The notes beneath the pieces were generated by a model. It saw only the letters and a program-made list of their open reading frames with translations, made no database searches and had not been told where the DNA came from. A program made the position numbers and the translations under genes. From an uncultured Mycolicibacterium sp. (GTDB lineage: Bacteria > Actinomycetota > Actinomycetes > Mycobacteriales > Mycobacteriaceae), in assembly GCA_945957405.1 (NCBI GenBank), contig CAMFLL010000008.1, forward strand, positions 1-47,568: 47,568 nucleotides of DNA, given 5' to 3'. Below, piece by piece: positions 1 to 47,568 of this stretch (positions are counted from its first letter, which is position 1; each line of letters starts with the position of its first letter).

Positions 1-474
1 GTCTATGGCGGCTCTGATCTCTGGAATCCGGCTGGTGACGCCCGTTGACGTCTCGTTGTGAACCACCATGACCGCCCGGATTTTGCGGTCTGAATCCTGG
101 GCCAGGACGTCGGCCAAAGCTTCTGGTGAAGCTCCATGACGCCAATCTCCAGGAATGAAGCGCACTTCGAGACCGAGTCGTCTTGCCATTTCGCGCCAGA
201 GAGTCGAGAAATGGCCGGTCTCGAAGCAGACCACCTCGTCGCCGGGGCTCAGCGTGTTGACGAGTGCCGCCTCCCACGCCCCGGTGCCTGACGAGGGAAA
301 GATCACCACCGGACCCGATGTACCGAACACGGGTCCAAGACCCGCAAGCACCCGCTTGGTCAGTTCGGCAAATTCGGGTCCGCGGTGATCGATGGTCGGT
401 TGGTCGATGGCCCGTAAGACCTCGTCTGGGACGTTTGTAGGTCCGGGGATCTGAAGAAAGTGTCGTCCGCTCAC
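1..474 (-). CDS. Serine/alanine-glyoxylate aminotransferase, class V (5' part; continues past the left edge)
   Basis: The first 158 codons are present, read from a GTG start, and the gene runs off the window. The start is absent from the ORF track because the frame is open at the edge. The protein opens with SGRHFLQIPGPTNVP and then IDHRGPEF, the N-terminal signature of PLP-dependent class V aminotransferases of the serine-glyoxylate/alanine-glyoxylate type. The segment FPSSGTGAWEAAL is the cofactor-phosphate loop of this family. The PLP lysine would lie outside the window. The expected reaction transfers an amino group from serine or alanine to glyoxylate, giving glycine. An in-frame TTG further upstream is a weaker start. 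A composite operator lies 64 nt upstream (see 539-564), and a malate synthase nearby also consumes glyoxylate. The fold and class are clear; the amino donor is inferred. Confidence 0.88.
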   Translation of the reverse strand, partial: MSGRHFLQIPGPTNVPDEVLRAIDQPTIDHRGPEFAELTKRVLAGLGPVFGTSGPVVIFPSSGTGAWEAALVNTLSPGDEVVCFETGHFSTLWREMARRLGLEVRFIPGDWRHGASPEALADVLAQDSDRKIRAVMVVHNETSTGVTSRIPEIRAAID

Positions 475-538
475 GGTTGTGTCGCTGGCCTTTACGTCGT
501 AACTCGCCAAGTACCAATGGCCGGAAAATCAGATTATG

Positions 539-564
539 TTCTGCAATGCGGAATGTCAATTCCG
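539..564 (-). promoter_or_regulatory. Putative IclR composite operator before the aminotransferase gene
   Basis: A perfect inverted repeat CGGAAT-N4-ATTCCG (549-564) is joined to a near-perfect TTCtG-N5-CGGAA (539-553). It ends 64 nt before the GTG start of the aminotransferase. Of its 26 positions, 21 match the copy before tctC (11697-11722) when both are read in the direction of their target gene. The repeat is seen directly; IclR binding is inferred from the adjacent iclR gene. Confidence 0.6.
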
Positions 565-673
565 AATTTAACCCAGTTTGGGGGCGCGATCGGTCTACTG
601 ATTGCCCTCTGCGGCAAGGCTCAGAAGCCCTGCGAGGATGGCGTGGCGTGATGGACGACGGCAGAACTGTGCG

Positions 674-1462
674 TCAGTTCAGCCGTCCGGAAGCCTGGCC
701 GAAGTTCGCGGTCAGCTGGGTCGCCGCATGTCGAAGCTTCGGGATTGCGGCATCGATGACATCCTCGGTCATCCTGCCAGCGGGACCTGATATTGAAACC
801 GCGCCGAGAACGGTCGAGTCAGGAATCGCGACTGCTACGCAGCGGACGCCGACCTCCTGCTCCTCTTCGTCCGTCGCGTATCCACGTCGTCGGACCGCCC
901 TGAGTTCGCGCTTCAGCGTCGGCAGTGATGTGATGGTGTTCTGCGTCTGTGACGCCATGGCGCTTGGCGCGAACATGACATCGATAGTGTCGTCAGGCAA
1001 CTCGGCCAGTATCGCCTTTCCGACCGCGGTGGCATGAGCGGCGGCACGTCGTCCGGTTTCGGTGAACATCCGCATTGAGTGCCGGCCGGGTGCTTGGGCG
1101 ACGTAAACCACCTCATGACCCTCCAAGACGGCAAAATTCGCGCTTTCCTCGACTTCGTCCACTAGCTGGCGCAATACAGGCCCAGCCCAGAGTCCCAAAA
1201 CGGAAGTTGCACTGCTGCCGAGCGCGGACAGCTTGGGCCCCAGTACGTACTGACGAGAGGAAACCTGACGTGCGTAGCCAAGGTCGACGATGGTGCGCAT
1301 CAATCGGTGGACAGTGGGCGGTGCCATTCCGGAGAGTCTGCCGAGTTCGGTAACCCCCATGACGCCATTGGCTTCGGACATAAGCTCGAGTAGGGCAAAG
1401 GCGCGGACAACCGACTGCACGCGGTCTCGGGAGCGGTCGTCGTCTGCCAAGGTCATCTCCAT
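674..1462 (-). CDS. IclR-family transcriptional regulator
   Basis: A protein of about 262 residues with the standard two-part IclR layout. The N-terminal winged helix-turn-helix reads RVQSVVRAFALLELM, then LSGMAPPTVHRLMRTI. The C-terminal effector domain contains RRAAAHATAVGKAILAELP and a late VRCVAVAIPD. The ORF track extends to a TTG at 1576, but that extension resembles no family member. I place the start at ATG 1462, with ATG 1456 as the alternative; neither has a strong ribosome site. A TTCCG-N5-tGGAA element lies 31 nt upstream, suggesting autoregulation. Related operators stand before the glyoxylate genes and tctC. IclR proteins often control glyoxylate or aromatic-acid genes and respond to a small carboxylic acid; the ligand here is unknown. 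Confidence 0.9.
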   Translation of the reverse strand: MEMTLADDDRSRDRVQSVVRAFALLELMSEANGVMGVTELGRLSGMAPPTVHRLMRTIVDLGYARQVSSRQYVLGPKLSALGSSATSVLGLWAGPVLRQLVDEVEESANFAVLEGHEVVYVAQAPGRHSMRMFTETGRRAAAHATAVGKAILAELPDDTIDVMFAPSAMASQTQNTITSLPTLKRELRAVRRRGYATDEEEQEVGVRCVAVAIPDSTVLGAVSISGPAGRMTEDVIDAAIPKLRHAATQLTANFGQASGRLN

Positions 1463-1492
1463 CCATCGATGACGGAACGTGCCAAGCGCATA

Positions 1493-1507
1493 TTCCGTGA
1501 TGTGGAA
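1493..1507. promoter_or_regulatory. Putative IclR autoregulatory half-site
   Basis: TTCCG-TGATG-tGGAA is one mismatch from the TTCCG-N5-CGGAA unit found in the three composite operators of this window. It lies 31 nt upstream of the iclR start at 1462. A further CGGAA at 1473-1477 lies between it and the gene. The function is inferred from position. Confidence 0.4.
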
Positions 1508-1791
1508 GTCTACCGTCGCTAGAGCGGCAGGAGATATCGACCGCGGAGTGTCGGTAACGGCGGGGGAACTGATCAATCTGGGTGAGCTATGCGCAATCGT
1601 GCGCTGTGAAATGCCGATACTCCGGCGCAGTTTGGGCGCAGATATTGGTTCGGGGATCGGCGGTACTCGTGGTTACCTGGCCGGGGCCGACGGGAACGCT
1701 AAGGCAAGCCATGGCTGATCGCGTCGCGACCATTTCGGATTGTGCGAATGTCGAAGCCCACAGCTCTGAGGGCTTCGACAGACCTTCGACA
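1508..1791. other. Intergenic region between iclR and the aldo/keto reductase gene
   Basis: Apart from the operator-like element at 1493-1507, I see no supported gene, strong hairpin or repeat between the iclR start and the aldo/keto reductase stop. The short ORFs listed here have no recognisable protein features and lack convincing ribosome sites. Confidence 0.5.
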
Positions 1792-2793
1792 TCACACCGG
1801 CTTGGTTGGCGCCTCGACTCCGACTGCGTGTGGTCGAGGCGACCGATGACCGACCACACGACTGGCGATTGGTGCCAGCTCCGCCAGTAGGTCGGTGGTC
1901 AACTGCAGTTCGAGGGCTTTCAGATTGCCTAAGAGGTGTGATACCCGGCGAGTGCCAGGTATCGGCACCACATCAGATCCTTGTGACAACACCCACGCCA
2001 GCGCCACCTGCCCAGGGCCGACGCCGAGCTGTGCCGCAATTCGTGAAACTTCCTGCACCAATTGACTATTCGCGTCGAATGCCTCCGCGACGTACCGCGG
2101 ATGGTTCTTCAAGCGTTCGGGTACGTCAGTGGGACGCCCAAACGTGCCGGTGAGCAACCCGCGTCCCAGCGGTGAATACGGCACGATGCCTATTCCCAGC
2201 TCACGCGCGACGGGGAGTACCTCTACCTCGATATCGCGACTGAACAGCGACCACTCCGTCTGGATTGCAACGATCGGACTTACAGCGTGTGCCCTGCGGA
2301 TGGTCCGTGGTCCCGCTTCGGATAGCCCCAGGTATCTCACTTTGCCGGCCTGGACCAGCTCCGCCATCGCACCTACGGTGTCCTCGATTGGTACTTCGGG
2401 ATCGACGCGGTGGAGGTAGTACAGGTCGATGGTTTCGACCCCAAGCCGTTCTAACGAGGCGTTTGCGGCACTATGCACATACTCAGGTCGGCCGTTGAAT
2501 TCCGCCTCACCCGGTGCACGTCCTAGGTTGTTGCCGAACTTCGTTGCCAGCACCACCTCCTCGCGATGCCTGCGGACAAAAGTCCCGACTACTTGCTCAC
2601 TGTTGTACGGTCCGTAGCTGTCGGCTGTATCGAAAAGCGTGACACCGGCGTCGAATGCCGCCTCTAGAACATCATTCGCTTCGGTGGGATCGTCGACGTC
2701 GGTGGCAAACCGTATGCCCATGCAACCAAGACCGACGGCCGATACCACCGGCCCCTCGTCGCCCAGCTTTCGGGTGGGCATCGCAATGCTCAT
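1792..2793 (-). CDS. Aldo/keto reductase
   Basis: 333 residues, the normal length for a single-domain NADP(H) aldo/keto reductase. The catalytic tetrad is visible: Asp55 and Tyr60 in FDTADSYG, Lys85 in LATKFGN and His128 in YYLHRVDP. The C-terminal cofactor segment PIPGTRRVSHLLGN is also typical. The start at ATG 2793 is supported by AGAGAGG five bases upstream. The likely reaction is reduction of an aldehyde or ketone to an alcohol, or the reverse; the substrate cannot be read from sequence. The gene diverges from malate synthase across a 164-bp spacer containing an IclR-type operator about 115 nt from this start, so both may be controlled together. Confidence 0.9.
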   Translation of the reverse strand: MSIAMPTRKLGDEGPVVSAVGLGCMGIRFATDVDDPTEANDVLEAAFDAGVTLFDTADSYGPYNSEQVVGTFVRRHREEVVLATKFGNNLGRAPGEAEFNGRPEYVHSAANASLERLGVETIDLYYLHRVDPEVPIEDTVGAMAELVQAGKVRYLGLSEAGPRTIRRAHAVSPIVAIQTEWSLFSRDIEVEVLPVARELGIGIVPYSPLGRGLLTGTFGRPTDVPERLKNHPRYVAEAFDANSQLVQEVSRIAAQLGVGPGQVALAWVLSQGSDVVPIPGTRRVSHLLGNLKALELQLTTDLLAELAPIASRVVGHRSPRPHAVGVEAPTKPV

Positions 2794-2908
2794 GTGTACC
2801 TCTCTTCACTTCTCAACCTCGTTGGTTTGCCGTCGAAGTCGGCAACCGCACGGCTCGTGGTCAGAACGGCCCGTTGACAGCTCGGGGTATCAAGACTATA
2901 TCTGAAGA

Positions 2909-2943
2909 TTCCGCTCATCGAAATATAGTTCCGTCATACGGAA
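2909..2943 (+). promoter_or_regulatory. Putative tandem IclR operator before malate synthase
   Basis: Two TTCCG-N5-CG(G/A)AA units start 20 bp apart, at 2909 (TTCCG-CTCAT-CGAAA) and 2929 (TTCCG-TCATA-CGGAA, a perfect inverted repeat). The junction between them, CGAAATATAGTTCCG, resembles the published E. coli IclR consensus TGGAAATNATTTCCA. The block ends 14 nt before the malate synthase ATG, overlapping the region expected to hold the promoter or transcript start. It is built from the same units as the sites at 539 and 11697. Confidence 0.6.
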
Positions 2944-2957
2944 TACGAAGGGTTGAT

Positions 2958-4544
2958 ATGCCTGAATCCGCCGCTGCCATACAGGTGACCGCCCCGATGC
3001 TCCCGCGATTCGACGAGATTCTCACGCCGTGCGCTATGCAATTGATGTCGGTACTGCACAAAGCGTTTGGAGCACGGCGTCACGAATTGCTCGCCGCTCG
3101 CCGACAGCGTGTAGTCGCGATAACTGAGGGTGCAACCCTCGGATTTCTGCCCGAGACCGCCGCGATCCGCGACGATCCGACTTGGCGTGTTGCCGAGCCC
3201 GCCGCTGGACTGATCGACCGACGCGCCGAGATCACCGGGCCGACGGATCGCAAAATGACCATCAACGCTCTGAATTCGGGCGCGCGGGTATGGCTGGCTG
3301 ATCATGAGGATGCCAACACACCGTTGTGGGAAAACGTCATTGGCGGTCAGTTGAATCTGCTCGATGCCATCAACCGCAACATCGATTTCACCAATGAATT
3401 TGGGAAAAGCTATGCGCTACGGCCGGACCCGGAGCTTGCCACCATCGTCATGCGTCCCCGCGGCTGGCACCTTCCGGAAAAGCACATGCTGCTCGACGGT
3501 GAACCCACCTCCGGTAGCTTGGTCGACTTCGCGCTCTACATGGCAAACTGTGGCCAGCTGCAAATCGACCGTGGCCTCGGGCCCTACTTCTATCTGCCGA
3601 AGCTTGAATCCTATCTCGAAGCACGACTCTGGAACGACGTATTTATTCTGACCCAGGACTTTCTAGGCATACCGCAAGGCACCGTTCGTGCCACCGTGCT
3701 CATCGAAACGTACCCTGCCGCTTTCGAAATGGAGGAGATCCTCTACGAGTTGCGGGATCACTCCGCTGGGCTCAACGCCGGTCGGTGGGACTATATGTTC
3801 AGCGCCATCAAAATGTTTCGAACCCGGGGTAAGGAATTTCTTCTGCCAGACCGTAATTCCGTAACAATGACTGTGCCATTCATGCGGGCCTACACCGAGC
3901 TGCTGGTTCGCACCTGCCACAAGCGTGGCGCGCACGCGATCGGCGGCATGGCGGCGTTCATTCCCAGCAAGGACCCCGAGATCAACATGCAGGCTTATAG
4001 CAAAGTGCGATCCGATAAGAGTCGCGAAGCCGCGGACGGCTTCGACGGCTCGTGGGTGGCCCACCCGGCGATGGTCGACCTTTGTACTCAGGCGTTCGAC
4101 GAGGTGCTTGGCGAACGGCCAAATCAACTCGACCGACTTCACGATGACGTGCATGTGACGGCCGAAGAGCTGCTCGACATTGCCGCAACCCCCGGGACCG
4201 TGACCGAGGCGGGCCTGCGCAACAACATCAGTGTGGCCATCCAATATTTAGCCTCCTGGTTGCGCGGCGTCGGCGCGGTTGGCATCTTCAACATGATGGA
4301 AGATGCTGCAACCGCTGAGATTTCACGATCTCAGATCTGGCAGTGGCTACACAATGACGTTGTCTTGGACACCGGTGAGAACGTGACCAAGGCGCTGGTC
4401 GAGCGGCTGGTCGACGAAGAGATTGCTGCTCTCGGAGGGTCGCCGGATCACTACGACGAGGCCAAGTCGACATTCTTGGAGGTCGCCGTCGCCGACGATT
4501 TTGCCGACTTCCTCACTTTGCCCGCCTATGCACGGATGGCGTGA
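2958..4544 (+). CDS. Malate synthase A
   Basis: 528 residues from ATG 2958, which has AAGGG just upstream; the ORF-track extension to 2655 is not protein-like. It condenses glyoxylate with acetyl-CoA to malate. The malate synthase signature RDHSAGLNAGRWDYMF is complete at about residues 266-281, and the conserved MEDAATAEISR near the C terminus contains the expected catalytic Asp (about 449). Length and motifs place it in isoform A (plant/enterobacterial AceB type, about 530 residues), not the 720-740-residue isoform G that mycobacteria normally carry as GlcB. No isocitrate lyase gene is adjacent, so the glyoxylate need not come from the glyoxylate shunt. It probably works with the aminotransferase at the left edge. 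Confidence 0.95.
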   Translation: MPESAAAIQVTAPMLPRFDEILTPCAMQLMSVLHKAFGARRHELLAARRQRVVAITEGATLGFLPETAAIRDDPTWRVAEPAAGLIDRRAEITGPTDRKMTINALNSGARVWLADHEDANTPLWENVIGGQLNLLDAINRNIDFTNEFGKSYALRPDPELATIVMRPRGWHLPEKHMLLDGEPTSGSLVDFALYMANCGQLQIDRGLGPYFYLPKLESYLEARLWNDVFILTQDFLGIPQGTVRATVLIETYPAAFEMEEILYELRDHSAGLNAGRWDYMFSAIKMFRTRGKEFLLPDRNSVTMTVPFMRAYTELLVRTCHKRGAHAIGGMAAFIPSKDPEINMQAYSKVRSDKSREAADGFDGSWVAHPAMVDLCTQAFDEVLGERPNQLDRLHDDVHVTAEELLDIAATPGTVTEAGLRNNISVAIQYLASWLRGVGAVGIFNMMEDAATAEISRSQIWQWLHNDVVLDTGENVTKALVERLVDEEIAALGGSPDHYDEAKSTFLEVAVADDFADFLTLPAYARMA

Positions 4545-4612
4545 CGTTGTCGTCTCACGTCAACTCACGACTTTCGCGAGATAGACCGCAGCCCATGAGA
4601 TTGCGAGGTCGT

Positions 4613-4629
4613 ATCGCTGACTCAGCGAT
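4613..4629. promoter_or_regulatory. Perfect 17-bp palindrome upstream of the MFS gene
   Basis: ATCGCTGACTCAGCGAT has eight-base arms around one central base. It lies 68 nt after the malate synthase stop and 71 nt before the MFS start. A one-base loop makes a poor RNA hairpin and no T-run follows, so an operator for the MFS gene is likelier than a terminator. No regulator gene is adjacent to claim it. Confidence 0.4.
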
Positions 4630-4700
4630 TCACCGTCTGCTGCGTCGGCTGATCTGACGAAGGTGGATACTCGAGTACTCTCGCAACCAGCGGTGGTGCG

Positions 4701-5960
4701 ATGACTGGCGACTGTGCAGCCCGTACCGGTCCCCGGACGGCGTTACGGCTCATCATCGACCCGGCCTTCGGTGCGTTGTTCTGGGGCAAATTCATGTCTT
4801 CGTCGGGGACGTGGATGCACGGCATCGTCGCCGCGGTGGTGATCTATCAGCTCACCGCGTCGGCGTTGATGGTGGGACTCGTCGGAGTAGCGCAGTTCGG
4901 GCCGCAGATCGCATTGAGTCCGCTCAGTGGTCGGTGGGCCGATCAAGGTAACCCTATCCGGCAGATGCTTGTCGGCAGGTTGATGTGCGCAATAGGCTCA
5001 GTTTCGGCGGCGGTGTCAGTCTCACTGTCACAAGGGATGTCGGGAGCGGTCACAGCCCTTTCAGTGCTAGTGGGAACGGTTCTGGTCGGAATAGGCTTCG
5101 TGATCGGCGGTCCGGCTATGCAGTCGGTGGTTCCGAAGTTGCTGAGGGCGGGTGAGCTGGCAACCGCCATGACGCTCAACACCATACCTTTGACGGTCGC
5201 TCGGGTCTTCGGACCGGCCACCGGCGCGTTTCTGTTGTCTCAGCTCGGCGCCACTCCGGCCTTCGCCATCAGCGGTTGTGGCCATCTGGTGTTTGCGATT
5301 CTGCTTGTGGTCGTGAACTTTCCACCTTTGAAGAACGAACCGCGCCCCGGTGTCGATTACCGGGTGCGCGCTGCACTGCGTTATGTGTGGAAGGATCGGA
5401 CGCTACTGTTGCTGCTGGTGGCTATCGGAGTGGTTGGATTCGGTTCAGATCCGTCCATCACACTCGCGCCCTCGGTCGCCGCGGAACTCGGTGGCCGCAC
5501 TGAATCAGTCGGCCTATTGTCCGCCGCGTTCGGTACTGGTGCGGCGCTCGGCCTTGCGGTTCTCGGAATCTTGCGGTCCCGATTGTCCTCGGCACTTACG
5601 TCGTCAATGGCGTTGTGGCTGTTGGCGATCGGCCTGGCGCTGGTAGGCGTCGGTCATTGGCTTGCCCTGGCTATGAGTGGGTTTGCCTTGGCCGGATGTG
5701 GTTTCTCGTGGGGATTGACAGGACTGAGCACACTGGTACAAAGCCGTGTCCCCGACGAGCTGAGAGGACGGATCATGGCGCTGTGGTCGGTGGGTTTTGC
5801 CGGCGCAAGACCCGTCGCGGGCGCGATCCTTGGCAGTACTGCCGATTTGGTCTCGCTTCGGGCCGCTTTTCTCCTCGCGGTGACACTCACGGCTATGACG
5901 GCGCTGTTGTGTCGGCCGGGTGTGTTGTCGCGACCGGGACCGGTTCCGCTCATCCGGTGA
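4701..5960 (+). CDS. MFS transporter (EntS/MFS_3-like)
   Basis: 419 residues, mostly hydrophobic, with about 10-12 predicted membrane helices. The N-terminal segment FWGKFMSSSGTWMHGIVAAVVIYQLT and the loop LSGRWADQGNPIRQ match the cytoplasmic loop 2-3 region of major facilitator proteins of the EntS-like group. The late SRVPDELRGRIMALW is also common in this group. Such proteins usually export small molecules by proton antiport. The gene stands alone between malate synthase and a convergent hydratase gene. Its substrate is unknown and a role in the neighbouring pathways is unproven. The start at ATG 4701 has only a weak GGTGG upstream. Confidence 0.85.
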   Translation: MTGDCAARTGPRTALRLIIDPAFGALFWGKFMSSSGTWMHGIVAAVVIYQLTASALMVGLVGVAQFGPQIALSPLSGRWADQGNPIRQMLVGRLMCAIGSVSAAVSVSLSQGMSGAVTALSVLVGTVLVGIGFVIGGPAMQSVVPKLLRAGELATAMTLNTIPLTVARVFGPATGAFLLSQLGATPAFAISGCGHLVFAILLVVVNFPPLKNEPRPGVDYRVRAALRYVWKDRTLLLLLVAIGVVGFGSDPSITLAPSVAAELGGRTESVGLLSAAFGTGAALGLAVLGILRSRLSSALTSSMALWLLAIGLALVGVGHWLALAMSGFALAGCGFSWGLTGLSTLVQSRVPDELRGRIMALWSVGFAGARPVAGAILGSTADLVSLRAAFLLAVTLTAMTALLCRPGVLSRPGPVPLIR

Positions 5961-6018
5961 CAACCGATGCGCTCGCTGACGAGCGGGTCGATCTCGATCG
6001 CGACGTTGCAGTTCGTAT

Positions 6019-6822
6019 TCAGCTCATCGTGACGGATACCGTGCCGAAACCCGAGTAGGAGGCCTGCACCGTGATGGGCCCGCTTGCGTCGATCGGAGTC
6101 ACCCAGGAGCCGGTGAGCACAAACTGACCCGGCTCCAGGGAGAGTTCTTGCGTGGCGAGCGTTCTCACCAGCCAGCCCAGGAGCTCGTACGGTTGGTCGT
6201 TGCTGGGTCCTCCGGGCATCGGCCTGTCCACCCACGTCGGTTCACCGTCCAGCTCGACCGTAAGCCGGGTGGAGCTGAGGTCGATCGTGTTGGGTGGTAT
6301 CGCGTCGGACAGCGTGATTACGGCACCGGCCGCCGCCCCGTTGTCGGCGATCAGATCACCCACTGTGCTTGCCGCGGCACCGTAGCGGGAGTCGGCAATT
6401 TCGAATGCGGGAACTACGCCGGCGACCGCGCGGCGGACTTCCTCCGTGGACACATCCGCGCCGCCGAGGTGGCTGCCGATCAGCAGCCCGCATTCGGGCT
6501 CGATCTTGGGATCGACGAATGCTGACCTCGACAGTGTTGCTCCACTTGCTGATACATCGTCGGCGTAGATGCGGCCGAACACTGGCTGCGCATAGCCCAT
6601 GGCCTGCTGCGCAGATTCGGCGACCAATCCGATCTTGTAACCGACGACCCGGTCCGGCCCCAGCAATGCGGTGCTATGGCGCGTGATTTGCAACGCTCTG
6701 ATGCTGTCGAGCTCCGCCACCTGAGCGCTCGGCGGCTCGGTGACAGTCGCCGTGCGCCATGCGCTCACCAGACGCTGCGCGATCTTCTGGTTCTCGGCGT
6801 CGTCACCGGTTGTGCTGCCCAT
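6019..6822 (-). CDS. 2-keto-4-pentenoate hydratase-like protein (FAH superfamily)
   Basis: 267 residues, the usual size for the MhpD/DmpE/HpaH hydratase family. Typical segments are VVGYKIGL near residue 60, QPVFGRIYADD, the metal-binding IEPECGLLI, then FEIADSRYG and LIADNGAAAGAV. Family members add water to 2-hydroxy-penta-2,4-dienoate or related 2-oxo-enoates in meta-cleavage pathways; decarboxylases of the same fold are hard to separate. It is the last gene of a minus-strand operon with a dehydrogenase, an alcohol dehydrogenase and an aldehyde dehydrogenase. No ring-cleavage dioxygenase is present, so an aliphatic 2-oxo acid is a better guess for the substrate. The gap to the next gene upstream is about 125 bp. 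Confidence 0.85.
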   Translation of the reverse strand: MGSTTGDDAENQKIAQRLVSAWRTATVTEPPSAQVAELDSIRALQITRHSTALLGPDRVVGYKIGLVAESAQQAMGYAQPVFGRIYADDVSASGATLSRSAFVDPKIEPECGLLIGSHLGGADVSTEEVRRAVAGVVPAFEIADSRYGAAASTVGDLIADNGAAAGAVITLSDAIPPNTIDLSSTRLTVELDGEPTWVDRPMPGGPSNDQPYELLGWLVRTLATQELSLEPGQFVLTGSWVTPIDASGPITVQASYSGFGTVSVTMS

Positions 6823-6948
6823 AACATAGGCCCTTTCTCATCATCGCACTGCATGGATATAGCGTTTCGGACGGACATCGACACTCATTCGCAGACAACA
6901 GCGGTGAGGGTGTCCGTCGAGTGAAGGGGTGTCGTGTAGGCGTGTCGC

Positions 6949-8403
6949 CTACCAGCTCACCGCAACGTATTTGGCCTCACAGAATTCGCGCATACCGTGG
7001 TGGCTGCCCTCGCGACCGAGCCCACTGGCTTTGACGCCACCGAATGGTGCGGCAGGCTCTGAAACCAATCCACGATTGATGCCTACCATCCCGACTTCGA
7101 GTTGCTCGGATATCCGCAGTCCCCGGGCGAGGTCACCCGTCAACACGTAGGCGGCGAGGCCGACCTCGGTGTCGTTGGCCCTCTCGATGGCCTCTGCCTC
7201 TTCGCTGAATGGAAAAACAGCGGCGATCGGACCGAAGACTTCTTCCTTTGCGATGCGCGCCTCAGCGGTCACGCCGTCCAGGACTGTCGGCGTGTAGAAG
7301 TAGCCGGCATCTGAAGGTCGTCCCCCTCCGGTCACGAGGCTGGCCCCATGCTCCAGCGCGTCGGCAACCATGTCCTGAATTTTCATCAAGCTTGCCTCGT
7401 CGGCCACCGGCCCGCATTGAGTACCTGGATCGCGCGGCGGCCCGACGACAAGCGCGCTCATCCGTTGCGAAAGGCGTTGCACGAATGCGTCGCGGATACC
7501 GTCTTGCACATAAATCCTGTTCGCCGCCGTGCAGGCCTGGCCGCCGTTACGCATCTTGGCCAAGATGGTCGCTTCGACGGCGTCGTCGAGGTCGGCGTCG
7601 TCGAAAATGATCACTGGGGCGTTACCGCCCAATTCCATTGAGCAACTGATGACTTGGTCGCTGGCTTCGCGGAGCAAGATCCGGCCGACCGCCGTCGAGC
7701 CGGTGAAGGACAATTTGCGCACGCGTGGATCGTGCAGGAGCGCATCGACGACCTCGGCACTGCGTGAGGTCGGGACAACGTTGACGAGGCCGTCCGGGAC
7801 TCCCGCCTCGGCCATGAGCTCGGCGATCGCCAAGGCGGTCAGGGGAGTGGTGGGTGCGGGTTTGAGCACCACGCCGCACCCCGCGGCGAGTGCCGGGGCG
7901 ATCTTTCGAGTGGCCATGGCGGCCGGGAAGTTCCATGGAGTCACCAGGAGCGCGACTCCGATGGGCTCGTAGCGAACCAGGATCCGATGACCCGCGGCCG
8001 GCGACTCGTTGAGCTCTCCGTTATTGCGTACCGCCTCCTCGGCATACCACCGGAAGAACTCCGCGGCGTAGGCGATCTCACCGCGGGCATCCGACAGTGC
8101 CTTCCCGTTTTCGTCACAGATGAGGAGCGCCAGCTGATCGGAGCGCTCGACCATCAATTCGAAGCAGCGGTGCAGGATTTCGGCTCGCCGCCGTGGCGGG
8201 CAACCGCGCCAGTCACGCATGGCTTTCTCGGCGGCATCCACCGCGCGCACACCGTCTACAACGTCGGCGTCGGCCACCTCGGCGATTACCTGTGTGGTGG
8301 AAGGGTCGACGACGGGCATCAGCTGTCCATCTGTGCCAGGCTGCCAACGGCCGCCGATGAACAGTTCGAGCGGCGGCAACCAGTTCTGCGGTGTCGGCAT
8401 CAT
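6949..8403 (-). CDS. NAD(P)-dependent aldehyde dehydrogenase (succinate-semialdehyde dehydrogenase-like)
   Basis: The enzyme oxidises an aldehyde to its acid. Family landmarks include the cofactor segment TPWNFPAAMATRKIAPALAAGCGVVLKPA, the base-containing MELGGNAPVI and the nucleophile in GGQACTAANR. Overall similarity is highest to GabD/succinate-semialdehyde-type enzymes, but the substrate is inferred. The track extends to GTG 8460, inside the upstream gene. I prefer the double ATG at 8403/8400, which has GAGAAAG upstream and leaves a 26-bp gap after the alcohol dehydrogenase stop, giving 484 residues. The alcohol dehydrogenase immediately upstream could supply the aldehyde, a common alcohol-aldehyde-acid pairing. 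Confidence 0.93.
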   Translation of the reverse strand: MMPTPQNWLPPLELFIGGRWQPGTDGQLMPVVDPSTTQVIAEVADADVVDGVRAVDAAEKAMRDWRGCPPRRRAEILHRCFELMVERSDQLALLICDENGKALSDARGEIAYAAEFFRWYAEEAVRNNGELNESPAAGHRILVRYEPIGVALLVTPWNFPAAMATRKIAPALAAGCGVVLKPAPTTPLTALAIAELMAEAGVPDGLVNVVPTSRSAEVVDALLHDPRVRKLSFTGSTAVGRILLREASDQVISCSMELGGNAPVIIFDDADLDDAVEATILAKMRNGGQACTAANRIYVQDGIRDAFVQRLSQRMSALVVGPPRDPGTQCGPVADEASLMKIQDMVADALEHGASLVTGGGRPSDAGYFYTPTVLDGVTAEARIAKEEVFGPIAAVFPFSEEAEAIERANDTEVGLAAYVLTGDLARGLRISEQLEVGMVGINRGLVSEPAAPFGGVKASGLGREGSHHGMREFCEAKYVAVSW

Positions 8404-8428
8404 CCACACTTTCTCGAGGTTCGTCGCT

Positions 8429-9709
8429 TCAGTGGGCTTCACGCAGGGACTCACGGTCACCTTCGAGTGCGGCGTTCACAATGCGTGTGCAAGCCTCGGG
8501 GGTGAGTTCTCGCGGGTTGTTTTCGACGAGCCGGCTCGCCATCAAGGACAATTTCACGACCTCGGCGACGTCGCTGTGTTGCAGCCCCAGCTCCTGGAGC
8601 GACGTGGGAATCCCCGCGTCCGCCAGCAGGGTCGCCACGGCGTCGATGCCCAGGCGTGCGGTGTGCTCGGTGGCCGACACACCGCCGCCGCGACCGGTCT
8701 CCAGAGCGCCGAGCCTGGCTGCGATGTTGGTCATCTCCGCGATGCGGACGGGCAGATTGAACTCCATCACGTACGGGAGCAGGAGCCCGACGCCTACACC
8801 GTGCGAGGTGTGCGTCATGGCGCCCACCGGATATTGAATGGCGTGGGCTGCGGCGGTGCCCGCCGTACCAAGCGCGAGGCCGCCGTAGAGAGCGGCAACC
8901 GACATGTCTTCGCGAGCCGGTTGATGAGAGCCGTCCTGAACGGCTCGCAGCATGCTGCGGCCGATCAATTCGATGCCCTGCAGAGCGCACCGATCGGTGA
9001 GCGCACCGGCCCCCACAAACACCCGGTCCACCGACAGACCGGGTTCGACGCCGCGGCGAATTGCGGTGTAGCTCTCGACGCAGTGTGTCAGTGCGTCCGC
9101 GCCGGTGGCTGCGGTCAGACCGGCCGGGCACTCCGTGGTGAGCGTGGGGTCGACAATCGCGGTGTGCGGGATGAGATATGGACTGGAAATCCCTACCTTC
9201 ATCGGTCGTGAGGAGTCGGTCAGAACAGCGACGGGAGTCACTTCCGATCCGGTACCCGATGTCGTCGGTACCGCCACGAGAGGCACGATGGCGCCCGGCA
9301 CCCGGTTCTCCCCGTAGTAGTCGGCCGGCTTACCGCCGTGGGCCAGTAGCAGTGAGGTGACTTTGGCATGATCGATGCAGCTACCACCTCCGATGCCGAG
9401 GACCACGTCAGGCGCCGTCGACCGGGCTTCCTCAACGCAGGCCCGAATGCTTTCCGTCGGAAGTTCAGCCTGGACTTGGGTGAACGCGGTGACACGAAGA
9501 CCGCGGTCGCGCAGGCCGTCGCACAGTTCGGTGAAGATCCGCTCGCCCGCCATCCGAGTATCCGTGCACACCAGCACCGAGGAACCCAGATCACCTACCG
9601 CAGCCGGGATTCCGAGTCGCTCATGGGCACCCACCACCAATACTCGCGGTCCGCGGAGGACGCCCGAGAATCCCCGGATATCCGTCGTAGCCCCAGTTGC
9701 GGTGGTCAT
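8429..9709 (-). CDS. Iron-containing alcohol dehydrogenase
   Basis: 426 residues. The NAD-binding GIGGGSCIDHAK and TTSGTGSEVTP are characteristic of group III (iron-type) alcohol dehydrogenases. The metal ligands are visible as the Asp and His of TGADALTHCVE and the histidines of AHAIQYPVGAMTHTSHG. The family includes 4-hydroxybutyrate dehydrogenases, lactaldehyde reductases and maleylacetate reductases; the first is attractive because a succinate-semialdehyde-type enzyme follows, but this is inference. AGGAGG precedes ATG 9709. The gene overlaps the Ldh2-type gene by four bases (ATGA), so the two are probably translationally coupled. Confidence 0.93.
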   Translation of the reverse strand: MTTATGATTDIRGFSGVLRGPRVLVVGAHERLGIPAAVGDLGSSVLVCTDTRMAGERIFTELCDGLRDRGLRVTAFTQVQAELPTESIRACVEEARSTAPDVVLGIGGGSCIDHAKVTSLLLAHGGKPADYYGENRVPGAIVPLVAVPTTSGTGSEVTPVAVLTDSSRPMKVGISSPYLIPHTAIVDPTLTTECPAGLTAATGADALTHCVESYTAIRRGVEPGLSVDRVFVGAGALTDRCALQGIELIGRSMLRAVQDGSHQPAREDMSVAALYGGLALGTAGTAAAHAIQYPVGAMTHTSHGVGVGLLLPYVMEFNLPVRIAEMTNIAARLGALETGRGGGVSATEHTARLGIDAVATLLADAGIPTSLQELGLQHSDVAEVVKLSLMASRLVENNPRELTPEACTRIVNAALEGDRESLREAH

Positions 9710-10728
9710 CGCGTTGCCTCCTCGACCCCGCAGTCGAGCGGGTAGTTTGCCAGTTCATTGAGTTCGGTTAGCGTTCTCTCGGCGATTTCGAACCCATCGC
9801 GGTCAATCTGTTCTCGCCGGCGCGTCGAGCGGTCACCGGGCACGCTGACAGGGTGATCCGGATGCTGCGCCGGTGAGTCGCGGACTTCCTGCAGGTACTG
9901 GCTGACAACGTCGACAATGGCCGGGGCGCTCGTCATGCCGGCGTCGTCCAACTCCGGGCAGTCGATCACCACGAAAAGGTCACCTTTCGTGCTGTGGTGC
10001 TCGACGTCGAGTGTGCCCCTGACCGCTGTGCCCAGTGCTGTACCGGTCACCGTCGCGATGAGCACCTCGAGTGCCAGACCCAGCGCGTAGCCCTTCGGGC
10101 CGCCGAAGGGAGCGATCGACCCCTTCCTGGCGGCCGCCGCATCCGTCGTTGGCTCGCCCCTTTCGTCAAGGGCCCAGCCCTCGGGTATCGGCACCTGCCG
10201 ACGCGCATGGTCGACGACCTTGCCCATCGACACGACACCGGTAGACATGTCGATGACAAGCGGGTGCGGAGTGGCAGGGACGCCGATGGCAAGTGGATTA
10301 GTCCCCAGCATGGCCGCGCGCCCGCCCCACGGGTGGACGAGGGCTTCGCTGGTACAGGTGGCGATCACACACTGGCCGCGTAGAGCGATCCGCTCGGCAT
10401 AGGGCGCGAGCATGCCGAGATGGCTCGTCCGACGCAGGGCAGCTACGGCGATACCAGTCTGTCTTGCGCATTCGGATGCTGCCTCAAGGGCTCTGTTAGC
10501 GACGACGGGACCCAGACCATTGCAACCGTCTACGGACAAAAATGCCGAGCGGGGCCAGCGATGGCGTCCTGCTGTGGTGGGGTCGATGAGCCCGGCGCGG
10601 ATCCGGGAGATGAGCGTCGGAAGGCGCAAGAGACCGTGCGACGGATGGCCACCGAGCTCACCGAAAATTAGCAGGTCAGCCTGCGCCTGAGCGAATTCAG
10701 TTGGTGTTCCAGCGTTTTGCAACACTCG
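9706..10728 (-). CDS. Malate/L-lactate dehydrogenase family (Ldh2) oxidoreductase
   Basis: About 340 residues of the Ldh2/MDH2 fold, which oxidises a 2-hydroxy acid (malate, lactate, sulfolactate or ureidoglycolate) to the keto acid with NAD(P). The catalytic-site segment GGHPSHGLLRLP, the TSHLGMLAPYAE motif and GTNPLAIGVP are all present. The start is a problem. The first usable codons are GTG 10728 or TTG 10725, yet the open frame continues upstream with VAEARALAIRVLQNAG, which matches the normal N-terminal helix of the family and has no ATG, GTG or TTG before the upstream stop. Either a rare codon is used or the protein lacks its first helix. It heads the minus-strand operon and diverges from a GntR gene. 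Confidence 0.88.
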   Translation of the reverse strand, partial: RVLQNAGTPTEFAQAQADLLIFGELGGHPSHGLLRLPTLISRIRAGLIDPTTAGRHRWPRSAFLSVDGCNGLGPVVANRALEAASECARQTGIAVAALRRTSHLGMLAPYAERIALRGQCVIATCTSEALVHPWGGRAAMLGTNPLAIGVPATPHPLVIDMSTGVVSMGKVVDHARRQVPIPEGWALDERGEPTTDAAAARKGSIAPFGGPKGYALGLALEVLIATVTGTALGTAVRGTLDVEHHSTKGDLFVVIDCPELDDAGMTSAPAIVDVVSQYLQEVRDSPAQHPDHPVSVPGDRSTRRREQIDRDGFEIAERTLTELNELANYPLDCGVEEATR

Positions 10729-10755
10729 GATCGCGAGTGCCCGCGCCTCTGCGAC

Positions 10756-10765
10756 TTGTATACGA
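10756..10765. promoter_or_regulatory. Putative GntR/FCD operator between the Ldh2 operon and gntR
   Basis: TTGTATACGA is a one-mismatch inverted repeat (TTGTATACAA), a size and type often bound by GntR proteins of the FCD branch. It lies in the divergent spacer between the Ldh2-type gene and the gntR gene at 10846, so one site could control both directions. A related AAATACGATAT occurs about 30 bp further on. Binding is inferred from position and form only. Confidence 0.35.
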
Positions 10766-10845
10766 GTGATGAGCCCTCCCGGATCAAATACGATATAATT
10801 GCCCAGTCTGATGCCCGATTCTGCTGTCTGTCAAGGGGACTCGAT

Positions 10846-11550
10846 ATGGAACTGCCGCCCGAACGCCGCACGGGGAAGGTGTCAGCAGCCGAAGCTGTGG
10901 TGTCACTCGCTGAGCTTCCGACAGCGGACGGCGTTTATCGCGAACTGCTCAGTCGCTTGGTCAACCGGACAATTGCACCCGGGGACAAGATCAGCATCGA
11001 CGGAACCAGCCGCGAATTGGGCGTGTCGCAGACCCCTATCCGCGAAGCGCTCGTGCGGCTCGCCTCGGAGCGTATGGTGACCCGCGTCCACTTATCCGGT
11101 TTCCGAGCCGCTCCGTTGCTGACCAGCGAAGAGTTCGAGAAACTCTTCGAGATGAGACTGCTCGTCGAACCATACCTCGCCGAACTTGCAGCCACCCGGC
11201 ACACAGTTGAACAGGCCGAACGGATGAATGAGCTGGTCGAACAAATGCGCCTGCTCGGAGCGAAGATAGGCCGCACCACCTACGGCGAGTTTGCCAGTGA
11301 GGACGCGTGGCTGCACGATCTCATCGCCGAGGCCGCGGACAGCCCGCCATTGCGAAACTCGCTGTTACAACTGCACGCGCACGTCCATGTGTTCCGCCTG
11401 CGCTATGACGCGCGCGTACCACTCGATGCCCTGGATGAGCATGACGACGTGCTCTCGGCGATCGTCGAACGCCGGCCGACCGCTGCATCTGGAGCTATGC
11501 GAGAGCATCTGCGGGCATCACGTGCGCGGTTGTCGAAGGCGTTTGACTGA
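10846..11550 (+). CDS. GntR-family regulator, FCD branch
   Basis: 234 residues from ATG 10846, preceded by AAGGGGAC; the ORF-track start at 10717 is too far upstream. The N-terminal winged helix contains GDKISIDGTSRELGVSQTPIREALVRLASERMV. The C-terminal all-helical FCD domain includes FEMRLLVEPYLAELAA, ASEDAWLHDLIAEAADS and a final HDDVLSAI region, carrying the usual metal-ligand pattern (Asp/His near D...H and later His residues). FCD regulators bind small organic acids and commonly repress neighbouring catabolic genes. It lies between the divergent dehydrogenase operon and the tctCBA operon and probably controls one or both. The operator candidate at 10756 supports control of the divergent side. 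Confidence 0.92.
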   Translation: MELPPERRTGKVSAAEAVVSLAELPTADGVYRELLSRLVNRTIAPGDKISIDGTSRELGVSQTPIREALVRLASERMVTRVHLSGFRAAPLLTSEEFEKLFEMRLLVEPYLAELAATRHTVEQAERMNELVEQMRLLGAKIGRTTYGEFASEDAWLHDLIAEAADSPPLRNSLLQLHAHVHVFRLRYDARVPLDALDEHDDVLSAIVERRPTAASGAMREHLRASRARLSKAFD

Positions 11551-11696
11551 GGACCGCTATCCGACTGTGCTCGGGTTCTAAGCGAATTATCTTCGCGTGC
11601 TGATGATTCCGGTCGCGTGTTGACGAGTGCCCGGAATCTTGAATCACGCCCTTGTGACTCTTGACACAACAAGAATGGAAGCGTTAGATCCATTAT

Positions 11697-11722
11697 CGGA
11701 ATACAAATTCCGCATTGCGTAA
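11697..11722 (+). promoter_or_regulatory. Putative IclR composite operator before tctC
   Basis: A perfect inverted repeat CGGAAT-N4-ATTCCG (11697-11712) is followed by CATTG-CGTAA, which completes a near-perfect CGGAA-type unit read on the other strand (TTaCG-N5-CGGAA). It ends 67 nt before the tctC ATG. The copy before the aminotransferase gene has the same orientation and nearly the same spacing (64 nt). This links tctCBA to the IclR regulator 10 kb away. Confidence 0.6.
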
Positions 11723-11789
11723 CAAGCTCGATAGCTGGGACCGCGACAGCGGTCCTGTTTCAGTCACAAGACGTGGAGAGGTCAAAGCA

Positions 11790-12818
11790 ATGAAGCTTTG
11801 CGGCAGGACCACAGGTCTACCGCGCGCCCGCTCGACTCGGATACTCGTGGCGGTCGCCTCAGTCGTTGCATTTGCGCTCGCCGCGTGCGCTCCGACTTCG
11901 ACCGGCGGGAATTCCGGGCAGGCTAGTGATGCAGCATGGGAGCCAACCCGACCGGTGACGTTTGTCGTAGCGACCGGTGTCGGCGGCGGAGGAGATCTGT
12001 TCGGCCGGGCAGCAGCCCAAGGCATCAGCACAGCGGACCCAAAGGCGAAGATCGCAGTCGAAAATCACACCGGCGGTGACGAAGTCGTCGGTGTCAGCTA
12101 CGCGCTGTCGCACAAAGACGATCCGTACTACATGTTCGTCGCCAACAGCTCACTATTGCTCCAGCCCTACAGCATCAAGCCGCCGCCGGACTATTCGTGG
12201 GAGAGCTTCACACCCGTGGCTGAACTGGCCGAAGACCAGCAGGTACTCGTGGTACCGGCGAACTCGCCGTACAACAGCCTCACAGATCTGCTCGACGCGG
12301 CGAAGAACCAGAAGCTGCGAATCGCCGTGACCTCTGCGACAGGCACCGACAACGCAGTGGCACGACTGCTGGAGAAGAACCAGAACGTCGAGTTCCAGCA
12401 TGTGATTCTCGAATCTGGGGCGTCCGGAGTAGCAGGTATGTTGGCCGGCAACGTCGACTTCTCGATCCTGAATCCGTCCGAGGCCAAAGGTCAGATCGAC
12501 GCCAAAACCCTACGGCCCCTGGCAGTCTTCTCCGATAAGCGGTACGACGCCGGCACCGGGCTGGAGAACATCCCGACCGCCAAGGAACAAGGTGTGGATG
12601 TGGTCTTCGTTCAATTTCGTGGTCTGATGGCGCCGGGCAAGATCACCGACCAGCAGCTCGCTTACTGGGCCAAGGTCTCCGAAGACTGGACCAAGACTCA
12701 GGACTACCAGGACTACATCAAGAACAACTCGCTGCAGCCAGCTTTCCGCACCGGTTCGGAATTCGCGGATCTGCTGAAGTCGCAGTCGGATACGTTCAAG
12801 GAGACGTTCAGTGACTGA
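11790..12818 (+). CDS. tctC: Tripartite tricarboxylate transporter substrate-binding protein
   Basis: 342 residues from ATG 11790, which has GGAGAGG upstream. A lipoprotein signal is clear: positively charged start, hydrophobic core LVAVASVVAFALAAC with the lipobox cysteine, then a Ser/Gly-rich linker. The mature part shows the TctC/Bug pattern RPVTFVVATGVGGGGDLFGRAAAQ, later NVDFSILNPSEAKGQ, with AVFSDKRY and a C-terminal substrate lobe. It captures an organic acid outside the membrane and delivers it to TctAB. It overlaps the tctB start by eight bases, so the three genes form one operon. The carboxylate bound cannot be predicted. The composite IclR-type operator 67 nt upstream suggests induction together with glyoxylate genes. 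Confidence 0.93.
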   Translation: MKLCGRTTGLPRARSTRILVAVASVVAFALAACAPTSTGGNSGQASDAAWEPTRPVTFVVATGVGGGGDLFGRAAAQGISTADPKAKIAVENHTGGDEVVGVSYALSHKDDPYYMFVANSSLLLQPYSIKPPPDYSWESFTPVAELAEDQQVLVVPANSPYNSLTDLLDAAKNQKLRIAVTSATGTDNAVARLLEKNQNVEFQHVILESGASGVAGMLAGNVDFSILNPSEAKGQIDAKTLRPLAVFSDKRYDAGTGLENIPTAKEQGVDVVFVQFRGLMAPGKITDQQLAYWAKVSEDWTKTQDYQDYIKNNSLQPAFRTGSEFADLLKSQSDTFKETFSD

Positions 12819-13410
12819 CCCGTCAGCCGATGCGTCGGCGGCCATCCGGGAACGCGAACCGCGTTTCCGGCGTGGCTTGCCGTCGGTTGTCACGGGCGAT
12901 CGAATCTTTGCCGTCGGGCTGCTGATCGTCGGTGTGATCGCCGTGGTGCAGGGGCTCGGCTACGGCTTCATCCGGCCCGACGGAATCATCGGACCTGGCT
13001 TCACGCCGATTGTCTTCGGAGTGATCTTATTGTTCTGCACGGTGATGGTTCTGCTGCGCTCGTTCCGTGATCCGGGCGAGAAGCCGGTCTCACTGATCGA
13101 GTCCCTGGCGGAGCAGACCATGCTTGAGGCCCAGGATGATGTGGCGCCAACCGACCGTGCTGGTAGCGAGCGGTCGGCGCTGTTAGTCGCCGTCGGTATC
13201 GGCATCGCGTTGTGGCTAGCAGGGTGGATCGGACTTATCCCCGCACTATCCGTCCTGGTCTTCGCGATCCTACGATGGATCGAGAAAGAGTCCTGGATCA
13301 AGTCGATCCTGATCTCGCTGCTTCTCGGCGTCGCGGCGTGGCTCATCTTCACTTACTTCCTGCAGGTGCCGTTGGATTTCGGCGTCATCAGCCTCTACTG
13401 GCACATCTGA
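12811..13410 (+). CDS. tctB: Tripartite tricarboxylate transporter small membrane subunit
   Basis: 199 residues starting at GTG 12811 inside the end of tctC. About four hydrophobic segments are visible: GLLIVGVIAVVQGLGYGF, TPIVFGVILLFCTVMVLL, SALLVAVGIGIALWLAGWIGLIPALSVLVFAIL, and SILISLLLGVAAWLIFTYFL. The pattern VPLDFG near the C terminus recurs in TctB proteins. It is the poorly conserved small subunit that pairs with TctA in the membrane. Assignment rests on topology, the VPL motif and its place between tctC and tctA. Confidence 0.88.
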   Translation: MTDPSADASAAIREREPRFRRGLPSVVTGDRIFAVGLLIVGVIAVVQGLGYGFIRPDGIIGPGFTPIVFGVILLFCTVMVLLRSFRDPGEKPVSLIESLAEQTMLEAQDDVAPTDRAGSERSALLVAVGIGIALWLAGWIGLIPALSVLVFAILRWIEKESWIKSILISLLLGVAAWLIFTYFLQVPLDFGVISLYWHI

Positions 13411-13465
13411 CGTGCCGAGCCGGCCACCGATTCGGCATCCATAACTAGAGATTTGGCGTTTCTAC

Positions 13466-15148
13466 ATGGAACTGTTGACCCATATCGCCACCGGTTTTGG
13501 CGACGCATTCACGCCGCTGAACCTCTTTTACTGTTTCCTCGGCGTCATCATGGGGACCCTGGTCGGCATCCTGCCGGGCCTAGGGCCGGCAACCGCGATC
13601 GCACTGCTGCTTCCGCTCACCCTCGGGCTGCAGCCGTTGCCCGCCCTGATCATGCTGGCCGGGATCTACTACGGCAGTATGCACGGCGGTATCATCACCG
13701 CGGTTCTAATTGCCACCCCGGGTGAATCCTCGGCAGTAGTCACGGTAATGGATGGCCACACACTAGCCCGAATGGGTAGGGCGGGGCCAGTTTTGGCGAT
13801 GAGCGCGCTGGCCAGCTTCTTAGCCGGCACGCTCACCATTCCGTTTGTGATGATATTCGTGCAGGTGCTCGGCACGATCAGCCTGCACTTCGGGCCGCCG
13901 GAGATCACGGTGATCATCCTGTTCGGCCTTGTCGGTGTCGCCGGGTTCGTCGGCAAGAATCGCTTCAAGGGTTACGCCATGGCAGCGGCCGGACTCCTGA
14001 TTGCCGCCGTTGGGCTAGATACCGGCACCGGCACACCGCGTTTCACGTTCGGTATCACCGATATGTATGGCGGGATCGATTTCCTCTACGCGGTGATCGG
14101 TCTCTTCGCGCTCGGCGAGGTCTTGCATTCGATCGGTGTCGGACAGCCCAATCCGATTCGGACCCGGCTGCGCGACATGGTGATCACGATGGACGACTGG
14201 CGGCATTCCCGGTTACCGATTCTGCGCGGGGGCTTCCTCGGCCTGTTCCTGGGTATGATGCCAGGCGCTGGGGCCACGGTCTCGTCTTTCTTGGCCTATG
14301 ACATGGAGCGAAGGATCAGCGCGCGCAAAGGCCGGGTGCTGGGTACCGGCATGATCGAAGGGGTTTGTGGGCCCCAAGCCGCTGACAATGCCGCGGTCAA
14401 CGGAGCGTTTGTACCGACGCTGTCTCTTGGTATTCCGGGTTCCGCGGCGACCGCAATCGTGCTCGGCGGCATGCTGTTACACGGCATTCAGCCGGGTCCG
14501 CTGCTGATGACCACAGAGCCTCGGCTGGTGTGGGGTCTGTTGGCGTCGTTCTACATCGGCAATCTGATGTTGGTGCTGATCAACGTGCCGCTGGCTCCGC
14601 TGTTCGCGTCGATTCTGCGCGTCAAGTACTCCTACATGTATCCGGCGATCATTGTGTTGTGTTTCATTGGGGCGTTTTCGGTCGACAACCACATGACCGG
14701 TGTGTGGCTGGCTTTCATCTTCGGAATCGTAGGTTGGTTCGCCGTCAAGTATGATTACCCTTTGGCGCCAATGATTCTCGGCGTGATCCTCGGTAGTCCT
14801 TTCGAACGTTCAATCGTTCAGAGTTCCGAGATCGGTCGCGGTAGCTTGACTGTCTATCTCCACCATCCGATCGCTATGGCGTTGCTTGCCGTCGTGGTGG
14901 CGATGGTGGTGCTCCCGACGGTGATCTCCCGACTACGACGCAGGGCAGGCAAGGCGCCGATCACCGAGCTGGTTGTCTCGCCGGATGTCGCTGCGGCGCA
15001 GTCATCGTCGATCGAGAACGAGGATGGGACCACCGAACCAAGCAAGTCTGGGGCACGTCTCCGCGGCACCGATTCGGAGCGGCCCGCCCCAACTGAGAAA
15101 GGAGATGACGCCCCGCTCACAACCAGGGGGCAGTTTGGGAAGAAATAG
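13466..15148 (+). CDS. tctA: Tripartite tricarboxylate transporter large membrane subunit
   Basis: 560 residues, slightly longer than the usual 500 because of a hydrophilic C-terminal tail of about 60 residues rich in Ser, Thr and Glu. The family signature GILPGLGPATAIALLLPLTLGLQP is intact near residue 35, followed by YYGSMHGGIITAVLIATPGESSAVVT and a second GMMPGAGATVSSFLAYDMERR half-repeat. It forms the sodium- or proton-driven channel through which the TctC-bound acid enters. It lies 55 bp after tctB with only a weak ribosome site. The charged tail is not part of the transport domain and may be specific to this group. Confidence 0.95.
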   Translation: MELLTHIATGFGDAFTPLNLFYCFLGVIMGTLVGILPGLGPATAIALLLPLTLGLQPLPALIMLAGIYYGSMHGGIITAVLIATPGESSAVVTVMDGHTLARMGRAGPVLAMSALASFLAGTLTIPFVMIFVQVLGTISLHFGPPEITVIILFGLVGVAGFVGKNRFKGYAMAAAGLLIAAVGLDTGTGTPRFTFGITDMYGGIDFLYAVIGLFALGEVLHSIGVGQPNPIRTRLRDMVITMDDWRHSRLPILRGGFLGLFLGMMPGAGATVSSFLAYDMERRISARKGRVLGTGMIEGVCGPQAADNAAVNGAFVPTLSLGIPGSAATAIVLGGMLLHGIQPGPLLMTTEPRLVWGLLASFYIGNLMLVLINVPLAPLFASILRVKYSYMYPAIIVLCFIGAFSVDNHMTGVWLAFIFGIVGWFAVKYDYPLAPMILGVILGSPFERSIVQSSEIGRGSLTVYLHHPIAMALLAVVVAMVVLPTVISRLRRRAGKAPITELVVSPDVAAAQSSSIENEDGTTEPSKSGARLRGTDSERPAPTEKGDDAPLTTRGQFGKK

Positions 15149-15214
15149 ACACGAGGACCCGCGGGAGGCCAGTCCAGCGGCCATTCAACACAGCGCAGAT
15201 ACAAGGAGAATGCT

Positions 15215-16384
15215 TTGAAGATCACCAAAATCGACACGCACATCGTGTCGGTACCACTGGCGAATCCCTGGGAGATGGGAATCGGGACCGCTTACCGGCG
15301 CGATGAGCTGCTCGTGCTGGTCCACACCGATGAAGGCCTGACCGGTCTCGGCTCGGCTTACCATGCTCATGCCGCGCAAGCAGTCAAAGGCATCATCGAC
15401 TACAAGGTGGCGCCGGTTGTCCTCGGCGAGGATCCACTTGCCATTCAGCAGATTTGGGAAAAGCTCTTCTACAGCACCGTCTACATCGGCTCCGCCGGGG
15501 TGCAGGCCCTGGCGGGCGTCGATATCGCGCTCTGGGACATTCTGGGCAAGGTCACCGGACAGCCGATCGCAACGTTGATCGGTGGCGGTGGCGTTGAGAA
15601 GATGGCGGCCTACGTCGGCTGCATGAGCATGGGCCACAAACCACTGCCCGACTTGCAAAAAGAGGCCCAGGGTTATGTTGCCGAGGGCTATAAGGCGATC
15701 AAGGTGCGCGGCGGCGCCGGCATCCGGACCGACCTGGAGGCGATGGCGGCCGTACGGGAAGCGGTCGGACCCGACATCGACCTGATGATCGACGTCAACG
15801 CCCGCTACAGCTGGGCCGAAGCCGTTGAGGTGTCAAAGAAGCTGCAGGCGCTCGACGCGTTCTGGCTGGAAGATCCGTTCGATTTCAGCATCCCCAACCA
15901 CCATGACGACGTGGGCAAGTTGCGCGGCTTCGGACTGACGCCCCTCGCATCTGGTGGGAACGTCTACAGCCGGTTCGACTACCGCAATCTGATCAGCAGC
16001 GGCGGCGTGGATTTCATCACGCCCGACGCGGTCAAGGCCGGTGGCATCTCCGAGTCCTTGAAGATTGCCACGTTGGCCAGCGCGTACGACGTCCAGGTGG
16101 CGTTGCACACGCTCAACGGACTGGGGCAGGTCGCCAACGTGCACTTGGCTGCGGGTATCCCGGCCCACGTACGTGGTTACGTCGAGTGGGATCCGACGTC
16201 GCCCAACGAAATGCGTGACCAGATGCTCAAGACGCCGATCAAGGTCGAGAACGGCGATCTGTACGTTCCGACCGGACCGGGCTTGGGCACTGAGCTCGAC
16301 ATGGACTTCGTCAAGGAGTACGAGCTCAAAGAAGGTGGCGTCGAGATCGCGGGCAAGCCGCGCGGGCGTCGCTGGAACAGCTGA
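15215..16384 (+). CDS. Mandelate racemase/muconate lactonizing family enzyme (enolase superfamily)
   Basis: 389 residues from TTG 15215, chosen because AAGGAG lies at good spacing; a nearer ATG is out of frame. The N-terminal capping domain is followed by a barrel whose spacing fits mandelate racemase closely. Lys163 (AIKVR), Asp193 (MIDVN), Glu219 (WLEDP), Asp271 (TPDAVK), His298 (ALHTL) and Glu325 (YVEWD) are all present. The Asp-His pair suggests proton abstraction next to a carboxylate, i.e. dehydration or racemisation of a sugar acid or hydroxy acid. The third metal ligand, normally the Glu of GEN, is Gly248 in SGGN, so metal binding may differ. The gene follows tctCBA by 66 bp and probably acts on the imported acid. 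Confidence 0.9.
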   Translation: MKITKIDTHIVSVPLANPWEMGIGTAYRRDELLVLVHTDEGLTGLGSAYHAHAAQAVKGIIDYKVAPVVLGEDPLAIQQIWEKLFYSTVYIGSAGVQALAGVDIALWDILGKVTGQPIATLIGGGGVEKMAAYVGCMSMGHKPLPDLQKEAQGYVAEGYKAIKVRGGAGIRTDLEAMAAVREAVGPDIDLMIDVNARYSWAEAVEVSKKLQALDAFWLEDPFDFSIPNHHDDVGKLRGFGLTPLASGGNVYSRFDYRNLISSGGVDFITPDAVKAGGISESLKIATLASAYDVQVALHTLNGLGQVANVHLAAGIPAHVRGYVEWDPTSPNEMRDQMLKTPIKVENGDLYVPTGPGLGTELDMDFVKEYELKEGGVEIAGKPRGRRWNS

Positions 16385-16404
16385 TAGACCTCTTACGCGG
16401 TGTT

Positions 16405-16440
16405 CCGGTCCGGCATGCAGCCTCCTGCATGCCGGACCGG
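16405..16440 (+). terminator. Strong hairpin after the enolase-superfamily gene
   Basis: CCGGTCCGGCATGCAG and its exact complement are separated by a four-base CCTC loop, giving a perfect 16-bp stem 21 nt after the stop codon. No T-run follows, as is common for mycobacterial terminators. It is probably the end of the tctCBA-enolase transcript. The remaining ~215 bp to 16655 hold no supported gene. Confidence 0.7.
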
Positions 16441-16655
16441 CATCAGTTTGGGCTCGCTTGCCACTTGTGCTGACCGCTGTCGGAGAATGCGCTCAAACGA
16501 AGCCGTGCAGAGGTTTTCGAGCCGTACAGCAGCGGTCGAGTACGGGATGCTTGCTGGCAGAGGTCCGGCCGCGTCACTATGCTCGATTGGAGGCATTTTC
16601 AGCGGCAACTGTAGCGTGAGCGTGGCGTCGCAGATTGGAGGGGAGCGCCCGCGGA

Positions 16656-17081
16656 TCAGACCAGCTCGAACCGCGGAATCACGAAGTCTGCGTCAATGCG
16701 CTCGAACACGACTTGCACCGCGTCGCCCACCTTGGCATGTTTGCCGTCCTTCTCGACGACGTTGCTGAACATGCGGGGCCCCTCGTCGAGTTGGACGAGC
16801 ACCACGTTGTACGGCACCTCGGTGGCGAACGCCGGGTGATAGACCTGGTGAACGACGATGTAGGAATACACAGTTCCGCGGCCGCTGACGGTTTCCCACG
16901 CCCATTCCTCAGCCAGACACCGGGAACAGATCAGGCTCACGGGGTAGCGCAGGTGACTGCAACCAGAGCAGCGCTGCAACTCAAGCCGGCCCTCGGCGGC
17001 TGCCTCCCAGAACGGGCGGTTGAGGTCGTCGATCACGGGTCGCGGCCGAGCGGTCGGATCAGCGGCGAGTTGGTCGGTCAT
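16656..17081 (-). CDS. DUF35 OB-fold/zinc-ribbon protein, partner of the thiolase-like protein
   Basis: 141 residues. The N-terminal half has a rubredoxin-like zinc ribbon, CSGCSHLRYPVSLICSRC, with two CxxC pairs 15 residues apart, followed by an OB-fold (GTVYSYIVVHQVYHPAF ... YNVVLVQLDEGPRMF). DUF35 proteins form complexes with thiolase-fold partners, for example ChsH2/Ltp2 in steroid side-chain degradation, where they bind the acyl-CoA. The stop of the upstream thiolase-like gene overlaps this start by one base (TAATG), supporting a 1:1 complex. It ends the long minus-strand operon. Confidence 0.92.
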   Translation of the reverse strand: MTDQLAADPTARPRPVIDDLNRPFWEAAAEGRLELQRCSGCSHLRYPVSLICSRCLAEEWAWETVSGRGTVYSYIVVHQVYHPAFATEVPYNVVLVQLDEGPRMFSNVVEKDGKHAKVGDAVQVVFERIDADFVIPRFELV

Positions 17082-18235
17082 TACCGTTCCCCCTTGGTCA
17101 GCACCATTGCGTTAGAGCAATTGAGGCTCATGCCTCGCCCGGTCACGAGCGTCACCTCGGCGTCGGGAACCTGTCGATTGCCGCAGGCACCCCGGAGCTG
17201 ACGCACTCCTTCGACGATGTGCAGCCAGCCCTCCATATACGACTCCGACAGGTGTCCGCCGGCGGTGTTCACCGGGAGCTCCCCGCCGAGCTGGATGCGG
17301 CCGCCCTCGACGAACGCGCCTGCCTCGCCCTTGCCGCAGAAGCCGGCATGCTCCAGCCACAGCAGCACGCTGATCGTGAAGTTGTCGTAGAGTTGCGCAA
17401 CGTCTATATCCTTCGGGCCGAGACCCGCCATACCGAATGCCCTTGCCAGCGCGGTCTTCTGGTGCGGTACATACCACCAGTCCTCCTGTTCGAGCGTTTC
17501 GGCGGTGTAGGCCTGGCCCATTCCTGTGATAAGCACCGGTGGCTGCTTGGCGTCCCTGGCGCGTTCGGCCGACGACACGATGATGCAGACACCGCCGTCA
17601 GAGATCAGGCAGCAGTCGAGCAGGTGTAGCGGCTCGACGATCCAGCGGGAATTCTGGTGGTCCTCGATGGTGATCGGGGTGCGCATCACCGCGTCCGGGT
17701 TCATCGACGCGTGACGCCGGCAGGCGACGGCGACCTCACCGAGCTGCGCGCTCGTCGTCCCGAACAGCGCCATGTGCCGGCTGGCTGCGATCGCGGAATT
17801 CGCGGCGGCCCCCGTCATGCCCCAGATCGCCCAGGGGTCAACCCATCCGCTCGGGTCGGCGAAGCGAGACCGCTGGGTCTTGGCGGCGTCGCCGAAAATG
17901 CACGCCACGTTGGTGGCCATACCCGTCTCGACCGCCATCGCCGCCATCTGCACGAGTGCACCGGCGGTGCCGCCACCCATCGACATACTGCCCGTGAACG
18001 CGGGATTGATGCCCAGCGCCTCACCCACGCGCAGATAATTCAGCGGACCTTCGGGCGCGGTGGTGCCCGGGAACGTCAGCAGCCCGTCAATATCGTGCTT
18101 TTCCAGGCCCGAATCGTCGAGCGCTGCCTTGAATGCCTGAACCGCGAGTGACAGCTGGGTGCTGCCGGGTACGCGGCCCTGTGGGGTGGCGCCGACGCCG
18201 ATGATCGCGGTGCGATCTCGCATCGCTGTGGTCAT
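17081..18235 (-). CDS. Thiolase-fold lipid-transfer/aldolase-like protein (Ltp2-like)
   Basis: 384 residues from an ATG with AAGGAG upstream. The fold is that of SCP-x/Ltp thiolases: RTAIIGVGATPQGRVPG at the N terminus, AQLYDNFTISVLLWLE and NTAGGHLSESYMEG in the C-terminal half. The position that carries the nucleophilic cysteine in true thiolases reads TGSMSMGGGTAGA, with no cysteine. Ltp2-type proteins that lack it are retro-aldolases working with a DUF35 partner and use tyrosines; tyrosines occur here in QLYDNF and SESYMEG. With the enoyl-CoA hydratase and DUF35 neighbours, C-C cleavage of a beta-hydroxyacyl-CoA is more likely than thiolysis. This reassignment is inference. Confidence 0.88.
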   Translation of the reverse strand: MTTAMRDRTAIIGVGATPQGRVPGSTQLSLAVQAFKAALDDSGLEKHDIDGLLTFPGTTAPEGPLNYLRVGEALGINPAFTGSMSMGGGTAGALVQMAAMAVETGMATNVACIFGDAAKTQRSRFADPSGWVDPWAIWGMTGAAANSAIAASRHMALFGTTSAQLGEVAVACRRHASMNPDAVMRTPITIEDHQNSRWIVEPLHLLDCCLISDGGVCIIVSSAERARDAKQPPVLITGMGQAYTAETLEQEDWWYVPHQKTALARAFGMAGLGPKDIDVAQLYDNFTISVLLWLEHAGFCGKGEAGAFVEGGRIQLGGELPVNTAGGHLSESYMEGWLHIVEGVRQLRGACGNRQVPDAEVTLVTGRGMSLNCSNAMVLTKGER

Positions 18236-18274
18236 GGTCTTGATCTCCTTTCTCGATCCATATGGCTTCGGGCG

Positions 18275-19045
18275 CTACCGGCCCATGAACTTGGGGGAGC
18301 GGCCGGCGGCGAACGCCTCCCGGCCCTCGCGCCGATCCTCGGTGTCGCGGATCAGCCCCCACGCGAGCCGCTCGGCCCGCAAACCTTCAGCGAGAGGAAC
18401 GTCAAGGGCGGTGCTGACAAGTTCGCGAACCGCGCGCACCGCCAGCGGACCGTTGGCCGTGATCTGCTCGGCGATATGTGCTGTTCGGTTCATTAGCGCG
18501 CCGCCGCTGGTGATCTCGGAGACAAGCCCGACCGTCAGCGCTCGACGCGCGTCGATGTGGTCGCCCGTGAGTGCCATGTAGGTGGCCAGACTGCGGCCGA
18601 CGGTCCGCGGCAGCAGCTGTGTACCGCCTCCGCCGGGAATGGTGGCGGTCCTTACCTCCGACAAGCCGAATTTGGCAGTTTCCGAGGCGATCCGGATATC
18701 GCAGGCGAGTGCGAGCTCAAGGCCACCGCCGATGGCGTAGCCGTTGATCGCGCAGATTGTCGGGGTGCGCACCGGGAAACCTTCCAGCAAGTAGTTGGAG
18801 TCGTATCCGAACTGGCCGACCGCTGCGGCCTCCAGCGGCGCGGTTTCCTTGAGGTCGGCGCCCGCGCTGAATGCCCGGTCACCGGCCCCGGTGAGCACGA
18901 TCGCACGGATTTCCGGGTTGCCGTCCAAATCGCACCAGGCAGTAATGAGTTGGCGGCGCATGGCCTGGGTTATGGCGTTGAGGGCCTCGGGGCGGTTGAG
19001 GGTGATGGTGGCAATGGCGCCGGATCGTTCGACGTCGACGGTCAT
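18275..19045 (-). CDS. Enoyl-CoA hydratase/isomerase family protein
   Basis: 256 residues with the crotonase fold: RPEALNAITQAMRRQL, the oxyanion-hole segments FSAGADLKE and CAINGYAIGGGLELALACDIRIASE, and FGLSEVRTATIPGGGGTQLLPRTVG. The catalytic glutamates expected of hydratases align with the Glu in GGGLELALACD-adjacent and LSEVR positions. GGGAGA precedes the ATG. In this operon it probably hydrates an alpha,beta-unsaturated acyl-CoA, giving the beta-hydroxyacyl-CoA that the next two gene products could cleave. It is 26 bp after the CoA-transferase gene and 39 bp before the thiolase-like gene. Confidence 0.93.
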   Translation of the reverse strand: MTVDVERSGAIATITLNRPEALNAITQAMRRQLITAWCDLDGNPEIRAIVLTGAGDRAFSAGADLKETAPLEAAAVGQFGYDSNYLLEGFPVRTPTICAINGYAIGGGLELALACDIRIASETAKFGLSEVRTATIPGGGGTQLLPRTVGRSLATYMALTGDHIDARRALTVGLVSEITSGGALMNRTAHIAEQITANGPLAVRAVRELVSTALDVPLAEGLRAERLAWGLIRDTEDRREGREAFAAGRSPKFMGR

Positions 19046-19071
19046 GGTGGTGTCTCCCGGTAGGCGAGAAG

Positions 19072-21297
19072 TTACGACGAGAATGGGATCGGCAAGGGAG
19101 CGAGCGCACCGAGGACCTCATCGGTGTGCTCGCCGAGCGCGGGGGCCGATGCCCTGATTCGCGGCGGCGTACGGGACAGCTTGTAGGGCGCTAGGCGCAG
19201 CGGCGGGTCGTCAGGGCCGGCGCCCGGTGCCTGAGCGTAATAGCCGCGTGCCGCCAGATGCTCGTCGTCGAGAAGCTCGGGGGCCGTGTACACCAGCGCC
19301 GCCGGTACGCCGCGGTCGAGTAGTGTGGCGACCACGTCGTCGGCCGCCCGCTGCCGTACCCACGAGCCCAGTGCGGCGCGCAGGGCCACGTCCGAGATTG
19401 CATCGTCGGCCGGCGCCGGATCGGGCACGAGCTCCCAGAGGCTGGCGCGGTGCTCGGGGCCGGCGCTAACGGCGACCCACTGTTCGCCTGCTGCACGCAG
19501 GCAGTCGTTGACGGCGAAGCCGTCGCGGCTGTTGCCGACCGGACCCGGGATCGGGCCGCCGAGAGTGTATCCGAGTATCAGGTCGCTGATCGTGCCCGAC
19601 GTAAACTCGCGCTGGGATATCTCTAGGAACTGGCCCTGTCCGGCGCGTTCGCGGTGCAGGATGGCGGCGATGATGATCCCCGCCGCATAGATCGACACGA
19701 CCTGGTCCGGGTAGTTCACGTCGCGACCGCTCCATTGCGGCCGGCCACCGGCGTATCCGGTGACGCTGGCCAGACCCGACAGCCCCTCCAGCGTCGAACC
19801 GAAGGAACGGTAACCGGATTCGGGCCCGCCCGAACCCTGGCTGCTGATCGAGACGACGATGATGTCGGAGTTGACGGTCACCAGGTCGTCGTAGGCGATG
19901 CCTAGATTGTCGAGGACCCCGGTGCGGAAGTTGTCGATGACGACGTCGGCAGTCGCGGCGAGTTGCAGGAACTGGCGGCGTCCGTCGTCGGTCTTGAGGT
20001 CGATCGACACGCTGAGCTTGTTGCGGTGCAGCACATCAAAGGCGGGGTTGTGGGTGGCGTCGTCCCAGAACCGGAAAGGGTCGGGATACAGCGGGCTTTC
20101 GACCTTGACGACGCGGGCACCGAGGTCGGCGAGCATCTGGGTGGCGTTGCCGCCCGCGGTGACGGTGCCGAGATCGAGGACGGTGACACCCTCCAGCGCG
20201 CAGTCTGTCGCATCAGAAATCTTGTTTACCAACACTTTTGGTAGCTGTGCGACCGCGTGGCGCAATTCGGCACCGTTCTCAGTGATGGGCGCGGGCCCGT
20301 CTGCGGGCGCGAACGCGGTGGACCGCAACGGCACACCCGGATAAAGAACAGTCCCCAGCATCGGGTCGTTGAGCGTTGTCCAGAATCCCCGCGCCGCGTA
20401 CTGCGGTGAATCCATCAGGTCGGCGAAGTCCAGCACGCAGCCCTCCGGGGCGCCGGCCGCCTGGCTAAGATGGTAGAACTCGAGCTTCGAGTGACCTTCG
20501 AGCCAGCTTTCGATCAACCTGCCAAGCTCGACACTGTTCTCGCCCCGTCCCTTCGCGGTGGCGAAACGTTCCTCGTCGAGTTCGGCGATGTCGAACAGCG
20601 ACTTCAGTGCCGGCCACGTCTTCTCGGTGCACACCACCCCGGCGTAGCCGTCCTGCGCCCGCAGAATGAGCCACTGCGACTGCCCGGTGCTGCGTGTGGG
20701 CACAATTCCGGTCGCGCGGTAGAACGCTCCGCTCTTCCACTCGCAGTAGGCGACGGACTCGAACATGGAGACGTCGACGAGCTGGCCGGTGCCAGTGCGG
20801 TGCAGATGCCGAAGAGCGGCCAAACATCCGGTGAACGCGCTGACACCCAGCATGGTCTGCGCCTGCGAGCCGCCGAGCTGCAACGGCTGGCCATCCGGTT
20901 CGCCCACCATGTGTAGCAGGCCGCCCATCGCCTGCACTACCAGGTCGGACCACAATCGGTCGCGATAGGGGCCGTCCAGGCCGAAAGGGGTCAGCGCTAT
21001 CACCACTCGGGTGTCCTGTGCGCCGTCGTCCAGGAGTCTCGCCGCGGCGAGAGCCTCGGCGTCCCCGATCACGACGTCGGCCCGTGCGATCGCGTCCCGG
21101 GCTGCCACGCGGTCGTCAGGGCGAAACGCCCGCTTGCCGCGGTGGAAGGCGAGGTAGCTCAGAGAGCGTTGCGCGGGTGCGGATTCGAGTCGCCACACAT
21201 TGGCACCCAGCTGCGAGAGCAGCATCCCGGCGTATGCGGCAGCGACGGTGTCGCCGAGTTCCACAACCAGCGAACCGTCCAGCGGCATTGAGTTCAC
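19072..21297 (-). CDS. Tandem (fused) CaiB/BaiF family III CoA-transferase
   Basis: 741 residues, about twice the length of a single family III CoA-transferase. The first copy (about residues 1-375) starts LDGSLVVELGDTVAAAYAGMLLSQLGANVWRLE. The second (from about 380) starts LEGVTVLDLGTVTAGGNATQMLADLGARVVKVESP and includes NPAFDVLHRNKLSVSIDLK. Family enzymes move CoA between acids by way of an aspartyl anhydride; the corresponding positions here appear to be Glu in both copies (SMFES and SQREF). The start is GTG 21297, overlapping the LLM stop by four bases (GTGA); ATG 21288 is the alternative. It should activate the acid brought in by the ABC importer of this operon. Fused double CaiB proteins exist in actinobacteria but are less common. 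Confidence 0.92.
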   Translation of the reverse strand: MNSMPLDGSLVVELGDTVAAAYAGMLLSQLGANVWRLESAPAQRSLSYLAFHRGKRAFRPDDRVAARDAIARADVVIGDAEALAAARLLDDGAQDTRVVIALTPFGLDGPYRDRLWSDLVVQAMGGLLHMVGEPDGQPLQLGGSQAQTMLGVSAFTGCLAALRHLHRTGTGQLVDVSMFESVAYCEWKSGAFYRATGIVPTRSTGQSQWLILRAQDGYAGVVCTEKTWPALKSLFDIAELDEERFATAKGRGENSVELGRLIESWLEGHSKLEFYHLSQAAGAPEGCVLDFADLMDSPQYAARGFWTTLNDPMLGTVLYPGVPLRSTAFAPADGPAPITENGAELRHAVAQLPKVLVNKISDATDCALEGVTVLDLGTVTAGGNATQMLADLGARVVKVESPLYPDPFRFWDDATHNPAFDVLHRNKLSVSIDLKTDDGRRQFLQLAATADVVIDNFRTGVLDNLGIAYDDLVTVNSDIIVVSISSQGSGGPESGYRSFGSTLEGLSGLASVTGYAGGRPQWSGRDVNYPDQVVSIYAAGIIIAAILHRERAGQGQFLEISQREFTSGTISDLILGYTLGGPIPGPVGNSRDGFAVNDCLRAAGEQWVAVSAGPEHRASLWELVPDPAPADDAISDVALRAALGSWVRQRAADDVVATLLDRGVPAALVYTAPELLDDEHLAARGYYAQAPGAGPDDPPLRLAPYKLSRTPPRIRASAPALGEHTDEVLGALAPLPIPFSS

Positions 21298-22106
21298 GGG
21301 GACAGCTCCCGGATACGCTGCAGGTTGGTCAGGCTGTGATCGGTGGTGCGCAGCAGCACGTCGTCGTATCCGAGGTCGGCAAGCCACCGCAGACGCCGCA
21401 TCGCCTCGGCGTGGTCACAGTTGAGGTGTAGGAAACCGTTCTCGGCATCGAACGGCCCGTCCTCAGCATCGAGGTCGACGTCGATGGTGGCCACGATCGC
21501 CCTCTGGCCGCCGAGGTTGCGGTACCGCTCGATCCCCTCAGCGAGCTTGCCGCCACGCCGTGCCGATGCCATCCACGCATGGAACTCCTTGGCTGCCCGA
21601 GGAATCCACGTACCGCTGTGCCAACTGCCGATGACGATCTTCGGACCGCCGAGCGTCGACTCCCAGGGGTGCAGGTTGACACCGTCCACAGTCTCACCGC
21701 GCCACAGCGCCTGCATCGTCGCCAGATTCGCGGATAGCGTTTCGAACCGGGTGGTGAAGTCGGCGCCGGCGGCGTCGAAATCCTCTTTCGTCGAGCCCGA
21801 ACCGACACCGAACAACAATCGGTCCCGCGCCAGCATGTGCAACGTCATCACACGCTGAGCGAGTACGGCCGGCGCGTGCAGGGGTACCTGCACGATGCAG
21901 GTACCGAGTTCGACCTTCCGGGTGACGGCGGCGGCGACGGCCAGCGCGGCCAGCGGATCCCACGTCGGCCGGCGGCGGCACACCACCTCGTACGCCCAGA
22001 TGCTGTCGAAGCCAGCCACTTCAATGTTGGCCGCACCTTGGGCGAGCTCGTCAGCCCCGCCCTCTTTACCACGGATCGGGTAGGGAACAACGGCGCCAAC
22101 TCTCAT
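21294..22106 (-). CDS. LLM-class (probably F420-dependent) oxidoreductase
   Basis: 270 residues of the luciferase-like TIM barrel: MRVGAVVPYP, GFDSIWAYEVV, VELGTCIVQVPLHAPAVLAQRVMTLHMLA and the characteristic LLFGVGSGSTKEDFDAAG. Actinobacterial members usually use coenzyme F420, though FMN-dependent monooxygenases share the fold. It is shorter than the common 300-350 residues, within family range. It is translationally coupled on both sides (ATGA with the ABC ATPase gene, GTGA with the CoA-transferase), so it belongs to the pathway proper. A dehydrogenation or reduction step before hydration would fit; there is no acyl-CoA dehydrogenase in this operon to supply it. Confidence 0.88.
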   Translation of the reverse strand: MRVGAVVPYPIRGKEGGADELAQGAANIEVAGFDSIWAYEVVCRRRPTWDPLAALAVAAAVTRKVELGTCIVQVPLHAPAVLAQRVMTLHMLARDRLLFGVGSGSTKEDFDAAGADFTTRFETLSANLATMQALWRGETVDGVNLHPWESTLGGPKIVIGSWHSGTWIPRAAKEFHAWMASARRGGKLAEGIERYRNLGGQRAIVATIDVDLDAEDGPFDAENGFLHLNCDHAEAMRRLRWLADLGYDDVLLRTTDHSLTNLQRIRELSP

Positions 22107-24031
22107 CGGAGCTCCTCATAGGTCGACTGTTGCTGGAAAGGCACGGCGCCGGGATTGTGGTTACCTTGCCCGGGGATAGAGGCCAGCAGCCTTTGCGTGT
22201 ACTCCTCGGTGGGGTGGGCGAAGACCTGCTCGACGGCGCCAGTCTCGACAAGCTCGCCACGGCTCATGACAGCCACCCGATGGGCGAGCTGACGCACGAC
22301 CGCCATGTCGTGTGAAATAAACAGGTACGACATGTGATATCGACCCTGCAGTTCCTCGAGCAATTTGAGGATCTGCGCCTGCACCGAGACGTCGAGCGCC
22401 GAGACGGGTTCGTCGCACAGCACTATCGACGGGTTCAGCGCGAGAGCCCTAGCGATGGCGACACGCTGCCTCTGACCGCCGGAGAGCGCATCGGGTCGGC
22501 GCCTGGCGTGCTTGACCTGCAGGCCCACATCCTCGAGGAGTTGGTGTAGTCGCCGCTCCTGCTCGGCACTTGTCAGGCCCAGCTTGTTGACCACCCACGG
22601 CTCGCGGATGGTCTGCCCCACCGTCATTCTCGGGTCGAGTGAGCTCCATGGATCCTGGAAGACCATCTGGATTCGAGGGCGTAGCTTGCGCATCTCGCGG
22701 TGTCCGTCGGCCCAGATGTCGCGTCCCTCGAACAGGACCTGACCCGACGTCGGTTGTAACAGGCCCGCGACCATGTTGGCGACAGTGGACTTTCCGCTGC
22801 CCGACTCACCAACGAGCGCAAGGGTTTCCCGTTGGTACAGGTCGAAGCTCACTCCGTCGACGGCGGTGACGATGCCCTTCCCGCGGCCGCTGCCCCGGAC
22901 GAACTCGCGGCGTAGTTCACGCACTGACAACAGCGGTTGCTCGGCCCGTCCGGATTCGACGCTCGGGCCACCCGGCATCACTGCTTCGCGCACGGCGGCA
23001 GTGCGCCGCGAATCGGGAACGGAGTTGAGGTGGCAGGCGTTGGCTCGCCCGTCGGCCGTATAGACCAGCGCAGGCGTAACCGTGCACTGTTCAAATGAGA
23101 ACTCACAACGCTCTTGGAACGGGCAGCCGAGTGGAAGGTTCATGGGGTCGGGCGGATTGCCCGGAATCGGTTCGAAGCCAGAGCGTTTCTCGCTTACCGA
23201 GGGCGCCGATGCGACCAGCGCCTTGGTGTAGGGATGACTCGGCGACGTCAACACCGAGACGGTGTCGCCGATTTCGACCAGTGAGCCGGCGTACATCACC
23301 GCAACCCGGTCGGCCACCTCGGCGGCGACGGACAGGTCGTGGCTGATCAGGATGATCGCCATCCCGGTGCGCCGCCTGATCGTGTCGAGCAACCGGAGAA
23401 TCTCGGCCTGCACGGTCACATCGAGCGCAGTGGTCGCCTCGTCGGCGATGAGCACGACTGGTTCCAGAGCGATCGCGAAACCGATCATCGCTCGCTGCCG
23501 CATGCCACCCGAGAGCTGGTGCGGGTAGTCGTCGATCAACAATTCGGGACGGGGGAGTCCGACCTTGCGCAATACCTCGATGCTGCGCTCCCTGGCGGCG
23601 CGGCGGTCGAGGCCGAGCTTCACGCGGAAGATCTCACCGAGCTGGAAGCCGATGGTCAACGCGGGATTGAGTGCCGCACCGGAATCCTGGAAGATCATGG
23701 CGATCTTGTCGCCCCGGAAGCGGTCGAGTTGCTGTCCGCGCAGTCCGGCGATGTCGATGCCCTCGAAGTCGATCCGCCCGGTGATGGCCGCCTCGGCGTT
23801 GATCGGGGGCAGCCGCACCAAGGCCTCGGCGGCGGTCGTCTTTCCCGACCCCGATTCGCCGATGATTGCCAGCACTTCGCCGCGGCGCAGGGCGAAGCTG
23901 ACGCCGTTGACGGCGTGCAGTAGCCCACGTTTGAGTGCGAGCCGCACATGCAGATCGGTGACTGACAGCACCGTGTCGGAGGCCGCGGAACCGTCGCCCG
24001 CCGGAGACGGCAGGGTGTCCGGCAGGTCCAT
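22103..24031 (-). CDS. ABC importer ATPase with two fused nucleotide-binding domains (DppD-DppF type)
   Basis: 642 residues from ATG 24031, which overlaps the permease stop by one base; the ORF-track start at 24181 lies within the permease gene. Both halves carry complete ABC motifs. The first has [17 protein letters not shown] and LIADEATTALD. The second has [17 protein letters not shown] and LCDEPVSALD. The linker has the oligopeptide-transporter cysteine cluster GCPFQERCEFSFEQC; the second half lacks it. A single chain thus replaces separate D and F subunits, as in YejF- or GsiA-type systems. It powers import through the two permeases encoded upstream. Confidence 0.95.
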   Translation of the reverse strand: MDLPDTLPSPAGDGSAASDTVLSVTDLHVRLALKRGLLHAVNGVSFALRRGEVLAIIGESGSGKTTAAEALVRLPPINAEAAITGRIDFEGIDIAGLRGQQLDRFRGDKIAMIFQDSGAALNPALTIGFQLGEIFRVKLGLDRRAARERSIEVLRKVGLPRPELLIDDYPHQLSGGMRQRAMIGFAIALEPVVLIADEATTALDVTVQAEILRLLDTIRRRTGMAIILISHDLSVAAEVADRVAVMYAGSLVEIGDTVSVLTSPSHPYTKALVASAPSVSEKRSGFEPIPGNPPDPMNLPLGCPFQERCEFSFEQCTVTPALVYTADGRANACHLNSVPDSRRTAAVREAVMPGGPSVESGRAEQPLLSVRELRREFVRGSGRGKGIVTAVDGVSFDLYQRETLALVGESGSGKSTVANMVAGLLQPTSGQVLFEGRDIWADGHREMRKLRPRIQMVFQDPWSSLDPRMTVGQTIREPWVVNKLGLTSAEQERRLHQLLEDVGLQVKHARRRPDALSGGQRQRVAIARALALNPSIVLCDEPVSALDVSVQAQILKLLEELQGRYHMSYLFISHDMAVVRQLAHRVAVMSRGELVETGAVEQVFAHPTEEYTQRLLASIPGQGNHNPGAVPFQQQSTYEELR

Positions 24032-24924
24032 CAACGTTCGCTCCCTGAGGTGACTTCCCGCGCCCAACTCGCCACCACATTGAGACAGAAGGTGGCCAGG
24101 AAGATCGCGATTCCCGGCGCGACGACCAGCCACGGGGCGCTCGAGAGATAGTCGCGTCCGCCGGCGATCATCTGGCCCCACGACGGCGTCTCCGGTGGCA
24201 CACCGAGGCCGAGAAAGCTCAGCGACGACTCGGCGAGGACCACCGCCGCGACCTCCAGTGCAGTCAAAACGGCAAGCGGCGAAACGATATTGGGTAGAAC
24301 GTGGCGAAACATGATCCGGAGGTCGCTGCAGCCGACCATACGTGCCGCTTTGACGAACGCGAGATCGCGATGGGTGAGCGCGATGGAGCGTGTGACGCGT
24401 ACGTAGTTGACCCAGCGCAACACCGACAGAACGATGATCAGGTTGAGGATGCCGCCACCCAGCACATAGGACAGGAAGATGTAGAGAACGAGGCTGGGGA
24501 AGCTGAGCACGGCGTCGACGACGCGCATGATGACCGTGTCGAATGCCCCGCCCTTGAAGCCGGCGATGAGGCCCAGCGGGATGCCGACGGCGCTCGAGAG
24601 CAGCGCGCCTGCCAGCCCGACACCAAGAGACAGCCGCGCACCGTAAATCAGTCGACTCAAGACGTCACGCCCGAGCGCGTCGGTCCCGAGGAGGTGGCGG
24701 CCGTCCTCCGTGACCGCGTTGAGGCCGAGGTTGGTGGCCCGCAGGTTCTGCGCGAGAGGGTCCATCGGGGCGAGGACGCCGGGCATGAGCGCGCAGAGGA
24801 TGAGTGCCAGCAAGACCGCGACTGCGAATCCGAGAAGGATGTTGCGTCGCCACGAGATGGTCCCGAGCAGTTGGCGGCCCGCCGAGACGACGCTGATGGC
24901 AGGCGGGGTGATGGCGACGCTCAT
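24031..24924 (-). CDS. Peptide/nickel-type ABC importer permease (DppC type)
   Basis: 297 residues from ATG 24924, which overlaps the preceding permease stop by four bases. It has an N-terminal helix (ILLGFAVAVLLALILCALMPGVLAP), then GTDALGRDVLSRLIYGARLSLGVG, the hallmark of DppC/OppC permeases. The EAA loop reads FVKAARMVGCSDLRIMFRHVLPNIVSPLAV and contacts the ATPase. About six membrane helices are visible. It ends with LNVVASWAREVTSGSER. Forms the second half of the membrane channel with the DppB-type protein. Confidence 0.94.
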   Translation of the reverse strand: MSVAITPPAISVVSAGRQLLGTISWRRNILLGFAVAVLLALILCALMPGVLAPMDPLAQNLRATNLGLNAVTEDGRHLLGTDALGRDVLSRLIYGARLSLGVGLAGALLSSAVGIPLGLIAGFKGGAFDTVIMRVVDAVLSFPSLVLYIFLSYVLGGGILNLIIVLSVLRWVNYVRVTRSIALTHRDLAFVKAARMVGCSDLRIMFRHVLPNIVSPLAVLTALEVAAVVLAESSLSFLGLGVPPETPSWGQMIAGGRDYLSSAPWLVVAPGIAIFLATFCLNVVASWAREVTSGSER

Positions 24925-25838
24925 GTGAGCCGGACCCTTCGGTCGATGAAGCCGTACATGATGTCGGTCGCCAGGTTGATCAGGACGATGAGGATGGCGA
25001 GCAGGAACACGCAGGCTTGAACCAGTGGCAGATCGCGATTGTGGATCGCCTGGATCAGCAATGCGCCCACTCCGGGCCACGCGAACACCGTTTCGACGAT
25101 CGCCACCGAACTGACTGCTTGGACCAGCTCAGCTCCGATGACGGTGACCACGGCCACGGCGATGTTCTTGAGGCCGTGCACCGCGACGACTCTTCGGCGC
25201 GTCAGCCCGCGCGCGATGGCCGCCCGCGCATACGGTTTGGCCATCTCCGTCTCCAGGCTGGTGGCCGTGAACTGGGCGATCCGGCCCATACCGCGCAACG
25301 CGACGACGACGGCCGGCAGGATCACCGCGTCCCAGGATTGCCGTCCCGAGGTCGGCAAGATGCCGAGCTGCACGGCGAACACCAGGATCAGGACCAGCCC
25401 GACCCAGAACTCGACGAGCGAGACGGTGGCGAACGAGAACGCCGAGATGATCCTGGTGATCGCGCGGCGCGGTGAGATCGCGGCCGCAAGGCCGAGCCCG
25501 ACGCCGACGACCACCGCAAGCACGATGGAGACCGCGCCGAGTTCGAGCGTCGCGCCTAGGCGCTCCGCTGCGATAGGCAGGGCCGGCTCCCGGAACCGCA
25601 GTGAGTCGCCGAAGTCGAAATGCAGGACTCCGCCGGCGAATCGGGCCATTTGGACGAGCAGCGGGTCGTCGAGTCCGAGCTGTTGCCGCAGTGCGTCGAG
25701 CTGCTCTTTTGTGGCATCCACCGGCGCCATCAAGGCGACCGGATCCCCGAGGTAGTAGACGATGACGAAGATCAATGCCATCAGCACGGCCAGTACAACG
25801 ATCGACTGAATCATGTTGCGGACAAGGAACTTCAACAT
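24921..25838 (-). CDS. Peptide/nickel-type ABC importer permease (DppB type)
   Basis: 305 residues from ATG 25838. It starts MLKFLVRNMIQSIVVLAVLMALIFVIVYYLGDP, the standard DppB/OppB N-terminal helix, followed by the periplasmic segment LRQQLGLDDPLLVQMARFAGGVLHFDFGDSLRF. The EAA loop KPYARAAIARGLTRRRVVAVHGLKNIAVAVVTVIG is present, and FAWPGVGALLIQAIHNRDLPLVQA is typical of the family. The ORF-track extension to 25949 overlaps the binding-protein coding end and is not needed. The gene lies 53 bp after the binding protein. Confidence 0.94.
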   Translation of the reverse strand: MLKFLVRNMIQSIVVLAVLMALIFVIVYYLGDPVALMAPVDATKEQLDALRQQLGLDDPLLVQMARFAGGVLHFDFGDSLRFREPALPIAAERLGATLELGAVSIVLAVVVGVGLGLAAAISPRRAITRIISAFSFATVSLVEFWVGLVLILVFAVQLGILPTSGRQSWDAVILPAVVVALRGMGRIAQFTATSLETEMAKPYARAAIARGLTRRRVVAVHGLKNIAVAVVTVIGAELVQAVSSVAIVETVFAWPGVGALLIQAIHNRDLPLVQACVFLLAILIVLINLATDIMYGFIDRRVRLT

Positions 25839-25891
25839 CGTGGTGACTGTCCCCGCCAGAAGGTTCTGATGATCGATGCGGTCGGCATGGC

Positions 25892-27421
25892 TCAGTCGGT
25901 GGTGTGGATCTGGTCGACGACGATGGTGTAGTTGGCTCCGAGGTCCCACTTCATGTTTTCGGCGAGGCCGTGGGTTTGGCCCATGGCGGCGATTGGAATG
26001 GTGATGCCGTCCTCCTGCATGACCGCCAGGGCCTCCTGGTACAGCTTCTTGCGCGCGTCGAGATCGTTTGCCGCGAAAGCTTGTTTGACGATGTCGCTGT
26101 AGCGTTCGTCGCAGCCGCCCTGTTGGGTGCCTTCCTCACACATGTACGACTCCAGCACGCCCGACGCTGTGAAGGTGACGCTGTTGCGTACGGTCATGGT
26201 CAGGTCGTCCATCGCAGTGAACGAGGCCGGGTCGCGGCCGCCGTGTTCGCGGGCGCCGTTGACCTTCGTGCGCCAAGTCACCTCGTCGTCGAAGTTGGGG
26301 GTGACGTCGAAGCCGACATTGCGCAGCATTGCCGCGATGGCCTGATGGCTCTCCGCGGCCCGCGTCCAGCGGTCCGCCGCGCCGATCGAGATTTTGGTGC
26401 CGACGGCGTTGGCCTCCTGGAGGAGCTGCCGTGCCCGGTCGGGATCGAACTGCGCGTCTTTGAGATCCGGGTTGTAGCCAAACACCGCGGGGATGATCGG
26501 CTGACCGTTCGGCAGCTCGGCCTGGCCTTGATAGATGCCGTCGATGATCTCGTTCAGGTCGAGTGCATGGGTGACCGCTTCGCGCACCTTCGGATTGGCG
26601 AGTGGATAGCCGTCGAAGAACTTCACCCGCAACAGCAGCACCGACGAGCGCGCCGCGCTCACTTGATTGGGCACTTGGTCAGTGCTGGTGCCCGGCGGCA
26701 AATCTTGGGCGACGTCCACTTCGCCGGAGGCGAGCATGTTGATGCGGACGCTGGCCTCCGGGCGGAAGAACCAGGTGATCTCGTCGTATTCGCCCTTGGT
26801 GCCCCAGTAGTCGTCGTTGCGTGGGAACGTGAGCTGCTGGCCGCGCTGCCATTCGCCCCACTTGTACGGACCGGTACCGACCATCGAGTCGGCCAGGCTG
26901 CCGTCGGCCACACGTTCGGACGGCGCAATGATGGGGCGGGACAGGATGAACGGAAGCTCGGGATTCTGACCCTCGGTCAGTATCCGCACGGTGTGCGGGT
27001 CGATCGGCTCGGCGCCGGAGATACCCAGGGCTGCAGACTGTTTGGTTTCGACAGCCTTATTGAGCGATGCGGCGACGTCCTCGGAGTCGAAGTCGGTTCC
27101 GTCGTGGAACTTGACTCCTTCGCGTAGATGTACGACGAAGGAGTCCCCATCCATCTCCCATTTGGTTGCCAGCACGGGCACGACGGTGCCGTCGTTCTCG
27201 ATGCGCGTGAGGGTCTCATAGATGTTGTAGGCGATCACCTCGGCCGGCAGCTCCTCAGATGAGAGCATGTCGATCGAAGACGGCTCGCCGGCGACTGCGA
27301 CCCGCAGTCCGGGGCCTTCGCCGCCGGCGCTACTGCTGCCGTCGCGGGAACCGCACGACACAGCGGAAAAGGCGAGAACAGAACACAATACGCCGACGGC
27401 CAGGCGGGTGAGCTGCTTCAC
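25892..27421 (-). CDS. ABC importer solute-binding lipoprotein, family 5
   Basis: 509 residues from GTG 27421, with AAGAAGG seven bases upstream; the ORF-track start at 27475 would spoil the signal peptide. The lipoprotein signal MKQLTRLAVGVLCSVLAFSAVSC is clear. The family-5 pattern follows: AYNIYETLTRIENDGTVVPVLATKWEMDGDSFVVHLREGVKFHDGTDFDSEDVAASLN and VREAVTHALDLNEI. Such proteins bind peptides, nickel chelates, oligosaccharides or other polar compounds; the catabolic genes downstream argue for a carboxylic acid rather than a peptide. It is the first gene of the operon, and an operator-like inverted repeat lies 59 nt upstream. Confidence 0.94.
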   Translation of the reverse strand: MKQLTRLAVGVLCSVLAFSAVSCGSRDGSSSAGGEGPGLRVAVAGEPSSIDMLSSEELPAEVIAYNIYETLTRIENDGTVVPVLATKWEMDGDSFVVHLREGVKFHDGTDFDSEDVAASLNKAVETKQSAALGISGAEPIDPHTVRILTEGQNPELPFILSRPIIAPSERVADGSLADSMVGTGPYKWGEWQRGQQLTFPRNDDYWGTKGEYDEITWFFRPEASVRINMLASGEVDVAQDLPPGTSTDQVPNQVSAARSSVLLLRVKFFDGYPLANPKVREAVTHALDLNEIIDGIYQGQAELPNGQPIIPAVFGYNPDLKDAQFDPDRARQLLQEANAVGTKISIGAADRWTRAAESHQAIAAMLRNVGFDVTPNFDDEVTWRTKVNGAREHGGRDPASFTAMDDLTMTVRNSVTFTASGVLESYMCEEGTQQGGCDERYSDIVKQAFAANDLDARKKLYQEALAVMQEDGITIPIAAMGQTHGLAENMKWDLGANYTIVVDQIHTTD

Positions 27422-27457
27422 AAGTGACCCTTCTTTGTGACCGAAATCTCGAGCACT

Positions 27458-27490
27458 TGGTCTGCTACCATACAAGCTGCTGTCTGACAG
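27458..27490. promoter_or_regulatory. Putative GntR operators upstream of the ABC importer operon
   Basis: Two inverted repeats lie close together: TGGT-N5-ACCA (27458-27470) and CTGTC-T-GACAG (27480-27490). Both resemble the TGGTCNGACCA-like sites of FadR/FCD-type GntR proteins. The core TCTGACAG recurs upstream of the gntR gene itself (28337-28347). The distance to the binding-protein start suits repression at a promoter. Confidence 0.5.
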
Positions 27491-27625
27491 GACAAGAGGC
27501 GCCGACAGGAAATCGTCCTCGGACAGCGATGTGCCTCACCGCGGCGTCATGAAGGCCAAATGTGTGCCATATAGGGCACTTTCGCCTGAATTGCCCGACA
27601 AGTCTGCCGGGAGCGTGTCGTGGAG

Positions 27626-28315
27626 TCAGTCCGCGGTGCGCTCGAGGGCGTCTATTGCGGCTCGGGCCGCAGCCCGTACGTGCGCCACGAGCAGAGCGGC
27701 GACCTCCTCGCCGTCATGACGCGCGATCGCCGCGACGATCTCGATCAGTTCCTCGGAGGATCGATGGCGCCGACTTGCGCTGGAGAGTGACAGACTTCGT
27801 AACAGAGTAATCCGCCGATGCAACATGCCGACCATGTGCTGCAGTTCAGGATTGCGGGCACCCCGGAACAACAGCTCATAGAACTCGGTTCCGACGGCCA
27901 GCTGGGCCGCCGCGTCATCGACTGCAGCCGTACCGCGCTCGGCGATCTCGCGTAGGCGGTCTATCTCGTCATCGGTCGCCCGCTCGACAAAACGGCGTCC
28001 TGCCAGCGCTTCGAGCGCCGCGCGGATGTCGTAGATGCGTTCGGCCTCCTCGACGCCTAAGCGGACAACGGTGCTACCACGCCCAGGGATCGAGACGATC
28101 AGGCCCTCGGTTTCGAGTTGGCGTAGCGCCTCGCGTACGGACGCCCTACTCGCCCCGGTGGCGTCGCAAAGCTCGCGCTCTACGAGGAGTTCTCCCGGCT
28201 GGAAACGCTGGGCGGTGATCGCTTCGCGAATCAGACCGGCTACTTGATCACGAACGAGAGAGACTCGCTGGACGGACCGGCCAGCGAAAGCGGTTTCCAG
28301 GTCGGACTGACCCAC
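27626..28315 (-). CDS. GntR-family regulator, FCD branch
   Basis: 229 residues from GTG 28315, with AGAAGGGG upstream; the ORF-track extension to 28537 is not protein-like. The DNA-binding part reads VRDQVAGLIREAITAQRFQPGELLVERELCDATGASRASVREALRQLETEGLI, then the wing IPGRGSTVV. The FCD domain follows with IYDIRAALEALAGRRFVE, VGTEFYELLFRGARNPELQHMV and a C-terminal SSEELIEIVAAIARHDGEEVAALLVAHV with the expected late histidines. It precedes the importer/CoA operon on the same strand, and the TCTGACAG motif lies before both genes. It probably represses itself and the operon until the substrate or its CoA product appears. Confidence 0.92.
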   Translation of the reverse strand: MGQSDLETAFAGRSVQRVSLVRDQVAGLIREAITAQRFQPGELLVERELCDATGASRASVREALRQLETEGLIVSIPGRGSTVVRLGVEEAERIYDIRAALEALAGRRFVERATDDEIDRLREIAERGTAAVDDAAAQLAVGTEFYELLFRGARNPELQHMVGMLHRRITLLRSLSLSSASRRHRSSEELIEIVAAIARHDGEEVAALLVAHVRAAARAAIDALERTAD

Positions 28316-28336
28316 GGCACCCCTTCTGTCGTATGC

Positions 28337-28347
28337 TGGTCTGACAG
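28337..28347. promoter_or_regulatory. Putative autoregulatory GntR operator
   Basis: TGGTCTGACAG lies 22 nt upstream of the gntR GTG start and shares TCTGACAG with the site before the importer operon at 27480-27490. It is a near-palindrome of the TGGTCNGACCA type. Confidence 0.5.
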
Positions 28348-28848
28348 CCGAATAGCAGACATCATAGATGAGCCTACAGATGAACGGTGATTTGCGCATC
28401 CCAATAGGCGAAAGGATCGTTGCTGTTGCACACGTAGGGCCTCTACGCAAGCCTGTCCGTGCGCATGACATTGCTCGCCGATTACCGGGACGTATGCGAC
28501 GACTTCGCCCAGCGAGGTGATCGTTGGCTACCTGCAAGGCCGATTCGGTTTATCGCAGGGTATTTGCTGGCGCAGCTCCGTGTCTCAGGATGAAGAGTCG
28601 AGGGAGGCGAAAATGATTGCAACCGCGCTTCGGTAAGCCGCCCCACCAGAGTGTGGTCGCGTGCGCGTGCCGGGGCGATCTATGGGTGGCCGTCGGCCAC
28701 TGCCCACAATGATTCGAAAATTTGCTTGCTGGTATTTGGACCGGTGTCTGGGGCCGCGGGCCAGGTGCAAGCCGAACTGCACGCCGGCGGATGTCGTAGG
28801 ACCTGAGGCGATGCGCGTGTGGAGGAAACCGAACGAAAGGAGTCGCAA
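28348..28848. other. Divergent intergenic region between gntR and the SDR gene
   Basis: About 500 bp with no supported gene. One 42-codon ORF on the plus strand (28465-28593, starting MTLLADYRDVCDDF) has coding-like third-base GC (about 62%) but no ribosome site and no recognisable family; it could be a gene remnant. The 107-residue minus-strand ORF at 28550-28873 runs into the SDR gene and looks random. No strong hairpin was seen. Confidence 0.4.
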
Positions 28849-29571
28849 ATGCTCGAGGGGTACGTCGTTGCAACGACGGGTGCTAGTGCTGGAATCGGTC
28901 AGGCCACCGCGCGAGCACTCGCGCAACGCGGCGCCAAAGTCGTACTCGGCGCTCGGCGAACGGATCGGCTCGCCGAACTGGTGGACGAACTCGGGGCCGA
29001 CAACGCCTTGGCCGTCGAGATGGATGTGCGCAATCCGGCCGACGGTGAAAAGCTTGTCCGAGCCGCCGTTGACACGTTTGGCGCGATCAACGGGCTGATA
29101 GCAAATGCTGGGGTGGGCTATTACGGAAGCATTCTCGACCATTGTGACGAGCGGATCGTCGAGATGATCGATACCAACATCGCCGGGACGGTGTGGCCGA
29201 TCCGTGCCGCGGTGAAGAGGATGCTTCCGCAGCGGTCCGGCGACATAGTTATTGTGAGCTCCGTAGCGGGGACTACGGGCCGAGGCAATGAGGCGGTCTA
29301 CGCCGCGACGAAGCATGCCCAGATGGGCCTCGCGAACGGTCTCGACCGTGAGCTTTACATGAACGGCATCCGAGTCACCGCCATCTGCCCGGGCGGAGTA
29401 GCTACCGAGTTTGCGATGCAGCCAGGCGGCGGTCGTACCCACAGCTCGCCGGAACTAGCGGATATGCTCACTGCAACTGACGTCGCTGAGGCGATCGCGT
29501 TCACGCTGGAGCAGCCGCGAAGCGTCCGCAGCTTGATCTATAGGCTGCGCGGTGCCACCGAAGAAGAATAA
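28849..29571 (+). CDS. Short-chain dehydrogenase/reductase
   Basis: 240 residues from ATG 28849, preceded by AAAGGAG at good spacing, so the track start at 28819 is not used. Classical SDR motifs are present: TGASAGIGQATARAL for the cofactor (with an Arg-Arg after the second strand suggesting NADP), NAGVGYYG, IVIVSSVAG with the catalytic Ser and VYAATKHA with Tyr and Lys. The segment CPGGVATEF follows the usual PG motif. It converts a hydroxyl to a carbonyl or back; the substrate is unknown. The gene is convergent with the acid-sugar kinase gene, 88 bp apart, and may act in the same pathway. Confidence 0.92.
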   Translation: MLEGYVVATTGASAGIGQATARALAQRGAKVVLGARRTDRLAELVDELGADNALAVEMDVRNPADGEKLVRAAVDTFGAINGLIANAGVGYYGSILDHCDERIVEMIDTNIAGTVWPIRAAVKRMLPQRSGDIVIVSSVAGTTGRGNEAVYAATKHAQMGLANGLDRELYMNGIRVTAICPGGVATEFAMQPGGGRTHSSPELADMLTATDVAEAIAFTLEQPRSVRSLIYRLRGATEEE

Positions 29572-29659
29572 TCCATTAAAGCAGTCGACCAACGGCGCTT
29601 CACAGTTCGCACAACCTCTTACGGGATTGCATTGCATCGCAAGCTGATCGCTTACGGGA

Positions 29660-31105
29660 TCATTGCTCGAGCCGCTGCACTACTTCGGCCAGTGCGTCGG
29701 GGTCGCCAACATTTCCGGGGAACACAATGAACGGAACTCCTGATGCGATCCCGCCCGTAGGCAGCCATGCCGAGACGATGCCAGGAAGCATCGAACCTTG
29801 CACCCAAGCACGTGATATCCCGAGCTTAGTGGCGACGTCTGATGAGGTGATTCCGCCCTTCGCAAGGATGTAACGAAGATCCGTTTGCTCGGCTGCGATT
29901 CGAGCGATTCTGCTGGTTGCTGCGCTCACGCCTCGCGCAATCTGGAGACTGTCCTCGCCATCTCTGCCACGTTGTAGCTGGCGGGTGGTTTGCAGGACAA
30001 CAGTTTCGGTGCGAAGAGACTGGACTACCTGCGCAGCGACGGTGTCTACATACTGGTCGCCACCGAACGTCAGCACATCCGACACGTCGAGTTCGATGAC
30101 CTTCAGACAAAGGCGCTCGTGCAGGATAGCGAGCTGTCGTGAAGTGACGGGTACATGCGAGCCTACGACGATCAAGCCGTTGCTCAATGAGGTTCGTCCG
30201 GCGAGCAATTCAGAGGGGATGATCGGCGGTGCGGCGGACTGGCCGAGGTAAGCGCGAACAAAGCTGGGGCCGACTCGACACACGAACTGACGTCCGCCCG
30301 CTTCGGTCACCCGAAGGGCCTGTATCAATACCCGAAGATCGTTATCGGTGACCGCATCGACGACGACGACTCCACCAAGCTGGATGCGGAGCAGTCGATC
30401 GGCGAGCATTGATGGGCCGCCGACGCGGATGTCGACTATGGTGAAGCGCTCGACGTGGTCGGCAGGCACTCGCCCAAGGGTCTTCTCCTCGACCCACTGC
30501 GCAAGGTTGGACTGGGCAAATCCAAAGGACTCGTCGAGGGCGAATTGACTGGCCCCAACTGGTATGTAACTGCTGTTTGGAATCCGGACCCAGTGGTCGG
30601 AGTTGACGGTGATTCGGCCGGCATCTATGTAGGCAGGAAGGACAATCACACCATCGGTGACTAGTCCGCGGGAGGCGAGGACCTCGGTGATCGTGTCCGT
30701 CTCCAGTGGAAAGTGTCCGCGCAGGGTCGAGTCCGACCTGCTTGCGAAGGTCAAGCGCACGCCGGCGTCAGCCGCTGCGTCGATGCAGCGCTCGGTGATC
30801 GTGCGGATCCTGTCCGCGGCGACGACTTCACTGAGACTTCGGGTATTGGTGAGCACGAAGAATCCAGTGGTGGGCCGCTCCAGCGCCCACCTTATGTCGT
30901 CAGGTTCCCAGGAGGTGAGCACGGGAACATCGGCGACCGCCTGTGTACCTGTCGGGTCATCATCCAAGACCACCAGACGTCGGTCAGGGTCGGCTAGCTT
31001 CGCCATTTCAACGACGGATACAGAGCGCTCTGCCGGCAAGCTGCCGATCAACGTATCGCGGTGCACCTCGATCTGAGGGTCGTGTCCCTCGGCTCTCGGT
31101 CCCAT
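29660..31105 (-). CDS. Four-carbon acid sugar kinase family protein (DUF1537)
   Basis: 481 residues, within the size of the DUF1537 kinases. The N-terminal substrate domain has VVLDDDPTGTQAVADVPVLTSW and TFASRSDSTLRGHFPLETD, both diagnostic. The C-terminal nucleotide domain has IARIAAEQTDLRYILAKGGITSSDVATKLGI and FPGNVGDPDAL. Characterised members phosphorylate D-threonate, L-threonate/erythronate or 3-oxo-tetronate on O4. The N-terminal DTLIGSLP segment supports the ATG at 31105. It diverges from a GntR/UTRA gene, beyond which lie an importer and a DenD-like dehydrogenase. That matches the start of an erythronate-type pathway, but the aldolase and isomerase normally next to it are not in the window. 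Confidence 0.93.
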   Translation of the reverse strand: MGPRAEGHDPQIEVHRDTLIGSLPAERSVSVVEMAKLADPDRRLVVLDDDPTGTQAVADVPVLTSWEPDDIRWALERPTTGFFVLTNTRSLSEVVAADRIRTITERCIDAAADAGVRLTFASRSDSTLRGHFPLETDTITEVLASRGLVTDGVIVLPAYIDAGRITVNSDHWVRIPNSSYIPVGASQFALDESFGFAQSNLAQWVEEKTLGRVPADHVERFTIVDIRVGGPSMLADRLLRIQLGGVVVVDAVTDNDLRVLIQALRVTEAGGRQFVCRVGPSFVRAYLGQSAAPPIIPSELLAGRTSLSNGLIVVGSHVPVTSRQLAILHERLCLKVIELDVSDVLTFGGDQYVDTVAAQVVQSLRTETVVLQTTRQLQRGRDGEDSLQIARGVSAATSRIARIAAEQTDLRYILAKGGITSSDVATKLGISRAWVQGSMLPGIVSAWLPTGGIASGVPFIVFPGNVGDPDALAEVVQRLEQ

Positions 31106-31311
31106 GCCTATCAGCTGTCCCGGTACGTGGTCTTGATTGATCGGGTGGGGTGCACGGTTACCCTCTTCTCTTGTTAACCAGAACTTCCGACAGTTCGACG
31201 TGTCTGGTGAGTCGGCCGTTCAATAGGTCTCGCCTCACGATGTCCGCAACCGATCGACCAAGACCTGTGAGACAGTTGATCCTTTATAGCTTCTACCAGT
31301 CGGAGTGTGAA

Positions 31312-32091
31312 ATGCGCGAGATGCGTGGCCTCCCAGCATATCAGCGCATCGCGCTTGTCCTGGAGTCCAAGATTTCATGTCGGGAGTGGGAGCCCGGTCA
31401 GAAGATTCCCGCCGAAGCCGACCTGGCTGCCGAGTACGGAGTCAGTGTCATGACGGCGCGACAGGCCCTGAGCGTCCTTGCTTCGGATGGCTTGCTTGAG
31501 CGCCGACAAGGCCATGGCACCTTCGTCGCTTTGACTCCCGACCGACCACGCGCGCCCAAGACCGTCAACCTATCGGCGTCGATCTCCGAAGCTACGCACG
31601 AGACCCAAACTGTGCCGGCGCAACTGATCGACGCCGAACCAGTGCGAGGACCGAAGTGGGTTTTCGACGCGCTTGGCTTGAGCGATCAGGATGCCGTGAC
31701 CAGGGTTCGCCGCATCCGCGTGTCGCCTGAGGGGCCCCTGTCATACACGATCAGCTACATGTCGGAGTTGTTTGGGAGCAGCTTGACGGCCAAGGACCTG
31801 CGTGAAGACAGCCTCGTGGGCCGGCTAGAGAAAAGGCACCATCTGCACTTCCCGCGTGCGATACAAACCATACAGGCGACCGTGGCGGATCCTGAATCCG
31901 CGAAGGCACTCGAGGTGGCCATCGGCACACCGTTGATGCTTGTTGAGCGCTCGTATCAACTTGAGGCGGGGAAAGTCGGGTACATATCGGTCGCGCGATA
32001 TCCCAGCAATTTGTTCCACTTCCGTCTGTCACTGACCAGGGACAGTCCGAGCATTGAGGACTGGAGCGTTGCCGGTAGCACCACGCGCTGA
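31312..32091 (+). CDS. GntR-family regulator, HutC/UTRA branch
   Basis: 259 residues from ATG 31312, with GGAGTG upstream. The winged helix reads YQRIALVLESKISCREWEPGQKIPAEADLAAEYGVSVMTARQALSVLASDGLLERRQGHGTFVA, followed by a UTRA effector domain (VTRVRRIRVSPEGPLSYTISYM, later GTPLMLVERSYQL). UTRA regulators respond to sugars, sugar phosphates or acids, which suits the acid-sugar genes on both sides. It lies between the divergent kinase gene and the PhyH-importer-DenD operon and probably represses both. The CTAG-rich repeat at 32404 is the best operator candidate. Confidence 0.92.
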   Translation: MREMRGLPAYQRIALVLESKISCREWEPGQKIPAEADLAAEYGVSVMTARQALSVLASDGLLERRQGHGTFVALTPDRPRAPKTVNLSASISEATHETQTVPAQLIDAEPVRGPKWVFDALGLSDQDAVTRVRRIRVSPEGPLSYTISYMSELFGSSLTAKDLREDSLVGRLEKRHHLHFPRAIQTIQATVADPESAKALEVAIGTPLMLVERSYQLEAGKVGYISVARYPSNLFHFRLSLTRDSPSIEDWSVAGSTTR

Positions 32092-32403
32092 TTCGTCGTT
32101 CAAGACAGTGGCATCAGCATCCTCTTCATCGAAGAGTCCAGTGCTCCAGCTCATCAAACTCAGAGGAGACCGTCAGCGCGCAGTCTCCGTATAAGCGCAC
32201 ACCACCTCTCATCGCATCTACATCCCTCAGCTGTGGCCGCAGCCAACGCAAAGGGTGGAAAAGTAAACAATAGTAGTGAGTTTTCCTCCGCGCCAAGGTG
32301 TTCGATGCAGCTGCTGCGCCGTGCGCGGGCACGAGTCCTTTGACGTCCGAGCAACGTGTTTCGCCGAATCGTTGCCCGGTTGACCGGCGTAGAGTATCGT
32401 CAA
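32092..32403. other. Intergenic region after the UTRA regulator
   Basis: No supported gene is visible. A small AT-rich hairpin CTCTTC-ATC-GAAGAG (32122-32136), 30 nt after the regulator stop, may help end its transcript. The 93-residue minus-strand ORF across this stretch has no recognisable features. Confidence 0.4.
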
Positions 32404-32431
32404 ACATCTAGCTAACTAGAGGACTAGATGT
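32404..32431. promoter_or_regulatory. CTAG-repeat operator candidate before the PhyH gene
   Basis: An exact inverted repeat ACATCTAG ... CTAGATGT encloses a third CTAG, so the tetramer CTAG recurs every eight bases (32408, 32416, 32424). CTAG is normally rare in GC-rich genomes. It lies 51 nt before the GTG start of the PhyH gene. A related GACTAGATATATAG stands before the importer genes at 33775. The GntR/UTRA regulator encoded just upstream is the natural candidate to bind. Confidence 0.5.
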
Positions 32432-32482
32432 CCTTTCGGCGAAGTGTTTGAAGCTGTCGGTGTCGAAGTATGAGGAGATGGC

Positions 32483-33460
32483 GTGGTCGGCTTGACTGTT
32501 GAGCAGCTCGAATCGTTCAACCAGCAGGGATTCGTCGTGGTTGACGATGTGGTAGATCCCGAGGCGGACCTCGATCCGATCGTGCGTGAGTACGAGGGAG
32601 TGCTAGACAGGCTTGCGGACGACCTGTTCAAGTCCGGCGTCATTTCGTCGCGTTACGAAGGATTGTCGCTGTCGGAGCGATTGACTCGGGTATATGCCGA
32701 AAGCGGGCGCTCGCATCAACAGTGGTTCGACCCGAGCTTGCCGCAGACAGGTATCAAGGTCGATACCCCGATGTGGACGGGCCCTGCAATGTTTCGTTTG
32801 TTTCGCAACGAAGGTCTGCTCGACCGGTTGGAATCGTTATTGGGGTCGGAGATCATGTCGAACCCGGTGCAGCACGTGCGAATCAAGCCACCAGAACACT
32901 TGATGCCCGCGGCGGTGAAGGTGGGCAAGGGTGGCGGTGGTGCCACTCCGTGGCATCAGGACAACGGTGTGGTTACCGAGGATGCTGACGAAACCCAAAT
33001 CGTCACTGTGTGGCTTCCGTTGTTCGACGCCACTGTCGAGATGGGCTGCTTGAAGGTGGTTCCTGGTAGCCATCGGAATGGGCTGCTCAGCCACTGCCCG
33101 TCGCCGGAGAACGGCCAGATCTCGGTGCCTGGCAAGCTTTTTCATCCTGAGGCCGGTGTGCCGATACCGATGCGACGTGGTTCGGCGATCTTCATGCATC
33201 GCTGCACCCTGCATGCGTCGTTGCCTAATGTCAGCGATCAGGTGCGGTGGAGTTTGGACCTGCGGTTCCAGCCTGTCGGCCAACCGACTGGGCGCAGCAT
33301 GTTTCCCGGCTTCGTGACCAGGAGCCGACTGAATCCCGATACTGAGTTGCAGGATCCGCAGGCGTGGACCGAGATGTGGCTGCGTACGCGCCGTGAGCTT
33401 GCGACGCAGGAGCAACCACGATTCAACCGGTGGGACTCCGATGCCCCGGTCTGCGCCTGA
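32483..33460 (+). CDS. Phytanoyl-CoA dioxygenase (PhyH) family Fe(II)/2-oxoglutarate oxygenase
   Basis: 325 residues from GTG 32483, with GAGGAG six bases upstream. The double-stranded beta-helix iron site is visible: His158 and Asp160 in PWHQDNG, the distal His244 in CTLHASLPN, and the 2-oxoglutarate-binding Arg255 in QVRWSLDLRF. GCLKVVPGSHRNG is typical of PhyH members. The family hydroxylates or demethylates many small molecules (ectoine, phosphonates, amino-acid derivatives, acyl-CoAs), using O2 and 2-oxoglutarate and giving succinate and CO2. It precedes a peptide-type importer and a DenD-like dehydrogenase, so it probably modifies the imported substrate so it can enter an acid-sugar pathway. 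The substrate is unknown. Confidence 0.92.
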   Translation: MVGLTVEQLESFNQQGFVVVDDVVDPEADLDPIVREYEGVLDRLADDLFKSGVISSRYEGLSLSERLTRVYAESGRSHQQWFDPSLPQTGIKVDTPMWTGPAMFRLFRNEGLLDRLESLLGSEIMSNPVQHVRIKPPEHLMPAAVKVGKGGGGATPWHQDNGVVTEDADETQIVTVWLPLFDATVEMGCLKVVPGSHRNGLLSHCPSPENGQISVPGKLFHPEAGVPIPMRRGSAIFMHRCTLHASLPNVSDQVRWSLDLRFQPVGQPTGRSMFPGFVTRSRLNPDTELQDPQAWTEMWLRTRRELATQEQPRFNRWDSDAPVCA

Positions 33461-33774
33461 TATCGCGGGCAGGTGGCTGACACCGAGATGTGGTGTGTCG
33501 GCATTACGAATCGTTGTGGACAGGCAGCGCGCATGCAGCCGCTGATGGGGACAACAGTCCTATTCGAGCGGATGCCGAGTGAGCGACTATCCGGAATGCA
33601 CTGGTATCAAGGCGCCGGCGCGCTCCGGCGGGCTAGAGATCGAAGAACGTACGAATACTTCATGGCCGTTCCTTGCAAACACCAGCGAGTCCGCTCTGTT
33701 GAATTCTGTCACCTCTCTCACCGAACTCGACACCTGGACGGCGGGCGAAGCGGTAGCGTGACGTCCAACCGGGC
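33461..33774. other. Spacer between the PhyH gene and the importer genes
   Basis: Nearly 400 bp separate the PhyH stop from the binding-protein start. The middle holds the possible small gene at 33579-33761. The overlapping 110-residue ORF in another frame (33473-33805) looks random. The distal part carries the operator-like element at 33775 and a TTGACA hexamer at 33802-33807 that may belong to a promoter, although no convincing -10 box at normal spacing was found. Confidence 0.4.
33579..33761 (+). CDS. Possible small protein of unknown function (60 aa)
   Basis: A 60-codon frame from GTG 33579 to TGA 33761. About two thirds of its codons end in G or C, comparable to neighbouring genes, and the sequence has a natural-looking mix, ending LLNSVTSLTELDTWTAGEAVA. 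There is no strong ribosome site, signal peptide or recognised domain. It lies between the PhyH gene and the importer operon on the same strand. It could be a genuine small gene or the remains of a longer one. Confidence 0.3.
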   Translation: MSDYPECTGIKAPARSGGLEIEERTNTSWPFLANTSESALLNSVTSLTELDTWTAGEAVA

Positions 33775-33788
33775 GACTAGATATATAG
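33775..33788. promoter_or_regulatory. Operator-like element before the second ABC importer operon
   Basis: GACTAGATATATAG is a near-palindrome sharing GACTAGAT with the CTAG-repeat site before the PhyH gene. It lies 70 nt upstream of the binding-protein start and just before a TTGACA hexamer. A shared regulator, probably the GntR/UTRA protein, would tie the two transcription units together. Confidence 0.4.
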
Positions 33789-33857
33789 CCGAAACCCCGT
33801 ATTGACAACCACATTCGAGCACGCGGAACCAGCCAGATAACCCCAGAGGGATCAACG

Positions 33858-35402
33858 ATGATCATATCGAATCGCGGACTGCGAGCTATTGCAACACTAT
33901 TGGGTGCGTTCGGCCTCGTAGTCGCATCAGTCACCGCGTGTAGTGACGATGACGGAAGCAGCACTGGTGCACAAGATTCGCTGGCATACGCCGTAGCGGC
34001 TCCGATCAAGAGTTTGGATGTCAACGCTCATCTGGACAACTCAGCGCAGATCCTGTTGGGCGGCAACGTGTTGGAGACGTTGACCAAAGTCTCCAAGGAC
34101 AGTGCCGGCAATGTCGTCTGGGTGCCCATGTTGGCCGAATCTTACGAGCGAATGGGTCCCAGCCAGTGGCGCTTTCATTTGCTCAAGGATGTCAAGTTCT
34201 CGAATGGCAAACCGATGACCGCTGATGACGTGGTGTACAGCGTCACCAAGCGGCTCAGCCCGGAGTCCGAACCCACCAGTGTGCTGTCCAACATCGACCA
34301 CGCAGTGAAAGTCGACGACAGCACTGTCGATATCTTTTCCAAGAAGCCGGACAACTTCGTCGACCGCGCGGTGTACTACATCTACATCCAGCCCGACGGG
34401 TGGGGGACTACCGGCGAAGACGCGAACACACAAGTGGTCGGAACGGGGCCCTACCAATTCGACTCGATGTCGCCCGCTGGCGATACTGCGCGGATCACTC
34501 GCTGGGACGGCTACCGAGGCGACAAGCCTGCGCTCAGCGAGATCGATATGCGCGCCATCCCCGAGGCGGGTTCACGGCTGGCAGCTCTGATGGCCAACGA
34601 GGTGCAGGTGTCTTTTCAACTGGATCCTGACCTGCTGACGAAAGCGCCGGCCAAGCTGACGATGCCGGGTGGCGAAGTGGTGATGGGGCGAATCGCGACG
34701 CAGAACCCCCCGTTCGACAACCCGAACGTGCGGAAAGCCCTGAACATGGCGATCGACCGTGACACTCTGATCAACAAGGTCCGCTCGGGATTTGCCGTCC
34801 CAGCCAAGGCGCAGTCGATCGTTCCGTCGGTTAGCGGCTACGACCCGAATCTGAGCGACTATCCCTATGACCCAGAGCAAGCAAAGAAACTGATTGCGGA
34901 TGCTGGCGCAACGGGACATCCGCTGAGCCTGATGTGCCTCTCGGACAAGTACGGGCCGGTTGGTCGGAACGAATGCCAGACCATGGGGCAGATGTTCACC
35001 GACGTCGGTTTCAACGTCTCGATCGACATGGAACCAGATGACAAGTGGATATCAAATGGTTTGTTGGCGCCTGGCAACAAACTCAAGATTCCCGATGTGT
35101 TCTGGGTTCCCACGTCGAGCACCAACGCCGGCGCCAATATGACTTCGTGGTACAGCTGCGACAGCACTCGCACGACATACTGTGACCCGGACTTGGAGAA
35201 GCAGATCGCTGACACGCAGGCCATCGAGGACATCGGCGCGCAAGCTACCGCGTGGCAGAAAGTCATGAGCTATGTCAAGGACAAAGCACCGATGGTGTGG
35301 CTTGATGTGCCGCAGAACGCTGTTGCCACAGCCGCTGACGTGAAGGGCGTCGTCTACCCAGTTCTTCAGGACATCTACTGGTCGGAATGGTCTAGGTCTT
35401 GA
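33858..35402 (+). CDS. ABC importer solute-binding lipoprotein, family 5
   Basis: 514 residues from an ATG with AGAGGG upstream. The lipoprotein signal ends in VVASVTAC, followed by a short Asp/Ser-rich linker. Family-5 landmarks include GGNVLETLTKV, WRFHLLKDVKFSNGKPMTADDVVYSV, VVGTGPYQFDS and NPNVRKALNMAIDRDTLINKV. The mature protein has several cysteines (for example MCLSDKYGPVGRNEC and WYSCDSTRTTYC), spaced as if for disulfides. It is the capture protein of the second peptide-type importer in the window and is only distantly similar to the first (25892-27421). The ligand is unknown; downstream coupling to a DenD-like dehydrogenase argues for an acid sugar or a derivative. Confidence 0.94.
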   Translation: MIISNRGLRAIATLLGAFGLVVASVTACSDDDGSSTGAQDSLAYAVAAPIKSLDVNAHLDNSAQILLGGNVLETLTKVSKDSAGNVVWVPMLAESYERMGPSQWRFHLLKDVKFSNGKPMTADDVVYSVTKRLSPESEPTSVLSNIDHAVKVDDSTVDIFSKKPDNFVDRAVYYIYIQPDGWGTTGEDANTQVVGTGPYQFDSMSPAGDTARITRWDGYRGDKPALSEIDMRAIPEAGSRLAALMANEVQVSFQLDPDLLTKAPAKLTMPGGEVVMGRIATQNPPFDNPNVRKALNMAIDRDTLINKVRSGFAVPAKAQSIVPSVSGYDPNLSDYPYDPEQAKKLIADAGATGHPLSLMCLSDKYGPVGRNECQTMGQMFTDVGFNVSIDMEPDDKWISNGLLAPGNKLKIPDVFWVPTSSTNAGANMTSWYSCDSTRTTYCDPDLEKQIADTQAIEDIGAQATAWQKVMSYVKDKAPMVWLDVPQNAVATAADVKGVVYPVLQDIYWSEWSRS

Positions 35403-35445
35403 CTCTTGGTCGCTCACCACAGACCGCGAGGAGGTGGTTCGTTCC

Positions 35446-36372
35446 ATGCTCGGCTACGTCCTGCGGCGATTGATCCACGGCATCATCGTCTTGGCAGTTG
35501 TCATGGTCATCGTGTTTGTCATCTTCCAGGTGCTGGGTGATCCGGTCCGCAAGATCTTGCCGACTAACGTGACGGACGAGCAGGTGGCGGCGTTTCGGCA
35601 GGCGAATGGGTTCAACGACCCGGTGTTGGAACGATTTCTCAGATTCGTCGGCGACGTGCTCTCGCTCAATTTCGGGCAGTCCTACACGCTGCACCGAGAC
35701 TCTTTCCCGGTCGTGATGTCTGCGCTGCCACACACTTTCGTGCTCGCTGGCTGCGCCTTCGTCGTCGGCCTGCTGATCGCCACCATCCTCGGTGCGATTG
35801 CCGCCCTGCGTCACGGGTCGGCCCTTGACCGCGGTATTGTCGCGTTCGGTACAGTGCTGGCTTCCGTACCGGAATTCTGGGTCGGATTGTTGCTCATCGT
35901 CTACGTCGCTGTCCGAACAGCGCATCTGCCGACCAGCGGCTACGGGATCAATGATCACCTGATACTGCCAGTCATTACTCTCGCCCTGGCGCCGATCGGC
36001 AGACTCACCTCCGTTATTCGCACAAGCATCCTTGACGTACTGCGTGAACAGCACGTCTTGGTGGCCACCGCACGAGGACTACCGCGGCACACGGTGCTCG
36101 GAGAGTATGTACTGCGTAACGCCTCGGTTCCCACTATCGCTATGGGCACCATGGAACTGACGCGCCTGCTGGTGGGCGGAGCCGTTGTCGTCGAAACAGT
36201 TTTCGCATGGCCAGGTATCGGCCGGCTATACGTCCAGGGGATGGCTGCCTTTGATCTTCCGCTCATCACCGCAACCGTGTTCATCGCCACGGTCATAGTT
36301 TTGGTGCTGAATTTAGGAGTGGACATCTTCTACACCTACGTCGATCCACGGGTGAGGTATGGCAATGGTTGA
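35446..36372 (+). CDS. Peptide/nickel-type ABC importer permease (DppB type)
   Basis: 308 residues from ATG 35446; GAGGAGG lies 11 bases upstream, whereas the track's GTG 35434 sits inside that ribosome site. It starts MLGYVLRRLIHGIIVLAVVMVIVFVIFQVLGDP, the family N terminus. EAA-loop residues occur at LVATARGLPRHTVLGEYVLRNASVPTIAMG, and FAWPGIGRLYVQGMAAFDLPLITA is typical of DppB. Its stop overlaps the next permease gene by 14 bases. Confidence 0.94.
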   Translation: MLGYVLRRLIHGIIVLAVVMVIVFVIFQVLGDPVRKILPTNVTDEQVAAFRQANGFNDPVLERFLRFVGDVLSLNFGQSYTLHRDSFPVVMSALPHTFVLAGCAFVVGLLIATILGAIAALRHGSALDRGIVAFGTVLASVPEFWVGLLLIVYVAVRTAHLPTSGYGINDHLILPVITLALAPIGRLTSVIRTSILDVLREQHVLVATARGLPRHTVLGEYVLRNASVPTIAMGTMELTRLLVGGAVVVETVFAWPGIGRLYVQGMAAFDLPLITATVFIATVIVLVLNLGVDIFYTYVDPRVRYGNG

Positions 36373-37282
36373 TGTCAGTTTGGATCCAGAAGCTGTGGCG
36401 TTGCGGATTGACGCCGACCAGGTTCAAAGTAAGCGAACGTGGAAAAAGCTGTTAGCCAATCGTTCAGTGATGATCGGCGGCACAATCTTTGTGATCTTGT
36501 TGATGTACGCGGTGTTTGGACCGGTTGCCGCGGGCGGGCAGACTGTGATCACCCGCCTCGATCCGAGCCAGGCCTTCAGTCAGCCGGGGTTCTGGATGAG
36601 TGCTACCAAGTCGCACGCCTTCGGCACAGATCATCTTGGCCGCGACCTCTTCGGCCTGGCCGCGTTGGGCCTTCGAACCTCGATTCTCATCGGCGTGGGG
36701 GTGGTGATCCTCTCCGGCCTGCTCGGATGGCTTATCGGCGCCATTTCCGGCTATGTCGGAGGTTGGCTTGATGATGCGCTCGGCCGCGTCATGGATATCT
36801 TCAATGCCTTCCCAGGGATCCTGGTTGCGCTTGCCATCGTGACGGCGCTCGGTCCGAGCGTGCGCACCATGGTTGTCGTTCTGGTGCTGACAACCTGGGT
36901 GCTGTACGCACGCATCACCCGAGCCCAGGTGTTGTTGTTGCGCGGCAGCGCCTTCGTCGAGGCGGCCAAGATTTCAGGAACTCGATTTCCAAAGATCTTG
37001 ACCACCCACTTGGGTCTATCCACCTGGCCAATGTTGCTGTCACTGGCAATCATCGAGCTGCCGCATGTCATCCTCGTCGAGGCAACTCTGAGTTTCCTGG
37101 GTTTCGGAATTCAGCCTCCGAACACCTCGCTGGGTTTCATCATCTCCGACGAACGTGACTACATCACCATTGCGCCCTGGCCGATCACGTTCACTGGGTT
37201 GTTGCTGGCTCTGCTGTGTGTCTCGTTCGCGATGATCGGCATCGGAGTGCGGCGCGTCCTCGACCCATCGGAGTCGTCGTGA
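36359..37282 (+). CDS. Peptide/nickel-type ABC importer permease (DppC type)
   Basis: 307 residues (ATG 36359, or ATG 36365 as a near alternative). An N-terminal helix IGGTIFVILLMYAVFGPVA is followed by FGTDHLGRDLFGLAALGLRTSILIGVG, the DppC hallmark, and the EAA loop FVEAAKISGTRFPKILTTHLGLSTWP. LSFLGFGIQPPNTSLGFIISD is also characteristic. Pairs with the DppB-type permease to form the channel. Confidence 0.94.
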   Translation: MAMVDVSLDPEAVALRIDADQVQSKRTWKKLLANRSVMIGGTIFVILLMYAVFGPVAAGGQTVITRLDPSQAFSQPGFWMSATKSHAFGTDHLGRDLFGLAALGLRTSILIGVGVVILSGLLGWLIGAISGYVGGWLDDALGRVMDIFNAFPGILVALAIVTALGPSVRTMVVVLVLTTWVLYARITRAQVLLLRGSAFVEAAKISGTRFPKILTTHLGLSTWPMLLSLAIIELPHVILVEATLSFLGFGIQPPNTSLGFIISDERDYITIAPWPITFTGLLLALLCVSFAMIGIGVRRVLDPSESS

Positions 37283-38349
37283 CCGTTGATGATGTAGTAG
37301 CCACCGTGGCCCCGGACCGCAGCGCCGCCGAAGTTGTTTTGTCGGTTCGCAACTTGGTTACCGAGTTGAGCCTGCCCACCGGTCCGGCCAACGTCGTCGA
37401 TGACGTGAGTTTCGACCTGCACCGCGGCGAAATCTTAGGTCTGGTAGGCGAGTCGGGCTCGGGCAAGACGGCAACGATCAAGTCCATACTGCGCTTGATC
37501 AATCCACCCGAAGGACACATCGCGAGCGGCGAAGTCCTCTTCGAGGGCAACAACCTTGCCCGCGCCGATACCAAGCTCTTGCAGGGGGTCCGCGGAAACC
37601 GCATTGCCATGGTGTTTCAGGACGCCCTCACAGCGTTCAACCCGCTGCTGACAATCGGTCACCAGATCCGCGAGACGGTTCACGCGCATCACCCGGACTG
37701 GGCGAAGGACAAGTGCAAGCAGCGTGCTCTGGAAATCCTCGAGCAAGTGGGGGTGCCGTCACCCAAGGATCGGTACAAGCGCTACTCCAATGAGTACTCC
37801 GGCGGCATGCGTCAACGGGCGATGATCGCCCTCGCGCTGGCAAACGAGCCGACTGTAGTGCTCGCGGATGAACCAACTACGGCATTGGACGTGACCACCC
37901 AAGCCCAGGTCATCGACCTGCTGCTGCAGCTGCAGAACGACACCGGTGTAGCCATCATTTTCGTCACCCACGACTTGGGAATAGTCGCCGAGATAGCCGA
38001 CCGAGTCGCGGTGATGTACGCAGGCCGTATCGTCGAGTTAGGGACTGTCGAAGACATCTTCTATCGCCCGATGCACCCGTACACCAAAGGCTTGTTGGAC
38101 AGCATCCCGAGAATCACTGACGAAGAGGCCGCGCTTCGCTCGATCGAGGGCCAACCGCCCACAGTCGCGCGTCGGCCTCCGGGGTGTCCCTTCCATCCGC
38201 GGTGCGCTTTGGGCTCGAACAGCGACGAATGCCGAACTGCCATCCCCGTTTTGGAAGACAAGGGTGTCGACCATGCGCTGGTGGCATGCCATCTCGCCGA
38301 GGGCAAGGTCGACCTCCCGACCCCTGCACGCCGATCGGAATTGGAATGA
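37279..38349 (+). CDS. Peptide/nickel-type ABC importer ATPase (DppD type)
   Basis: 356 residues from GTG 37279, which overlaps the permease stop by four bases (GTGA); the ORF-track start at 37216 lies inside that gene. Walker [10 protein letters not shown], signature YSGGMRQR and Walker [13 protein letters not shown] are all intact. The C terminus carries the oligopeptide-transporter cysteine motif [17 protein letters not shown] and a final VACH. One of two ATPases driving import. In contrast to module D, the two ATPases are separate genes here. Confidence 0.95.
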
Positions 38350-39380
38350 ATACGACCAACGCACCCGAACTCCTGCGGGTCGAGGGACTGGAGACGTGGT
38401 ATCCAATCCGATCGACGGCGTTGCGACGCACCGTGGGGCATGTTCGGGCAGTCGACGGTGTGTCTTTTACCATCCATGCCGGAGAGACACTCGGACTGGT
38501 AGGTGAATCCGGCTGCGGCAAGTCGACAACCGGTCGATCCATCATCAGGCTGACCGAACCGACCGGGGGTAAAGTCTTCTTCGACGGCGTCGACGTAGCG
38601 TCTATGAGTCACGGCGAGTTGCGCCAGGTGCGCCAGGACATGCAGTTCGTGTTCCAGGATCCGTTCTCGTCGCTGAACCCACGGCTGAAAATTCGCGACA
38701 TCATTGCCGAGCCGCTACGCAGCACTCCGAAAGCTAAGCGCCGCAACCGAGTCCAAGAATTGCTCGAATTGACTGGGCTGAATGCGGACTACTCTGATCG
38801 CTATCCGCATCAGCTCTCCGGCGGCCAGCGGCAGCGGGTCGGCATAGCCCGTGCATTGGCGTCGGATCCGAAATTGCTCATTCTCGACGAGCCGGTGTCC
38901 TCACTGGACGTTTCGATCCAGGCGCAGATCATCAACTTGCTGAAACGATTACAGGCCGAACTCGGGACGGCCTACCTATTCATTGCTCACGATCTGGCTG
39001 TCGTGCGCCATATTTCGCAACGCATTGCGGTGATGTATCTCGGAAAGATCGTGGAGCAAGGCGAGCGGTCAGATATCTTCTCGCACCCCACCCATCCCTA
39101 CACCCAGTCACTGCTGTCCTCGGTGCCGATCCCCGATCCCATGGAGGGGCGGGCCCGGCGACGAATTCTGCTGCAGGGCGAGCTTCCCAGTCCTTCGAAT
39201 ATCCCTAGCGGCTGCCGGTTCCGCACTCGCTGCTGGAAGGCCGACGAGATATGTGCGTCGGAGGTCCCCGAATTGATACCTCGCGATGTCCACAAGCAAT
39301 TGGTGGCGTGCCATCACCCGCAATCGTTCGAAGAGTGTAGCGACGACCCGCGGCTCACCGTCGGCTTGGCACGTCGCTGA
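38346..39380 (+). CDS. Peptide/nickel-type ABC importer ATPase (DppF type)
   Basis: 344 residues from ATG 38346, overlapping the DppD-type stop by four bases (ATGA). Motifs are complete: [24 protein letters not shown] and [12 protein letters not shown]. The C-terminal cysteine motif is [15 protein letters not shown], then VACHH. The stop overlaps the start of the DenD-like gene by one base (TGATG), so transporter and enzyme are translationally coupled. Confidence 0.95.
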
Positions 39381-40336
39381 TGGGCCTGCGTGTCGTCGTC
39401 ACAGGGGCCGGTGGATTTCTCGGTAGTCGGCTCGCCGCATCGCTGCTCTCTGAGGCTCAGATGACGATATGCGGGCAGACCGCTCTCATCGAGGAACTGC
39501 GGCTGGTAGACCGCGTCGATCCGCCCGCGGCGCTGATTCCAGGCCCCCGGACTGTCACCGTGGTCGTCGACTTGTCCTCCGACACTGCGGATCTGTCGTT
39601 CGTCGACGGAGCTGATGTCATCTTCCATCTGGCCGCAGCGGTAAGTGCCGACTGCGAAGCGGATTTCGATCTCGGGATGCGCAGCAATCTGTCGGCGACG
39701 ATTCGGCTGCTGCAGCGGTGCCGGGCTGAGCCGGAGCCACCGCTTTTCGTATTCGCCAGCTCGGTGGCGGTCTTCGGTCCGGGACCCGTGGATGACGACA
39801 CGCTGCCAACGCCGCAGAGCAGCTATGGAACCCAGAAGCTCACCTGCGAGTATCTGATCGCGGACTGCACGCGTCGGAACTTCGTGCGCGGTCGATGTGT
39901 TCGTCTGATGACGGTCAGTGTCAGACCGGGCCGGCCCAACGGGGCGGCGTCGTCCTTTCTGAGTGGTGTTGTCAGAGAACCGCTTTCGGGATCGCCGGCC
40001 ACGGTCCCGGCGCGTCCCGATGACGAGGTTGCCATTGCATCACCCAGTCGCACCGTGGCGGGGCTGCTGCGCGCCGCGTCTGCCACCGACGAGGAATGGG
40101 GCGACCGACCGCTGAACCTACCATCACTGCGAATTACCGTGGGCGACATGGTTACTGAAGTGATTCGCCGATCACCGACGGCCGCACAGTTGATCACCTG
40201 GAGTGAGGATCCAGGTGTCCGGCGCATAGTGCAAAGCTGGCCGAGCCGCTTCGATATGTCGCGCGCGGCGGATCTGGGTCTGTTCCCTGATACGTCGTTT
40301 GCCGAGCTGGTCGACGAGTTCGTTCGCGATCGTTGA
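39380..40336 (+). CDS. DenD-like NAD-dependent dehydrogenase/epimerase (acid-sugar dehydrogenase)
   Basis: 318 residues of the extended SDR fold. The cofactor motif GAGGFLGSRLAASL is at the N terminus, an acidic residue in LRLVDRVD suggests NAD, and the catalytic Ser/Tyr/Lys lie in FASSVAVFG and SSYGTQK. The stretch VRLMTVSVRPGRPNGAASSFLSGVVREPLSG strongly resembles D-erythronate dehydrogenase (DenD), which oxidises D-erythronate to 2-oxo-tetronate. Start overlap with the importer ATPase gene makes it part of the same operon. A DUF1537 kinase encoded 8 kb away could act later in the same route. UDP-sugar epimerases share the fold but lack this pattern. Confidence 0.85.
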   Translation: MGLRVVVTGAGGFLGSRLAASLLSEAQMTICGQTALIEELRLVDRVDPPAALIPGPRTVTVVVDLSSDTADLSFVDGADVIFHLAAAVSADCEADFDLGMRSNLSATIRLLQRCRAEPEPPLFVFASSVAVFGPGPVDDDTLPTPQSSYGTQKLTCEYLIADCTRRNFVRGRCVRLMTVSVRPGRPNGAASSFLSGVVREPLSGSPATVPARPDDEVAIASPSRTVAGLLRAASATDEEWGDRPLNLPSLRITVGDMVTEVIRRSPTAAQLITWSEDPGVRRIVQSWPSRFDMSRAADLGLFPDTSFAELVDEFVRDR

Positions 40337-40373
40337 GCAGCTGAGTCCTTCCGATGGTCGCGAGGGCTCCTGG

Positions 40374-40937
40374 TCAGGCCCTGCGCGCCACCGCAGCCCA
40401 GCCGTACTCGTTGGTCTTCACCTCGACGTCGGTGAAACCCGCCGCAATGAGGCGCTCCTGCAGCGACGCGGGATCGACGGGGTTGTAGGTGTCGCCGTCA
40501 TGCATGTCGGCCAGCTGGTCGCTGGCCAGGCTGTCGCTGGCCACCAGCGCGGCACCCGGCCGGAGCACCCGGGCGACCTCGCCGAACAGCCGGTCCTGCA
40601 ACTGCGTCGTCGGCACATGGTGCAGCATCGTGAAACATGCAGCACCGGTGAATGTTTCGTCGTCATACGACAGCGCGGTCGCATCCCCTTCGACGATGTG
40701 CACCGACGGTGTGTCGGCGAACCGTTCGCGCAGCAACGCGGCCAGCCCGGGATCGATCTCGACCGATGTCAATCGGCCGGGCCGGGTGCACAGCACATCG
40801 GTGGTGGCGCCGTACCCGGGCCCCACCTCGAGGACGTCGTCGCCGAGCTCGGCCTCACCGAGGGCCCACGGCAGGATGAAGTCGCGGATCGCCTGGCGCC
40901 ATTCGTCACTGCCGCAGCATTCGTGTGCCTCGTTCAT
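40374..40937 (-). CDS. Class I SAM-dependent methyltransferase
   Basis: 187 residues from ATG 40937, four bases inside the enoyl-CoA hydratase stop; the ORF-track start at 41048 lies in that gene. SAM-binding motif I is VLEVGPGYGATTDVL, the acidic residue at the end of strand 2 is in LTSVEIDP, and motif IV region reads FTGAACFTMLHHVP. The final strands contain VLRPGAALVASDSL. The methyl acceptor is unknown. From here rightward, base composition rises and the gene content is that of mycobacterial core genome. Confidence 0.88.
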   Translation of the reverse strand: MNEAHECCGSDEWRQAIRDFILPWALGEAELGDDVLEVGPGYGATTDVLCTRPGRLTSVEIDPGLAALLRERFADTPSVHIVEGDATALSYDDETFTGAACFTMLHHVPTTQLQDRLFGEVARVLRPGAALVASDSLASDQLADMHDGDTYNPVDPASLQERLIAAGFTDVEVKTNEYGWAAVARRA

Positions 40938-41695
40938 CGCCCGGCCACCTGAGCGCGGCCGCGCTCGAACACCGAGGCGCGGCTCGCGGCGATATCGTGG
41001 CCGGTGGCCACGCGCATCCACTGTCGGGCCGAGTCGGCTTCGATCCACAGCCCCGCACTGGTCTGTTGGGCGTCGATCCGGTGGTAGGACTCCAGCAACG
41101 CGCGCACCGCCTTCTGGTTGTTGCCGACCATCGACGCGGCGACTGCCCGCGCCGCATCCAGCAGGTTGTCGTGGGGAACCACCTCGGTGACCAGACCGGC
41201 ACGCAACGCGTCGTCGGCGCTCAGATAATCGCCGGTCAGGCTCATCCGACGCGCCATCCCGACACCCACCTTCTGCGGCAATCGCACGCTGAGCCCCCAG
41301 GTTGGCAGGAGGCCGACCCGCGCATGGGTGTCGGCGAAGCGGGCGCGCTCCGAGGCGATCAGCACGTCGCAGTAGAGGGCGAGTTCGAGGCCGCCGGTGA
41401 CGGCCGCGCCGTTGATCGCACCGATGACCGGTTTCGACATCGCCGGCCAGTTGGGGGAGATGTCAGGCAGTTCGGTGGTGTTGCCGAGTTCCTTGAGGTC
41501 CAGGCCCGCGCAGAACACCGGATCGGCGCCGGTCACGATGACGACGTCCACGGCGTCGTCCGCCTCGGCGTTGGCCAGCGCGGTGTAGAACTTCCCGCGC
41601 AGTTCGGCCGACAACGCGTTACGCGCCTGCGGCCGGTTCAGCGTGAGGGTCCGGACGCGATCGGCGGTGTCGATCAGCAGAACGTCAGTGGTCAT
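40934..41695 (-). CDS. Enoyl-CoA hydratase/isomerase family protein
   Basis: About 253 residues of the crotonase fold: RPQARNALSAELRGKF, oxyanion-hole segments FCAGLDLKELG and GAINGAAVTGGLELALYCDVLIASE, and FADTHARVGLLPTWGLSVRLPQKVG. I use ATG 41695 because MTTDVLLIDTADRVRTL fits the family start. GTG 41713, with GGAGG four bases upstream, is a real alternative. It is coupled to the methyltransferase gene and divergent from the DUF2277 gene. Substrate unknown. Confidence 0.9.
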   Translation of the reverse strand: MTTDVLLIDTADRVRTLTLNRPQARNALSAELRGKFYTALANAEADDAVDVVIVTGADPVFCAGLDLKELGNTTELPDISPNWPAMSKPVIGAINGAAVTGGLELALYCDVLIASERARFADTHARVGLLPTWGLSVRLPQKVGVGMARRMSLTGDYLSADDALRAGLVTEVVPHDNLLDAARAVAASMVGNNQKAVRALLESYHRIDAQQTSAGLWIEADSARQWMRVATGHDIAASRASVFERGRAQVAGR

Positions 41696-41742
41696 GGACG
41701 TCACGGTAGCCACTTGGCCTCCGGCGGCCTACATTGGCGCCC

Positions 41743-42015
41743 ATGTGTCGGAACATCACCGAACTCCGCGGCCTCGAACCACCGGCCACGCCCGTCGAGA
41801 TCGAGGCGGCGGCGCGACAGTATGTCCGCAAGGTCAGCGGTATCGCCCGCCCGTCCGAGGCCAATGTCGACGCCTTCGAGAGGGCCGTCGCCGAAGTCAC
41901 CGCCACCACCGCGGCGCTGCTGGCGTCATTGCCACCGCGGCGGCAGCCACCCAAGACCGTGCCACCGCTGCGGCGCCCGGAGGTGCAGGCGCGGATCGCG
42001 GCCCGCGCGACGTGA
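41743..42015 (+). CDS. DUF2277 family protein
   Basis: 90 residues from ATG 41743 (the track's TTG 41734 is less likely). It begins MCRNITELRGLEPPATPVEIEAAARQYVRKVSG, the diagnostic N-terminal pattern of DUF2277, with MCRNI nearly invariant in the family. The function of the family is unknown. Its stop overlaps the next gene by four bases (GTGA), so the two are expressed together. Confidence 0.9.
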   Translation: MCRNITELRGLEPPATPVEIEAAARQYVRKVSGIARPSEANVDAFERAVAEVTATTAALLASLPPRRQPPKTVPPLRRPEVQARIAARAT

Positions 42016-42563
42016 CCGACACCGCCGCACTCAAGGAATGGGGTGCCGCGGTGCACGCCCTGCTGGATGGTCGGCAGTGCGTGCTGCTGCGCAAGGGCGG
42101 CATCCACGAGAAGCGGTTCCGGGTGGCCGCCGAGGGCTTCCTGTTGTTCCCGACGGTCGCCCACAGTCACGCCGAGCGTGTGCGGGAAGAACACCGACAC
42201 CTGTTGCGGCCCGCCGTCCAGGACAGCACGCAGACCCACATCACCGTGCGGGCGTCCGCGAAAGTCGTTGCCGCAGTGGAGGTGACGCAGCCCGATCGGA
42301 TCGACGAGCTGGCGGATCTGCACATCTGGACTCACCTATCAGTCCGTGCCGACCGGCTGGATTTCCGCCCAAAGCACCGGCTGACAGTGTTGGTCGTGGC
42401 GGTGCGTCCACTCGTCGAGCCGGTCCGGCTGGAACGCCTGCCGCAGTACGCCGGATGTAAGAGCTGGGTGGAACTTCCGCTCACCCCGGCAACCGGCGCG
42501 CCCGTGCGCGATGCCGACATGCTGGCCGATGTCGCCGATCGGGTCCGGCGCTCAGTGTCCTGA
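42012..42563 (+). CDS. DUF1802 family protein
   Basis: 183 residues from GTG 42012; the ORF-track extension to 41643 crosses the DUF2277 gene. The pattern LKEWGAAVHALLDGRQCVLLRKGGIHEKRF and FLLFPTVAHSHAERV marks DUF1802. The function is unknown. The 3' end overlaps the convergent CocE/NonD hydrolase gene by 12 bp. Confidence 0.88.
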   Translation: MTDTAALKEWGAAVHALLDGRQCVLLRKGGIHEKRFRVAAEGFLLFPTVAHSHAERVREEHRHLLRPAVQDSTQTHITVRASAKVVAAVEVTQPDRIDELADLHIWTHLSVRADRLDFRPKHRLTVLVVAVRPLVEPVRLERLPQYAGCKSWVELPLTPATGAPVRDADMLADVADRVRRSVS

Positions 42564-44276
42564 GGGACGCTCATCGCCGACCGGCAGGATCAGCCGCGAC
42601 GCGCCGCCGTGGTGGACCACATGACCGGCGGGCACCATGCGATGCCCCGCCGACGGTCGCTCACCGGTGCCGAGATTGCGGGCATAGCGGGGATGCGAAC
42701 CTCCGGCGACCAGCAACCGGATCCGGTGGCCGGCGCGGAAGCGGTGCGCGATGTCATCGAGCGGGAGGCGGATCAGCTGGGTGCCCGCCTCGTGCACCAG
42801 CCTTCGATATCCGTCACTGACATTGCGGGAGCGGCCTTTTGCGTCGACCTCACTGATCCGCACGAAGACATCGACATACGGGTTGTCGGACTCGTGCGCG
42901 AGTTCCACCGTCGGCGCGCCGTACACGTAGAGGTCCGCGGGCAGCACCTCACCGGTGTAGCTGAGCACATCACCGCGCTCGGCCAGGGCGTCGTCGCGGC
43001 GGTAGCCGCTGTTGGGCGAGAGCAGTCGGCCACCCACGGTCGGGGTGGGGTCAGCCGGGTCGAAGGTGAACGACGATCGCGTCGCCGGGCCCGTCTCGGC
43101 CGCGGCGGACAGTCGTCCCGGCTCCAGATACAGCGTGTGGTCGGCGGTCGCCGGCGGCCAGTCCGGCAGGTCCAGCCAACCGTCACCGGGGCGCGGGGTC
43201 CCGGTGGTGAACACCCGCACCGGGCAGCGCGGCGCGGCGGATTGACCGGCGACGTGAGCGGCCAGCCAGGCCAGCGACTCGCGCAGCGCCAGGGGAGCCG
43301 CCCGGCCCGACACGTCGGAGTGGGTCCACGGGCCGATGGTCATCGCCACGTCCACGCCGCGCCGGCGCAGCCGGGTGTACTGGTCGACGGTCTGCTCGAG
43401 GAAGACGTCCTGCCAGCCGCCGATGAGCAGGACCGGCACCTCGGAGTGTTCGAGCGCACGGACGAACCGGTAGGGGTCCCAGAACTGATCCTCGACATCG
43501 TCGTGCTCGGTCCAGTCTTCCCACCATGCGGCGCCCTGACCGAGCAGCTTGCGGCCCCCGGCGCCCATCGGCACCGCTGTGGCCGCGCGGCGCACCTGCC
43601 GGCGCGAGCGTGCGAAGCGCACCAGTGAACGTAGCCGCCCGGGATCCTCCTGGTGGCTGACCAGGTAGCTCCATCCGAGAAAGTCGTTGACCGAGAAAGC
43701 GCCGGTACCCCAGGTGGTGGCGCTGAAGTCGTGCAGACCGACGATGATCACCGCGGCCGCCATGTCCGAGGGCGGGTCCTGCAGCAGTGCCCACTGCGTG
43801 GCGCCCAGGTAGGACGCGCCGATGGTGGCGAATGATCCGGTGTACCAAGGTTGTTCACGTAACCAGGCGATGGTGTCGGCGCCGTCGGCCGCTTCGTGGA
43901 CGGTGGGATTGAACGCACCGCCGGAGCCGTATGTGCCGCGCACGCTCTGCAGCAGCACGTGATAACCGCGGCGCGCGTAGACCGCCCCGTAGAGGTTCGA
44001 GAACGGCCATCGGCGGCCGTAGGGACCCCGGACCACCACGGTTCCAGCAGGGTTCTCGGTGTCGGGTACGTAATGGTCGGCGACGAGTTCGACACCGTCG
44101 CGCATGGGTACCCGTAGTCCCCGCTCGACATGGAATTCGGTGGTGGGCGGCGGGACGTGCGCGACGCGGCTGACGGCCAAGGCGGCCGCTCTGCCGGCGA
44201 ACGACTTCACGGATTCTCGGACGCCCTCCACGGGTCCGCCGGTGCGGCGGTCGGAGATCGCGGTCACCTTGGCCAC
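42552..44276 (-). CDS. CocE/NonD family alpha/beta hydrolase (Xaa-Pro dipeptidyl-peptidase S15-like)
   Basis: 574 residues. The catalytic domain has VRGPYGRRW, the nucleophile in GASYLGATQW, a cap insertion, an Asp region in VLLIGGWQDVFLEQ and the His region in MTIGPWTHSD. A C-terminal jelly-roll domain contains VYGAPTVELAHESDNPYVDVFVRISEVD and FRAGHRIRLLVAGGSHPRYARN. Family enzymes hydrolyse esters or amides such as cocaine or dipeptides; the natural substrate here is unknown. It corresponds in position to Rv2800 of M. tuberculosis. The start at ATG 44276 is reasonable; no signal peptide. Confidence 0.92.
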   Translation of the reverse strand: MAKVTAISDRRTGGPVEGVRESVKSFAGRAAALAVSRVAHVPPPTTEFHVERGLRVPMRDGVELVADHYVPDTENPAGTVVVRGPYGRRWPFSNLYGAVYARRGYHVLLQSVRGTYGSGGAFNPTVHEAADGADTIAWLREQPWYTGSFATIGASYLGATQWALLQDPPSDMAAAVIIVGLHDFSATTWGTGAFSVNDFLGWSYLVSHQEDPGRLRSLVRFARSRRQVRRAATAVPMGAGGRKLLGQGAAWWEDWTEHDDVEDQFWDPYRFVRALEHSEVPVLLIGGWQDVFLEQTVDQYTRLRRRGVDVAMTIGPWTHSDVSGRAAPLALRESLAWLAAHVAGQSAAPRCPVRVFTTGTPRPGDGWLDLPDWPPATADHTLYLEPGRLSAAAETGPATRSSFTFDPADPTPTVGGRLLSPNSGYRRDDALAERGDVLSYTGEVLPADLYVYGAPTVELAHESDNPYVDVFVRISEVDAKGRSRNVSDGYRRLVHEAGTQLIRLPLDDIAHRFRAGHRIRLLVAGGSHPRYARNLGTGERPSAGHRMVPAGHVVHHGGASRLILPVGDERPSGH

Positions 44277-44309
44277 GTTACGCGGCGTGGTACCGGCGGG
44301 TTCCGGGCC

Positions 44310-44888
44310 TCAGTATTTGTAGTACGGCGCCAGTTGGTGAGCCCGCAACAGGTTCTCCTGCATGCAGTCGACATTGGGCTGGGAGTACACCGGTGAGTAG
44401 AACAACGACTGCTGGATCACGCCGTAGCTGGTCTTGAAGGTCACCATGCAGGTGATCCACCAGCGGTTGTTCCAGTCTGTCGGCTTCATGATCCAGTACT
44501 GCGCGGCGCGGTGACCGTCGATGTCGACGTCGACGGCGTCCGGCGGCAGTGAGTTCTCGTAGGTGCGCCACACGATCGGTTCGACGGCCATCTGATAGTT
44601 ACCGGCGTCATAGTGGCAGCGCAGGCCGTTCTCGGGTTCGGGTGGTGTGTAACCCAGTCCGATGCCGTTGATGACGTCGAGCGGGATCTCGCTGCACGGG
44701 TCGAACGGGCTGGGGTCGGTGGTGTTGAGCACCGGTGGCAGCGTCGACGACACCTCGCTCAGTGGGGCTCCGGTGGATCGCAGCGCCACCTGTCGGTCGG
44801 TGGCGGGCACCGGGGTCTGGTTCACACCGATCACTACCGCGGCCAACACCGCGGCCAGTGCGGCCATCAACCGCAATCTGGCGACCAT
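44310..44888 (-). CDS. DUF3558-like secreted or membrane-anchored protein
   Basis: 192 residues from ATG 44888, with GAGGGG upstream; the ORF-track start at 44948 lies upstream of this site. A hydrophobic N-terminal segment MAALAAVLAAVVIGV acts as a signal or anchor with no lipobox cysteine. The mature part has FDPCSEIPLDVINGIGLGYTPPEPENGLRCHYDAG, resembling DUF3558, with cysteines that may pair. It matches the position of the Rv2799 membrane protein in M. tuberculosis. Function unknown. A KstR-like box lies 53 nt upstream in the spacer shared with the metallophosphoesterase operon. Confidence 0.82.
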   Translation of the reverse strand: MVARLRLMAALAAVLAAVVIGVNQTPVPATDRQVALRSTGAPLSEVSSTLPPVLNTTDPSPFDPCSEIPLDVINGIGLGYTPPEPENGLRCHYDAGNYQMAVEPIVWRTYENSLPPDAVDVDIDGHRAAQYWIMKPTDWNNRWWITCMVTFKTSYGVIQQSLFYSPVYSQPNVDCMQENLLRAHQLAPYYKY

Positions 44889-44940
44889 CACATCCCCTCG
44901 TTTGGTGACCGACCCTGCGGGGAGTGTACAAGGTGCAAAC

Positions 44941-44954
44941 AAGAACATGTTCTA
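44941..44954. promoter_or_regulatory. KstR-like operator in the divergent spacer
   Basis: AAGAACATGTTCTA fits the mycobacterial KstR consensus TNNAACNNGTTNNA at every fixed position except the first (A for T), and its core AGAACATGTTCT is a perfect 12-bp palindrome. It lies between the DUF3558-like gene (53 nt from its start) and the metallophosphoesterase-pptT-truB operon (about 68 nt). Either direction could be controlled. Other TetR-type regulators bind similar palindromes. Confidence 0.5.
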
Positions 44955-45021
44955 GTTCATGACTTCCATCGGGTCGGGCACCGAGCGGCTCACAAGGACT
45001 TCAGTAGGCTGGACCGTCGTG

Positions 45022-45981
45022 GTGACACATGACAGCGCTGCCAGATCGCGACCGACCCTCTGGGCGGTCAGTGACCTGCACACCGGACACACCGGCAACA
45101 AGCCGGTCACCGAGTCGCTGTACCCGTCATCGCCCGACGACTGGTTGATCGTCGCCGGCGATGTGGCAGAGCGCACCGATGAGATCAGGTGGGCCCTGGA
45201 CCTGCTGCGTAAGCGTTTCGCCAAGGTCATCTGGGTACCGGGGAATCACGAGTTGTGGACCACCGGTAAGGATCCGGTGCAGGTCTTCGGTCAGTCCCGG
45301 TACGACTACCTGGTCAACATGTGCGACGAGATGGGCATCGTGACCCCGGAGCACCCGTATCCGGTGTGGACCGAAGAAGGCGGACCGGCCACCATCGTGC
45401 CGATGTTCCTGCTGTACGACTACACATTTCTGCCCGCGGGCGCGGCCACCAAAGCCGAGGGTCTGGCAATCGCCAAGGACCGCAACGTCGTTGCCACCGA
45501 CGAATTCCTGATGTCCAGCGAACCGTATGCCACCAAAGATGCGTGGTGCCGAGATCGCCTGGTGCGCACCAAGAAACGGCTCGAGGACCTCGACTGGATG
45601 ATGCCGACGGTCCTGGTCAACCACTTTCCGATGGTGCGCGAACCGTGCGACGTGCTGTTCTATCCCGAGTTCTCGCTGTGGTGCGGTACCGCGGCGACCA
45701 AGGACTGGCACACCCGTTACAACGCCGTGTGCTCGGTGTACGGCCACCTGCACATCCCGCGCACCACGTGGTACGACGGTGTGCGCTTCGAGGAGGTGTC
45801 GGTCGGCTACCCGCGGGAGTGGCGGCGCCGCAAGCCGTACCGGTGGCTACGCCAGGTCCTGCCCGACCCGCATTACGCGCCCGGCTACCTCAATGACTTC
45901 GGCGGGCACTTCGTGATCACCCCGGAGATGCGCGAACAGTCGGAGAAGTTCCGCGAGCGGCTGCGCGGAAGGCGGTCATGA
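45022..45981 (+). CDS. Metallophosphoesterase (Rv2795c-like)
   Basis: About 319 residues. All blocks of the calcineurin-like phosphoesterase fold are visible: SDLHTGH, VAGDVAE, VPGNHELW, LVNHFPM and GHLHIPR; these bind two metals. The RWRRRKPYRWLRQVLPDP-type C-terminal segment is conserved in mycobacteria. The start is uncertain: the track uses ATG 44959, but the double GTG at 45019/45022 sits closer to the conserved start. Its stop overlaps the pptT ATG by four bases, so they are coupled. The substrate is unknown. It is encoded with PptT throughout mycobacteria, and opposing actions on phosphopantetheinyl groups are a known suggestion. Confidence 0.92.
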   Translation: MTHDSAARSRPTLWAVSDLHTGHTGNKPVTESLYPSSPDDWLIVAGDVAERTDEIRWALDLLRKRFAKVIWVPGNHELWTTGKDPVQVFGQSRYDYLVNMCDEMGIVTPEHPYPVWTEEGGPATIVPMFLLYDYTFLPAGAATKAEGLAIAKDRNVVATDEFLMSSEPYATKDAWCRDRLVRTKKRLEDLDWMMPTVLVNHFPMVREPCDVLFYPEFSLWCGTAATKDWHTRYNAVCSVYGHLHIPRTTWYDGVRFEEVSVGYPREWRRRKPYRWLRQVLPDPHYAPGYLNDFGGHFVITPEMREQSEKFRERLRGRRS

Positions 45982-46640
45982 GCGCGCTGCTGTCGGCTCT
46001 GCTGCCCGCCGAGGTGGCCTCGTCTGAGACGTACGCGGATCCGCCGGATCTGACACCGCTTCCCGAGGAAGAGCCGCTGATCGCGCGGTCGGTGGCCAAA
46101 CGCCGCAATGAGTTCGTCACCGTACGGTACTGCGCCCGGTTGGCGCTCGCCGATCTCGGCGTACCGCCCACGCCGATCCTCAAGGGCGACAAGGGGGAGC
46201 CGTGCTGGCCTGACGGCGTGGTCGGCAGCCTGACGCACTGTGACGGTTTCCGCGGTGCCGTCGTCGCTCGCAGCACGCAGGTGCGCTCGGTCGGTATCGA
46301 TGCCGAACCGCATGACACGCTGCCCAAGGGCGTGCTCGACGCGATCAGCCTGCCTGTCGAACGGCAGGAGCTGGCGGCGCTGCCAGGTGGGTTGCACTGG
46401 GACCGAATCCTGTTCTGCGCCAAGGAGGCCACCTACAAGGCGTGGTTCCCACTGACGCACCGGTGGCTCGGTTTCGAGGACGCCCACATCACGTTCGACG
46501 TCGACCGCGACAGCAGCACCGGCACGTTCACGTCGGAAATCCTGATCGACCCCGCGGCCGAGCACGGTCCGCCGCTGACGGTCCTGCGCGGGCGGTGGTC
46601 GGTGGCCCGTGGCCTGGCGCTGACGGCGATCGCGTTGTGA
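45978..46640 (+). CDS. pptT: 4'-phosphopantetheinyl transferase (PptT type)
   Basis: 220 residues. It attaches the phosphopantetheine arm of CoA to carrier proteins of polyketide and non-ribosomal peptide synthases, needed for mycolic-acid and siderophore synthesis. The magnesium and CoA-binding motifs are intact: [23 protein letters not shown] and [11 protein letters not shown]. The N-terminal [19 protein letters not shown] is typical of Sfp/EntD-type enzymes. The ATG overlaps the preceding stop (ATGA) and the stop overlaps the truB start (TGATG). Confidence 0.96.
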
Positions 46641-47557
46641 TGAGCCGCGCGCCTGCGGCCGGACTGGTGGTGGTCGACAAGCCCGGCGGGATGACCAGCC
46701 ACGACGTCGTCGGCCGGTGTAGGCGTTTCTTCGGCACCCGCAAGGTGGGGCACGCCGGCACCTTGGATCCGATGGCGACCGGGGTGCTGGTCGTCGGCAT
46801 CGAACGCGCGACCAAGATCCTCGGGCTGATCGCGGGCACGTCGAAGACGTACACCGCGACCATCCGGCTCGGTCAGTCGACGTCCACCGATGACGCCGAA
46901 GGTGAACCCCTGCAGACAGTTTCGGCCGCACATGTGACCGATGAGGAGATCATGGCCGCGGTGGCCGCCCTGCGTGGCGACATCGAGCAGATCCCGTCGG
47001 CGGTCAGCGCCATCAAGATCGGCGGCAAACGTGCCTATCAGCTGGCGCGCGAGGGCCAGGCCGTCGAACTGGCCGCGCGCCGGGTACGGATCGACCGTTT
47101 CGACGTCCTCGCGATGCGCCGCCACGGCGACCTGATCGATGTGGACGCCGAGGTGGACTGCTCGTCGGGCACCTATATCCGCGCGCTGGCGCGCGACATT
47201 GGCGCCGCATTGCAGGTGGGTGGTCATCTGACGGCGTTGCGCCGCACCCGGGTCGGCGATTTCGGTCTGGCGGAGGCACGCACGCTGGAGCAGCTCGGCG
47301 AGCGGGCCGAACTGAGCTATTCCCTCGATGACGCGTGCACGCTGGCGTTTCCGCGGCGTGAGCTCAGTCCCGACGAGACCGAGGCCACCAGTCATGGCCG
47401 TCCACTGGAGCCGGGCGGTATCGACGGTGTGTATGCCGCGGTCGCGCCCGACGGCCACGTGATGGCGCTGTTGGAGGATGAGGGCAGGCGGACGAAATCG
47501 GTGGTGGTGCTTCGCCCTGCGACGATGCGGGTGAGGGACGAACCCGAGGAGGAGTAG
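46640..47557 (+). CDS. truB: tRNA pseudouridine(55) synthase
   Basis: 305 residues from ATG 46640, one base into the pptT stop; the track start at 46442 lies inside pptT. It converts uridine 55 in the T-loop of tRNAs to pseudouridine. The catalytic Asp is in [14 protein letters not shown], and the N-terminal [15 protein letters not shown] and the [12 protein letters not shown] motif are standard. A C-terminal domain ([19 protein letters not shown]) resembles the actinobacterial TruB extension. The gene ends 11 bp before the window edge. Confidence 0.97.
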
Positions 47558-47568
47558 GGCGAATTCAG

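Follow-up and report, generated by a model that had tools for sequence, protein, structure and literature searches.

A conserved enolase-superfamily clade with glycine at the position of the third metal ligand

Gene content of the locus

The window analysed here, a stretch of 47,568 nucleotides from an uncultured Mycolicibacterium sp. (assembly GCA_945957405.1, contig CAMFLL010000008.1), encodes a 389-residue protein of the enolase superfamily at positions 15215-16384, and the genes and active-site codons discussed below are collected in Table 1. The reading frame starts with TTG, a few bases 3' to the good ribosome-binding site AAGGAGA, and is covered over its full length by the Pfam models of the MR/MLE enolase superfamily (MR_MLE_N, 6.5e-21; MR_MLE_C, 2.8e-58). 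Both of the expected domains, an N-terminal capping domain and a C-terminal barrel domain, were observed in the Pfam matches, in the fold matches and in an AlphaFold2 model, which is a confident prediction (mean pLDDT 92.9). None of the named NCBIfam equivalogs for galactonate, arabinonate, mannonate and talarate/galactarate dehydratase scored above its curated cut-off with this protein, the best being arabinonate dehydratase (201.8 bits, cut-off 650), with galactonate dehydratase at 189.6 bits (cut-off 311). The glucarate dehydratase model TIGR03247 reached 43 bits against a cut-off of 828.7, and the protein has SGGN and no ATNM motif, which places it outside that subgroup. The host genome carries at least 17 matches to MR_MLE_C, and two paralogues of glucarate-dehydratase type in the same genome (L002 and L004, on contigs C214 and C308) have ATNM at the third-ligand stretch.

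Table 1. Genes and active-site codons of the window (ORF, open reading frame; GEN relatives, related enzymes bearing the third-ligand Glu)
Feature	Position	Strand	Basis or remark
BhcA-like class-V aminotransferase, N-terminal half, cut by contig end	1..474	-	C-terminal half at the end of contig C409
IclR-family regulator, best model BhcR	674..1576	-	below BhcR cut-off
Malate synthase A, domain from about residue 122 of the ORF	2655..4544	+	TIGR01344, 736.7 bits, above cut-off 594.5
2-oxo-hept-4-ene-1,7-dioate hydratase-like protein	6019..6822	-	TIGR02312, 7.7e-32, below cut-off
Aldehyde dehydrogenase, nearest to succinate-semialdehyde dehydrogenases	6949..8460	-	annotation
Iron-type alcohol dehydrogenase	8429..9709	-	annotation
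Ldh_2 family dehydrogenase (malate/sulfolactate/ureidoglycolate type)	9706..10725	-	annotation
GntR/FCD regulator, between two divergent operons	10717..11550	+	annotation
TctC solute receptor	11715..12818	+	Pfam, 1.6e-23
TctB	12811..13410	+	Pfam, 1.7e-17
TctA (tripartite tricarboxylate transporter, large membrane subunit), 66 bases 5' of the enzyme gene	13466..15148	+	Pfam, 8.8e-144
Enolase-superfamily (MR-subgroup) protein, SGGN replacing GEN, 389 aa	15215..16384	+	ORF, Pfam, AlphaFold2, fold match
K163-V-R165, KxR motif, barrel strand 2	15701..15709	+	K163 and R165 invariant within clade
D193 (metal ligand 1) and N195	15791..15799	+	invariant within clade
E219 (metal ligand 2) and D220	15869..15874	+	position 220 is Glu in 37/37 GEN relatives
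S246-G247-G248-N249	15950..15961	+	G248 occupies the expected third-ligand Glu site (alignments)
T269-P270-D271	16019..16027	+	Thr269 is Gln in 37/37 GEN relatives; D271 is half of the Asp-His dyad
H298, second half of Asp-His dyad	16106..16108	+	invariant within clade
E324, conserved Glu ending barrel strand 8	16184..16186	+	invariant within clade

Active-site residues of the 389-residue protein

Translation placed Lys163, Arg165, Asp193, Glu219, Asp271 and His298 exactly where a sequence-only reading of this stretch had put them; the Glu325 that it also named is Trp, the Glu of the VEWD motif being Glu324. We observed the Asp-His dyad of the mandelate racemase (MR) subgroup on strands 6 and 7 (D271 and H298) and the strand-8 Glu (E324), and the K-x-K motif of strand 2 is K163-V-R165 in this protein. 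As for the three metal ligands, acidic or Asn, expected at the ends of strands 3, 4 and 5, D193 and E219 are present and the third position is G248, in this protein as in all members of the clade described below. That Gly248, within SGGN, replaces the Glu of the usual GEN motif had been the central claim of the earlier reading, and it held in residue-by-residue alignments with solved structures, which put Glu on the G248 column in 5 of 5 cases (3bjs, 3h12, 3ozm, 5olc and 4ggb). For 5olc and 4ggb a misalignment by one residue was ruled out, since the GG before the Glu is aligned too and the Glu falls exactly on G248. The spacing from E219 to G248 is 29 residues, versus 26 in MR, because of a short insertion after EDPF.

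Distribution and descent of the SGGN proteins

A scan of genome contigs yielded eight orthologues from Alphaproteobacteria, Betaproteobacteria and Actinomycetota, 47-62% identical to the window protein: those of Pollutimonas (62%) and Ancylobacter (61%) and, at 47-55%, those of Micromonospora, Nonomuraea, an alphaproteobacterial MAG, Roseomonas and a single Ferrovibrio genome, which has two. All eight carry SGGN. A paralogue in the window's own genome, 38% identical to the window protein and encoded on contig C409 (L077:4378-5529, minus strand), carries it as well; in this protein the dyad Asp corresponding to D271 is Asn (TANTAK replacing TPDAVK), and His298 is kept. Sharing of SGGN by a clade, which the sequence-only reading had envisaged, was therefore observed in 9 of 9 orthologous members, counting the window protein, and in the C409 paralogue. 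Within the nine, K163, R165, D193, N195, E219, D271, H298 and E324 are invariant at 47-62% identity, and the general base pair is kept, as had been claimed.

When 60 proteins were placed in a maximum-likelihood tree, all ten SGGN rows came out together on a single branch (support 100/97, present in 100% of the sampled bootstrap trees), with the C409 paralogue on a long terminal branch and its exact position less sure. Glu occupies the G248 column in 37 of 37 related KxR enzymes, these GEN relatives being rows chosen for K-x-R plus Glu at that column; among the remaining aligned relatives, only those of the distant glucarate-dehydratase type have no acidic residue in the third-ligand stretch. 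The single SGGN branch and the Glu of the 37 relatives together show a single fixed loss: the third-ligand Glu was replaced by Gly once, and the Gly was then retained across the clade. We considered Arg165, which the sequence-only reading had also pointed out, as a further part of the oddity and rejected it: the residue is as described, but most GEN-type relatives also have K-x-R, and its presence in the 37 that bear Glu makes Arg165 ordinary.

Three positions, all at the active-site end of the barrel, switch perfectly between the clade and the 37 GEN relatives, namely E220 to D, E248 to G and Q269 to T, and the C409 paralogue has all three. A neighbouring change, A246S, also accompanies loss of the third ligand.

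By our sampling, the SGGN clade is rare but real. Searches at cut-offs of 1e-60 to 1e-95 covered about 1,990 whole genomes, drawn from the family, order and phylum of the window itself and from the orders or families to which five seed genomes belong; among the loci read, no further SGGN protein was found. Nor were the two SGGN proteins found in those genomes of the same genus that were sampled. Plasmid matches were 35-38% identical, and the two that were read have Glu at the third-ligand position. In the PDB, searched with a clade profile and a fragment query, the alignments examined contained only Glu-bearing enzymes and no SGGN protein.

The clade is under purifying selection. Nei-Gojobori dN/dS was 0.036 for the Ferrovibrio pair, 0.12, 0.19 and 0.23 for other within-clade pairs, and 0.23-0.32 for the window gene against its nearest relatives.

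Neighbouring genes vary between members of the clade. The Ancylobacter orthologue has TctCBA directly upstream, in the same arrangement as in the window. The two Ferrovibrio loci, which are two operon copies in one genome, include a sugar ABC importer, an SMP-30 lactonase, two SDRs, DUF4432 and GntR; the Roseomonas locus has most of this set, including DUF4432, the lactonase and the sugar ABC importer genes, and the locus of the alphaproteobacterial MAG has at least DUF4432 and a GntR-like gene. The alphaproteobacterial SGGN genes (L012-L015) adjoin DUF4432, a conserved protein of unknown function. Both kinds of neighbourhood, the one with TctCBA and the one with a sugar ABC importer, a lactonase and SDRs, point to sugar-acid or hydroxy-acid catabolism. 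The sets resemble oxidative sugar catabolism, in which a dehydrogenase and a lactonase are joined by an acid-sugar dehydratase, and the likeliest role predicted from them is acid-sugar or hydroxy-acid dehydratase/isomerase chemistry.

At the left border of the window, the aminotransferase gene is interrupted by the contig end. Its C-terminal half lies at the end of contig C409 (L077, 5564-6247, minus strand), and the next gene there is the SGGN paralogue. Aligned with a Pollutimonas homologue, the two halves match residues 8-176 and 179-396 and do not overlap, which makes it very probable that C409 adjoins the window contig at its left end. Such a junction would bring two SGGN enzymes, malate synthase A and the BhcR-like IclR regulator together within about 17 kb. 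The remainder of C409 contains infB- and rbfA-like genes and is a core chromosomal locus. In Pollutimonas (L009:9209-10435), the gene that comes directly after the SGGN gene encodes a BhcA-like aminotransferase, with 59% identity to the C409 half; no such aminotransferase was found beside GEN relatives within the approximately 1.5 kb of flank examined. The proximity of the aminotransferase, malate synthase A and the BhcR-like regulator suggests a pathway that may produce or consume glyoxylate.

Function of the altered site and comparison with known systems

We put at roughly 0.5 the probability of the following reading: the window protein would be a functional enzyme with an intact fold, from a small clade of the MR subgroup whose third ligand changed from Glu to Gly once, leaving a two-carboxylate metal site. 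The low dN/dS values, together with the invariance of the catalytic residues, favour an enzyme that still works, and metal is predicted still to be bound because two of its ligands, D193 and E219, are retained. Such an enzyme would most likely abstract the alpha-proton from the carboxylate of a hydroxy- or sugar-acid, in dehydratase or isomerase chemistry, through the Asp271-His298 dyad and Lys163/Arg165. Only two protein carboxylates, Asp193 and Glu219, would hold the divalent metal, and the vacant coordination position would be filled by water or substrate. Several points temper this reading. Persistence of D193 and E219 could alternatively reflect a structural or hydrogen-bonding role, the genes beside the enzyme vary within the clade, and the change of D271 to Asn in the paralogue, which indicates that the SGGN group tolerates active-site change, counts against it. 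The broader proposition, that an enzyme clade may enolise carboxylates with a metal site that is permanently two-carboxylate, or absent, seems to us to stand at about even odds.

A possible, though clearly less probable, explanation is that an ordinary three-ligand site is completed by another side chain, either Asp220, Asp223 or His229 in the loop after strand 4, or Asn249. None of the three loop residues varies among the nine orthologues, and Asp223 and His229 lie in a loop, following E219, that exceeds its counterpart in GEN relatives by about three residues. In the SGGN paralogue, however, positions 223 and 229 are Ala and Thr, so that neither residue can serve as a general replacement ligand, and D220 stands for the Glu of GEN relatives and also occurs in L005, a relative with EDP and GER that keeps the third-ligand Glu. 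Asn249 had been put forward earlier as a substitute; the two glycines that precede it could allow backbone freedom, and in the same-genome paralogues of glucarate-dehydratase type the stretch is ATNM, the Asn being the third metal ligand in D-glucarate dehydratase. Yet the same Asn follows Glu in normal GEN enzymes and so is no gained residue, which leaves that suggestion without specific support. Apart from D220 replacing Glu, sequence comparison revealed no gained Asp, Glu, His or Cys near the barrel mouth that is common to both SGGN subgroups. There thus appears to be no obvious new third ligand, on ground weaker than a structural test.

Less likely still is a metal-free enzyme, in which the enolate would be stabilised by Lys163, Arg165 and hydrogen bonds. 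Loss of one of three ligands with no obvious substitute, together with the nearby changes E220D, Q269T and A246S, is what such an enzyme might display, but Asp193 and Glu219 are present in 10 of 10 SGGN proteins, which would be unexpected had metal been lost, and a divalent metal ion is described as taking part in every known reaction of the superfamily (PMC6946804). We regard as quite improbable that the proteins are catalytically dead or non-enzymatic, with a binding or regulatory role: a pseudoenzyme would accord with the lost ligand and with the paralogue's lack of the dyad Asp, but the other catalytic residues are invariant across phyla, dN/dS is low, and the genes lie within catabolic operons with importers and dehydrogenases. 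An artefact of sequencing or assembly, or a mutation that arose recently in a single strain, might be entertained for an assembly fragmented into 627 contigs, but is refuted by the same residue at eight other loci in seven genomes and in the diverged paralogue.

The preferred reading of a working two-carboxylate enzyme bears on how the superfamily is defined and annotated. The enolase superfamily is a textbook case of diverse reactions built on one common metal-assisted enolisation step, and the three metal ligands identify its members. A conserved, selected clade with Gly in place of a ligand offers a natural test of how much of the site the chemistry needs; if the reading is true, a working enzyme could do without the three-ligand site by which the superfamily is taken to be defined. 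Annotation based on residues would miss SGGN enzymes, or mislabel them as dead or as galactonate dehydratase. Neither loss of the third ligand nor Gly at its position was found described in the open-access papers searched; subscription papers may hold such a description.

The window protein is a genuine variant, conserved across its clade, within a known superfamily. It shares with the MR subgroup (MR and the galactonate, rhamnonate and fuconate dehydratases) the two-domain fold, the strand-2 Lys, the Asp and Glu metal ligands of strands 3 and 4, the Asp-His dyad of strands 6 and 7 and the strand-8 Glu, and differs in having Gly for the third-ligand Glu and Arg for the second residue of KxK. 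The D-glucarate dehydratase subgroup resembles the SGGN clade in having no acidic third ligand, but has the ATNM motif there, whereas in the SGGN clade this position bears no side chain. The nearest solved structures include sugar-acid enzymes of the superfamily, the 3,6-anhydro-galactonate and galactarolactone cycloisomerases (5olc, 5xd7-9 and 4ggb/4hpn), of which 5olc and 4ggb differ from the window protein in keeping Glu at the third-ligand column. The closest solved structure is 3bjs, an uncharacterised enolase-superfamily protein of Polaromonas sp. JS666 (E 1.6e-93 with the clade profile; TM 0.90-0.95 and rmsd 1.6 with the model). Its KxR motif, Asp, Glu and dyad are spaced as in the window protein, yet it has kept the third-ligand Glu (AAGENHYTRF), Glu at position 220 and Gln at position 269.
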